Shown here one piece after another: positions 1 through 64,000 of a stretch of 64,000 nt of DNA (within the stretch, counting starts at the first letter, position 1; every line of letters begins with the position of its first letter). The notes under the pieces were generated by a model that was not told the DNA's origin, ran no database searches, and worked only from the letters and a program-made list of their open reading frames with translations. Where the stretch lies: contig NC_087079.1 in the NCBI RefSeq assembly GCF_026151205.1, forward strand, positions 11,460,635 to 11,524,634. Reading direction: 5' to 3'. Source of the stretch: Bolinopsis microptera. Its lineage: Eukaryota; Ctenophora; Tentaculata; Lobata; Bolinopsidae. A program made the position numbers and the translations under genes.

Positions 1-44
1 ACATTTCATAGAAAAAATGAATCTGATTAAACAAAGTAACCACC

Positions 45-3000
45 ATGATTACTAAAAACAACGGAAGTCTTCATATCTGTCAAATAAATGTCAGTGGGCT
101 ATCAAACAGGTCTATTACAGCAATTGATAGATTCAACTTTAAGTTCAAAAATGACATTGTGGCTCTACAAGAAACTCTACTGGATAACTCCAGACCCCAC
201 TTAAATACCTTTCATAATCTGGATACATTTTCGGTAAACAATAGCAGAGGAGTGTCCACCAGTGTTTCCCCCAGGCTTGTCCCACAACAAATCAGTGAAC
301 TTCAAGATACAACCACTGATGCACTCTGGGTCACTGTTAGGTACAATTCAACGGTAGTAATGATTGGTAATGTATATGTAAACCACTCCCTAACTTCTAC
401 AAACAACCTGAGCTCAGCACTTACCAACATCACAAAAGCTCTCCAATACTGCTCCAAGTTCAAAATCAAAGATGTAATAATAATTGGTGACTTCAACAGT
501 AGGCACATCTCCTGGGGAGATATCATCACAACCGACCGTGGAAGACAGCTGGATTCATTCATCGCTCAGCATAATCTGACATGCATCACTCCGAACACCA
601 ATACATTCGTCTCCCATAATGGTGGGAGTATCATTGACCTTGCTTTGTTGAAGGGTAAAGTATGTAGGCTATACCAATCGTCCAGCATTGACAGTGAAAG
701 TGAACTCTTCACAGGTGCTCCAAATAGAGGTCCCTTACCAATCATCCACCAATTCTGTCATGCACAAACTGCTCAATCTGCATCTCCTCTTCTCTACTGG
801 GACATTGATAAAACAGACTGGAATGCTTGGTGTGGATCACTTAACAGGGCCCTTCTCCTTGGCATAACTGGCAGGATCAACTCTTACATAGACCCTCTAA
901 AGCTGTGGCAAGACTTTAAAAACATTTTATCTGCGATTGGTAATGAATGGATTCCTCTCAAGAAAGTCAGTACCCACTCAAAACCTTTCTGGAACTCTCT
1001 CCTTACAGACCTTTCACGAACTCTTCAAGCTGCGCAGGAAACCATGAAAACCAGCTACACACCGTATAACATCTCCCTCCACAAACAAGCAAAGGAGGAG
1101 TTTTCTAATACCTTGATATCCGAAAAAAACAAATGGATTCATCAGCAACTGGAAAATCTCAATGTTGCTCAGTCTCAAATATTCTGGAAAAATTATAAGA
1201 AGACATTGACCAATAAGCCTAACGAGTACATGGGAAATCTTATGGATGGTGGTATCCTCCACTCTGACAGAACTCAGAAAGAAAACATCTTGTACAAATC
1301 ATTCTTCTCGGGTGAACACATGAATGGATGCAGCTTTGATCATGTCTTCGAACAAGAAATCAATAGCTGCTATGACAACATTATATCAACTCAGTTCCCT
1401 ACCGACCATTTAGATCCAATCATTAATGATCATCTGAATGGGAAAATAGGTCTAGAGGAAGTTACTTTAGCACTGAACGCTCAAAATAGCAATGCCAAAA
1501 GTTTTGACACTGATAATCTTCACCCAAAAATCCTGAAACATCTGCCTGTGTCAGCTCTTCAGATTCTAACAAAACTATATGACCTTGTCCTTGAGACTGG
1601 TGTATGGGTCTGGGAGGTATCCAATGTCACTTTCATCAAAAAGGATGGGAAGGATAACTACATGAACCCCTCTGCTTATAGACCAATATCGATATCATCA
1701 TATGTTGGAAAGCTGCTAGAAAAGATCTTGGAACGAAGAATAAAGCTCCATTGCGAACTAGAGGGCTTACTCGACGAAGAGCAAGAAGGCTTTAGACCTC
1801 AAAGAAATACTGCAAGGTATCTTTATAAATTAGTAGCTACTCTAGATGAATGCAAGAGGAAAAAACTCACTACTTTCCTACTATGCATCGATTTTAGCAA
1901 AGCATTTGATAGTGTATGGGTGAAAGGCCTGATTTTCAAGCTCAGCAAATACCAAATACAAGGGAACATTTTGCGGATAATAAATAACTTCCTGTTATCC
2001 CGCAAAGTACGGCTGAGGGTTAACAACAGTCTCGGATTTCAACGCTCATGTGGATGGTTTGGGCTTCCCCAAGGCTCTGTCCTTGCACCCCTGCTATTTA
2101 TCCTCTACATCTCGGATATGTTATGCAAGGACCAGCTCCCACTGGAATGCAGCTCTAACTCAAGCCTCTTCAAATATGCTGATGATGGAAGCATAGCAGT
2201 CTCTCACATAGATCCTATATGTGCTCATCGAATTATGCAGTTGATGTGCAAGTACCTTCATGTCTGGTGCAGTAAGTGGAAACTTATCCCAAACTGCGAC
2301 AAAAACAAGACCGAGTGTATTATGATCACACCAACATCCTCATCTGCACCTGATGTCACAGCCTTTGGACCACTCATTATCGGCAGTAGACCCATAACAT
2401 ATACATGTCAATCAACTGTTCTTGGACTGAGGATAGACGACAAACTTACGTTCAAGAGTCACGCAAAATTTAAATTGAAACAATGCTGGTTTGCCTGGTA
2501 CAGGATCACTCAAAACTCCACCCGCCACAGAGGCCTGAATGCAAGCTCACTCAAAATGCTCTTCAAAACAGTAGTACTCACAAAACTTCTATATGCTGCT
2601 CCAATATGGCTAAAAGATAACCTAGACACTTTCAAAGACTTCTATGCCAGGGTCCTCTTGAAAATAAGTGGATCCACTCACCATCCTCCCAAAGATTTGA
2701 CATCTGTCGCGCTTGGAATTCCACCCCTTGAGATATCCTACAAGATGATCACTATAAAATTCATAATAAAAGCACTTACAAGTGACCCATTTATGCAAGG
2801 ACTCATCTTACAGCTAGAGGAGGCAAAGGCCCATCGATATCAGCACCATATTGATGAGATACGTAAGTTCCTAACGTGGACAAGGGGGTCCAACGAGCTC
2901 AACAGAAGCAGAATAGACCTTCTGACTAGTGTCCACAACGGTGTTGTCAGCTATTCAAAAGACGAAATAACCCGCTTTATGGACTTCACTTGGAATAAAC

Positions 3001-3383
3001 ATCTCCTACTGAACCCTAGAATAAATCCGGGTGAGATACTAGATAACATCGATGAGAGGAGCAAAAAGTTGTTTCCTCGCTACTCAAGCAGGAGCACAGA
3101 CACTAAAGTAATGTCTCTCTTGCATGGCCATGACATCACCTTCACAGCATTCAAGGCAAGGGTTGCCAACAACTGCGACCCTCAGTGTCCGAATTGTCAG
3201 ATGTTGGACAACAATTACCATCGAATCTTCTCTTGTCCACTGTACCGCTGTTCCTACAGAGAAACCATTCAAGAGCACTCCACTAGTGACCAACCATGCT
3301 GGTCTATCTTAAGAGATGGTAGTGATGGCAGCATCACTGCCTTCCGATCTTTAGCACAGATCGCCATCGATGAACTATCATAG
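45..3383 (+). CDS. LINE ORF2: AP-type endonuclease plus reverse transcriptase
   Basis: The 1112-residue ORF encodes the replication enzyme of a Jockey/CR1/I-like LINE. Residues about 10-220 form an exonuclease/endonuclease/phosphatase domain with LQET near residue 40 and GDFNSRH near residue 148; it would nick target DNA. Residues about 480-800 are the reverse transcriptase palm and fingers, with DFSKAFDSV, GLPQGSVLAP and the catalytic YADD. A Cys-His knuckle (CPNC followed by H and C) lies near residues 1045-1062. No RNase H domain was recognised. ATG 45 follows ACCACC, a good initiation context, and lies close to the window edge. There is no stop or frameshift across the full length, so this copy is young or still selected. 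Clade assignment is uncertain. Confidence 0.93.
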   Translation: MITKNNGSLHICQINVSGLSNRSITAIDRFNFKFKNDIVALQETLLDNSRPHLNTFHNLDTFSVNNSRGVSTSVSPRLVPQQISELQDTTTDALWVTVRYNSTVVMIGNVYVNHSLTSTNNLSSALTNITKALQYCSKFKIKDVIIIGDFNSRHISWGDIITTDRGRQLDSFIAQHNLTCITPNTNTFVSHNGGSIIDLALLKGKVCRLYQSSSIDSESELFTGAPNRGPLPIIHQFCHAQTAQSASPLLYWDIDKTDWNAWCGSLNRALLLGITGRINSYIDPLKLWQDFKNILSAIGNEWIPLKKVSTHSKPFWNSLLTDLSRTLQAAQETMKTSYTPYNISLHKQAKEEFSNTLISEKNKWIHQQLENLNVAQSQIFWKNYKKTLTNKPNEYMGNLMDGGILHSDRTQKENILYKSFFSGEHMNGCSFDHVFEQEINSCYDNIISTQFPTDHLDPIINDHLNGKIGLEEVTLALNAQNSNAKSFDTDNLHPKILKHLPVSALQILTKLYDLVLETGVWVWEVSNVTFIKKDGKDNYMNPSAYRPISISSYVGKLLEKILERRIKLHCELEGLLDEEQEGFRPQRNTARYLYKLVATLDECKRKKLTTFLLCIDFSKAFDSVWVKGLIFKLSKYQIQGNILRIINNFLLSRKVRLRVNNSLGFQRSCGWFGLPQGSVLAPLLFILYISDMLCKDQLPLECSSNSSLFKYADDGSIAVSHIDPICAHRIMQLMCKYLHVWCSKWKLIPNCDKNKTECIMITPTSSSAPDVTAFGPLIIGSRPITYTCQSTVLGLRIDDKLTFKSHAKFKLKQCWFAWYRITQNSTRHRGLNASSLKMLFKTVVLTKLLYAAPIWLKDNLDTFKDFYARVLLKISGSTHHPPKDLTSVALGIPPLEISYKMITIKFIIKALTSDPFMQGLILQLEEAKAHRYQHHIDEIRKFLTWTRGSNELNRSRIDLLTSVHNGVVSYSKDEITRFMDFTWNKHLLLNPRINPGEILDNIDERSKKLFPRYSSRSTDTKVMSLLHGHDITFTAFKARVANNCDPQCPNCQMLDNNYHRIFSCPLYRCSYRETIQEHSTSDQPCWSILRDGSDGSITAFRSLAQIAIDELS

Positions 3384-3668
3384 AATTGATACTTATACTT
3401 ATTAGTGCTCCTTCACCTCCATTCCCCTTCATGTCCTACATCTCCTTATGACATCACTCCCCCTTCAGCCTCTACTACTCCTTTACTACTCCATCTACTG
3501 CCTCATCTTCTGGACATCATTATCTTCTAGTTTAGTTGAGAATTCTCAACACCCACTTCCAAGTCGAGTACTCTCGACCCACTTAGTCCACATACCTTGC
3601 AAACTTACAGCAGGGTATTTGTAATGGTCTAAGTCCCTAATACACGCCAAAGATGGTTCCTCTATATA

Positions 3669-4525
3669 GTAGAGGCTCTTACGGGCAAAAAGACGTGTTT
3701 TCTGCTACGAGTTTAGAGACCTAACCGCTAATTGGACACAATAGTATGATGTCTAAGGATCGATAATATGTTAAGAAGTATAAATTTGGCCTTATTAGTC
3801 ACGTGCTATACCAATGCGCGTTTTAAACTTTGACAGTCTATTACTCTAAGGCAAATAGAGTAATCATATTCATATTTTGTCAGCAATAAGATCACATTAT
3901 TTTCTATTTAGTGTGAAAATATGAGCTAGAACGGACATAATCTCGCTGAGTTATAGCTGTTTGAAATTTATGATGAACGCGCGGGTGCCAATTGATAACA
4001 ACTAAATGCTTTTGCGCGTAGTGCGCGTCGAAAATTTGGCAAAAACGCTTGCGGAGTGAAAATATTCAAACTTCGATAAAGTATATGAAGTGGGTACTTC
4101 TCGGAAAGGAAAAATTTAGGCAAACACGATGTGACTATTTTTGGGTTGATTTAATACAACTGCAAAAAATTATTCAAACTTCAAGCAAAAAAGTCAAAAT
4201 TTTTACCACTTTTTTGGATTTTTACCTCAGAACAAATAGAGGGATTTGTTTTATTTTTATACAATCTTGTGCGGCTGTCTTTTAGCTATCTTTATGCAAG
4301 TTTTGCCGACATGCCAACAAAATTAACTTGCTCAAAATATCAAAAAACATGGTTTTTTGGCCTATTTTTGGCCCAAAAATCGGTTTTTTGCGATTTTACC
4401 CCAGAACAATCAGTCCAATCATCTTGAAACCACTTTCAATCGATTCTACGGTCAAAAATACGTCTAGTAAGGTGTATCTGGGGTCCCTAACGTATCGAGC
4501 AGACAATGCCCGTAAGAGCCTCTAC
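3669..4525. mobile_element. 857-bp TIR MITE inserted in the LINE 3' region
   Basis: The ends are inverted copies of GTAGAGGCTCTTACGGGCA (3669-3687 and 4507-4525), each flanked outside by TA (3667-3668 and 4526-4527). A TA target duplication with such TIRs fits the Tc1/mariner superfamily. The interior is AT-rich with no transposase; open frames at 4049-4285 and 4328-4528 have no recognisable domain. The element is therefore non-autonomous. LINE 3' sequence resumes on the right, so it inserted after the LINE. Confidence 0.75.
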
Positions 4526-4778
4526 TAATACTCAACCGTAGGAGAAGAGAATTAGGTGACTGTATTTTGTTCTAATGTTGATATTAATATAAGTATGTTC
4601 TAGTTGTTACTCCTTTTGTTTTAACGTTTTTATGGTACTCTCCTTAAATTATTTCAATGCAGTCACTCAGATGATTTTTAAATCAGGACACTTAAATAAA
4701 GACACATACTCTGCCCACAATAAGGGGCCATAATTTTTAAATTATGTAACAGTATAGAATTATTATTATTATTATTAT

Positions 4779-5236
4779 CAAGGGGAATGAAATTAAATTA
4801 TTGGATGCCAGGAACTAGAAATAAATATACTGGAATACTGTGTTTCCATGGAGAGGTCTAATTCTAATTGGAACCATCAAGGGGAATGAAATTTAGAAAA
4901 CTGGCCACGGGCCTAAATATTACATATCAATCAATTACAATTCATTAACATTACCAATATTAAAAACTATCGAAAATATCCAAGAAAGTATTCTCTAGCC
5001 AAAGGGCTCAATATTTAAATCTAAATCTTCAATATAGGGGGAATGAAATTATATATATATAGGGGAATGAAATTAAATTGTTGGATGCCAGGAACTATGT
5101 GATTCCATGGAGAGGTATAATTCTAATTGGAACCATCAAGGGGAATGAAATTAAATTATTGGATGCCAGGAACTAGAAATAAATATACTGGAATACTGTG
5201 TTTCCATGGAGAGGTCTAATTCTAATTGGAACCATC
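4779..5236. repeat. About 100-bp repeat, two full and two partial copies
   Basis: A unit starting CAAGGGGAATGAAATT and ending TTGGAACCATC occurs at 4779-4877 and 5137-5236. A shortened copy that lacks the middle is at 5061-5136, and a start fragment is at 4878-4895. The region between holds unrelated AT-rich sequence. No coding frame or transposon end is visible. Confidence 0.8.
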
Positions 5237-6348
5237 GTGCTCAATCAATTTTAACACTGGAAAATTAACATTTTGAATAAAAAGCGCCGCGCACCAAAAA
5301 TTTGTAATTCGTGCAACCACCATTTTGCCAGATCGTAATGATACATTTTGTAAATATTATGGGAAATATTGGTAATACTTTAAATATAAAATAATACAGT
5401 ATAACTATAATAACGACGTGTCGTTTCACTAAGTGGCGACAGCCACACTACAACTGCGCGCTCGTGCGCGGCAGGTCTACAATGTGTGACAACTGTGAAA
5501 TTTTAACTTTGAAGCTTAAAAATGTAACTGTGTCCTAGTTCTTTTAATTATTTACAATATGCAATAGGAAACAGTTTCTTCCGGTATGGTTCAGACCGGA
5601 TCTGCTCAAGCTCATTCCAAAAACAAACCTGTCCTGCCCAATGTCCCTTAGGCCATAATTAATAAATCTGTCCAGCCAATCAAAACAAAACAATTAATAC
5701 ATAATTGTACATCGTACATGAATGCACGTGATTATATATATGCTTTATATGGTCACAGGTCACGCGTTCCATTCATTGTACAATAATAAAAATATAATAT
5801 AAATAATAAAATATTTTCAATAAACAATAACATGTACAATGTACATACATGTTATTGTTTATTGAAAATATTCAATTTGACGTTGCAATAAGGAAAACAA
5901 AATTTAAATTTTATTACCATAACAATAAATAATAATATCATAATAAATTTAAGTTAACATCCGATAATAAACTTGTTAGAACCAGTATAGCCCTAGATGC
6001 TCCACTAACAAATAAAAAGAACTTCAATAGCAGATAACAGTTAAGTTATTCATCTTTGGGGAGTAATTTAAATCACAAGCGGTTCTGAGGATCTTTAGTA
6101 CAATATCAAAAAGTGAACTGATCAGAGAATGCAGTGTATAAATGGGCACAATTATACATGTTTACATGTTGGTTATTATTTAGAGAAAAGTACAAAATAA
6201 CACATTCTATTATATTTCAGTGGTTTCTTTGTCTGTCTGCGATGTGTCTCTAACTGCATATGCAGAAATAGGAATTTCCAAAGTAAGATGCTTTAATGAG
6301 CAGATGCAAATATTGTTGGAGCAACAGTATGATCTGTTGGGTGGTTAT
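5237..6348. other. Non-coding AT-rich stretch
   Basis: No gene is supported here. It contains the palindrome at 5810-5872 and otherwise low-complexity AT-rich DNA. A short ORF starting at 6220 runs into the hAT-type MITE and is not credible. Confidence 0.6.
5810..5872. repeat. Perfect inverted repeat, 27-bp arms, 9-bp loop
   Basis: The left arm 5810-5836 is the exact reverse complement of the right arm 5846-5872; the spacer is 5837-5845. The arms contain CAATAAACAATAACATG and its complement. In RNA this would be a strong hairpin. It could be a tiny foldback element or a recent palindromic duplication; no target duplication is evident. Confidence 0.9.
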
Positions 6349-6654
6349 CAGTGGCGTAACGTTGCTTGTTGGCGCCCCCCCCCCCCCCTGCTGAAAATGC
6401 GCCCCCCTGTTTAGTTGGCGCCCCTCCCATTTAAGCACCCCTCCCTATATTTGAACAAATCAGGTGATTTTAGAGGATACACAGGTAAAATCTCTAAAAA
6501 AGTGTGTTTCTAGAGCAAAACGCACAGTTTTGCTAGTACCTTGCCTCAGTTAAGTTTTTAAAAATTTTCCCACATTCAAATGATGATTTTGCGCTCCCCT
6601 AAGATGGCGCCCCCTCGCACATCGGAGTCAGCGGGGCCCTTCGTTACGCCACTG
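6349..6654. mobile_element. 306-bp hAT-type MITE with 8-bp TSD
   Basis: The element starts CAGTGGCGTAACG and ends with its inverted copy CGTTACGCCACTG. It is flanked by an exact 8-bp duplication GTGGTTAT at 6341-6348 and 6655-6662. TIRs starting CAGTGGCGTA with 8-bp TSDs are typical of hAT-family non-autonomous elements. It carries a C tract at about 6376-6389 and several GGCGCCCC motifs. It has no coding capacity. Confidence 0.92.
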
Positions 6655-7960
6655 GTGGTTATTATGCTGCGTTCAGTTCAAATTTGACGTTACAAATAGG
6701 CCATATCTCCAGTGGTGATGAATATTTCTCCTGTAAAAACTGACTATCAAAGAATATGATTAGCTTCTTCATAATAAGTTTTCTAATTTATACATAATTG
6801 TAAGAGCCCAATTAACTAATTGACCAGGTACCTTATATTTTCTATGATTTTTGAAGTCAGATTTTTACCAACTTAGAGAGTAAGTTAGGCTTCTAAAGCG
6901 TTAGTTTTTAATAACTCAGTAAAGAATATGTTATAAAATGTCATTTTGCCACTTCCTTGATGTCTCTATGGTAAGTAATGAGGTCACTGTAGATGGCACA
7001 AGACACGATTGAGGTACCGACGCGAAAGTTAGATTACCAAAGAAAGCTTTGATAAACCGAAAATCTTTAGAAAAGAAGGAAACATTTGGAAGATATTTTC
7101 CCGATCCATGACTCAAGTGCCGACGGCACAAAAGAGTCAAGGACAAGGTTAATAGCAAGGTTATTTTGCAAAGTTATTTTGCGCAATATTCTGAATTAAA
7201 TAATTTTTGGCCCGCAGCGCTAAACTGACCAAGTAAATTGTTAATTTCTCAATGTACGTATCCCACTAGGCACTTATAATTGATAAGCACTAATAATTGA
7301 TAAGCACTAATAATTGATAGCATATTATTATAATTTCGAGTTAGTATTACTATTTTGCACAGATTCATGACAGGTTGCGTAAAACAATAAACATATGGTT
7401 ACATAGAGATATACACGATTTTCAAATTCAATATGGAATTAATTGGGCGGCGCTCCGCCATGTCTGCATGATTATAAACAGTAAAAACTGGGGTCCCCAG
7501 TTTATATGGAATATGATAAAATACGCCATCAAGGATCGGGAAATTGAGCAGCTATCCACAAAAGAAAAGCGGCCGCATTTCTTGTTTAATAGAAGCTTTT
7601 CTGCCGTTTCCTTGACCGAAATTTCACAGTTGTGACTGAATTTTTGACTAGTGACCAATCATTGAGGTCAGTGTGTGTGACCCAAGTCACCATCGAGGTA
7701 CTGGAAGCTGAATATCCTGATAAAACTTTTATGAAATAACAATTTTGAAAATGTCTGTTTTCTTGAAAATTTTTTGTTTTCTTGATGTCCTACCGCCAGA
7801 ACATTTTCAGATTTCAGCTGAATTTTTATTGAATGACCTATTAATGAGTTCACTGTGGAAGGCACAAGACACGATTGAGGTACTGGAAGTTAAATTACCA
7901 AAGAAAGCTTTGATGAACAGAAAATCTTTAGATAATAATAAACATTATTGAGAAACTATT
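6655..7960 (+). repeat. Three degenerate related segments, possible decayed gene
   Basis: Three stretches (about 6960-7075, 7570-7740 and 7790-7935) share a pattern: a cysteine/serine-rich start, then a CACTG..GGCACAAGACACGATTGAGGT-like core, then ATTACCAAAGAAAGCTTTGAT. The third reads openly as a peptide with EVLEVKLPKKALMNRKS; the first has stops in the matching frame. The series looks like a decayed tandem-repeat coding sequence or a decayed repeat family. The protein family was not recognised. Confidence 0.4.
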
Positions 7961-9339
7961 TAATTTTCACGCTGTATCAATGAAAACAGGTTAGACTGTG
8001 GTCGTCCAACTCTCCCTGGTATCTGCAAATTAGCAAATGCCATCTAGGTAGATTTATTATCTGGACCTCTCAGTACATGGCCAAGCATTCGCAATCAACT
8101 TCGCTCCACTCTAGCTGACAGTGATTCACTGTTGAAGCGTTTGTACAGATTGGCATTAGAAATTGCATCTGGGTAGTTATGATTCAATATTGATCGTAAA
8201 TGACGCCTGTGTTCAACATCCAACTTCTCCAAGACAGCCTAAGGTGCAGCCCAACAACTGGAGTTAACATTAACACAGACACTACCTGGGCTTCATACTC
8301 GCCTAAAATTTGGTCTGCTGCAAACTTAACTGAAGGAATTGTTATCCTTAAATTGCAGTCTTGACCTGAAAAATATCCTAACTGCCTTTGATTACACCAG
8401 TAACAATGTATGGGATATGTGTCCAACAAGGTATCACCAAACCCTAAACTATTTGGTATTATATCAGTACTTCAGATTGTCCTAGTGTCGAAAATTTTAA
8501 CAAATGTGATGATATCTACCAATATTCCGGACACTCAAAACTACTTTTATATTACTTTTTTTTCAAGTTTAAACTTTTAAAATAAGTTTGCTGTTCGTTT
8601 CATTAATACTTGAGTCACTACAATTTAAAGATTTTTATCCTCATACTGTACATCAAACCTTTCTTAATATTTTAGCGATTAAATCTTACTAATATGTGTT
8701 ATCCTAACAATAACACATTTTAGCTAGCACACGTTAGCTCTGTGGTCTCATGACCTCAAGCTTGTTTCGACGGTTCGAAGATTAAACAACAGTAGGTACA
8801 ACAATTTATTAGCGTTTATTCTGTATTTAAACATTTTAAATCACAGAAGCCTCAGTTTAACCTAAACGTTTTTTTCTTTCCTTTATACTTTCTCCTGAAC
8901 ATTGATCAACTGATCATAAGAAGACGACATTTTTATTTTACTTCGAGAATTACCAAATCTGTGGCCTCGTTTGGCCCAGGTATATAAATATTATATTATA
9001 TTATATATATTATAAGAAAGCTATTGTTTCCACATTTATCTGATGACATAAGTTATCTTAAACATTGTTTCTGATAGCATTGCACTTAATGACCCAGTTT
9101 CAACCCCGCAACTGACCAATCCAACAACCAGGCTCATCCTCAAAGTTTCAATTTTCACAAACACCCCGCAGTACTGGGCCTAACTAGTTTCACTTATCTC
9201 GATGTTTGATCACACCATTGTCTACCCCACGTCCCTGGTAAGGGGCCCACCTGCTCGCAGCTAATTTGTGTTATGCAATACAGCAGCAGAGAGGAGCAGG
9301 CCCCCAGTACATAGTGTAAGTAATAACGTGAGGAAAGAA
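7961..9339. other. No supported gene
   Basis: AT-rich sequence. A short TATAT-rich tract lies at about 8980-9015. Open frames here, including one on the minus strand at 8184-8429, show no domain, splice pattern or similarity to other parts of the window. Confidence 0.5.
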
Positions 9340-9485
9340 TCTGTGCCCTTTAAGAGTGAGAGAGGGAGTGCAGGACTGGAGCGGTGAGTGAGAGAGCTCC
9401 AATACTCCAGTACATACACTGTGAGAAAGGGAGTGCAGGACTGGAGCGGTGAGTGAGAGAGCTCCAATACTCCAGTACATACACT
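9340..9485. repeat. 71-bp tandem duplication, then (GA)n
   Basis: A GAGAGAGGGAGTGCAGGACT-type unit ending in CCAGTACATACACTG occurs twice head to tail (about 9356-9421 and 9424-9485). A short (GA)n run follows at about 9563-9583. No coding role is evident. Confidence 0.7.
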
Positions 9486-9639
9486 GGTTTACACTCCTCG
9501 TGAACATGTTAATTGATTTTTGTGTTGCTAGTTTGTGTAACTTAGCTGAGGTCGTATCTGTTCCGAGAGAGAGAGAGAGAGAGGGGGTGTGGGGGGTTTG
9601 TGGGATTATGGCTATTCATTATTTAATGGATAATTCAGT

Positions 9640-10505
9640 TAACATTTAGTTATTAAGTTATCTTGTGGGTTATTAATTTATCAAGCTATTAATTTATTTA
9701 GTAATTACGTAATTATATAATTATGCAATTATGTAAGTATGTAATTATGTAATTAAGTAATTAAGTAATTAAGTTATTAAGTTATTAAGTTATTGAGTTA
9801 TTAAGTGTTAACACTTTAACCAGTCAGCTTGCCTTCTTCTAAGTTATTCTTATATAATACGGATCAATTATTGGGCTTCAGAAAATCAGTCGATATCTTG
9901 GTGTGAATGTTTAAATATTTAAATGTTATTATGCAGTCAGGAGTGAGAATGATATATAACTTCCAATTTCTACCGATTGTCTTCACTAAATGAAACAATA
10001 ACACAAGCTGCAAATTCAATAATAAGCCTAGCCGCCCTTCATCTACACAATACTGTTACGTTAATGCGCGATATTTCTTATGGTTTGGATAGGGCCCTAC
10101 TACACATAACATTATTATGTATCTTGGTACACGCCATTATTGACTGGTATGATGTCTCTACCACATGTACTTTGCTTGCATTACCAGTTATATCACAGAA
10201 AACATTGTCAAGAAGTGGGCACCTGGGCCGCTAATAGATCAGAGATTGGAGGACGTACCCCTCACTGTCTGCGTACAATATTCCGCGGTTTTCTAGAACA
10301 ATATTGTTTGGTAATAATTTTGTTTCTGGTGGCAGATGTGACGCACTATCCTCGTCAGAGTGTTATTACATTTATTGTTGTGGAGCCGGGGAAATGAAAT
10401 GGCTTCAATATTTCTGAGGCAAATGAGAATATCCCACGTTCCACGAAATCGTATTTTTATTTCGGGAACATAGATTTGCTGCTGATTGCAACTTTGATTG
10501 TCCAG
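9640..10505. other. Low-complexity TTAAG/TAATT tract and plain non-coding DNA
   Basis: Positions 9645-9810 are built from degenerate GTTATTAAGTAATTA steps. The remainder to 10505 holds short unsupported open frames only. Confidence 0.5.
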
Positions 10506-11168
10506 TATGGACTCTGCACAGTACGGCAATGTAACACTGCACAATACAGGAATGTAACACTACACAGTACAGGAATGTAACACTACACAGTACAGGAATG
10601 TAACACTACACAGTACAGGAATGTAACACTACACAGTACAGGAATGTAACACTCCACAGTAAGGAATGTAACACTGCACAATACAGGAATGTAACACTAC
10701 ACAGTACAGGAGTGTAACACTGCACAGTAAGGAATGTAACACGACACAGTACAGGAATGTAACACGACACAGTACAGGAATGTAACACTACACAGTACAG
10801 GAATGTAACACGACACAGTAAGGAATGTAACACGACACAGTACAGGAATGTAACACTACACAGTACAGGAATGTAACACGACACAGTACAGGAATGTAAC
10901 ACGACACAGTACAGGAATGTAACACTACACAGTACAGGAATGTAACACGACACAGTAAGGAATGTAACACTCCACAGTAAGGAATGTAACACTGCACAAT
11001 ACAGGAATGTAACACTACACAGTACAGGAGTGTAACACTGCACAGTAAGGAATGTAACACGACACAGTACAGGAATGTAACACTACACAGTACAGGAGTG
11101 TAACACTGCACAGTAAGGAATGTAACACGACACAGTACAGGAATGTAACACTACACAGTACAGGAATG
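10506..11168. repeat. Minisatellite, about 20-23-bp unit
   Basis: About 30 copies of the unit CACAGTACAGGAATGTAACA, with variants that drop TAC (CACAGTAAGG) and alternate CACTA, CACGA and CACTG between units. All three minus-strand frames are open across the array only because the unit lacks stops. They are not genes. Confidence 0.95.
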
Positions 11169-12055
11169 TACCTTGTAAATACACCCGCTCCACCACCTGT
11201 TGGCCCCGATCTGTCCAATATCAAAGTTTCGTGGCCCGACAACAAATCAATACACTCAGGAACAGTCCACACATGGTGTCCGACCAATGAGGATCCGAGA
11301 AAGAGTCGAGCATCCACTCAGAACCCCTCTCTTAGTCACGTGGGCAGAGTCCAGCACCGTCAGCTATAATGTCTAAAATAATTTGGTCGATTACACCTGG
11401 CCCTACAGTTATACTGGACCGCTACAAAAATATATTATATATGATAAGTAATATGATGTTACTGAGGCGTCCTGGGGGCCGGTCAGTTACTGTATTGCAC
11501 GTGCAGTTACTGTATTGCACGTGCAGTTACTGTATTGCACGTGCAGTTATGACGTGTTGTTATGGTCACGTGCTCTGACGGTGAAGTTTTGTTACGTTTT
11601 GTTGTTAGACTGGTTGTTTTGTTGTTTTGTGATGATTTGATATGTGAAATGTTTCCGGACTTCATACCACTTCAACTTTAAACTTTAAACTTCATAGTTT
11701 GTTCATTCAGATTCTTCACTAAGAGACATCAAGCAGCCTTCTTGAATTTCTTTACATTTACTGTAAATATCTTTCCAAAGTGACCCAACGTCCTTAGAAT
11801 TAAATATCAAATCATATCTGATAAATTCCAACCGGCTCTCTCCTCTACGGAGTTTTGTAACCTCAAACCCCCGCTCATTACTCAATCATTGGGGAGAAGT
11901 TAAGATATTTAGCGACATACCCTCAACCTCAGATACAGTTCGTGAGGAATGTACACATCATGATGGGGTAAGTAACACTGTGCAACTGCTGTTGTCTCAT
12001 GAGGTGTGTGTTTGTTATATAATTCATGTAATTAGTTAGTTTTAAACTGCTATAA
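11169..12055. other. Non-coding; short 20-bp triplication
   Basis: Positions 11480-11547 contain three copies of GCACGTGCAGTTACTGTATT, each carrying a CACGTG E-box core. Otherwise no gene or element was recognised. Confidence 0.5.
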
Positions 12056-12340
12056 TGGTACTTCTGTTTAGTGTTACTAATGTCTGTTTAGTGCTACTAA
12101 TGTTTGTTTAGTGTTACTAATGTTTGTTGAGTGTTACTTATTTTTGTTTAGTGTTACTAGAATGTTTGTTTGGTGTTACTAATGTTTGTTGAGTGTTACT
12201 AATGTTTGTTTAGTGTTACTAATGTTTGTTTAGTGTTACTATTACTAGTGTTTGTTTAGTGTTACTAATATTTGTTTAGTGTTAGTAGTGTTTGTTTAGT
12301 GTAACTAATGTTTGTTTAATATTACTAATGTTTGTCTTAT
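12056..12340. repeat. Minisatellite, about 20-bp GTTTAGTGTTACTAAT unit
   Basis: Roughly 13 degenerate copies of TTTGTTTAGTGTTACTAATG. The array is imperfect, so it is older than the other arrays in the window. Confidence 0.9.
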
Positions 12341-15300
12341 ATTGCTTGCTCTATGTTCTTGATAGACGAATTTTTTGCTGGTGAATATTTAAAAACATTT
12401 TAAAACTCACAGCAGTGATTCTTTGCCGAGCAAGTTACGATTATTTGATAATAATTAATAAACTAAAGTTAACGTTCCTTATATGATTTATTGATATTGG
12501 AAATTAATTATCATTAACCGAGGTCATGCTTTTGGTGATATATAATTAGTGATCTCATAATTCCGTATTTTAACGCTCCAACTATCAGTCCGAATCAGTT
12601 AACTTTCACCAGATCCTGGTATTGATAGAGAATAATTCTGGGATCACCTACAACCTTATATCGTCTTCAATAAAGGAACTGAATCCACGATATTATTATA
12701 AACACTTCTGTTAACCCACGTACAGCACTGTCACCAAGACAGTAACAGTTACTGTAGTTACTACAGATGTAGACTCAGTAATACCGATACAGGTTGTTTC
12801 AAAAGTCTTGCAAGGATGTACTTTTTGAATAACTTTTTATCCATTTGTTAAAACTTCATTCTGCAAAACGTTTATGGTAGTTTTAAGGTTTAATGGTGAC
12901 TTCTAAATTTTTACGTTACCATGGCCACCATAGCAACCGCAATCAGTCCCCTAGCAACCGAGGTAAATTTGATACGTATCGGTACGTATCACGCGTCTAA
13001 TAAATTAAAAAAGCATCATAATATCTCAACACCCTTAATAAATCTGTCACTTGGAGTGTTAGCCCTCTTTGTACTACACATGGAGCAAAAAATCCGTGGA
13101 ATTTATCACCAAATTTTTTCGTGTCCGGTATATAAACCACGTCGGTGAGAAAGAGAATTATAATGTAATATACTCTGCTTCTACATTAATTATTCCCATC
13201 GGTCGCAGGAAAATTTAAGTTACTGCTCACTATTTAATAGTTCTAATATCGCTGTTTCATAATTAATTGATTTACACTATACAGATTACAGGGGGGGGGG
13301 GGGGGGGGGGGGGGAGTCAGTACACAAACGTCGGGGTTTATAGCTCAATCACTCAGTGCCCACTGCTCGATCGAGATAATTATTTTTGATATGACTTGTT
13401 ATCATCGTTGGTTCGAGGTAAACATAAAATAATAGTATACATTTATTATATAACTAATTATTATATATATAATATATATAATGTACTAGAAACCCGCTAG
13501 TCGAAAGCTTTATTCGAGGAAATTTTAAAAATCATTTATGTTTAAATTTCTCTAATCTATAATCATCTAGCTCTAAGCTCTGTACTGTAGAAAGTATGGA
13601 TTTTATTTGACAATGACGATAAAGTTGTAAGTATTATTCCCTAAACGATACTTTCTACCGCATCAAAAAATATCAATCACAATCAAAGTTATGAATAGTG
13701 ATATCGTGAGCGTAAATGTGAGCTGGTTATGACGTATCAGAACAAAGCATGGCAACGCAAGTTGCTAATCTGTTCTTGCTCGCGCACGTGTAATCTCTTG
13801 ATGTTGCTAAGCAACGACGCAGGTAACCTTTGATGAAATTACACCATTATTCTTACGTTTATTTTACCTCTCTTCCGACGTTAATTATAGAAAATCTAAA
13901 GCCTTAATCACAATTCTAAGAATGCTATCTCCTACTCCCATCCTTTTTTTACAACACTGCTAAAAATCGCGAGGTTTCAACTTCATTTGCGAGCTGAAAT
14001 TGGCATCACCAGAGGGTAATTTTTTGGTCCCCGTTGCCGGAGGGATTTCGTCAAGTTTAAAATATAATATAGATAATGGTAATATATTTACTGCAAGTTG
14101 CAACCATATTCAGAATCATTATTTTTTCTGGTTTCATGATAATATTCTAAATGCGTCATAACCTAGATATTATGACGCAGTGAAACTATCGGACTACGAT
14201 GTATGGGGACTTGCCACCCCATGGTAACATTAAAATATACCAGCAGGAACCCGTATAATATAACCCTAAACGGTGTCAAGACTCAAGAGACTAAAATAAT
14301 TATTACCTATTTAATTGGCGTTTTTGACACCACTTGGGGGTCCACATTTTGGGCTCTAAAATCATTATTCCTTGGCCAATTTTTATTTTTTCATACTGAT
14401 TTGAAGGCCATTAAAGCATTTGACCCAGTCAAAAAAGTTTCAGTTGTATATCTTTTACGGTTTTTTGCAGAAAGTCGCGTTAAAGTTGATGCCATGGTGT
14501 CAGTAAAATGGCACAGATATATATCGTCTCGCTTTATATATAATAAGATTGACTCTGTTACATCGTTTCCTGTTACATATTACTCTCGAAAGTACACGCT
14601 TCTTACAAAATATGGTAATATTTCATGGGGAAGCTCAGTACTTTAACTAGAGTTCAAAGTTAAATTCGAGTTTCACAGTCCCAGAATATTGTTTTAAAGG
14701 AAATTATTCTATCTCGCCCATTCGTTTGTGTTGCTTTCTGCTTCGTTCCTAACGGCTAACTAACAGCCATTTTGCGCTGTCCTTGTTAATCTGATTTTGT
14801 GAAATGATTAGTAACGTTGGTCCTTTGTATTTTTGAAGACAGCGAAGACCTACAATTGGTAGTGTCAGACTGGGACATGTTGTTTCGTGAACTGATCCAA
14901 TGGTCAGCTGATCCTATAAATAGCAGACTTGTAGTATCGGAAACTTTTGAAACATATTAATAGAACGGGAAGTCAAGGTATTGATCCAAATTCTTGAGTA
15001 TTGGTCTTCACTTCGCACTCTGGTTGAACTACTAACATTATGGATAGATAAGACATCTTCACTTCCAGATTCTCTGGTATTTTTTGTTTTTCTGATCAAA
15101 GGAAATCTTAGCCCACAACTCATCAGTCAGTAGGTAAGCTATGAGAATTATAATAATGATAAGAATGCAAGGGTAGGGCGTGACGGTGTCCTGGGAGGGA
15201 TAGTATAGAACTGCGAGCTTATTGTTTCTGTTGCGGCACAATACAGAAGTCTCGCTCGCAGCCCCCCTGTGAGTCTTTTCACTTTGTCAAACAAAGAAGG

Positions 15301-15472
15301 TTGATAGTAAAATGCATAACATTATCTAAGTTATTTTCCAGATTTCAGAGTATTGTATAATAATTTTTCTGTATCCCAGAATAATTCTTTGCATGATTGG
15401 CCTCTAAAACTACAGGGACATGGTATGGGGTGCTGAACAGTGCTGAACAGTGCACTGCATCAGCCTGTCGTG
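12341..15472. other. 3.1 kb without a supported gene
   Basis: A 24-G homopolymer lies at 13291-13314 and a TATATA-rich imperfect palindrome at about 13445-13483. The longest open frames (12921-13148 and 14203-14646, + strand) have no recognisable domain and no splice context. I do not call them genes. Confidence 0.5.
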
Positions 15473-15765
15473 GTGTTATCATGGTTTTATCACGGTTTTA
15501 TCATGGTTTTATCATGGTTTTATCACGGTTTTATCATGGTGTTATCATGGTGTTATCAAGGTGTTATCATGGTGTTATCATGGTGTTATCATGGTTTTAT
15601 CATTGTGTTATCATGGTGTTATCATGGTGTTATCATGGTGTTATCATGGTGTTATCATGGTGTTATCATGGTGTTATCATGGTGTTATCATGGTGTTATC
15701 AAGGTGTTATCATGGTGTTATCATGGTGTTATCAAGGTGTTATCATGGTGTTATCATGGTGTTAC
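15473..15765. repeat. Minisatellite, 11-bp TTATCATGGTG unit
   Basis: About 27 head-to-tail copies of an 11-bp unit with minor variants (TTATCACGGTT, TTATCAAGGTG). Because 11 is not a multiple of three and the unit lacks stops, all + frames are open and encode the same artefactual peptide repeat. Confidence 0.95.
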
Positions 15766-19190
<3,425 letters not shown>

Positions 19191-19285
19191 TGCTATATAT
19201 TGGCTACCAAGGTAGCTGTTTGCTATATTTGCTACCAAGGTAGCTGTTTGCTACATTATATTGGCTACCAAGGTAGCTGTTTGTT
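19191..19285. repeat. Triplicated GGCTACCAAGGTAGCTGTTTG unit
   Basis: Three copies of about 30-33 bp, each containing the self-complementary GCTACCAAGGTAGC. Each unit could form a small hairpin. Confidence 0.85.
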
Positions 19286-20127
19286 TCTGTCAAGGTTTTG
19301 GATGAACTTAATCTCTTAGTAATATTTAAGTATTTATCAATTTACTATAACCTTATATCAAATTAATCTATTTGTTCAAAAAAGCTTGATAACTACACAT
19401 TCTATAAATAATATTATATATACTATATAAATTCTTTAATTTTCCAAACGAGAAAATTATCGCCTAGTAGACAGTTGTTGATTTAAAAGTTTCTCTTACT
19501 ATACATATTTTCCATCTGAACAATATTTTCATCTGAACAATATTTTCATCTGGGCGATATTTCCAGGAGAGAAAAATTTCCATCCGAGTGTCTCTAAATC
19601 CGTTTGTTACATCAACCTGGTTCGTGTACAAGCAAATAAATATATTAGAATGCCATATTATCGAGTGTTAGTTATTGATGCGTGAGACAGCAGCTTAGCA
19701 TATTATATACTCAAATACAATATGCGTAATGAGTATTTTTGTAGATTGAGAGCTTCTTGCTTGCTCTCCTTTTGGCGTGAGAATTTGTTGAGATTGTTGA
19801 GACACACTGTTATTATAACTTGAGGCATTCATTCAAATTTAGCAGGAATTGTGATTAATAAACTATCCCAGAACCGTAAAATGTCTCGTTTTTAGCATTA
19901 CAAGTATTTGCTGTAAATATTTTACTTCATGTTTATGTAATTATATAAATGACCAGAAGAGAGTGCTCAATTCATGGTAGCACGAAACTGTAGCCATAAT
20001 ATCAGGTGGTAGCCCCTTCTTAACCAGACATGTTCTTAACTTTTCTACAGTACAAGATCTTGATAATCAAGATTTTGATAATAATATTGTTTATGATATT
20101 TTTCATGATGTTGAGTATAATATGGCT
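19286..20127. other. No supported gene
   Basis: AT-rich. ATTTTCATCTGAACAAT occurs twice near 19507-19550. No domain or splice pattern is visible. Confidence 0.5.
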
Positions 20128-20578
20128 TATTTAGTATTACACTGTTTATATTATTGTTTAAATAATAACCACTCACCGTTCTAGGAAGCACTGTTTTTAA
20201 TATTGTTTAAATAATAACCACTCACCGTTCTACTGTTCTAGGAAGCACTGTTTATTATATTGTTTATTATATTGTTTATTATATCGTTTATAATAGTGTT
20301 TAGAACACTGTTATACTGTCCTAAAAAGCACTGTTTATTATATCGTTTATAATAGTGTTTATAACAATGTTCTACTGTTTTAGGAAGCACTGTTTATAAA
20401 ATGTTGTTTATAATAGTGTTTATAACACTGTTCTTCTGTTCTAGGAAGCACTGTTTATTATATTGTTTATTATATCGTTTATAATAGTGTTTATAACACT
20501 GTTATACTGTTCTAGGAAGCACTGTTTTTATATTGTTTATAATAGTGTTTATAACACTGTTCTACTGTTTTAGGAAGC
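20128..20578 (+). repeat. About 60-bp tandem array that repeats a 3' splice-site-like sequence
   Basis: About seven degenerate units contain TTTATAATAGTGTTTATAACACTGTT followed by CTGTTCTAGGAAGCA (the first part is described here by its motifs GTTTATAATAGTG and ATAACACTG). The TTCTAG/GAAGC step resembles an acceptor site. The last unit runs directly into a short ATG-containing candidate exon at 20574. Confidence 0.8.
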
Positions 20579-20614
20579 ATGGGTATTGGAGAAAATGTAG
20601 ACTCTGGCTCCACG
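20574..20614 (+). CDS. Candidate short 5' exon, weak support
   Basis: After TTTTAG comes GAAGC, then ATG 20579, twelve open codons (MGIGENVDSGST) and a donor-like GTATGT. If spliced to the next good acceptor upstream of 25748, the frame stops after four more codons. It would then be 5' leader with a short upstream ORF rather than coding sequence. It may not be used at all. Confidence 0.2.
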
Positions 20615-21182
20615 GTATGTACTGTTTATTAGTTATTACTCTTATTAAAAATGTTCGACCCAACAAAGAATCAATTTGAGCCTTTTTTATTTACTTTTTA
20701 TTTACTCTCTGATCTCAATATTGTCGAGATGATCATACCATAACTCTTTAAAATGCGGATTCTTCATTTTACTACGTACATATTATTATAATATCTTTAA
20801 TTCCTAATCTCCGACTCGACACCTCACGATGTATGTATAACGCGGCTCGTTGAAATTCTTGTTATTGTACGTGTTCTAAATACTTTGTGCGTGTCTCCAC
20901 TACTTGAGTGTCTTCACTATCCGTACTATTTTACTACAAAAAGCACCATTGCATTGTATTATCTGTAAGAGTTTACGACAGGAGAGCTTGATCAAGTTAG
21001 AATCGTAACTATTCGTGTTTAGATTATAAACATTGTTTCTCTGATATATGATTTATAATAATACCTCGATCATAAAGCATCTTTAATTCCTAATCTCCAC
21101 TATATCAATGTCACGTGTTTTCATTATGTCAATTATGGTCTGCAAGCTTAAATTTTATGATAAAAGCTTAACATAAATTGTC

Positions 21183-22247
21183 ATACCTTACTCGGGAATA
21201 TTATAACCGGGATAAAGTGGTGGGTTTTGGAAGATTCCGCCATATTTTTCCCGGTCAAAAATTTTACCAGTCATAAAAAAACCCGCCGACTCAGATTATG
21301 GGGTTCCAAGGGGGTGGTGATCATCACATTTTACCTGAAGTCTCATATGTGCTAGAGAAGACTTTTGAAGCAGTGGATGGAGGGCTGTAACTTTATTGGC
21401 GGTTGCTACCATAATTTCGTTATAAAAATCACAATTTGGTTACAGAAATCAGATTTCAGGGTGGACCGTGATTCTCACTTCTCTTGCCCATGAATCAGTG
21501 AATCGTAGAGAAGAAAACAATTTATATGTTATAGAAGAAAACGAAAATAATAATGATATATAATATATATTCTAATAATAATGTCTCTAAAGATTGATCG
21601 CTTCTCGTGTGCAGTGTGTAGACTAAAGAAAGAGGGAGTTTTTCCCGTTAAAGTAACTTGTGGCCACATCCCGCTAGAAGTGAGTAAACTGTGCCACTAT
21701 TTCATGGTCCACAGTGGATTGATTACTGGAGAAGTTGAAGATGCAAAGCCAAAACGTTCCCCAATACCAAGCAGTGGGCAGGAAATTAAGCTCCGGCTGA
21801 CCTTCAGAGCAGTAGCCCCATCAGCAGACAAAATGAAAGTCTTGTTAAGACAACAATACAACTTCGAATTTGACGGTCAACAGCTCAGGGGGATATCAAT
21901 AATGATAATGGCGGGGACATTAGCGATAATGAGAATGAGAATACGCTTTAATGAAGATTTGACTTATTATTGCTTAGATTTATTTTCCTTTAAATAGACG
22001 TGTCTTTTTTTCTATTTCTGAGTAATATCAATAACCGTAAATTGAAATAACTTCTTTAACAAGTAACAAAAACAGAAATTTCGGTTGAAAATTTGTTGAC
22101 CTCTGAAAAAAAACTTGAAAGGTCAGCCACCGGTAAACACATGACCGGGATAATTTGGCGGGTTTTGGGAAAGTCCGCCATATTTTTCCCGGTCATTAAT
22201 TTTCCCAGTCATAAATTAACCCGCTATAATATTCCCGAGTAAGGTAT
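21183..22247. mobile_element. 1.07-kb TIR element with subterminal direct repeats
   Basis: Inverted ends of 23 bp (21183-21205 and 22225-22247) share ATACCTTACTCGGG. Just inside each end is an 80-bp block with CCGGGATAA, GGCGGGTTTTGG and CCATATTTTTCCCGGTCA, and these two blocks (about 21208-21290 and 22143-22224) are in direct, not inverted, orientation. A 2-bp AT may be the target duplication, but this is not clear. One ORF lies inside. The superfamily was not identified. Confidence 0.75.
21581..21997 (+). CDS. Small Cys/His-containing protein in the TIR element
   Basis: The 138-residue ORF was not recognised. Residues 9-41 contain CAVC, then CGH and a later C-H pair, a spacing that could bind zinc. 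Residues 56-100 contain a proline/lysine stretch and a segment with SGQEIKLRLTF. The last 35 codons are Ile/Met-rich in this frame, while the alternative frame there encodes an acidic Asn/Asp/Glu tail ending at a stop. A late frameshift is therefore likely, and the true C-terminus may be the acidic version. Its position between TIRs suggests an element-encoded DNA-binding or accessory protein. No catalytic DDE motif is visible. Confidence 0.45.
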   Translation: MSLKIDRFSCAVCRLKKEGVFPVKVTCGHIPLEVSKLCHYFMVHSGLITGEVEDAKPKRSPIPSSGQEIKLRLTFRAVAPSADKMKVLLRQQYNFEFDGQQLRGISIMIMAGTLAIMRMRIRFNEDLTYYCLDLFSFK

Positions 22248-22625
22248 TATGTTAACATTGCTCAACTGCAGTAGTCAGCCCCAATGATTTGCGGATTTCT
22301 AAAACTATTTCTAAAACTATTTCTAAAACTATTTTTGAAGAATTGTATTCTTTACTGTCCAGTACTGAAGATCCAGACTGTGATGATATTATATTCTGTG
22401 ACGTCAGAGTCTGAGATTGGAAATAACAGTTTTAGTTAAATCAAAGTCCTAAAAAAATTTAAAAAAAGTTCTAATATAGATTTACTTGGTAGTGTCTCAT
22501 AATTTTTTTTAATAATTTTTTTTTGCAACCTTCCTGCTTTCGTATAATATAATAATGATACATTTTGACAATGTAATGAAATGAAATAATGTGCTTGTAT
22601 ACCGCCCATATGGTTAACAAGCCCC

Positions 22626-22657
<32 letters not shown>

Positions 22658-23029
22658 TTAGCAACTGACACAAGTGTCAGGTACCCGCTAAGCCCAGAAC
22701 AGTTCTAAATGGTGAAGATATTCTGCAGCAAGCAACTAGATCATCTCAAAATATAAATCTACTCGGAAAATGACACTTCCATCATATCACATACTCACAG
22801 AGGAGGTTATATTGATATACAACACACCACCAAAAAGCGTGCAATCAGCAATATACCTCCACCTAGAGAATGAAGAATAGAGATACAATATAAAATATTG
22901 AATAAATGTGATAAAGGATGACTGATATGATTTGTTTAAAAAAATATATAATCAGAAAATTTGGTTTGTGTTGGGATTCTCGGGATATGAATTCCAAAAG
23001 CAGCTTCGCAAGAAAGGGTCAGCTCATCA
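22248..23029. other. Non-coding with 31-C tract
   Basis: TTTCTAAAACTA is repeated three times near 22300-22333. A 31-C run lies at 22627-22657. No gene was recognised. Confidence 0.5.
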
Positions 23030-23215
23030 CGCAGCAAACAATAGATCTCTAGATACTGGTGGGAAGGTGAACAATATTTCTCTAGCACGTGAGGGAGTGT
23101 GACGTCACGTCAGGGAGTGTGACGTCACACTCCCTCACGTGACATCACACAGCAAACAATAGATCTAGATACTGGTGGGAAGGTGAACAATATTTCTCTA
23201 GCACGCGACAACCAT
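23030..23215. repeat. Duplicated 58-bp block around a TGACGTCA palindrome
   Basis: A block starting CAGCAAACAATAGATCT and ending TTTCTCTAGCACG occurs at about 23032-23090 and 23150-23205. Between the copies, GGGAGTGTGACGTCAC and its inverted copy form a palindrome, giving CRE-like TGACGTCA octamers at 23100-23107 and 23120-23127. It could be a CREB/ATF-type regulatory site or chance structure in a duplicated repeat. Confidence 0.6.
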
Positions 23216-24467
23216 TCTCCGATCAGCGTCTAACCTTTTTGTTGGTGCTTCAGTTAAGATTGTAATGTTCGTGTCATGTGGAGTTGGAAATCAATTTATA
23301 AGCAGCAAAAATACAAATTCAGTGAGCATTTTTTAGAAAGCAAGTTAGCACTCAGCAGGAATTCGAGCTAAGGAGAGGAGCTTTCCTTTCCAGACATTTT
23401 GGGGTTTTCGTGAATATAAGATATTTTGGTTAGATTCCATAAATTAATGGTTTCTTTATTTAACTAGTGTAGGTGCTCTCAGTTGATAATACTAAGTAAA
23501 ATTCCCCCTACAGTCTGCATAATACCAGGAAATATTATATGCTACATATCCCTCATCGGCAAACTGCTATTATTCTGACGAAAACACGTCTCCTTTGTGT
23601 TATATCAATATTAATAATGAATATAGTAGGGGTAAGGCTACAGCAGACCAACCTAAAGCTATCTCTCCTCCTCAGCCATCTCTGTGCACTCCCCTAATAC
23701 CATATAGATTCTCCGCAAAAAAAACCAGTACCATCCAATAAAAAATATCCTGCAATCGTCACCAAGTTGATGATGAAATCAGCGCATCACCCCACCAACA
23801 TGACACCCTATACAGGCTACAGCACATCCATCTGCTAACCCGTGAACTGTTAGATACTATTCCCACCCTCCCCTCCCCGATATAAGTGGTTACAAACCAC
23901 TCCGCCGTTTCCTTATACGGATCCCTGTAAACCGTTCCCACCCTGCAGAGTACATCTAACCCGCTCTCCACTGCATGCTGACGTCCTTTACCTTCATCCC
24001 GTTTATTGATCCAATTGGGATCAGTTGTGTGCCCATATAAGGAGATGCAGGGTTGAGTTGGCTTGTTATAACCGTGTTGTCGTCACTATCTTTCGCAAAA
24101 AAATAAGCACTATATATATGAGGCAGTTACTGTGGCTGCTGCTCACCTGTGAACGCTGCTCTTTGCTTTCAGTAGTGCCGTTCTGTTGTAGAGTTTGTTG
24201 CTCTTGCCTTTCAGCTTTGTGTTGCTATAGTTTCTCGGCAGTTCCTTTTGTGCCGTTATATTGTTCGGGTGAAGGACGTTTCATTTGAAAGGTAGAGCAC
24301 AATTATTAGTATTACAATTATTAGCGTTATCTTCAAATAAGGCTCGAAACCACCGTTTTTAATCACATCTCCAGTGCCTGCAATTTATAACATATCAGAT
24401 AATCACTCTATTAATAGCAAAATTAAAATATCCTAAACTCTATAAAATCAGGTTATATCCCGTATCT
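23216..24467. other. No supported gene
   Basis: Open frames at 23759-23971 (minus) and 24025-24288 (+) show no domain. Pyrimidine-rich stretches occur near 23640-23900. Confidence 0.45.
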
Positions 24468-25105
24468 TGTGCTATTCTTTTCTTGGCTGGACGGTGGGAA
24501 GTGAATGTTTCAGTCTCTGTGCTATCCCTTTCTTGGCTGGACGGTGGGAAGTGAATGTTTCAGTCTCTGTGCTATCCCTTTCTTGGCTGGACTGTGGGAA
24601 GTGAATGTTTCAGTCTTTCTGCTATCCCTTTCTTGGCTGGACGGTGGGAAGTGAATGTTTCAGTCTCTGTGCTATCCCTTTCTTGGCTGGACTGTGAGAA
24701 GTGAATGTTTCAGTCTCTGTTCTATCCCTTTCTTGGCTGGACGGTGGGAAGTGAATGTTTCAGTCTTTCTGCTATCCCATTCTTGGCTGGACGGTGGGAA
24801 GTGAATGATGCAGTCTCTGTGCTATCCCTTTCTTGGCTGGACTGTGGGAAGTGAATGTTTCAGTCTCTGTTCTATCCTTTTCTTGGCTGGACGGTGGGAA
24901 GTGAATGATGCAGTCTCTGTTCAGTGTTCTATCCCTTTCTTGGCTGGACTGTGGGAAGTGAATGTTTCAGTCTCTGTTCTATTCTTTTCTTGGCTGGACG
25001 GTGAGAAGTGAACGATGCAGTCTCTGTGCTATCCCTTTCTTGGCTGGGCGGCGGGAAGTGAATGTTTCAGTCTCTGTTCTATCCCTTTCTTGGCTGGACC
25101 GCTGA
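24468..25105. repeat. Minisatellite, about 60-bp unit
   Basis: About ten copies of a unit with GCTATCCCTTTCTTGGCTGG and GTGGGAAGTGAATGTTTCAG. Variants include TTC/ATG in GAATG(TTT/ATG)CAG. Open frames across it are artefacts. Confidence 0.95.
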
Positions 25106-25747
25106 TGTTTCAGTCTGTGACCCACAGCTCTCACCATCCTGATGAACTACTTGGCAAACACTCTAACCCAGCACGTTAAACCCACCAATCACAGCGTTCT
25201 ATTCCGCCCACGTGACCAGCTTTTCAATAGATCCACTAAATCATATTAGTGAGATTATAATGGCAGGAGACTATTATAGCACATTGTTTAGCTGTACATG
25301 AACACTAGAGTACTGCCTGTCCTTTAATGGACCCCCGTTTGATTGGAAACTATTTTCAGAGTTCAATCACTTGATCAAGGTACACAGGGACGTTGAGGAG
25401 TTGTTGAGGGGGCCCTTATATAACAACACAATATGATATATTGTGTACATGTGTACATTGGGGTACATTATGGTACCACATCACTCTCGTGATAATAAGA
25501 TGTTATTACTCTATTCTTACGAGATGGTCTAAGATTTCTTCGCGTTATGAATTAACTTTACCCAGGGCGGCTTAACTTTACATTATTAGCAAGATGAATG
25601 GTTAGTATGATTAAAGGTAACTTGACTGGTGGTGGGTTGTGCAATCTGCGTAGAGATGTTATTGAACATTGGCTTTGCATTTAGTTGTATGCATCTAGTA
25701 TTCATTAATTAGATAGATTCAATTTCTTTAACACTTCTTCTTTTCAG
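25106..25747. other. Upstream region of the 25.8-kb exon series
   Basis: Non-coding. It ends with a good polypyrimidine tract and acceptor (TTCTTCTTTTCAG) at 25747. A cis-spliced 5' leader exon or a trans-spliced leader could join there. No promoter element was identified. Confidence 0.45.
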
Positions 25748-25786
25748 GGGATTGATAACTAGTGACATTGTCATGCTGTTACTACG

Positions 25787-28700
25787 ATGAATCCCAATGA
25801 GAAGGCACTATCAAACAAGCGAAAAGCAAAGCGTGTCAACTCAGAGCCTGATGCCTTGTCAGCACTTCGTACCAAGGAGAGAATGGCGACAAGTCTCTCT
25901 GAAGGGAGTAATCAGGAGTCAGATTCTCAAAACCCCGGTTAGTAAGGGAATAATCAGGAGTCGGATTCTCAAAACCCCGGTTAGTAAGGGAATAATCAGG
26001 AGTCAGATTCTCAAAACCCCGGTTAGTTAGGGAGTAATTAGGAGTCAGATTCTCAAAACCCCGGTTAGTTAGGGAGTAATCAGGAGTCAGATTCTCAAAA
26101 CCCCGGTTAGTAAGGGAGTAATCAGGAGTCAGGTATAATTATTATAATTATTATAATTATTATAATTATTATAATTATTATAATTATTATAATTATTATA
26201 ATTATTATAATTATTATAATTATTATAATTATTATAATTATTATAATTATTATAATTATTATAATTATTATAATTATTATAATTATTATAATTATTATAA
26301 TTATTATAATTATTATAATTATTATAATTATTATAATTATTATAATTATTATAATTATTATAATTATTATAATTATTATAATTATTATAATTATTATAAT
26401 TATTATAATTATTATAATTATTATAACTAACAGGTATCATGACGCGGATAAAGGGACTAAAGAGTGACATAATGAAGAGGGTGAGCAGAGTTATGTCAGA
26501 TGAGGATATGAGGAATTTACGGACTATCAGAAGCAAACTTTCACACATCGAGGAACCCCAAAATTCAGCAGGTAGGGGTTGAGTTGTAATTCTGTGCCAC
26601 TTCTTTGATGTAGGTATGTTCAGAACTGGTTCGGAAATTCGTCGTCAATATGACCATTTCGCCCATGAAAAATTTACCGTGGAAATTATAGTGCACTGGT
26701 CGACAATAAGATCAGCCTTGTAAAGATTTAAATCCAAGCGTTAAAAAATATCTGGCAATTGTAATAATACCTTTTTTCAAAATTAAGGATGGTTGATACC
26801 TGGTGAAAGACTTGTTAAGAATTTGAAAATATCAGATAATTGCGTGGCCACAAACTTAAATTTAGTTACTGACACTTGCCCTGAACCGTAACGAACAATG
26901 AACATCATTGTTCATCCTCCACAACAACACAAGGCTTCAGTTACCGTTTCCTTGGCTGAACGTAGTAATTAATAATAACAATATCACATAATAATAATAA
27001 TCTCATGTTTAGTTATATTAACCTAACCATTATAACTTTAATTATTGATTAAGTAATTATAACCATGTTCTTTGTCCTACTCAGATTGTAGTTTAAGTTT
27101 TTAGTGTACTCACTCAGTTTAGTCCATTCGTTTGTGTTAGAGCCGTGCCGTGTACACAGTGCTCCTTTTTGTAACTGTACTTTTCACTTTAATGTGAGTT
27201 GGAGTTGTTACCGTTAAATTAGTGATTAAACGAGCTTGTGTTCTGGAGTCGCTTCAGGAAAATAAATTGTTTTATTTCACATTTGGCACTTGTTCTTTTA
27301 CATGCTGGCATATTCCTTATTGTAAATTGGGTTCGTAAATTATCCAATCAAGATGAGGTTAAAAAAGAAAAAACCTCCTCCAAAGAAAAATCCTCTTCCA
27401 CAGAAAATTCGAAGGAAATGTTAGTCGACATTGGGTGGAGAGATGAACCATATTTGTTTTGATATGACGTGACAGTGATTCTGGGTTTTGATTGGCAAAT
27501 GCTGGTAGCTGATTCGTTAATCACTGTCACATTTCAGCAAAAATGTGGTTTACTTCTCTACCGATATGAAATCTTTTTAAAATGGTGTGAGTACAACTCA
27601 CAGATACCGTACTCACTTGTAGAGTATAGATCTGCTATGATTTAGATACCCACAATTTCTTATCACATTTATAAGAACATATTATATATTATGAACATGT
27701 TCATTTTTCACAGAAGCAAATCCCAATTTATCACTAGGTTATTAAATAGAAATCGGATGAAGGGGAGCGAGAAATTTTGACACAAATGACGTCACACCGG
27801 TAGATATAAATCGAAAACGCAGCGCTTTATCACGTATAGTACTAGGTATACATTATAGTGTGAGATGAGCTTGAAATGGCCCCGATACAGCCGTTGAGCC
27901 GTGAGCCTGTAGAAGGCCTGTAAAAGGCCATCATACAATCTTTACACGGCCATCACTCTGCTTCAAGATAAAGGGGGTGAGAGAGGGACAAGAATTAGGG
28001 AGAGAAAATTGATTCTGTGTATGTTCTTAGAGTCTTAGGTAGCGCAAATAAGAGATTTTATAAAATACCCACTGCAGTAATGATCAGGAGATTGGATCAG
28101 TACTAATTTGAGTACAATCTTATACATAATATTATGAGAATATGTCACAACATAACCGCGACTTGCAGCGACTGTATCCCCTAAATACTGATTGTCGTAT
28201 TTTACAACGAAGGAGTATAATTGTATGTACTTTAACACTGCATTGACACTTTACACGTATCACTTAATCTGCTCTTATAGCCGATAAATCAGTTGTTGCC
28301 TCCTCAGTATTCAGTAAAATCAGCTTTATTGACATCATGTGTATACTGTATACTTTATAGACAACTTACCTATGAACTTATTAAGAGGTTTAGAAGTGGG
28401 CATCTTCACGGCCATCACGCAATCTGCGGACCACCTCTTTGGCTGCACCAGTCAGGCAACTGGAACAAATTTAAAAAACGAGTACACAAGTACAAAACAT
28501 CTGAAACACCCTATATCATTCTACTTGTCTTCTTTTACAGCAGTCCAAGAGGTCCAAGACCCGAATCAGAAGCAGAAGAAGAGCGATCAGTCACTGCACG
28601 ATGTGTATAAACAGCTGTATATTAGACAGATAACCAGTGTTGCCCCTCCAACTAACGCTTCACATGGTGAATTATAGCATTTTTTGTTAATTTAATTAAT

Positions 28701-29018
28701 TTTTACTAATTTATTCAAATTTTCTAATCATTTGATTGTTCTTGTGTTTTTATACTGAACATATATGCCCGTTTATTGTTTAACGATTTAATATAGGCAG
28801 CTGCAATGTACAACTTCATAAGATACAGTGTACTGACTAAGTGCACTGGCTCAATGCACGACCAGAGCCCCCAAATGCGGTTGTTGTTTTATTTTTATGT
28901 AATTTTACAAATATGCAACAACCATCAATTGTTATCATTTCAGTTTTAAAAGTAACAGACGAACAATTGACCGATGTGAAAAGGAAAGCATTTGAAGTGC
29001 CCAAAACAAGGATAACTG
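25787..29018 (+). CDS. Four-exon coding series, probable 5' part of the RIM transcript or a separate gene
   Basis: Exons 25787-25937, 26434-26571, 28541-28666 and 28944-29018 join in a continuous frame. Every junction is phase 1, with clear AG/GT sites (CCCG/GTTAGT, AACAG, TTTTACAG, ATTTCAG). ATG 25787 lies in an exon whose acceptor is at 25747, and a 5-codon upstream ORF (25773) overlaps the start. The 163 residues are charged, rich in Lys, Glu, Ser and Gln, and probably helical or disordered (MTRIKGLKSDIMKRVSRVM in exon 2). No Rab-binding zinc finger of the kind found at the RIM N-terminus was seen. The last exon ends in phase 1, which fits the phase-1 proline-rich exons at 44974 and 48331, so a 16-kb intron is possible. 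Assignment to RIM is inference. The third acceptor is CAGCAG, allowing a one-residue alternative. Confidence 0.6.
25908..26132 (+). repeat. 42-bp tandem repeat covering an exon end and its donor
   Basis: The last 30 coding bases of exon 1 plus CCCG/GTTAGTAA are repeated about five times (starts near 25908, 25950, 25992, 26034, 26076). Every copy retains a usable-looking donor. Reading through any donor reaches TAG TAA in frame, so only the first donor yields a continuing protein. Confidence 0.9.
26134..26425. repeat. 9-bp ATTATAATT array
   Basis: About 32 near-perfect copies fill most of intron 1 of the 25.8-kb gene and end just before its acceptor at 26433. The Asn/Tyr open frame on the minus strand is an artefact. 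Confidence 0.96.
26572..28540. other. Intron 2 of the 25.8-kb gene
   Basis: Holds no proven exon. An open frame at 27238-27462 reads as a hydrophobic stretch followed by a Lys/Ser/Glu-rich tail. Its tail could be a phase-1 alternative last exon after the sequence CAATCAAG (about 27352-27462), but the evidence is weak. GTGACAGTGATT and its inverted copy lie at about 27469-27480 and 27519-27530. Confidence 0.4.
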
Positions 29019-29426
29019 GTAGGTCATTGATTTTTAGCTAACATTTGGGTTCGTTGGGGACGGACTCGAGGACGCACTTTTATACTTGGATCACATTCTA
29101 TTACGTGAGACTTTTTCTGGTCTTTTCGGACATAATGAACTTTTCAAAAATGTGGTAAAGGTTTTAATTGTTAAAGATTAGCTCATATTAACTTCCCCAG
29201 ATTTGTGCAGTTTGATTGCATTGTTCTTGGAAATGAAATTGTATAAAAAGTTTCGTGCATAACACTCCATATTTGGCCAAATTGGAATAATTTCGTCTAA
29301 AATCCCTCTGGAAAGCTAGTTTCCTTATTTTGTTTTGGAACGCGCAGAACGTTAGAAATATCCAAAAGTTGGTAACAGTGCTTATGCTCACAGTGGAAAA
29401 TATCTGGATTTTATTCTTGCATAAAA

Positions 29427-29597
29427 GCGATAATGCAATTATCGCGTGTTTATCGCCCAATATGCGATTATCGCGTGTTTATCGCCTAACATGCGATTAT
29501 TGCGCACGATTATCGCCTAACATTGGCGATTATCGCTAAATGCACGATAATCGCCATTAAATAGTGATAATCGCTAAAATCTGCGATGATAATGCAA
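29427..29597. repeat. Left subterminal GCGATWATCGC array
   Basis: About nine full or partial copies of the palindrome GCGATTATCGC/GCGATAATCGC, spaced 10-25 bp apart with short GTGTTTATCGCC-type links. The copies mirror the right-hand array, as expected for transposase or accessory-protein binding sites near transposon ends. Confidence 0.85.
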
Positions 29598-30549
29598 TAG
29601 TGAAATGATGAGTTAATTTTGACATACTGTGAGTCATATACTGCATCAACATTCAACACTGCACTGAATCAAAATTATGGTTGAACAGCAATAAAAAATA
29701 TTATATTTGATATATATATTAAACCTTGTGCCTGACGCCGCGCGCAGCGGATCCTGCATTTTCATTTTGAGTTTGACCCTGGCCTCACAATTACATTTTA
29801 CAATCAAACTATAACCTTCAAAGGCGAAAGTAAACACAAGCATCAACATTTCATATTTCCAATTTCATTCCTCTTCCCCCTGTTTAACGGACGCAAACGC
29901 TATTTACGAATGACCCCTGGGCCCCTACGACAAACCCGAAACCATAAACATAAACTTCTATTCAATTTGTAATTCGAAAATTATCTCATAATTCCGTTAT
30001 GGAAATAAATCGTATACATGAATAAGAATCTGAATCAATACATATTGTTCATTCTGTCTGCCGATGGCAATTATATCAATATTATATTCAAATAGTACAC
30101 GGAGTTCATTACTGCATTTCAAGTTTGACACGCGCGGTGAGCCGCGCACTTTTGTTGGATTTGAACTATACGAAAATCAAATTATGAATCGAGCGCTACT
30201 AGGGCGCTCACTTAGCGCTTAGTTACCAGCCAACTTTACTTGTTATGATTTGTACCTCTTAGTGTGACCTGGATCAGAATATTTTCTTCGACTTCAGTTT
30301 TCAAAAGTGAGAGTGCTTGGATCGAATATAGATATATCTCTGTAAGAGTGTATAAGATGTTACAACTTACACACGTGCGGTAATCGGTATCATGTCACCA
30401 AGTGACTTGTCTATTGTCGTTACCAATGGCCACACTATTCACCTAATACCGTAATCTGCTTGACAGCTCGATCGAATTAAATGATTGCATTTGTTGTTAT
30501 AAAGAACGAAATTAAGCACGTTCATATCGATTATCACATTAGTGAGAAC
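29598..30549. promoter_or_regulatory. 5' non-coding region of the transposon, probable promoter
   Basis: About 950 bp lie between the left array and the first ATG. No ORF is supported. GCGCGC-containing patches occur at about 29738 and 30132. It must hold the promoter of the element's genes, but no specific element can be named. Confidence 0.35.
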
Positions 30550-32288
30550 ATGAGTGGAAGCAGGACAGAAATGTTCGCAGGGTTAACTGTAACACGACAG
30601 TTAAGACCACTTGGTTCCGATGGCTTCCGCAGGAGATGTTGGTTGTAAGTTATTATACATCGAACTTGTTTGTTTCCTCTTACCTACATTTTTGCTGACT
30701 CGACCTGCAATCTGCACGAGTTGTAAGTGAAATTATATAAATCTTCTAATTGTAGGTATATTAAAGTATATTAAAATGTAGGATTTTTTCCGATTTTGAC
30801 CCGGGGATATACTTTAATATACTTTAATATGGTTGGCCCCCCCCCCCCCCCCCAAATTTTACTCTTCAGGCACATGAGAGCCAGGTTCCCTACTCTCGAA
30901 GCGGTTCCCGAAATAAAACGAGCTGTGGCACGTTTCTGCCATATCGAGGGTAAATAAGTTTTTATCACTTGCCATTGCCTCACTTCTTATTAGGAACTAG
31001 AGAAGTTCTCGCAAAACATCATGGCTTAACAAATGACAACTCTGATCGATATATCTTTTGTAAAAATCGTTCTTTAATCATTAAGGAGATGAATACATTT
31101 CAGAAAGTGGCGTACACTCTGATTGGGTGAGGGAGGTCCAGCTACGATATAAGAAATATGCTGTTGACAAGAAATGCAAGAGGAAGGGGGCAGCAGTGAA
31201 GCAGAGAGCAGCATCGGATCATCCCCCAGTTACTGCTGCTGGTACCCAGACAGATCCACTGCACGCATTGCACTGCAAGGTAAGCTGCACCTGTATCACA
31301 TATGAACAATCAAATTTCATCTGTCATGATATGAGATCCACTGAATCCCTGTTGAAACAAAGCTGTTAAAATAGTGATATTCAGGATTGTGTGACCAATG
31401 CCATGCGGCATGTCCTGGACGAAAAGGCGGCGGAAATTGCGGAGATGAGGACCAATCTCCTCCTCCACCAAGCACCCTCTCCGACCCCAGCACCCGTCAG
31501 GTAGCATAGCAGAATAAATATGACCCGGTGTCCAATGTTTTTGAAATGGTTGAAAATCGTCATTTAGTATGCAGTTTAATTCCATTGTAATGTTATTGCC
31601 AGGGTTATGTAATATGTTTGTACCCAGGCTAACAATATTTAGTCAAATTTAAAACTGATATATAACACATCTAAATATTGCAGCAGTATCCTGATCAGAA
31701 CCCCTGACCCCATCCGCTCTCGCTCGCGAACTCCCTCCGTCAGTTCAAATGGGCCAGGGTAAATTTTTAAGCCATAAAAGTAAATGAGTTAATGTATGTG
31801 GTGTTTTGGTAAGTCAACTAGTTATTTTATTGATAAGAAAGGACTCTTATGAAGATTGGCGATGCGTTATATCATTTGTGATGAAATCTTAACACCATAT
31901 TTATTTCAGACCGTCCCGTTCCAGTCACGGTACACCAGTCTGTGCTGTGCAACCACGATCACGGATTAATTCAGCAGCATCCAGGTATTAGGCAGTGAAC
32001 CCCCCTCCTGGCTCTCCCTCCCTGGCCCTCCCTCCCTGGCTCTCCCTCCCTGGCTCTCCCTCCCTGGCCCTCCCTCCCTGGCTCTCCCTCCCTGGCCCTC
32101 CCTCCCTGGCCCTCCCTCCCTGTCCCTGCCTCACTCATTCTAATTTCAGTATCAGTGCGGACAACTGGGGGCCCGAATCTGTCATAGAAGCCAGAGTCCG
32201 CATGGCTGCTGAGAGGAAAAAAAAGGCCTCTCAAAAGAAGCTCACTGCGACTGAGATTTTCCGACAGCGTTGGGGAGGTTCAGTTTAA
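30550..32288 (+). CDS. Transposon gene 1: basic 251-residue accessory protein
   Basis: Seven exons (30550-30644, 30870-30949, 31104-31279, 31385-31500, 31684-31758, 31910-31984, 32150-32288) give a complete ORF of 251 codons plus TAA. Every junction is phase-consistent and every intron has GT/AG. Residues about 15-85 are strongly basic, with FRRRCW and KKCKRKG, and look like a DNA-binding region. Residues about 150-200 are Arg/Ser/Pro-rich (RTPDPIRSRSRTP), and the C-terminus is Lys-rich and helical. The family was not recognised. Its place upstream of a transposase-like gene, between arrays of palindromic sites, suggests the role of TnpA in En/Spm, a subterminal-repeat-binding accessory protein. 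That role is inference. Intron 4 ends in CAGCAG, and intron 6 contains a CCCTCCCTGGCT minisatellite. Confidence 0.75.
32000..32130. repeat. CCCTCCCTGGCT minisatellite in intron 6 of transposon gene 1
   Basis: About ten copies of a 12-bp unit (CTCCCTCCCTGG with CT/CC variants) end about 20 bp before the acceptor of the last exon. They lengthen its polypyrimidine tract. Confidence 0.9.
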
Positions 32289-32457
32289 CTATAAAACTTG
32301 TAAATACACTGAATTTATTATTAATTTTTGAAAAATTATGTGATGTTTGTTCCGTGATACTAACTTTTTTTTGTGACACTAATTCATTAACTCTATTTGT
32401 GATACTAATTTATTAACTAATTTTATGATACCAATTTTGTGACACTAATTTTGATAG

Positions 32458-35400
32458 ACTGTGGGATACTGAAGGGAAAAGAAGCAGTTCTAACGAGCTC
32501 TTCTCAAACACAAGGATATATCTTGTGAACTTGGCTGGTATATATGAAACATTTGACACGGAGTTGTAGAGTGAGCTATGTGCCTCGCCAGGGCTAAAGT
32601 AGTGAATGACCTTGCTGTACGGCAAGTTAAACAAGGATCCTCATCACCACTATCATTAAGCCGCACAAGGAAATAAAAACTCCTGCTGACAGTGTTAAAA
32701 GGAAGCACACTCATGTCTTCAAGGATATAGTAGAGAGCCAGGTATCCTGAATAACGTTATCGGTAATAAGTTAAACTGTATATCACTTCCGCAGTTTGCC
32801 ATCATAGCCATACTGAAACTGAACGAATCCCTACAGGCAATTTAGTTCAATCAACATGAATATTTGCAGGCTGAGTCAAGCTGTTCAAAATCTAATGACT
32901 CTGATATCGAATCAGTGACCAAACGGATCCGAACTGCGGAGTTAACATCACTCTCTAAAGAGCAGCGGGAGTATGTACAGGCGTTGGCTGGCGTTGACTG
33001 TAAGAAACGAATTGATGCTCTTCATGTTGCTATGTTCAAAGCTGAATGTAAGTTGTTAAGAACGATACAAATTGTCATTATCATTACAACTTAGCGGGTG
33101 GAAAAGTTAATTCTTAGTGTGCAATAGATTTCATCGCAATAAATTAAATGCTGACTCAATTTTTAGCTAACACGGGGACAGCCAATGTACGAAACAACCT
33201 GCGGCCACTGCTAAAAAAATATGATATAAAAATGGAATCAGAGAAGGAAATCAAGTCAATGGAAGAATTATACACCGTGAGTGCTCAGTTGAACTCAAAA
33301 CCAATTATATATCATTTTGGTGTCATGGCGTACTAGCATATAGCATAGCACAACCCAGATTTTGAAATATAGAATATATTGTACATCAAAAATTAACATC
33401 ATTCATGTTTTAAGGTGAACTATATGAGTGCAATGGTTTCTCTTTCCCATAAAGCTGCAGCACATGATAAAAATGAAACTAAAAGTGGTGAGCTGTTAGC
33501 AAGACGTACCCCAGTAGCCTACTGTGATGGACAGGAACTGCTAACCAAAACACTTATAACCTTGAAGAATACCGGTATTTCAAATTTCTAGAGATTATAG
33601 AGCTGTTTACAAAAAATTAATTTGATTTAAATAGGTCAAGGTGGGCAGTTCTTTTAGCGGTTTTTATCACATAGTTCATTAACAGCCAGCTGAATTCTAT
33701 ATATTCCAGGCCAGTTAGATGTGGGAACTGACAAAACTATACATGTTAAGCTGTTTGTAGACGCAGACACGAGCTCCACTAAAGTGGCAGTCAATGTGCT
33801 AAACCAGCCTTCGTGTAACAGCTCGTATGCCCACCCAATGCTGGTGTACACCGAAGCTCCGGACCATCGCAGGAACATGGAGGTCATATTTAAGGTATTT
33901 CTTCATGAAATCTAGACTTCAACTTGAGCTTATTTGTATTAACAGTTTACACTTTAAAAACTGGACAGGCATGAGACAGATAACATTACAGGTGGTTAAC
34001 CGGGACCTACCACAGCTCAAGAACTTTGTCTTCTGTGGAGCACATGTGAAGATGATTCTCTGTGCAGACACAAAGGCACTGTGGGCTATGCTGGGTATGG
34101 GCAGCAATGGGACGTTCCCCTGTCCACTGTGCGAGGTACATAAAGACCTGATGCAAGTACCCAGAAGCCAGAGAGCTCTCTGCAAGCCCCGAACTTTTGC
34201 GGGAATTATGCAGAACTTTGATGCTAATATGAGGTACTTATAAACTTATAATACCAGTCATTAACTCGCTGATTGCAGCTCCTTCATTTCACAAAGTACA
34301 AACATTTATCTCGATGTATATTGTATACCATGTATGTATTTCGATAGATGTATACCATTTCTGTAAACTGTTAGTATCGAGTTTTTCCACATCAGAATGA
34401 CTCAGTGTAACCCGAGATCCCAAGCCCAGTTTATGAATGTTGCTTCACGACCCATCACAGACTGTTTCGGGGAGGATTCTGATTATCTCATAAACTGGGT
34501 CGCTGTTCCGTTCTTGCACATAGTAAGTGATCGAAGCTCACAGTTTTTTATTCGAACACCGCTCATGCTGTTCCTGATATGTGGCAAATAGAACTAGGTA
34601 CTAGAATTATTTGACTGATTGTCATGACTCTTGATACTTCCTTTAGAACATCAAAGTCGGGACTTTTCTGTGGACAGAGTACGGTAAACTGTGCGAGGAG
34701 ATAGACTTTGTACTCGCTTGCAATGTGGCAGACGGGTTTCTTCCCAACAGCTACAGCAGTACGACAGACTTTGGAGCCATGATTCTGCGCATCGAACAAG
34801 GTAATGTAGATTCATCGATGAATGTATCACTTCATTATTGAAAAATTGGAGGCTTTGCAAACTGATATATAATGAGTTGAAGAAAATAAGTGTGGCACTG
34901 TACATTTTAGGTAACCGTGTGGCCTCGAAGTGCAACAGTGGGCCCCTTTCCTCGAAGTATGAGCAATATTTGAGGGGCATCAATGTCACTCCTGAGGCAT
35001 ACCATGGTGTGTCCCTGACCGGCGTGAGAGCAGGATATTTGGTTAAAGCCAATCACACTCAATTTTGGACAGACCACTTCTATAAAAACGAGTAAGTTCT
35101 GTGAGATCAGTGCGATTTAACTCATGTTACTAATGGTTGTCGTTTATAGTGAAATAACTACCACTTTTTACTTGTGATTGAAGGCTAAAATTCTGTATTG
35201 ATAACGAGCTTCTGTGACTGACCGATTCTGTGTTGACAGGAAGATAAGACCACAGGACAAGTTGCACTTTCAGCAACGGCTCCTTGCACTGGATCGCATT
35301 AAGTCCTCGTATAGAGATCTCTTAGTTCTCGGTGGCAAAAGTGGGAAAGTGAAGAGTCCCCGTGAGATCGAAACTCTTGTCAAGGCCAGGGACCTCTTCT

Positions 35401-35992
35401 TGGCAGAGTACCGAAAGTTTGGTCAGTCCACATCGGTGAAGGTATTGTTGTTATCTCTTATAGCTTTACCTGTTGTCTCCAACCCCTAAATAGCCTGGAA
35501 GAAAGTTATTTTCATGACATATTTATAAGAAACTCCGGCCCAACCGAACTCTTAAAATTGCAACATCATTTCAACACCACCTCCACCAGATACATCTCCT
35601 TGAAGACCACTTTTTGGAGCAGATACAGCTCTGGGGGATGTTTTCTGGATCTTTCAATGAGCAAGGTGGTGAGAGTACTCACTCCCTTTTTAAGAATCAC
35701 GAACACATGACAAGTAAGAAATAACTTGGGCTTTTAGAATTAATTGAGTTTGAGATCAAATTTTGATTTCCACACGTTGAATAGTAGTGTGTAAGGGGTC
35801 GTTCATATATTACTTAACCATCGAAGGTGAGGGGGAGTACATAATATGTGGACGACCACCACTTTAATACAGAAATGTAAGCAACATAAATTTTCAGACC
35901 ATGTTCGTAATGACGAAGACCGAGTTGTGAAAAAGTGCGAGCTAGCAACACGGAAATACCTGTTGAAAGTGAAATCCAAGCTGTGTGACTGA
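32458..35992 (+). CDS. Transposon gene 2: DDE-type transposase-like protein
   Basis: Exons: 32458-32524, 32592-32741, 32870-33047, 33167-33276, 33415-33574, 33710-33894, 33929-34233, 34396-34522, 34647-34800, 34911-35091, 35240-35441, 35590-35713 and 35898-35992 (stop TGA). From 32870 to the end, 11 exons join in frame over 606 residues. The product resembles RNase H-fold transposases: FVDADTSST is a possible first Asp, ADTKALWAMLGMG followed by CPLC is a second Asp with the usual Cys pair, and LLEDH followed by EQGGESTHS fits the Glu region. I infer it is the transposase of this element. The exon at 32592 has an in-frame TAA (32674) that one extra base just before it would remove. This also corrects the phase into the next exon, so the copy seems to carry a 1-nt deletion there. 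No ATG is found in frame at the 5' end. The acceptor at 33928 is weak. Confidence 0.7.
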
Positions 35993-37236
35993 AATGGGTC
36001 AATCATGATGGATTTAGTGTTTGGGACAATCTGCTATATGCCTAAAATTGAAAGATTGTTAATTTGGTGATGCTTCACCCTCTGTTCATATTTTCTACTT
36101 GATCAATAATGATATTCGCCACATATTATGTAAAACGCCGCTTATGTTTTGCCATTAAAATTTTTTCGTTATAGTAGTGACTGCGACTGAAACCGCGCAT
36201 CACGCAAGTTTTTGTCGCCGCGCGAGGGTGATTCAATTTTGTCCACTTCGCCATAATTCTCAGAGGATGTAATTTGACGAGTGCGGGACAATTTTGAGCG
36301 CAAGGAATCACTTGAATCGAAGATAACGATTGAGCTGACAATTTCTCCGGTAAAAATTAGACCTTAGATAACTGAATTGGGATGACATCGGAAATAACTC
36401 TGATGCGAGCAGGAATACACTATGTCATACTCATAGCAGTAATACTTAGACGTGAATATTAATATCCGATGGATCAAATTAGTGTATATGTTATCATTAT
36501 TATATATATAAAGTGTGCCTCACTGGGGCACCCTTAAGTAACAGTTCCAGCTCGATAGGCCTCGTAACCGGGATGGATAGAGACAAACGAAATACATCAT
36601 CTCGTCACAAGCAATCAGATCTAAGTTAAACGATAAGGCCAGGACATACTATGAGCATTGAATTAACTGTCAAAATGGTAACCTGAGCCCTAGAGGTGAT
36701 CACATGCTATAAGCCTAACGGAAAAGTATTCTAAAAATATAAATCTAATCGTTAAGTTAAACACATTTGAAAGCGGCTGTCAGATAATATAAACGGTTCG
36801 GGATGATGGCTGTCGAGGTTCGGGCATGACGCGCCCGGCCGCACAATAAGCGGTGACTAGGGAAGTCACAACAAAAAGTCCCCTCTCAGTCTAATCTGAG
36901 CTCTCGATATTTTGGAAGAATTCTGGATTCTAGCTAGAAATAGGTAAATTAGTCAACGAACATGAGATGAATCATATATTAACTTAAAGATGAAAACCCG
37001 CTAATCAACGTTGACCAAAATTAAATTATGTGGGCTTACAATTGAATCATATAGAGTAACTATTTGATCATTTGACGTAGCCATTTTGTCAACGCAGCAT
37101 TTTGTCAATTTGTCAACTCTAAATATTCGACTGCTGTTAATCTTTTAACTTTAATTATAAACTTATGTTACCACTGAAAATCTGAAATGGCTCCAGTAGA
37201 TCTGTAGATGTGGCAGCTAGGTTCTCGTTATATACT
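35993..37236. other. 3' non-coding part of the transposon
   Basis: About 1.24 kb with no supported ORF. TATATATATAAAG at about 36500 and GC-rich patches at about 36200-36230 and 36830-36850 stand out. It lies between the transposase stop and the right-hand array. Confidence 0.45.
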
Positions 37237-37416
37237 GCGATAATCGCAAATTGAGGCGACAATCGCACGATAATCGCATAATGAGGCGATTATCGCACAA
37301 GGGGGGGGCGATAATCGCAAAATGAGGCGATAACCGCGCGATAATCGCAAAATGAGGCGATAATCGCACAAGGAGTCGATTATCGCGCGATAATCGCGAG
37401 GGAGTGCGATTATCGC
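37237..37416. repeat. Right subterminal GCGATWATCGC array
   Basis: About twelve copies of the palindrome, regularly spaced with AAATGAGGC or ACAAGG links, end about 45 bp before the right terminus. Unit spacing is tighter and more regular than on the left. A G8 run sits inside (about 37302-37309). Confidence 0.87.
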
Positions 37417-37463
37417 TGCAAAAATAAAATCTGCGAAATGGCCAACATTTTCCACTGTGTGCT

Positions 37464-38082
37464 GGAGGTTGCGCGCGCATCAATCTCCTGCAATCAAGCA
37501 TGTATTTCTGATCAATATGAGCATTACCTGTCAGATACCTAATTTGAATAAAGACCATTGGGATGATTCCCAAACACTCGAGATATAGAGTTTTTGGCTA
37601 TCCTAGATTTTAGGTCTGTCTGATGGTAAAGTCGTGTCCACTCTGTCGTATCAGAAATTAAATCGTGATTACTTCAAAAACTGATTGAAATAGCAGTACA
37701 GAAAACATTATTCTTTAAAATTTCGTATGAATGGTTTGCCTAAAGTTGCCAGCAACAATGTTAGCAAATTTATTTGACGATATCCTTGGAAAGTATTTGA
37801 TTCCTGTCAACTTTGGCTGTCAATAATTTGACTTTTTTGATTTCCCTAAATTTTAATCAAATTTGGAGAAATAAACTGCATTTCACGTCCGAAAAAGGCG
37901 TTTCTCTTGTATCAAATATGGAATTTTTCTCGAAGGAAAGTCAAATTATATGACGTTTCTTAATTTACAACTTATCAGCTGAAAATCTATCAAAGATTAA
38001 AGTATTAACATACTTCAGATAATCCGACTAAAGCTGATACAGTAAATACGGACGAGTCGGAATGCGAGATTAGCCAAGTTCT
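37464..38082. other. No supported gene
   Basis: AT-rich sequence between the transposon and the RT fragment. From about 37985 it may belong to the retrotransposon, but no motif is clear. Confidence 0.4.
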
Positions 38083-39078
38083 TCAGGTATTTAAACTTCA
38101 CATCCGATCATTGAGAATATTTTTAAAAACTTATAATTGTGTTTATTATTGTTATAACCTTGGAGCTTTCCAAGGTGACTGTCTATCCGGCTGTCTGTTC
38201 ACCCTTGTCTTGGCTGGTGCTTTGAATGAACTTAGATGGACTATAACAATCAGTTTAGATAGGCCGATCCCCCCGATTACTATTGCTGGCCTTCCCTTGA
38301 CACTGAATATGCTGATGATGTTGACTTCAATAATGAAGAGGAAGACAACTTGAGAGCTATTTTGCCCCAGGCAACAGCTATACTCGAGAAATGGAACCTC
38401 TTTGTCAATGAAGACAAAACGGACTTCACTCATGTTTATTTAGCTAGTACGGGTGAAGTTGACAGTGATGGAAAATTAGTGTCGGGGAATGAAGCATGGA
38501 GGAAAAGTATCACTCTAGGGTCCGTCTTGTGTAGCAAAGCTGATATTCAGCGTCGCATAAACCTGGGATATGCTGCTTTCAACAATTACAAGAACGCCTG
38601 GAGTGATAAACTGCCCCTAAACAAACGTCTAATACTGTACAATGCTTTAGTCGTATCGGTTCTTATGTACAACTCATCCTGTTGGGCCGTCCCCAAAATA
38701 TTCCTTGAAAAACTAGATGTTGTTCACCGCAGACATCTTCGCACTATTTTGAATATAAAGTACCCAGGAGTCATCTCCAACAAAAACTTGTATAAACGCT
38801 GCAATGCTGAACCATTGTCAGAAAAAGTGGCCCGTAGTCGGTGGAGAATGTTAGGACATGTTTTGCGGGGTCCTATTGACGGACCAGCGTTTTCTTCCCT
38901 CATTTTTGCCATCAATACACTGGACTTACCAGGGAGAAGAGGAAGACCCCAAAGCAATCTATTCTCGCTGATTGTGCATGATTTATGTAAAAGAAATCTT
39001 TATTTGAATAATATCTTTGACCTGCATTATCTCCGTAATTTGAGTTATGACAAGAGATATTGGCGGAATTTGCAATGA
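38083..39078 (+). pseudogene. 5'-truncated, frameshifted LINE reverse transcriptase
   Basis: The first part contains FQGDCLSG, the RT motif before the catalytic centre. The catalytic EYADDVDF is encoded in a different frame at about 38306-38329, so at least one frameshift lies between about 38275 and 38305. From there the frame is open to 39078 and encodes the thumb and C-terminal region (RRHLRTILNIKYPG, WRMLGHVLRG, LPGRRGRPQ), typical of RTE/CraB-like LINE tails. The endonuclease and most of the RT fingers are missing. An AATAAATAAA signal near 39165 may mark the 3' end. It is unrelated in sequence to the LINE at position 45. Confidence 0.82.
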
Positions 39079-39431
39079 GTTTTTAATTTTTAGTTTTTGT
39101 TTTAGGGAAAGATTAGACTTGGGCGTTTTTTTTTAAACTATCCCTTGTTTAGAACTTTGATTTAATAAATAAATATTGTGAATTCGTTAAGTTTCGTTTG
39201 TTTCAGCCATTAACTTTTCGCCTTTCTGACAGCAGAATTTAGAGTATTGGCATATCTCTCTCATTTATTTACCCCTCTCATTTTGAATTGTTCTCAGAAG
39301 AAATAAAACTAAGCATCATAACCATGAGTTTATCAATCAAGTTTTTCAAAAGCAATTTTTTTTAAACATGTTTTAGCTGAAATTCCAGTCACATTATCTC
39401 CAATCCAAAAATCACAATAACAACAAAACAT

Positions 39432-40145
39432 TTACGGAGCATAAACTTCAATTTGTCTAAACTCCAGACAAGTGTTGGTATCCAGTACAAATTCAACACC
39501 GATACCAGTATTACCAGTACAGTCAAGGTAGTACGTCTGAGCCTCAAGTGTGTCTCCCTCCCTCACTGTCACCGTGTCTACCCTACATGGAAGCCTGTTC
39601 AGATTGTCCAACATTACAGACACCCTCATTCCGTTCAACCTGACCCTGTTCGAGTTTATTTTACCATTCACCACCTTTATCTGCCCGATAGCCCGCCTCT
39701 CAGAGAAGTGATACCTAAACCACTGGCGAGGTAGGGTGCAGGTTGTGTGAGTTTGAGTTCCAAGGTTCCCGTCTATTGCTTTTTCAGGGCCTACTGAGTA
39801 GCCGGGGTATGTTGAGCTTTGTTCTACTTTAACGGCTGGAATCAATTCAACACCTGTCCTCTTGCATCTATCTAAAACCTCAGATACTACCTCTGCCAGT
39901 CCCGAAATCTTTTCCTCGAAATATTTTTCCATTTTTTCTTGCCCTTGTTCCAATCTTTCCATCCTGTTCCTGATCTCCTGTACGTACAAGTTAGTTGATG
40001 TAACGTGGCTCTTTATTTGATCCACAGTTACGATAAGATCTTGGCAAGAACCAGGTCGCCTCCCTTGCAGAAGTGTTGCTGCTTCCTCATCTCCGTTAAC
40101 CAGTCCGGTGCATGAAGTAAACATGAAAAGGATTACCAGAAACAT
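39432..40145 (-). CDS. Secreted coiled-coil protein with fucolectin/F5-8C-like domain
   Basis: A single-exon ORF of 237 residues. The start is ATG 40145. It begins with an 18-20-residue hydrophobic signal peptide (MFLVILFMFTSCTGLVNG), so the product is secreted. Residues about 35-95 form a helical, probably coiled-coil region (heptads around NRMERLEQGQEKMEKYFEE) that would oligomerise it. Residues about 100-237 form a jelly-roll galactose-binding-like domain with KAIDGNLGTQTHT, WFRYHF, IGQIKVVNG, a late CRVDT..YYLDCTG pair and a C-terminal FRQIEVYAP strand. This is the pattern of fucolectin/tachylectin-4-type lectins, which bind fucose or other sugars. It lies antisense in the presumed long RIM intron. 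A related four-exon gene is at 54092-59296. Sugar specificity cannot be read from the sequence. Confidence 0.85.
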   Translation of the reverse strand: MFLVILFMFTSCTGLVNGDEEAATLLQGRRPGSCQDLIVTVDQIKSHVTSTNLYVQEIRNRMERLEQGQEKMEKYFEEKISGLAEVVSEVLDRCKRTGVELIPAVKVEQSSTYPGYSVGPEKAIDGNLGTQTHTTCTLPRQWFRYHFSERRAIGQIKVVNGKINSNRVRLNGMRVSVMLDNLNRLPCRVDTVTVREGDTLEAQTYYLDCTGNTGIGVEFVLDTNTCLEFRQIEVYAP

Positions 40146-42284
40146 CACGGAAAATCGAGACTGTAAACGTACAGAGCCGGGGGATTAAAAATTGGCCTTA
40201 TAATTGGCTTAAAGTACACGCTCCGCTACTTTAATAAGACGTGGTCCTGAAGTCTGGTGTCTTATCAGTCAGAAGCTAATGAACTGATTTAAAATTCTTC
40301 TTTATCAGAAAGGTTTTACAGATCATCAACTTAAAATTTGCCATAGGCTTCCCTTTCGGGGTGTTTAATTTCATGAATAATTACCCGGAAGTGTGGTCGT
40401 TGGTAGAAAACGAGTGGTCGAAAGTTTGGTGAATACTTGAAAACTGATCGCTGTCACGTGCCGAAGAACATTCTACCACTTCTCCCATTATTTAAGATCC
40501 TTAACTGTCATGTTTAGTTTGTTTACCATTTTGAACATTTTGCGTGCAATTATTCACAGAAAAATGTCCCACAGGCGCTGAAAGAAGGAAAAGCTGCAAA
40601 CGAAATCACTTGCTCGCGTAATATCGTCCAACGTACGGTTACGTTAGAACGACTGAAAGACTTTCCCATCCAGAGAGAAGAGCAAGGTTTGTGATTTATT
40701 TATCCTTTTATACGAGGAAGAGAGGGGGTGTCACGTCCTTTTATCCGAGATAGCTCTAGTAGTAGGGAGTAGTAGCTAGAAGAGTATGTCCTGACCTTTT
40801 ATGTGTCCATCGATTTCATGTATTTTCCTCAGATTATTGATTTCCCAGATAAAACATTTGCGTAAAAACAACATTTACTGATGGAGAATAATACAGAGTA
40901 TACTATAGACTGGAAAGTTATTAATATATCAAGTAGTTACTAAGTTACTATAAGCGGGGCGGGGTGCTGCAACCTCTGTCTCAATAAGAAACTATATATC
41001 TTAAAGAATCCTAGCTCATTAAATAGAATGTCAAAGTACCGCCGTTCTAATTCAATGTATTTATTCTATATATTTAGCAGTCACCGAGGAGGGTATATGT
41101 GATTATCCGTCATAATGCCATCAGATATGTTATTGAGATAGAATCTGGCTTCAAGAGCTGCAAGGCGAACTGATTGTGTTAATTAGAAAAATAATAAAAA
41201 ATTAAAGAAAGATCGCAAATTGGTTTACACAGCTTGCAAAGTTGTATCTCTCAGGTGACTGGTAGAGTTGTCCAGTGAATGGAAAAATAGGACAAAATAT
41301 CAATTAGGTTACATCTGTGAGTCATTAAACAAATTTACTGTTTTCCTAATTTAAACATTTCTTAACCTGTTTACAATGATAAAGTGCATCGCAACAGAAT
41401 TCTCTCTTCTTTTTACCAATCACGGCTTTAAAGCACGGATTATCCTTACACTCACAACTGCTCCCTCTCACCTCTGTTAAGTAACGCACAACTGAACGCT
41501 TTCTTACAATTCCTAACATTACCCAGAGAGCTCCGGCTGCACTCTATGCTGGCTATCTTGCAGTCTGAAACAGTGTATCAAATTACCCACTTTAAATACA
41601 ATACCAGTTACGTTTTATTCCCGAACTGTTTTTTATTGATTTGAGAATCATCGTTCAATGTTGGTGCGTGCAAATACTTTGATATTTGTAACAAAAGGCA
41701 TGTTTCATCTCATGTACAGATCGGTTTGATGATATGATGGTTGGTTGAGTTGCTGAGGACGATTAAAACATGGGTTTTGGTATCGACGTTACATACTTTG
41801 ATTTTCCGACTTTAAAGCTCACTTAAGAAACCAGGGAATTCATTTGACTTTCCTACAATTAAATCGTTGATTTTATTTCTATACACTTTTTTTCAAAAAT
41901 TCCAGTAATATAAATTGTGCAGAAAGTTAGAGATTTAAATTTTGGAAGCATTTAGGGATAGAAATCTGATATCGATCATAAATACTAAAAATACTCTAGC
42001 GCGATTGTAACTGCAGTTTTACAGAACTCTAAATGCTTGATGAACACACTTGCAGGTACCACCTGTATTCACACTCAGAATTGAGTTTAGTCATTTTCCA
42101 ATACGAGATTGGGAACGGGTACTATAAACAAACAAACATTAGAAAAATAAACATATTTTTATGTATTTTTCAAGTAATTGGACGTGCTTGAGTTAACTTG
42201 TGATTGCTTGCTAGTTGCAGTCCAGCAAATGATTCATGTTATTTAGTCTGATTTTATATACACCACTAGTGCGTCCATACTGCA
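40146..42284. other. 2.1 kb without a supported gene
   Basis: The upstream side of the antisense lectin-like gene contains AATTATAAGG on its strand about 60 bp before the ATG, a possible TATA-like site with low support. The rest is AT-rich. No transposon ends were seen. Confidence 0.4.
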
Positions 42285-42499
42285 TACGAGTTACGATCAC
42301 ATTTTAACAGTATTGGTCTTATGAATTGATGATGATAACCATCACAAAGTGTTTCAGCGAATGTTTTGATTTTAGATTTATCAAGCATTTGTCTTGCGAC
42401 AACGAATACTTCACACTGCTTTCTGTGCCTCTCCGAGCCTTTCCGAACTAACACAATTTATATTCGGATTGAATTTTAAAACATAAGACTTGATCAGAC

Positions 42500-42919
42500 A
42501 TGAGTCTAGCCATCACATTCGGGATTATAGCCGGAGTAATCTTCCTCCTATTCATCGTAATTGCCTGCTGTATCGGAATATCCAATGCTAAGCGTTTTGG
42601 ACATCACGGACATCACGGACACCACGTTTACCCCACTAACCTGCATCATGGTGCCTTCCCTAGCCATCAGCCAGGAACTACTTACCCAGTACAACCTGCA
42701 CCAGGAGGTTACCTACAACCCGGGCAACCAGGTTACCCACCTAATTCACCTGGGTTTCAACAACCTGCTTTGAACCCAGGCTACAACCAACCTGTCCCAA
42801 GCTATAACCAGGCTGCCCTAAGCCACAGTGTACCTGTCCCAAGCTACAACCAGGCTGTCCCAGGCTACAACCAGGCTGTTCTACCTGGTCAAACTATTGT
42901 GATGTCCGGATCCCCTTAA
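42500..42919 (+). CDS. Single-pass membrane protein with His/Gly and Pro/Tyr repeats, copy 1
   Basis: A 139-residue ORF. Residues 3-27 are a hydrophobic membrane segment (ITFGIIAGVIFLLFIVIACC). GHH repeats follow (residues about 33-41), then a Pro/Gln/Tyr-rich region with YNQPVPSYNQ-type repeats. The frame stops at TAA 42917-42919, but the same frame stays open for 61 codons to a second TAA at 43103-43105. That extension reads HGYYKKHKKHRRHSWG, then GSH repeats and a Gly/Ser tail ending CGSGGS, in keeping with the low-complexity style before the stop. The protein may therefore really be about 200 residues, made by readthrough, or the stop may be a fixed truncation. The family was not recognised; a short cytoplasmic low-complexity tail adaptor or a secreted-matrix role is possible. 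Confidence 0.75.
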   Translation: MSLAITFGIIAGVIFLLFIVIACCIGISNAKRFGHHGHHGHHVYPTNLHHGAFPSHQPGTTYPVQPAPGGYLQPGQPGYPPNSPGFQQPALNPGYNQPVPSYNQAALSHSVPVPSYNQAVPGYNQAVLPGQTIVMSGSP

Positions 42920-43105
42920 GCTACCCATCATGGATACTACAAGAAGCACAAGAAGCACAGAAGACACAGTTGGGGCAGTATCAGTTTCGGTAGTCACGGC
43001 AGTCACGGCAGTCACGGCAGTCACTTCAGTCACGGCAGTCACTTCAGTCACGGCAGCGGGGGTGGTTGGGGCGGTGGAGGGAGTTGTGGTAGCGGAGGCA
43101 GCTAA
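42920..43105 (+). other. In-frame open extension after the TAA, copy 1
   Basis: 61 codons in the same frame as 42500-42919, rich in Lys/His, then Gly/Ser/His, then Gly/Ser with one Cys. The stop context is CCT TAA GCT. An alternative overlapping frame (42930-43130) is also open but encodes a monotonous Val/Thr/Ala peptide that fits no membrane-protein tail. Confidence 0.65.
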
Positions 43106-43345
43106 ATCACCACAACATATAGAAACATAAACCCAGCTTTTCAGTAGAGCAAGATGGTAAGAAGTTCAACGAGCTCCAACGATCAGTGGTGATGTTGACT
43201 TATTTCTAATCAGTAGGATGTGGACAGATTTCAAATTTTAATGGGACTCAATAACTGACTGAGATCGAGAGTGGTGACTTCCCGAATTTGCGAAATTATT
43301 CTAATTCAATGTACGCTGGTTTTACTTTGATATTATTAATTGAAG

Positions 43346-43861
43346 TTATTACTGTTTTACCCGAGTATGCGGTGTATATTCGGTACTAAGTACTACTACT
43401 AACCTGCGCAGAATAAGCTGATATCTACTGGGGTGTTCACTAGTGTTCCCCTCGTAGTACTCTGTTATTTAGAATGAAGATAGCGATGAATTATCGTGTG
43501 CCATTTGTTTAAATTTGTCTCTGAATATTATGTTGTAAAAGAAATCCCTTAAGCTTCTCACATGCTTCCTTATTATTGATACTAGGTTTAAATAAATTAA
43601 TGTAGTACGCTTCTGTCATTTTTCGTTTAATGGTGCTATATAAGTTAATTTCTAAAATATCGAAAGAAATGTCTGGATCTAAGTTATTGTGAAATTCTGA
43701 ATAATGAGCAGCCAACGCATTATCAGGCCTGTTGACTGCTCTTCGATGCTCTGAAAATCTATCGTGTGCTGTTCTACTTGTTTCCCCTATATATAGCTCT
43801 TGACATAATTTACACGTGACTTTGTATATAACACATTTTGGTTTGCATTTGTTGCATACGA
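43346..43861 (-). mobile_element. Penelope-type GIY-YIG endonuclease fragment between the duplicated units
   Basis: Read on the minus strand from about 43862 to 43509, the frame begins with Cys pairs (CNKC, CKLC) and contains the GIY-YIG-type ELYIGETSRT, then DRFSEHRRAV, AAHYSEFH and KRKMTEAYYI with FKPSINNKE. This is the C-terminal endonuclease of Penelope-like retroelements. The reverse transcriptase part is absent. The fragment ends exactly where similarity between the two membrane-protein units begins, so it may lie at a duplication breakpoint. Confidence 0.75.
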
Positions 43862-44076
43862 GTTACGGTCACATTCTAACAGTCTTAGTCTTATGAATTG
43901 ATGATGATAACCATCACAAAGTGTTTTAGCGAATGTGTTGATTTTAGATTTATCAAGCATTTGTCTTGCAACAACGAATACTTCACACTGCACTGCTTTC
44001 TGTGCCTTTCCGAGCCTTTCCGAACTAACTCAATTTCTATTCGGATTGAATTTGAAAACATAAGACTTGATCAGAC

Positions 44077-44511
44077 ATGAGTCTAGCCATCTTCTTCGGG
44101 ATTATGGCCGGAGTAATCTTCCTCATATTCAGCGTAATTACCTGCTTTATCGGAATACATGAATATAATGTTAAGCGTTTTGGACATCACGGACATCACG
44201 GACACCACGGACACCACGTTTACCCCACTAACCCGCATCATGGTGCCTTTCCTAGCCATCAGCCAGGAACTACTTACCCAGTACAACCTGCACCAGGAGG
44301 TTACCTACAACCCGGGCAACCAGGTTACCCACCTAATTCACCTGGGTTTCAACAACCTGCTTTGAACCTAGACTACAACCAACCTGTCCCAAGCTACAAC
44401 CAGGCTGCCCTAAGCCACAGTGTACCTGTCCCAAGCTACAACCAGGCTGTCCTAGACTACAACCAGGCTGTCCTACCTGGTCAAACTATTGTGATGTCCG
44501 GATCCCCTTAA
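44077..44511 (+). CDS. Single-pass membrane protein with His/Gly and Pro/Tyr repeats, copy 2
   Basis: A 144-residue paralogue of the 42500 gene with the same plan: N-terminal membrane segment (residues about 3-27), four GHH repeats instead of three, then the Pro/Gln/Tyr repeats. It has the same TAA (44509-44511) at the same position, and the frame again continues, here for 58 codons to TAA 44686-44688. The two post-stop tails differ by an exact 9-bp (GSH) unit, so the frame is kept in both. The N-terminal region differs at several residues (ISN against IHEYN), so the copies are not brand new. Confidence 0.75.
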   Translation: MSLAIFFGIMAGVIFLIFSVITCFIGIHEYNVKRFGHHGHHGHHGHHVYPTNPHHGAFPSHQPGTTYPVQPAPGGYLQPGQPGYPPNSPGFQQPALNLDYNQPVPSYNQAALSHSVPVPSYNQAVLDYNQAVLPGQTIVMSGSP

Positions 44512-44688
44512 GCTACCCATCATGGATACTACAAGAAGCACAAGAAGCACAGAAGACACAGTTGGGGCAGTATCAGTTTCGGTAGTCACGGCAGTCACGG
44601 CAGTCACTTCAGTCACGGCAGTCACTTCAGTCACGGCAGCGGGGGTGGTTGGGGCGGTGGAGGGAGTTGTGGTAGCGGAGGCAGCTAA
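44512..44688 (+). other. In-frame open extension after the TAA, copy 2
   Basis: 58 codons in frame with 44077-44511, closely matching the extension of copy 1 apart from one missing three-residue repeat. Confidence 0.65.
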
Positions 44689-44973
44689 ATCACCACGACA
44701 TATTATAAAAACATAAACCCAGCTTTTCAGTAGAGCAAGATGGTAAGAAGTTCAACGAGCTCCAACGATCAGTGGTGATGTTGACTTATTTCTAATTAGT
44801 AGGATGTGGACAGATTTCAAATTTTAATGGGACTTAATACCTGACTGAGGTCGAGACTCGAGAGTGGTGACTTTTTGTATTGGTGTTCCCGAATTTGCGA
44901 AATTATTCTAATTCAATGTATGCTGGTTTTACTTTGATATTATTAATTAAAATTATTACAATTTCTCCCACAG

Positions 44974-45138
44974 TTTCAAGACCTGGAAGACCTAAAGAAC
45001 TCCTTGAAGATGGTATCAGCACACTACCTCCTCCTCCTCATGACAGTGATCGTGGTTACACAGCAGGACCATTTGCTAATCCTGAACACCCCTCACAGTG
45101 CCACCCGCCCCGCCCCCTGCGCTCTTACTTGCACGGGG
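44974..45138 (+). CDS. RIM: RIM proline-rich exon, copy 1
   Basis: The acceptor TTCTCCCACAG and donor GGGG/GTTAGT enclose 165 bp (55 codons), phase 1 at both ends, which matches the phase-1 PDZ exon at 51876. It encodes a Pro-rich peptide (RPGRPKELLEDG, LPPPPHDSD, CHPPRPLRSYLHG). An identical exon occurs at 48331-48495. Because both are symmetric phase 1, either, both or neither can be included without breaking the frame. Assignment to RIM rests on strand, phase and position. Confidence 0.65.
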
Positions 45139-45942
45139 GTTAGTAAGCACGACGAGGTAAACCATGGCTGGACGCAACACGAGACTAGAGCCTCACGGGT
45201 TTACAAAATGATCAATTTGAGAGAGTGTGGATTTGTTACCGCTCCAGTCATCACAGCTACAACTAGTGGACGGCTACTAGTACTACAACTAGCTGTCCTC
45301 CCGTCTCGATAAATGTGCTTGGAAACGTCGGTTTCGGAGTGTATATAGAGGGTACTAGGGTGGGGGATGTTAATAGCAGTAGGTGTGACGTTTATTGGTC
45401 TGCTAACGGGTTCAATTGTTAAAGTCGTGGAAGATCCACCAATCAAGATCTGTTCAGTATCATTAATAGAATAATGTCTATTTTGGGTTTACTTTGTCTT
45501 AAAGTTTTTTGTTTTGTTTTAAAACTATGAAATTTTTTATCATTGACAACAACTAAAAAACATTATAACTAAAAAGATAACATTTTAATTCAGCCAAATG
45601 ACAACCAAAATTGAAATTCTTTTGAGACATCATTCCTTCTTCGTTTCTCTCTTATCGTGAAATATTTTCAAACTGATAAAAATCACTTATATTGTAGGAA
45701 TCGGGCTTAACACTTCACAGCAACAAGTTTATGAGTCATTTTACAATAACCAAATACCAGTGATTCTGGTTACTATAACGGTAGATAATGGCCCATTCTC
45801 TACTCCTAGGATAACGTTTGTTGATTAAGGTTTGCTACAGATGGCATGCCACTGTTGAGGTAAATGGAGCAACCTCGGACTAACGAGACATCGCCTAATA
45901 AAAAATTACGCATATTTACTGTAAAATGGGGGGGGGGGGGGT

Positions 45943-46115
45943 GTCACGTCCGTCTATGTCCGCTTGTCCGCTTGTCCCATAGAATCCAAAAAGGACAGGA
46001 CATAGGCGGACATAGGCGGACATAGGCGGACATAGACGGACATAGGCGGACATAGGCGGACATAGACGGACATAGACGGACATAGGCGGACATAGGCGGA
46101 CATTAATGGACACCT
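45943..46115. repeat. 10-bp GGCGGACATA array after a G tract, copy 1
   Basis: A G tract (45928-45941) and GTCCGTCTATGTCCGC are followed by about fifteen GGCGGACATA/GACGGACATA units. Confidence 0.9.
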
Positions 46116-46269
46116 AAATTGCTAAATAAAATGTTCAATTTTTGCTGTTATAGGGGGGATCATGTTTTTTGTCCGTTCGGTACCCTATATTTTCAAAACG
46201 GACAAAAAAAAGAGCGGACAAAAATGGACAAAAATGGACAAAAACGGACAAAAATGGAAATAACATTTA

Positions 46270-47605
46270 GATGCTTCCTCCTCCTACTCTTCCTCCTCCT
46301 CCCCCTGGGTCTTCCTGATCTTCCTCAGTCCTCTTCCTCCTCCTCTCCTCAGTCCTCTTCCTACTCCTCCTCCTCGTCCTCAGTCCTCCTCATCAGTCCT
46401 CAACAGTCCTCCTCCTCCCCAGTCCTCCTCCTCCTCCTGAGTCCTCCTCCTGGGTCCTCCTCCTGGGTCCTCCTCCTCCTCTCCATCCTCCTCCTCTTCC
46501 TCCTCAGTCCTCCTCCTCATCCTTCTCATCAGTCCTCCATCCTCCTCCTCAGTCCTCCCTCAGTCCCCCTCCTCCTCCTCCTATTCAGTCCTCCTCCTCC
46601 TCCTCCTCCTCAGTCCTCCTCCTTCTCAAATCTCAGTCCTCCTCAGTCCTCCTCCTCCTCCTCCTGAGTCCTCCTCCTCCTCCTCCTCTTCCCTCTCAGA
46701 CATCCTCCTCAGCCATCCTCCTCGGTCCTCAGTCCTCCTCCTCCTGGGTCCTCCTCCTCATCCTTCTCATCAGTCCTCCTCCTCCCCAGTCCTCTCCCAG
46801 TCCCCCTCCTTCTCCTCCTCCTATTCAGTCCTCCTCCTCCTCCTCCTCCTCCTCAGTTCTCCCCAATCCTCCTTCTCATTTCTCCTAAGTCCTCCTCCTG
46901 AGTCCTCCTCCTCCTCTTCCTCCTCTTCCTCCTGAGTCCTCCTCCTCCTCCCTCTCAGTCATCCTCCTCAGTCATCCTCCTCAGCCATCCTCCCCAGCCA
47001 TCCTCCTCAGCCATCCTCCTCAGTACTCCTCAGTCCTCCTCCTTCTCAGTCATCGTCAGTCCTCCTCCTCAGTCCTCCTCAGTCCTCCTCTTCCTCCTGG
47101 GTCCCCCTGGGTCTTCCTGATCCTCCCCAGTCCTCTTCCTCCTCCCCTCCTCAGTCCTCCTCCGATCCTACTCCTCCTCCTCGTCCTCAGTCCTCCTCAT
47201 CAGTCCTCAACAGTTCTCCTCCTCCCCAGTCCTCCTCCTCCTCCTGGGGCCTTTTCCTGGGTCCTCCTCCTGGGTCCTCCTCCTCCTGGGTCCTCCTCCT
47301 CCTGGGTCCTCCTCCTCCTGGGTCCTCCTTCTCCTCTTCCTCCTCCTCCTCCCTCTCAGTCATCCTCCTCAGCCATCCTCCTCAACCATCCTCCTGAGTC
47401 CTCCTCCTCCTCAGTCATCCTCGTCAGTTCTCCTCCTCCTCCTCCTAGGTCCTCCTTCTGGGTCCTCCTCCTACTCCTCCTCCTGGGTCTTCCTGATCCT
47501 TCTCCTCCCTCTCAGTCATCCTCCTCAGTCATCCTCCTCAGTCATCCTCCTCAGCCATCCTCCTCAGCCATCCTCCTCAGTACTCTTCAGTACTCTTCAG
47601 TCCTC
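46270..47605. repeat. TCC-rich array (CTCCTCAGTCCTC), copy 1
   Basis: 1.3 kb of pyrimidine-rich DNA built from TCC, CAGTCCTCC and CTGGGTCCTCC units. The + strand open frame from 46119 is Ser/Leu/Pro low complexity from this array and not a gene. Confidence 0.95.
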
Positions 47606-47672
47606 AAAATTTTTGTCCGCTAATGTCCACCAATGTCCGCTAATGTCCACCAATGTCCGTCCAAGTCCGCCA

Positions 47673-48318
47673 GAAAATTGGCTGTAACTTTTTTTGCTCA
47701 ACAGATCCAGATTGAAAACTCTTTGGGGTGGTTCCTGACACTATGGACAACACATTCCTGTAAAAATCAGCTTGTTGCAAATTTTTTCCCAGACATTTTG
47801 CATTATTCCCTAACTATTATTGTAACCTCCAATAGAAAGTCACGTCCACTTTTAAGCTAACGTCTGTTACAGGGTTTAGGCACTGGACGTGGACAATGGA
47901 CATAATCCTTGGCCGAGTTCTGTACGTGAAACTATAGGATGATGCGCGGTGGGCGGTGCCACCTCGAGATAATATTATGATATAAGTCCTGGAATTATAA
48001 ACAGATTAATCTAGTATTTCAGCCATGAAAAATCAAACTTTTACTTCACCGTTATTCTATCATGTAACAGTTGTCAACTCGCTAATCCTCTACAACTTGA
48101 TTTGTATCCTTTGTTAAGTCGAGGTAAATGTGTGAACTTTACCACCTCTAAGGGTTTACAATGATCGGAATACTGATGAATGAGAGGGTAAGTTGGATAA
48201 GTACAATGTGGACACCTGCTATACCGCTACTTTATTGTTGTTCAATTGTTGTGCTGAATTACAATTAGTCGAAGTAATTAGTTGGTATTAAAAGCGTTCT
48301 AAAAAGAGAGTTTGCTAC
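47673..48318. other. Unique spacer between the two segmental copies
   Basis: 646 bp, non-duplicated, with no ORF or element recognised. Confidence 0.5.
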
Positions 48319-48330
48319 TTTCTCCCACAG

Positions 48331-48495
48331 TTTCAAGACCTGGAAGACCTAAAGAACTCCTTGAAGATGGTATCAGCACACTACCTCCTCCTCCTCATGA
48401 CAGTGATCGTGGTTACACAGCAGGACCATTTGCTAATCCTGAACACCCCTCACAGTGCCACCCGCCCCGCCCCCTGCGCTCTTACTTGCACGGGG
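48331..48495 (+). CDS. RIM: RIM proline-rich exon, copy 2
   Basis: Sequence, splice sites and phase are identical to 44974-45138. This copy is nearest the PDZ exon (intron of 3.38 kb). If both copies are spliced in, the protein gains a perfect 55-residue repeat; otherwise one copy is a spare or a mutually exclusive exon. Confidence 0.65.
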
Positions 48496-49629
48496 GTTAG
48501 TAAGCACGACGAGGTAAACCATGGCTGGACGCAACACGAGACTAGAGCCTCACGGGTTTACAAAATGATCAATTTGAGAGAGTGTGGATTTGTTACCGCT
48601 CCAGTCATCACAGCTACAACTAGTGGACGGCTACTAGTACTACAACTAGCTGTCCTCCCGTCTCGATAAATGTGCTTGGAAACGTCGGTTTCGGAGTGTA
48701 TATAGAGGGTACTAGGGTGGGGGATGTTAATAGCAGTAGGTGTGACGTTTATTGGTCTGCTAACGGGTTCAATTGTTAAAGTCGTGGAAGATCCACCAAT
48801 CAAGATCTGTTCAGTATCATTAATAGAATAATGTCTATTTTGGGTTTACTTTGTCTTAAAGTTTTTTGTTTTGTTTTAAAACTATGAAATTTTTTATCAT
48901 TGACAACAACTAAAAAACATTATAACTAAAAAGATAACATTTTAATTCAGCCAAATGACAACCAAAATTGAAATTCTTTTGAGACATCATTCCTTCTTCG
49001 TTTCTCTCTTATCGTGAAATATTTTCAAACTGATAAAAATCACTTATATTGTAGGAATCGGGCTTAACACTTCACAGCAACAAGTTTATGAGTCATTTTA
49101 CAATAACCAAATACCAGTGATTCTGGTTACTATAACGGTAGATAATGGCCCATTCTCTACTCCTAGGATAACGTTTGTTGATTAAGGTTTGCTACAGATG
49201 GCATGCCACTGTTGAGGTAAATGGAGCAACCTCGGACTAACGAGACATCGCCTAATAAAAAATTACGCATATTTACTGTAAAATGGGGGGGGGGGGGGGG
49301 GGTGTCACGTCCGTCTATGTCCGCTTGTCCGCTTGTCCCATAGAATCCAAAAAGGACAGGACATAGGCGGACATAGGCGGACATAGGCGGACATAGACGG
49401 ACATAGGCGGACATAGGCGGACATAGACGGACATAGACGGACATAGGCGGACATAGGCGGACATTAATGGACACCTAAATTGCTAAATAAAATGTTCAAT
49501 TTTTGCTGTTATAGGGGGGATCATGTTTTTTGTCCGTTCGGTACCCTATATTTTCAAAACGGACAAAAAAAAGAGCGGACAAAAATGGACAAAAATGGAC
49601 AAAAACGGACAAAAATGGAAATAACATTT

Positions 49630-50965
49630 AGATGCTTCCTCCTCCTACTCTTCCTCCTCCTCCCCCTGGGTCTTCCTGATCTTCCTCAGTCCTCTTCCTC
49701 CTCCTCTCCTCAGTCCTCTTCCTACTCCTCCTCCTCGTCCTCAGTCCTCCTCATCAGTCCTCAACAGTCCTCCTCCTCCCCAGTCCTCCTCCTCCTCCTG
49801 AGTCCTCCTCCTGGGTCCTCCTCCTGGGTCCTCCTCCTCCTCTCCATCCTCCTCCTCTTCCTCCTCAGTCCTCCTCCTCATCCTTCTCATCAGTCCTCCA
49901 TCCTCCTCCTCAGTCCTCCCTCAGTCCCCCTCCTCCTCCTCCTATTCAGTCCTCCTCCTCCTCCTCCTCCTCAGTCCTCCTCCTTCTCAAATCTCAGTCC
50001 TCCTCAGTCCTCCTCCTCCTCCTCCTGAGTCCTCCTCCTCCTCCTCCTCTTCCCTCTCAGACATCCTCCTCAGCCATCCTCCTCGGTCCTCAGGTCCTCC
50101 TCCTCCTGGGTCCTCCTCCTCATCCTTCTCATCAGTCCTCCTCCTCCCCAGTCCTCTCTCCCAGTCCCCCTCCTTCTCCTCCTCCTATTCAGTCCTCCTC
50201 CTCCTCCTCCCTCCTCAGTTCTCCCAATCCTCCTTCTCATTTCTCCATAAGTCCTCCTCCTGAGTCCTCCTCCTCCTCTTCGCCCTCTTCCTCCTGAGTC
50301 CTCCTCCTCCTCCCCTCAGTCATCCTCCTCAGTCATCCTCCTCAGCCATCCTCCCCAGCCATCCTCCTCAGCCATCCTCCTCAGTACTCCTCAGTCCTCC
50401 TCCTTCTCAGTCATCGTCAGTCCTCCTCCTCAGTCCTCCTCAGTCCTCCTCTTCCTCCTGGGTCCCCCTGGGTCTTCCTGATCCTCCCCAGTCCTCTTCC
50501 TCCTCCCCTCCTCAGTCCTCCTCCGATCCTACTCCTCCCCTCGTCCTCAGTCCTCCTCATCAGTCCTCAACAGTTCTCCTCCTCCCCAGTCCTCCTCCTC
50601 CTCCTGGGGCCTTTTCCTGGGTCCTCCTCCTGGGTCCTCCTCCTCCTGGGTCCTCCTCCTCCGGGTCCTCCTCCTCCTGGGTCCTCCTTCTCCTCTTCCT
50701 CCTCCTCCTCCCTCTCAGTCATCCTCCTCAGCCATCCTCCTCAACCATCCTCCTGAGTCCTCCTCCTCCTCAGTCATCCTCGTCAGTTCTCCTCCTCCTC
50801 CTCCTAGGTCCTCCTTCTGGGTCCTCCTCCTACTCTCCTCCTGGGTCTTCCTGATCCTTCTCCTCCCTCTCAGTCATCCTCCTCAGTCATCCTCCTCAGT
50901 CATCCTCCTCAGCCATCCTCCTCAGCCATCCTCCTCAGTACTCTTCAGTACTCTTCAGTCCTCAA
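49630..50965. repeat. TCC-rich array, copy 2
   Basis: As copy 1, with several 1-10-bp indels, the main difference between the duplicates. Confidence 0.95.
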
Positions 50966-50969
50966 AATT

Positions 50970-51120
50970 TTTGTCCGCTAATGTCCACCAATGTCCGCTA
51001 ATGTCCACCAATGTCCGTCCAAGTCCGCCAATGTCCGTCCGGGTCCGCCAATGTCCGTCCGAGTCCGCCAATGTCCGTCCGAGTCCGCCAATGTCCGTCC
51101 ATGTCCGCCAATGTCCCAAA
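50970..51120. repeat. AATGTCCGTCC/GAGTCCGCC array
   Basis: About twelve 10-bp units (GTCCGCCAAT/GTCCGTCCGA), complementary to the GGCGGACAT units at the left end of the element. Confidence 0.9.
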
Positions 51121-51208
51121 AAAACACGTCTGTTGTCTCATAGAATCCAAAAAGGACAGGACATAGGCGGACATAGACGGACATGACACCCCCCCCCCCC
51201 CCCCCCCC

Positions 51209-51875
51209 AAAATGTAAATCGAAACCTTCATTCCCCGGGATTTTTGATCCATATCACCCCTGCTCATTCATTGGTCCAATTCGCTGACCAATATACAGTT
51301 ATAAAATGACACACCACCTCCAGCCACTTGACGTATCCATAATTAATGGTCTTGCTAAAAGTTCATGCTCAGCAAATACGCATGAACACTGTTTTCCAGC
51401 TGAACAGGGGAATTAGCTCAGAGAAAGTTAAAGTAGATATTCCGTCTTAAGTTATCATTGGTGCTAATACTTTCAACACTACTATATAACAAATAATTAG
51501 AGCTTATGAATACGATGTTTTAACATTGAAACGTTGAGTAATTCCTTTCCTGATAAGAGCATTTTTCCTTGTCGCATCAAACGGGATCAATACAAATTTA
51601 CACAAGAAACCATTGCAACCATGCGACTCATAAACAATATTCCAATCCGGATTTTACACGTTACCATTAGGATACAATTTAGATTGTCTGTTATCAGTCC
51701 TCTAATATAATCCGCACACTCGGAAAAAAACGAACCATGTTTCTCTCGCCACATTGAACGAATTAAGTGCGGGAATTGTCAATATAATTATTTTTCACCG
51801 ACTTCATTATTTCAGGATAACATAAAATTGATTATACTAATAAAATTGATTACACTAATAATTTCATGATTACAG
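51209..51875. other. Intron upstream of the PDZ exon
   Basis: No further exon could be recognised, although the first PDZ beta-strand would be expected in an upstream exon. Confidence 0.45.
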
Positions 51876-52358
51876 GTGGACAGTTTGGATTGAGAATAGT
51901 GGGAGGTAAGAAGATGGCTGGTGGTACTCTGTGTGCCTTCATCGCCTCCATCACTCCCGGAAGTGCAGCAAGTCGGTCACCTGATCTCCACGAGGGTTCG
52001 ATTTTTATATGTTCTTTTTTGCTGAATCGCGGTAAATTGGAACTGGTAGTGATCATGAGTTGGTCGATTGATCACACAGCTAGCTACCATTTACTTCATT
52101 AATCTTATGATAACAAGGGAATTCAAAAAAGAAAACTTTCCTCTAAATTTCATTCCCCAGAGCAGAAGTGTTGTTATTTTTTCTTTAATGCATCATTTTA
52201 TAGACATTTTGTCTCGCAAACCTTATACCACACTACTCTCTAGGTGACCTTGTTTTGAGATGGAATGCCACCATGCTGATTGGTTTAACGTACGAAGAGT
52301 GTCAAGCTCTCCTTGACGACTGTCATTCTGTCGACCTTGTTGTCTCCAATTTCCTCAG
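51876..52358 (+). CDS. RIM: RIM PDZ domain exons
   Basis: Exon 51876-51995 carries the carboxylate-binding loop (GGQFGLRIVGGKKMAGG) and the next strand (LCAFIASITPGSAA). Exon 52244-52358 carries GDLVLRWNATMLIGLTYEE and ends in DLVVSNFLR. The arrangement matches RIM PDZ domains, which bind ELKS and calcium-channel tails. The first beta-strand before GGQFG was not found. The junction is phase 1 through the weak donor GAGG/GTTCGA. Confidence 0.88.
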
Positions 52359-55300
52359 GTAAAATTATTCAACACTTTCTTTTCTTTTTTTTTGTATTTT
52401 CGCGCCTTTATTTCCACCCGAATTTCTCTAAGAGAAGCTATGAAAGTTTAAAGCATGCGAGTAATAATCACCCTGGGTGGCAGGCGGGCGGAATATTTGG
52501 ACTAGTGGTCCGGTCTAAGATTACTGGCTAACACTGCAGTAATTTCAGGGGCAGCTACAGGAGGTACCGACCGAGATCCTCCAACACCAGCAGGACGGGG
52601 AGTGTTGAGAGTATACTGAGAGGAACTACTAACAAGTGGATCACTCTTACTAGGAGGGGTATACACGCTAGACAGTCAGATACAAGGTAACACCTGGCTT
52701 CTAGCTGATTAGTTGAGTGATTAATTGAGGGAAAGACTTTATCATTTCATATAGTCAAAAGAATTGTTTTAAATAACGATCTTAATGATTTTATTACCAA
52801 CCGGGATTTGTGAGTAGATTATTGAAATTTTGCTCGCCGAATTGATAGAGCGACCGTTTTTAAACATATTTCCCTAACTTGAAATAATTTGGTTTAATGA
52901 ATTATTGTTCACTGGATCTGTCACATGATTTCAGTCGAACAACAGACGACTCTAACACGATTGAAGAGAGTACAGAGGATGAAACATCGGGATTATCGAA
53001 AGCAGACCAAACATCTAAAATGAAGGTGTTTTTTCTATTTCGTTTTTCACCTCTTTACTTTACTTGAACACGAATTCAGATTTTCTTTTAAATAAAGTAT
53101 AAATAAATTTCATGAAATTTGTCGTTTAATTGTAACCTACAGTTTTATTTTCCAAATTTTCCCTACTAATATCTTATTCTTAGTTGGAGATGAGACTGGT
53201 TCATGTTGCCATGGAGAACAGGTTATCAGTACACCTGATCCAGGCAGCCAACATACCCTACAGAGACGGTATAGAGGGTATTGATATCTTCTGTAAACTT
53301 TACTTACTTCCCGATATCAGGTAGATATTATCTTACATTTTATTTTATTTTAAACTTTACTTACTTCCCGATATCAGGTAGATATTATATTACTTTTTAT
53401 TTTATTTTAAACTTTACTTACTTCCCGATATCAGGTAGATATTATATTACTTTTTATTTTATTTTAAGTTACAATAGAAACAATTTTAATTAGATTATAG
53501 TCCAGGTATCCCCAATTGGACTGGGACTAATCCTGGACTGTAGAAAATTTAGAATTTAAAATTTAAATATAAAAACAATTTTTTAAATAATAAAAAAGGG
53601 AAGAGAGGGTCTTGATATCTTTTTAAAATGTTTTAATAGTAAACACATCCTTTCTCTTCAGCATGAGTGCAGATGCCAAAAAACGATCGAAGACTGCAGT
53701 GCGGACATACAACCCTTATTGGAACCAGCATTTTGAGTACCAGCCGATTCTTGAGACAGAGGTAGGGTAGCATTAATTAATTAATTAATTAATAATATTG
53801 ATATCTTGGTAAGGATAGAAAGTAGGCAGGACTCTGATTAAGTTGAAGTTTTAAATTTTAACCTTTAATAACTAAATTTAAACCTTCAATTTTCGCCCTG
53901 AGTTTAAGTTTGTGACCCTGATTAATAACCCTGATTACTTACCCTGACTTGTGATCCTGCTGGGTTTTAGCCCTGACTTTAAAACTCACATATAAAACAC
54001 TAGATTCAAGTGATTTGTATAACATACAGTATGGTATTAGTATATAGTATAACTTAGTTATTATTAAGCTCGATTAAGTAAAACCCAAGATTTATTTACA
54101 ACCTGACGGTCTGACTACAACCGCCAACTCGTGCATGTAGATATCATAACCGTCGTTACTCTGCAGTTTGACCGTATCACCATGGATACACCCTGAATCT
54201 GGTTGGAAGCTGGTTGGTACTAGGCTTGTAGTTTCCACTGATAGAATGAAATTATCACACCATATCCCCTCACATGAGATCTGACTGGTGGGGGGAGAGA
54301 TTTTAAAGGACCAGTTAACTGAAAAAAAAGTTATCCTCATATTTTGACAGATTGTGACAAATAGCAAACTGAGCAACGAGTCGAAATTCCTAAATCTCTA
54401 ACTGCTCTCTAACGCGTGTAATTAGCGTTTGTATTATTTGGCGATGACGTCATAAAGTCCCTTGCGCGCACAGAGCAGCTCGTGAGATTGTATTTTACAG
54501 GTAAAAATGGACATAATACAATGTTTCTCCCCCAAATAACTCGAAAAGTAAGTGTTTTAGGGTACATGTTGCTTCATAAGTTGTATATAAACATGGCCAT
54601 TCTGCACAATTTGCATCCATTCAAAAATCTGTAGGGCCTTCATAGCCCAATTTACGAGATACCCATATTTTTGCATGATTTCTGGAACCGGAAATCAGTT
54701 TTTTTCGCCAATAACTGAAAAAGTAAGCACTTTAAGGCATCTGTTTCTTCGTAAGTCATATATTAATATGCTAAATGCGGTTTCTTTTGCACCCTGTTAA
54801 AGACTCTATCACGATCCTATCGAAAATGGGCTCAGCACCACGCCCAAAATGGTTTTTGGCGAATTTCTCGAAAAGTAAGGATTTTAGGCCATGTGTTGCT
54901 GAATAACTCCTATATAAACTTGCATATGCGGCTTCGTTTAAAGCCTATTTTGAAGTCTCCACGACCTTCAGAAGCAAAGGGTCGGTTACGTTATTGGGTC
55001 AATATCGGCGTGGTCAATATGTCTCCAACCGAAAATCGTTTATTCATACTTTTGGGAAGGTCCTTTGCAAAATTTCGGGAGTATACGAAAATTTGCAGGT
55101 TCAATTCCATAAATGTCAATAAATGACTAGACTACACAAGTTTAGAGTTAACTTTAGAGAAACTCATAAATCATTATTATCTAAAATTAAGCTGTCAGTG
55201 TCCATGATCAACCTATGGCTACAATGTTTTACGTGAAAATTGAAATGTAAAAATCAGGAGTAATATAAAAAGTGTATTTTTAGATTAAAGTGCTATCTCA

Positions 55301-58300
55301 TAGTTTTAAGATTGTATAGATTAACGTTTGTCGTTTAGGCCATCTAAGAATCGATCGTGCCGTAATATATATGGCCAAAGAATAATAGGGTCTTGGAAAT
55401 TCTATAGTTGTTCAGTGGGTCGATTGACTGAACACGTTTGCACTTGGTATTTAATTTTATGATCATACAAGTAGGACGATAACTAGGTAAGTCAAATTCA
55501 AAACACTCCGCACACTGTACAGTCCAATCAGTATTTAGTAGACCGGGTATTTTTCGGTTCCCACGGCACCGTTCTGATAGGAGCTACTTCTACTAATGGT
55601 CCCATGGGAACGGCCGTAAAATAGCCAGACTTCTTGTCTCCTGTACTGTCTGGCACGTGTGGATTAAAGTATAGTAAGAAATTTCGCTATGCTAAAAATA
55701 TAATTGCTCTCGGAACTATGTCTTTTAGGACAGCGAACCATTCGACTGCTCGCATTCTTCCGAACAACTGTAATATTATATTACAGAGTTACACTCTTAT
55801 CAGCTATATTTAATATATAGCACATTGTTTTGTGTATTAGTTTCATGTACTGGGGAAAAATAATCGGTACAGTCTCCCTTCGTTTGTAATGAAGCAATGA
55901 AAACAATCCAAAATTATCACATATGACATAACTTGTAATAGCAGAGACTTTCTAACCGTACATTCACCCGCCACTGTTCAAGAACTTATGTCACTGTTTA
56001 AAATCCTGACGTGAGCACTGTACATCCAATCAGCTATTCATATAGTTAGGGTGATAGCCAAAACTATAAGGATTTTGTAGAACTAGGGAAATAGTCATAA
56101 CTCTAAAATTTGAGTGAGTAACACGTGTTTTATTGACGATGATAAACATTTGTGCATTGTATTACGCTATGCAAGCGCGCACTGAGGGACTTTATGACGT
56201 CACGCGGCCACAGCTTATTATTGCAATAACACGCGTTACACGTACGCTAGAGAGTTGGTTCTTTCGGCGATACGATTCTTTACCAGTTTGTCACAGCTGA
56301 TTTAAATCTTAGCCAAATTGGAGACTACAAATTTTTCAGTTAACTGGTCCTCTTAAAGGACCAGTTAACTGAAAAAAAAGTTATCCTCATATTTTGACAG
56401 ATTGTGACAAATAGCAAACTAAGCAACGAGTCGAAATTCCTAAATCTCTAACTGCTCTCTAACGCGTGTAAATAGCGTTTGTATTATTTTGGCGATGACG
56501 TCACGAAGTCCCTTGCGCGCGCAGAGGAGCCCGTGAGACTGTATTTTACAGGTAGAAAATGGACATAATACAATGTTTTTCCCCGAATAACTCGAAAAGT
56601 AAGTAATTTAGGGTACATGTTGCTTCATAAGTTGTATATAAACATGGCCATTCTGCACAATTTGCACACATTTAAAAACCTTTAGGGCCTTCATAGCTCA
56701 ATTTACCAGATACCCATAGTTTTGCATGATTTCTGGAACCGAAAATCAGTTTTTCGCCAATAACTGAAAAAGTAAGCACTTTAAGGCTTATGTTTGTTCG
56801 TAAGTCATATGTTAATATGCTAATTGCGGTTCTTTTGCACCCTGTCTAAAGACTCTATCACAATCCTATCGAAAATGGGCTCAGCACCACGCCCAAAATG
56901 GTTTTTGGCGAATTTCTCGAAAAGTATGGATTTTAGGCCATGTGTTGCTCAATAACTCCTATATAAACATGCATATGTGGCTTCGTTTAAGCCTATTTTG
57001 AAGTCTCTACGACCTTCAGAAGCAAGGGGTCGGTTACGTTATTGGGTCAATATGGGCGTGGCCCTCCTGGGTTTTCTCCACTGTCAAAAAAATGTCTCCA
57101 AACGAAAATCGTTTATTCATACCTTCGGGAAGGTCTGTGCAAAGTTTCGTTAGTATCTGAACATTTGCAGGTTCATTTCCATAAATGTCCAAAAATGACT
57201 GGACTGCACAACTTTAGAGTTAACTTTAGAGAAACTCATAAGTCATTTATCTCAAATTAAGCTGTTAGTGTCCATGATCAACCTGTGGCGACAATGTTTT
57301 ACGTGAAATGTAAAAATCAGGAGTAATATAAAAAGTGTATTTTTAGATTAAAGTGCTAGCTCATAGTTTTAGAATTGTATAGATTAGCGTTGGTCGTTTA
57401 ACTTTAACCATCTAACAATCGATCGTGCCGTAATATATGGCCAAAGAATAATAGGGTCTTGGAAGTTCTATAGTTGTTCAGTGGGTCGATCGACTGAACA
57501 CGTTTGCACTTGGTATTTAAACTTACCAGTAGTTTATTTATGTTATGTACCGATGATAATGCAATTAGGATAACAACTAGGTAAGCCGCAAGTCTAATTC
57601 AAAACACACCGCACACCGTACACTCGAACTCCAATCTGTATTACTATTTGGTAGACCGGGTATTTTGGCGGGAATTCTGTTCCCACGGCACTGTTCTGAT
57701 AGAAGCTACTTCTACTGATGGTCCCAACTCCCAGAGGAACGGCCGTAAAGTAGCCAGACTTCTTGTCTCCTGTACTGGCTGACACATGCGGATTAAAATT
57801 AGAAATTTCGCTATGCTATAAATATAATTGCTCTCGGAATTGAACAAACTCCTACTTATCTAGATCCTTTCTAAATTCGTTAGAGTTTCATGGACTGGGG
57901 AAAAATAATCGGTACAGTCTCCCTGCTGGCTGCTTGTGTAATTAAGCAATGAAAACAATCCGAAATTATCACATATGACATAAGAACTGTAATAGCAGAA
58001 ACTTTCTAACCGTACATTCACCCGCCACTGTTCAAGAACCTATATCACTGTTTAAAATCATGACGTGAGCACTGTACATCCAATCAGCTATTCCTTTAGT
58101 TAGGATGATAGCCAAAACTATAAGGATTTGGGAGAACTAGGGTAATAGTCATAATTCTAAAATTTGAGTGAGTTACATGTGTTTTAATGACAACGATAAA
58201 CATTTGCAACGTATTAGTATTACGCTATATGCCAGCGCGCACTGAGGGACTTCGTGACGTCACGAGGCCACAGCTTATTATTGCAATAACACGCGTTACA

Positions 58301-61300
58301 CGTACGCTAGAGAGTTGGTTCTTTCGGCGATACGATTCTTTACCAGTTTGTCACAGCTGATTTAAATCTTAGCCAAATTGGAGACTACAAATTTTTCAGT
58401 TAACTGGTCCTTTAATTCAGCTTTACAGATTATAAAAGTTGAAACTGGTGAAGTGCCAACCAAATCAGGATGGATCGTTTTCGCTTAAAAAGTCACACAT
58501 ATATCACTTAACCGTGGATATTTTATTTTTCAAACTTACTTGCAACTGTTTTGCGAGCAAGCCCACGTGTGATTATCTTCAGGTTTACTTCCCCAGTACT
58601 CTACCACATTTACAACACAGTAAACCGTCTCTAACTTCACCTGAATCAATTATAGATCTCGAAAAAGTAATGACGATACATATCTGAAAAGTAATTTTGA
58701 ATTCTTGTCCCACGTTCAATACCGTAAATAACTGAATATTGGTAACTCACCTCTCGTGAAAGGTGACTAAAATTTTTAGTATGAATGTAACTTTTTAGTC
58801 ACTAAAAAGTTACATTCACATATTATATTTGTGGAATATAAGTTCCCTATATTATGGCCCCTAAGTTGTAACTAACCTGAAACCACGTGACCCCATCTCG
58901 CCCCGGTACTGCTCTTGTGTATGTGTTCAAGTTCCCATCAATTGCTCGCGCAGCTCCGTACCAGGCCTCATCGTTATAGCGGGTTTGAGATTGACTTGCT
59001 GTCAGGGGTTCAACCTCGCCTGCTAACTTATCTCTCAGTCTACCTGTAGACATTTTCGCTATACATGGTCATAAAATAATGTAGCTCGGTGATGGACAGT
59101 TACTGCGTTATGCGGGTCTCGTCGTAGCATGCCAAAATTAAAGAACTACTTTTGTGAAGAGATAATGATATCGGTACTTGGTATAGCTGTATGATAACTT
59201 TTTTTATTTTGATATGTGAATGGTTTACAGTGATGACTAACCTGTGCAATATGTTGTTAATGTTGCGATAACAATTATAAATGCAGCTTTTATCATCGTG
59301 TTCCCTCACTATTAGTTTTTAAAGTTTCATTTATGACCTTCATAATTATTAATACATATGTACTAGCAATTATTATTTTCATATCAAGTTCATAAACTAA
59401 GTACGAAGTTGGATCAAAATTCAAACTAAGAAGCAACAACTGAAGAACGCTTTATCGATCGTGAGTTCCTAGTAGCGAATATGATACAACTGTTCACCTA
59501 TAAGGCACGGATGTTAATTTCAACCTACAAATAACCTCGTGATAATGTACAAAATGATCTCAAAGTTTTGTTTAAAGTTCCAAGGATCAATCAATGGGAG
59601 CTTTGGAGTCAGTCCAGAGCTTATTTTAGTTTTACCTGCTTCTTATCTACTTCTTAGGAAGAAATTGAAGGGTAACATTACAATTTACATCCTAATACTC
59701 AGTGCAGTTTTTCAGTGGTTGCTATGGGCCGTGTAGTGGTTGCTATGGGCCGTGGGACAGTTACCTTTTCGCAGTTTACTTACAGGGAACCACAATACAG
59801 AATCTAGAAAAGTTCTACAAAAACTTATAGATTTAGTAGCTTTCTCAGGAAGAGAGAGCTTGCTCAGAATTAGTAGCTTGCTCATGAATATAGAGCTTGC
59901 TCAGAATTAGTAGCTTGCTCAGAATTAGTAGCTTGCTCAGAATTAGTAGCTTGCTCAGAATTAGTAGCTTGCTCAGAATTAGAAGCTTGCTCAGAATTAG
60001 AAGCTTGCTCAGAATTAGTAGCTTGCTCAGAATTAGTAGCTTGCTCAGAATATTTATTAGATATGCTAAATTCAAGCTACATACGTATATAATAGTCTGA
60101 ACAGCTAACAGAACTTATGACGTTCTTTTAGAAAGTTAGATCCTGAGCCAACTATGTTAGAAAGTTGTTATGATATCATATTATCAATATGATGTTGCCC
60201 ACTTACCCTCTTTGGAGCCTGGTAGCGACAGCTTCAAGACTCTTGTATCTGTTGTATGGGACTATTGTTAGTGTCATTACATTTTGGAAGTCCTGGCAGG
60301 AGGTCCACTTTGGGACCCGCTCAAAGGGGCTTTCTGCCAAGTGCTCCCATCCCTAGTAGGTATGGCTGATAAATTATGATTTATAAGTTAGCATACTCAC
60401 ATAATAACTTCCAGTTGTCCGATAAGAAGCTAGAAGTGACGTTGATGATGCACCACTGGCTTCAGAAGGATCAGCCTTTAGGCCAGGTTTGTTTTTATCT
60501 ACTACCTCGTTTGATTTACAAAAAAGTTGTTTAATACTTCGATGCCGCAGTTTAATGATTTTCCATAAAAATAGATTCGATTCGAGTCGCTCACATCTAA
60601 AATGTTAAACCCACTTTGAAAACTTAATCAATAGTGTAGGCTTTAGAGAATGCAGCAGGTCTCCCTTTTTCTGTGCCTCAATTGGCCCTGTATCTCAGTT
60701 ACAATTCCTTTCTGTTCTGCACATTAACTTTCTGCAAGGGGTCCAGTAAATCAAGGTTTTACCTCCTAAACTACACTATCTGCTGCAGTGGTATATCAGA
60801 TACATAATTGCTAATACACCCCTTTTTACCAGGTTGAGATAAAGTTAGGTGACAGGAAAGTTCTCTCTGGACAAGCTGACTGGTTCTACCTCCAAGCAGC
60901 CCCAACCGACTCACTCACCCCCACTTCAAGTGACAGGAAGGAACAACCTGAGGGTTCCAGTCAAGTTGGAACAAAATCTTTATCAGAAATGATGAGGGAG
61001 AAAGTTCCCATTCAACATCGGACCACGTTCAGTACTTTTGATTGCAAGAAGGAAATAGTTCCAGATATCAGACGGACAGCTTCGGACTCGACCAAACCAG
61101 CCAAACCTCCTAAACAAAAGTCAAAACAGCAGCAAACTAGCGACGAGGAGAGTTCGGATAATGTGTTTAAATCTGCAGGCATTCACACCCACCTGTCTAA
61201 CATTAAAGGTAGTTTTAATGTCTTTTTGCTTGATCAATGTGTTCACATCTTTCTCCACAGGTGATTTAGCCTATATACGCGTATCAAGTACGCAACTCTT

Positions 61301-63985
61301 CTGGTAGATTTTGAGAGAAAAGTTGTTTTGCGGACAGGGGTTTGCTACCTGCATGAGATGATAAACTAAGGGTCATTATTTGATAGGATTATAATTGTCT
61401 TGACTCATGGGAATTTCTTTGTAGATCGTTGGTTAACGGCTCCCGCACATCTTGTTCAGTGTCTGACCTCTTCCGAGTCAGGTGCCGTGTGCCCTTTGTT
61501 TGTTGCAATGTGTCGCGCGACTGTGCCCTTTTTTGTTGCAATGTGTCGCGCGACTCAACTGTTTTTGATGTCGCAATCTGTTGAAATACTCAAATGTTTA
61601 TATCATTGCAATCTGTCGCGGGATTCACCTTTTTCTATTGTTGCAATGTGTCGCACTACTCACCTTTTTGATCTTCAGAGTTGGGCCGGCAGAATTTAAA
61701 CTTATCCTATTAGTTTTGATCGTAGCATTTTATATGCGAAAATTAAAGAAAAGTAAAGTTAAAGATAAGTAATCAGTATTATGTATCGCTGGACGTTTAT
61801 CGCAATAGAATCGTTAACACCCTATAAAGTTTTTGTGCTGAAAAATTAGGTTCTTATGTTTTAAATACACTGTGGCTGAACTCCTCGCTCTCCTACAACA
61901 TACTGTGTTTTATGCACAATGTCTATAAACTATACTAGACACTATGTATGTTAAACTTTGTAATTTATCTTATTGGTCCCTCCAGAGTCTGACGAACAAA
62001 GGCCCCCTATTCAAGTGAGAGGAAGCCCGAGAAGACGGCCCCGGGTTATCCGGAATAAATCCACTGCAAAAGAACACCGCAAATCTGGTAAGGCGAAAAT
62101 AAAACCTTGGTTTTGTGTCGAATTTTTCATGATCCCTCTTATTTTTATGATCCCTGTTATTGTTAACTTAGGGACCACTTCAGTTAAACTTTGTTTAAGT
62201 GAAAAAATAATTTTGATATCTCGTAAAGTTTATTATTTTATCTAAACCAAGGATACGTAAGTAATTTTAATAAGTTAATCAAGAAGGCCACTCTTCAGAC
62301 GGAGGCACATATACCAGACAATGTAGCAACAGTTCCAACGAGATGATAACCGTAACCTCAGAGTCAGGTAAATAATTCCTTGTGTTTGAACACCTGCACT
62401 ATCTAGTATCTTCCCCTGTTTTAGCTGTTCTGGTAATTAACAAATTTACAGCTGATTCCAACCTCCTTTACTTTCGTCAGAAATTAACAAGCTCCGGCGA
62501 GCTGGGCGGAGTAACTCGGAGGATTTAACAGCGACAAAACAGCACAGAATATTACCCAAGACACCAGACAGAGCCAAGAGGGGCGCTGTTATGACCCTCC
62601 CTACCAAGAGGATGACTTCTCCCTTACTTGCTACTCAGGCTGAGAACTTTTCTCCGACTAGGGTCAGTCATAAGGTTATGGTCCCTATTATATTTAATTT
62701 TATAGATATCATTCACCTGACTCACCAATCCCTGTGCGCGGCGCTATTTTCAAGCTTCCTGAACGTGAGAGGAGCGAGCAATTATAGACTAGCAAGCTAG
62801 ATAGTAGGTAAAGATATCATTAGTTTTAGGAATAAGATTTGACCAGATTTAGATTTATTTCTTAACTTAAACGGGGTCAACTGAAGTTCTAAGATTTAAA
62901 ACTGGGTAATTATTACAGGTGATCCTGACAGCCCCCTCCTCCGAGGAATGTGGAAGTTCCTCTACTGACAGTGTTTCCTCGCATCTCACTGCCATACACC
63001 GTCCATCTCCCGAAGGAAGAGTACGACCAAAATATCTTACTTGCACTCTTATTATAGTGCTCATTTTCTACTTCAATTATCTTGAATCTGCTTCATGAGA
63101 ATTCGTTAGATCAGCTTTATTTTTCACATTTTACTCTCAATGTTTCAGCCTCTTATCGGTACCGGAGAACCATCCTCGCATCTTGGACCTGGTCAAATAT
63201 CTGTGGCTCACCCAGGTTTGCCTTCTAATCAATCAGGGCCGTGTAAATGTATCAATATTTAAATAACCAGTGATATTTAGATTTTTTTAAATCAAATTCC
63301 CGCTGAGTATTGGTTTGATACCAGGTTAAAATTACCAGTGACTATCAGTTCTATTTCAGTAGAAGTACAGGGGTCGCTGGTATTAACACTGGGTATTCAC
63401 AAGATGATGTTAACTCTGGAGGTAGTGCAAGCCAATAACCTCCCTGCTCGCCCTAACGGTCCTGCTCCAGGTAAACTGCATTCCAAATTACTATTTATGA
63501 CAACACCTCACACAATTTGTCACATATTTATGACGACACCTCACACAATTTGTCACATATTTATGACAACACCTCACACAATTTGTCACATATTTATGAC
63601 GACACCTCACACAATTTGTCACATATTTATGACAACACCTCACACAATTTGTCACATATTTATGACAACACCTCACACAATTTGTCACATATTTATGACA
63701 ACACATCACACAATTTGTCACATATTGATGACAACACATCACACAATTTGTCACATATTTATGACAACACCTCACACAATTTGTCACATATTTATGACAA
63801 CACCTCACACAATTTGTCACATATTTATGACAACACCTCACCTAGATACCTACGTGAAGACTTACATCATGCTGGATCACAACCGGTCACACAAGGAGAA
63901 AACAACGACTGTTCGTTGCAACTGTAACCCCGTGTTCAACGAGAGAATCACTTACATTGTCAACCCTACCAACCAAGTTATTCAG
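51876..63985 (+). CDS. RIM: RIM (Rab3-interacting molecule) homologue, PDZ-C2A-linker-C2B, 3' end outside window
   Basis: RIM is the presynaptic active-zone scaffold that links vesicle Rab3, Munc13, calcium channels and RIM-BP. Fifteen exons join in one frame: 51876-51995, 52244-52358, 52549-52686, 52935-53025, 53184-53320, 53662-53761, 60415-60486, 60833-61208, 61986-62087, 62287-62367, 62481-62662, 62919-63020, 63149-63215, 63360-63470, 63846-63985. Domain order is PDZ, short linker, C2A, a linker with an SH3-binding RILPKTP motif, and the start of C2B. This order, with the RIM-like PDZ (GLRIVGGKK, GDLVLRWN) and C2 signatures (CKLYLLPD, NPYWNQ), identifies the family. About 644 residues are in the window. 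The linker between C2A and C2B is short compared with vertebrate RIM1. The 55-residue Pro-rich exons and the 25.8-kb exons probably belong upstream. Donors GTTCGA and GTTTGC are weak but phase-consistent. Confidence 0.9.
53184..60486 (+). CDS. RIM: RIM C2A domain exons with a 6.65-kb intron
   Basis: Exons 53184-53320, 53662-53761 and 60415-60486, with the end of the domain in 60833-61208. Strands visible: NRLSVHLIQAANIPYRDG, DIFCKLYLLPD, KTAVRTYNPYWNQHFEY, KKLEVTLMMHHWL and LGQVEIKLGD with WFYLQ. The loop equivalent to the third calcium-binding loop (HHWLQKDQP) lacks the paired Asp of synaptotagmin C2 domains, in line with RIM C2A domains not binding calcium. The intron between NPYWNQ and KKLEV contains an antisense gene and two transposons. 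Confidence 0.88.
53295..53465 (+). repeat. 57-bp tandem triplication of a RIM exon end and donor
   Basis: AAACTTTACTTACTTCCCGA followed by TATCAG/GTAGAT is present three times; donors are at 53321, 53378 and 53435. The first is the real exon end (LLPDI/R). In the reading frame the codon after AGG is TAG, so using either later donor would truncate the protein. Confidence 0.92.
53762..54091. other. Intron sequence, CCTGAT-rich
   Basis: ATTAATTAATTAATTAAT near 53773 and several ACCCTGA(C/T)T repeats at 53890-53985. No gene. Confidence 0.5.
54092..59296 (-). CDS. Secreted fucolectin-like protein, four exons, antisense in a RIM intron
   Basis: Minus-strand exons 59242-59296, 58877-59043, 58540-58640 and 54092-54284 give 171 codons plus TAA with consistent phases (1, 0, 2). 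Exon 1 is a signal peptide (MIKAAFIIVIATLTTYCT). Exon 2 carries RAIDGNLNTYTRA and VTWFQ, the hallmark of the fucolectin/F5-8C-like jelly roll. Exon 3 carries VYCVVNVVEYW and a WACSQNSC cluster. Exon 4 carries CEGIWCDNF, then GCIHGDTVKLQSN and a final strand ending PSGC. At least eight Cys suggest disulphides in a secreted sugar-binding protein. Unlike the 39432 gene it has introns and no coiled coil. The last intron (54285-58539) is largely two tandem transposons. The acceptor of exon 4 is CTCCCCCCACCAG. Confidence 0.82.
54307..56351. mobile_element. TTAA-flanked TIR transposon, copy 1 (2045 bp)
   Basis: It starts AGGACCAGTTAACTGAAAAA and ends with the exact inverted copy. TTAA precedes it (54303-54306), and CTTAA follows. 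TTAA targets occur for piggyBac and Kolobok elements. No transposase ORF is present, so it is a long non-autonomous element. The middle holds three diverged copies of a roughly 150-bp unit beginning with CTCGAAAAGTAAG. Confidence 0.85.
56357..58411. mobile_element. TTAA-flanked TIR transposon, copy 2 (2055 bp)
   Basis: Same TIRs and orientation as copy 1 and similar throughout, with small indels. TTAA flanks it at 56353-56356 and 58412-58415. The outer TTAA sites of the pair (54303 and 58412) are consistent with one site filled by two adjacent insertions or by tandem growth of one insertion. Confidence 0.87.
58782..58818. repeat. Perfect palindrome, 18-bp arms, 1-bp centre
   Basis: TGAATGTAACTTTTTAGT, then C, then its exact inverse. 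It lies in intron 2 of the antisense fucolectin-like gene. Confidence 0.93.
59297..60414. other. Intergenic side of the antisense gene within the RIM intron
   Basis: Upstream flank of the antisense gene; no clear promoter. A duplicated GTGGTTGCTATGGGCCGTG lies near 59713-59754. A minisatellite at 59854-60050 is listed separately. No exon is supported. Confidence 0.45.
59854..60050. repeat. Minisatellite, 19-bp AGCTTGCTCAGAATTAGTA unit
   Basis: About ten copies, with GAAT(A)TTAGT and AGAAGCTTG variants. Confidence 0.95.
60833..63020 (+). CDS. RIM: RIM C2A-C2B linker exons
   Basis: Exons 60833-61208, 61986-62087, 62287-62367, 62481-62662 and 62919-63020. After the end of C2A the sequence is Ser/Lys/Pro-rich and disordered (KPAKPPKQKSK, RGSPRRRPRV). 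At 62546-62566 it encodes RILPKTP, which fits the RxxPxxP consensus by which RIMs bind the SH3 domains of RIM-BP. The acceptor before 62287 is AAGAAG, allowing a one-residue alternative at 62284. Its polypyrimidine tract is poor, making this the weakest junction of the gene. Confidence 0.8.
61209..61985. repeat. Intron with degenerate TGCAATGTGTCGCGCGACT repeats
   Basis: Four copies of a roughly 45-bp unit (TTGCAATGTGTCGCGCGACT and decayed versions) lie at about 61500-61660. Open frames crossing them (61400-61772) are not supported as exons. Confidence 0.7.
63149..63985 (+). CDS. RIM: Start of RIM C2B domain
   Basis: Exons 63149-63215, 63360-63470 and 63846-63985. GTGEPSSHLGPGQISV precedes the domain as in other RIMs. 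Then come LVLTLGIHKMMLTLEVVQA, NLPARPNGPAP and DTYVKTYIMLDHNRSHKEK with RCNCNPVFNERITYIV. Continuation (the strand after VIQ) lies beyond the window. Confidence 0.87.
63490..63842. repeat. 33-bp minisatellite ending at a RIM acceptor
   Basis: Eleven copies of a unit containing TATGACAACACCTCACACAA and TTTGTCACAT fill most of the intron between C2B exons. The last unit, ACAACACCTCAC, continues straight into CTAG/ATACC, the acceptor of the exon at 63846. Confidence 0.95.
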
Positions 63986-64000
63986 GTGATTAGGATAGCT

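Follow-up and report, generated by a model that had tools for sequence, protein, structure and literature searches.

The 64-kb window analysed here (the whole 64,000-nucleotide stretch of Bolinopsis microptera contig NC_087079.1) contains a copy of a real, mobile and recently active DNA transposon. On sequence grounds, the label best supported is Chapaev, from the 4-bp target-site duplications and a sub-threshold match of the putative transposase to DUF1280, and the plan of two genes with subterminal arrays is En/Spm-like. The construction of the ends is new: both ends open with the 7-bp RSS consensus heptamer CACAGTG, and a second block of 15 bp lies 11 bp from the heptamer on the left and 21 bp from it on the right.

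The 13-bp terminal inverted repeats (CACAGTGGAAAAT), the TGCT duplications and the coordinates given for them in the initial annotation all proved exact (Table 1). That annotation would have been abandoned if no other copies shared both ends; ten copies have both ends intact enough for testing. At least one element end is present at 14 places in the genome, where the left-end search gave 12 matches at ~100% and one at 80%, and the right-end search gave 12 full matches. Duplications of 4 bp, all different, flank nine of the ten both-ended copies of this family (family A), copy C11 being the one without. The termini are 5'-CAC...GTG-3' at 19 of the 20 ends; the exception is the altered left end of C10, one of the nine copies with a duplication. 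In family B, the duplications are likewise 4 bp long in the two copies with both flanks read (cggc and aata). Apart from one mosaic copy, mismatches between copies number 0–4 per aligned stretch, and this near-identity therefore indicates recent movement. The proposed search for other copies and empty sites thus yielded the copies; it yielded no empty site in the assembly, where the joined flanks of the window copy matched the two flanks alone.

Table 1. Features of the element in the window (positions of the window)
Feature	Position	Strand	Remark
Target-site duplication, left	29385..29388		TGCT
Terminal inverted repeat, left	29389..29401	+	13 bp, CACAGTGGAAAAT
Second conserved end block, left	29407..29421	+	GATTTTATTCTTGCA; 11 bp after left heptamer
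Subterminal array, left	29435..29574		GCGATWATCGC-like palindromes
Gene 1	30550..32288	+	7 exons, 251 aa, pI 10.5
Gene 1, exons 1-4	30550-30644, 30870-30949, 31104-31279, 31385-31500	+	
Gene 1, exons 5-7	31684-31758, 31910-31984, 32150-32288	+	
Breakpoint of 623-bp deletion	32637..32638		
Gene 2 remnant	32638..35992	+	exon 2 reduced to its last 104 bases (of 172), then exons 3-13
Gene 2, exon 2 remnant and exons 3-6	32638-32741, 32870-33047, 33167-33276, 33415-33574, 33710-33894	+	
Gene 2, exons 7-10	33992-34233, 34396-34522, 34647-34800, 34911-35091	+	
Gene 2, exons 11-13	35240-35441, 35590-35713, 35898-35992	+	
Subterminal array, right	37237..37416		GCGATWATCGC-like palindromes
Second conserved end block, right	37417..37431	-	GATTTTATTTTTGCA; 21 bp after right heptamer
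Terminal inverted repeat, right	37447..37459	-	13 bp
Target-site duplication, right	37460..37463		TGCT

The window copy itself is broken. It has undergone an internal deletion of 623 bp that removed exon 1 of gene 2 and 68 of the 172 bases of exon 2, and with them the start of the transposase gene. Because of this loss, the 8-kb length first reported (8,071 bp) is that of the window copy and not of the whole element, which measures 8,694–8,695 bp in full-length copies. In two of these, C6b and C6c, both genes have their full set of exons, 20 together, and the two copies are identical at every one. The two spliced genes announced earlier were both found, gene 1 with seven exons and gene 2, in the full-length copy, with 13 exons encoding 695 aa; exon calls rely on GT-AG signals, conservation and open reading frames. 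Contrary to what had been stated, part of the interior lies outside the genes: no exon was recognised in the roughly 1 kb preceding gene 1 or in the 1.2 kb or so that follow gene 2. The initial annotation had not recognised the window copy as a deletion derivative, nor had it noticed that the heptamer matches the RSS exactly and that the two ends differ by 10 bp.

Motif counts and shuffles bear out the mirrored subterminal arrays at both ends of the element. With at most one mismatch to GCGATWATCGC, all 18 sites of the 64-kb window lie inside the two end arrays; with at most two, the window holds 28 sites, distributed as 20 in the arrays, two elsewhere in the element and six outside it. At the latter threshold, nine sites fall in the left 220 bp and 11 in the right 240 bp, against means of 0.32 and 0.37 and a maximum of three in each case among 500 shuffles, and a chance origin of the arrays was rejected on these grounds.

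The product of gene 1 is a basic protein. All of its exons in the window are identical to those of C6b, and relatives of gene 1 adjoin relatives of gene 2 in families B and C. Pfam yielded nothing for the protein at E values up to 5, nor for pieces of it, and the PDB gave chance matches only; a BEN domain, guessed by eye, was not borne out by the Pfam search.

The residues that mark the CACTA-Mirage-Chapaev-Transib/RAG1 group (D, D, C(2)C, LH, H(4)H, E) are present in gene 2; its predicted catalytic residues are those of RAG1 too, at a spacing near that of RAG1. D347, C365, C368, L442-H443, H625, H630 and E651 are invariant in all three families, and the first catalytic D, chosen by eye as D277 or D279, is present in the two families that cover it. 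In an hhalign comparison with RAG1, the H, H and E of gene 2 align to H937, H942 and E962 (E 0.0042, probability 8%), with a score of 30.5 against a maximum of 26.3 in 60 shuffles. Searches of the PDB with the single sequence and with a three-family profile gave chance matches only and no transposase. The same profile, applied to viral and prokaryotic contigs, produced 130 and 40 pattern matches, respectively, among which no relative was confirmed.

The assignment to the CACTA/Mirage/Chapaev group made in the initial annotation stands, given the near-identical copies, the differing 4-bp duplications, the CAC ends and the group residues. The target-site duplication of Chapaev proper is 4 bp long. 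The narrower Chapaev label gains support from this length and from the DUF1280 (PF06918) match of gene 2, which at E 8.2e-5 and 22.8 bits lies under the Pfam curated cut-off of 25 and is found in two of the three family proteins. DUF1280 has been equated with Chapaev transposases in the accessible text of PMC3985635. A genome-wide DUF1280 search matched one other place, which is not the present transposon family. Among traits used to define Chapaev, a duplication of 3 to 4 bp, 5'-CAC...GTG-3' termini and DDE residues with C(2)C, LH and H(4)H are all present.

The element is probably a cut-and-paste transposon of the Chapaev branch with a DDE transposase (gene 2), an accessory basic protein (gene 1) and, more tentatively, spacing-guided pairing of its ends. 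Weighing against this reading are the DUF1280 score under the cut-off, the failure of the profile to find a transposase in the PDB, the 8% probability for RAG1, the absence of a recognisable domain in gene 1, the missing left-end match of family C and the lack of a duplication at C11. In this scheme, the gene 2 product would cut at the CAC/GTG ends and insert the element with a 4-bp stagger. For the gene 1 protein, the most likely role is to bind the palindromes of the subterminal arrays and to assist in joining the ends, as TNPA is described to do for maize En/Spm in the available part of PMC2613891. The weakest step of the scheme concerns the difference of one helical turn in block distance, which would most likely allow a left end to be paired with a right end in the complex. 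The window copy could move only with enzyme supplied by another copy.

A possible role of the spacing was examined by comparison between ends and families. The left and right 15-bp blocks are identical at 14 of 15 positions and start at positions 19 and 29 of their ends, a result seen in none of 300 shuffles. Family B has the blocks at the same positions at both ends and family C at the right end; because the left end of family C is not among the matches of the left-end pattern with three mismatches allowed, the left spacing is established in two families and not three. There is an even chance that the 11/21 spacing is without function and reflects a single gain of about 10 bp at the right end of a common ancestor, inherited by all families. 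The letters CCATTTCGCA recur in the right spacer of each of the three families (A, B and C), as expected from one old insertion, and all copies derive from a left-right parent. Against this, the terminal 33 bp on the left (27/33) and 43 bp on the right (37–38/43) are more alike between families than the next stretch inward, where 27–28 of 60 positions are identical in three of four comparisons (36/60 for B versus C). Identity that is high at the termini and falls past the block has the look of selection reaching as far as the inner edge of the block at either end. The further proposal, that the family represents a lineage outside Transib/RAG with recombination-signal-like ends (an RSS heptamer and a block offset by one helical turn) of which only unlike ends pair, is tentative and rather doubtful.

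It is unlikely that the element is instead of EnSpm/CACTA type with unusual ends, in which case gene 2 would belong to the EnSpm branch, gene 1 would be the genuine equivalent of TNPA and the 4-bp duplication would be derived. The N-terminal finger of gene 2 does resemble Transpos_assoc, with scores that stay below the cut-off (E 3.4e-4 when the N-terminal 110 aa are searched alone, 0.0011 with the full protein), and the gene pair, the 13-bp ends and the subterminal arrays recall En/Spm as portrayed in the consulted part of PMC2613891. The arrays and the basic protein, whose DNA binding is putative, may correspond to the subterminal repeats and DNA-binding second protein of that group. However, DUF1280 outscores Transpos_assoc, the duplications are not the 3-bp ones of EnSpm/CACTA, and none of the three family proteins matched the core domain Transposase_21 (PF02992) at E values up to 10. 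Less probable still is a separate lineage, neither Chapaev nor EnSpm, that kept an RSS-like end plan from an ancestor common with Transib/RAG: the exact heptamer, the unequal two-block ends, the RAG1-like residue spacing and the uniformly sub-threshold family matches agree with it, but the duplications are 4 and not 5 bp long, the second block is rich in T and does not resemble the nonamer, and the best family match is DUF1280.

Taking the Chapaev-branch reading as preferred, the element can be set beside known systems. With Chapaev it has in common the CAC...GTG ends, 4-bp duplications, D/D/E residues with C(2)C, LH and H(4)H, and the sub-threshold DUF1280 match; it differs in that it has two genes, long arrays of subterminal palindromes and an N-terminal zinc finger like that of CACTA elements. 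Chapaev proteins bear a Chapa zinc domain and in some cases also a RING finger, according to the portion of PMC4411706 available. The open-licence literature searched contained neither a two-gene Chapaev element nor 11/21 ends. Chapaev3 elements (Merrow, Garfield, Conan) have the group residues and CAC ends as well, but 3-bp TWA duplications and, for Garfield, a length of 2.3 kb (PMC4079192, seen in part), as opposed to 8.7 kb and 4-bp duplications of varied sequence in the present element. Plant En/Spm is close in size (8.3 kb) and is likewise characterised by two proteins, subterminal repeats and internal-deletion derivatives (PMC2613891, same part), besides a Transpos_assoc-like N terminus. 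In contrast, En/Spm has CACTA ends, 3-bp duplications and two proteins that arise by alternative splicing, whereas no known family is matched by gene 1 of the present element. The element would provide, in an animal, a parallel to En/Spm and its two proteins.

Transib, ProtoRAG and RAG1 with its RSSs share with the element the heptamer CACAGTG, two-block ends with unequal spacing, and catalytic and zinc residues. Membership of Transib/RAG was dropped because these systems make 5-bp duplications; moreover, a RAG2-like kelch/PHD partner, as in RAGL elements, was not found in the element. The RSS nonamer is A-rich, whereas the second block here (GATTTTATTYTTGCA) is not nonamer-like, and the spacing is 12/23 in RSSs and some Transib elements and 27/31 in ProtoRAG versus 11/21 here. 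The 11/21 arrangement thus appears to resemble 12/23 signals. Outside V(D)J recombination, 12/23-type asymmetry is known only in some Transib elements, as far as the accessible text of a 2021 review extends (PMC8355894). A recent, nearly uniform 11/21 family outside Transib would allow a direct test of whether unequal spacing enforces the pairing of unlike ends, and lets one ask whether such a rule predates RAG. If only unlike ends do pair, a 12/23-type rule would no longer be peculiar to V(D)J recombination and Transib; it would have either arisen repeatedly among transposases of this group or been present in their ancestor.

Sequence comparison indicates that family A, the window element and its near-identical copies, is mobile and has moved recently. 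In the 265-Mb genome searched, which contains the window on contig C8, the first 212 bp of the element are matched 12 times at about 100% and once more at 80%, and the last 235 bp 12 times in full; together these mark 14 places. Ten of them carry both ends, in line with the search that the initial annotation had proposed, and the duplication test covers these ten; the others have a left end only (C9, C4) or one that is altered or lost (C7 at 16.8 Mb, C3). A 4-bp duplication flanks nine of the ten: tgct (window), agtt, caga, atac, cttt, tata, gaca, gtct and tacg, the last on C10, where the left end itself is altered. The C11 copy has flanks aacc/agaa and no target-site duplication, and no target motif common to the duplications is apparent by eye. 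Two copies on C6 are separated by just 7 bp, and their duplications, caga and atac, overlap. Aligned stretches, the longest 4.8 kb, differ from the window copy by 0-4 mismatches each (indels uncounted, and excluding the 89% identical left half of the copy on C7 at 16.8 Mb), which argues for recent movement. The mosaic on C7 points to a diverged relative as partner in recombination or gene conversion.

Locations of the element, related loci and other features (G000:Cn, contig n of the searched genome; L numbers, individual loci)
Feature	Location	Remarks
Element, window copy	window 29389-37459	perfect 13-bp inverted ends CACAGTGGAAAAT
Family A mosaic (L019)	G000:C7:16813185-16822100	altered left end; left 3.2-3.4 kb ~89% identical to family A, remainder 99.9%
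Family A copy without target-site duplication (L009)	G000:C11:5192222-5201200	106-bp deletion fuses exons 6 and 7 in frame across the intron; three residues fewer
Family B copy	C6:9096492-9103124	duplication cggc/cggc
Family B right end (L025)	G000:C5:18646893	14-bp outer flank identical to that of L031
Family B right end (L031)	G000:C5:23570597	inner sequence differs from L025
Three same-direction CACGGTGGAAAAT sites	G000:C10:16364861, 16367472, 16370083	spacing exactly 2,611 bp
DUF1280 (Chapaev) match	G000:C3:20135699-20135878	above Pfam cut-off; separate, outside family A places
1,112-aa open frame	window 45-3383	by eye, looks like non-LTR retrotransposon endonuclease/reverse transcriptase
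Two 182-aa open frames	window 46119-46667, 49480-50028	identical translation, 3,361 bp apart; a recent duplication is probable

The two full-length copies on C6 measure 8,694 bp (C6b) and 8,695 bp (C6c). Gene 1 of C6b encodes 251 aa (pI 10.5) in 7 exons, and its gene 2 encodes 695 aa in 13; the two genes share a strand and have GT-AG introns, and their models combine splice signals with open frames and conservation. The basic 251-residue protein and the 13-exon transposase-like gene of the initial annotation are borne out, the latter with the residues of its group. The 8-kb element was correctly read as holding two spliced genes; it is not intact. The window copy is broken and internally deleted, lacking 623 bp present in C6b: gene 2 exon 1, which carries the start codon and encodes the zinc finger, together with 68 of the 172 bases of exon 2. 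An exon-by-exon comparison of 12 copies with C6b, leaving out the C4 fragment, shows agreement at every one of the 20 exons for C6c only; the remaining 11, the window copy included, miss exons, and most also differ slightly in other exons. Loss of inner parts with both ends kept is what would be expected of derivatives moved in trans.

Two further families, B and C, occur in the same genome. The ends of family B carry CACGGTG, and the duplication aata/aata flanks a short derivative of it on C7; the right ends of family C carry CACAGTG, and at several places its 13-bp ends occur as pairs. The two-gene plan predates the family split, since B and C each have relatives of both genes. The tabulated family B copy is internally deleted, passing from recognisable gene 1 exons directly to gene 2 exon 7. 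The C10 triplet looks like a tandem array with a family B-like end, and the flank common to L025 and L031 may reflect a duplicated insertion site or a composite.

The perfect 13-bp repeats and the TGCT on each side of the window element agree with the initial reading, as do the GCGATWATCGC-like palindromes concentrated at both ends: all 18 sites in the 64-kb window with at most one mismatch, and 20 of 28 with two allowed, fall inside the two end arrays. Beyond the 13-bp repeat the ends diverge and then hold a common block, GATTTTATTCTTGCA from position 19 (left) and GATTTTATTTTTGCA from 29 (right), identical at 14 of 15 positions; in the tested stretch, 0 of 300 shuffled right ends produced a match this good. 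The heptamer-to-block spacing is 11 bp left and 21 bp right, a difference of one helical turn. The block starts at 19 and 29 in family B and at 29 (right) in family C, whose left end is not among the matches of a left-end pattern allowing up to 3 mismatches. Between A and B, 27 of the outermost 33 bp of the left end are identical, and between families 37 or 38 of the outermost 43 bp of the right end; the adjoining stretch inward, at its best shift, reaches 27-28/60, except B vs C (36/60).

The gene 2 protein of family A is 76% identical to that of C and 67% to that of B over the parts read. Residues invariant across families include D347, C365, C368, L442-H443, H625, H630 and E651, with RAG1 counterparts D708, C727/C730, L794-H795, H937/H942 and E962 (numbered from PDB chain 9jpu_A), which have catalytic and zinc roles in RAG1. 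Spacings are similar: D-C is 18 vs 19 in RAG1 and last H-E 21 vs 20, with H(4)H common to both. In a profile comparison with RAG1 the two H and the E align exactly at a probability of only 8%; the score, 30.5, is higher than that of any of 60 shuffles (26.3 at most) or of the reversed sequence (18.4). The first D is D277 or D279, chosen by eye only. The N-terminal finger resembles Transpos_assoc, a domain typical of plant CACTA proteins, at E 3.4e-4, below cut-off, and Pfam's DUF1280 matches at E 8.2e-5, also below its family cut-off. DUF1280 is equated with Chapaev transposases and grouped with RAG1 in PMC3985635; the D, C, LH, H and E residues above are those listed for Chapaev in PMC4079192, and PMC12730594 gives them for EnSpm, Mirage, Chapaev, Transib and RAG1 alike.

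Copies with 4-bp duplications, two-ended deletion derivatives, two genes conserved across families and paired arrays are observed. In the mechanism proposed, the gene 2 protein would cut beside CAC, and the gene 1 protein would, by likeness to TNPA of En/Spm, bind the subterminal arrays; En/Spm transposition needs TNPA together with TNPD (PMC2613891). Most tentatively, the 10-bp spacing difference may favour pairing of unlike ends. One old insertion would fit the right-spacer letters common to the families as well, and the unlike ends of all copies are no evidence for a pairing rule, because every copy descends from a parent with an end of each kind.

Termini, duplication length and residues support a place in Chapaev, with the DUF1280 match just under cut-off. 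The 4-bp duplications differ from the 3 bp of EnSpm and Chapaev3, and Transib/RAG, with 5 bp, is rejected. By analogy, its plan of operation would be that of En/Spm, and the pairing of its ends may resemble that of RSSs, which have the heptamer CACAGTG and 12/23 spacing (27/31 in ProtoRAG; PMC8289069); one review names some Transib elements as the sole other 12/23 case (PMC8355894). The second block is T-rich here, unlike the RSS nonamer.
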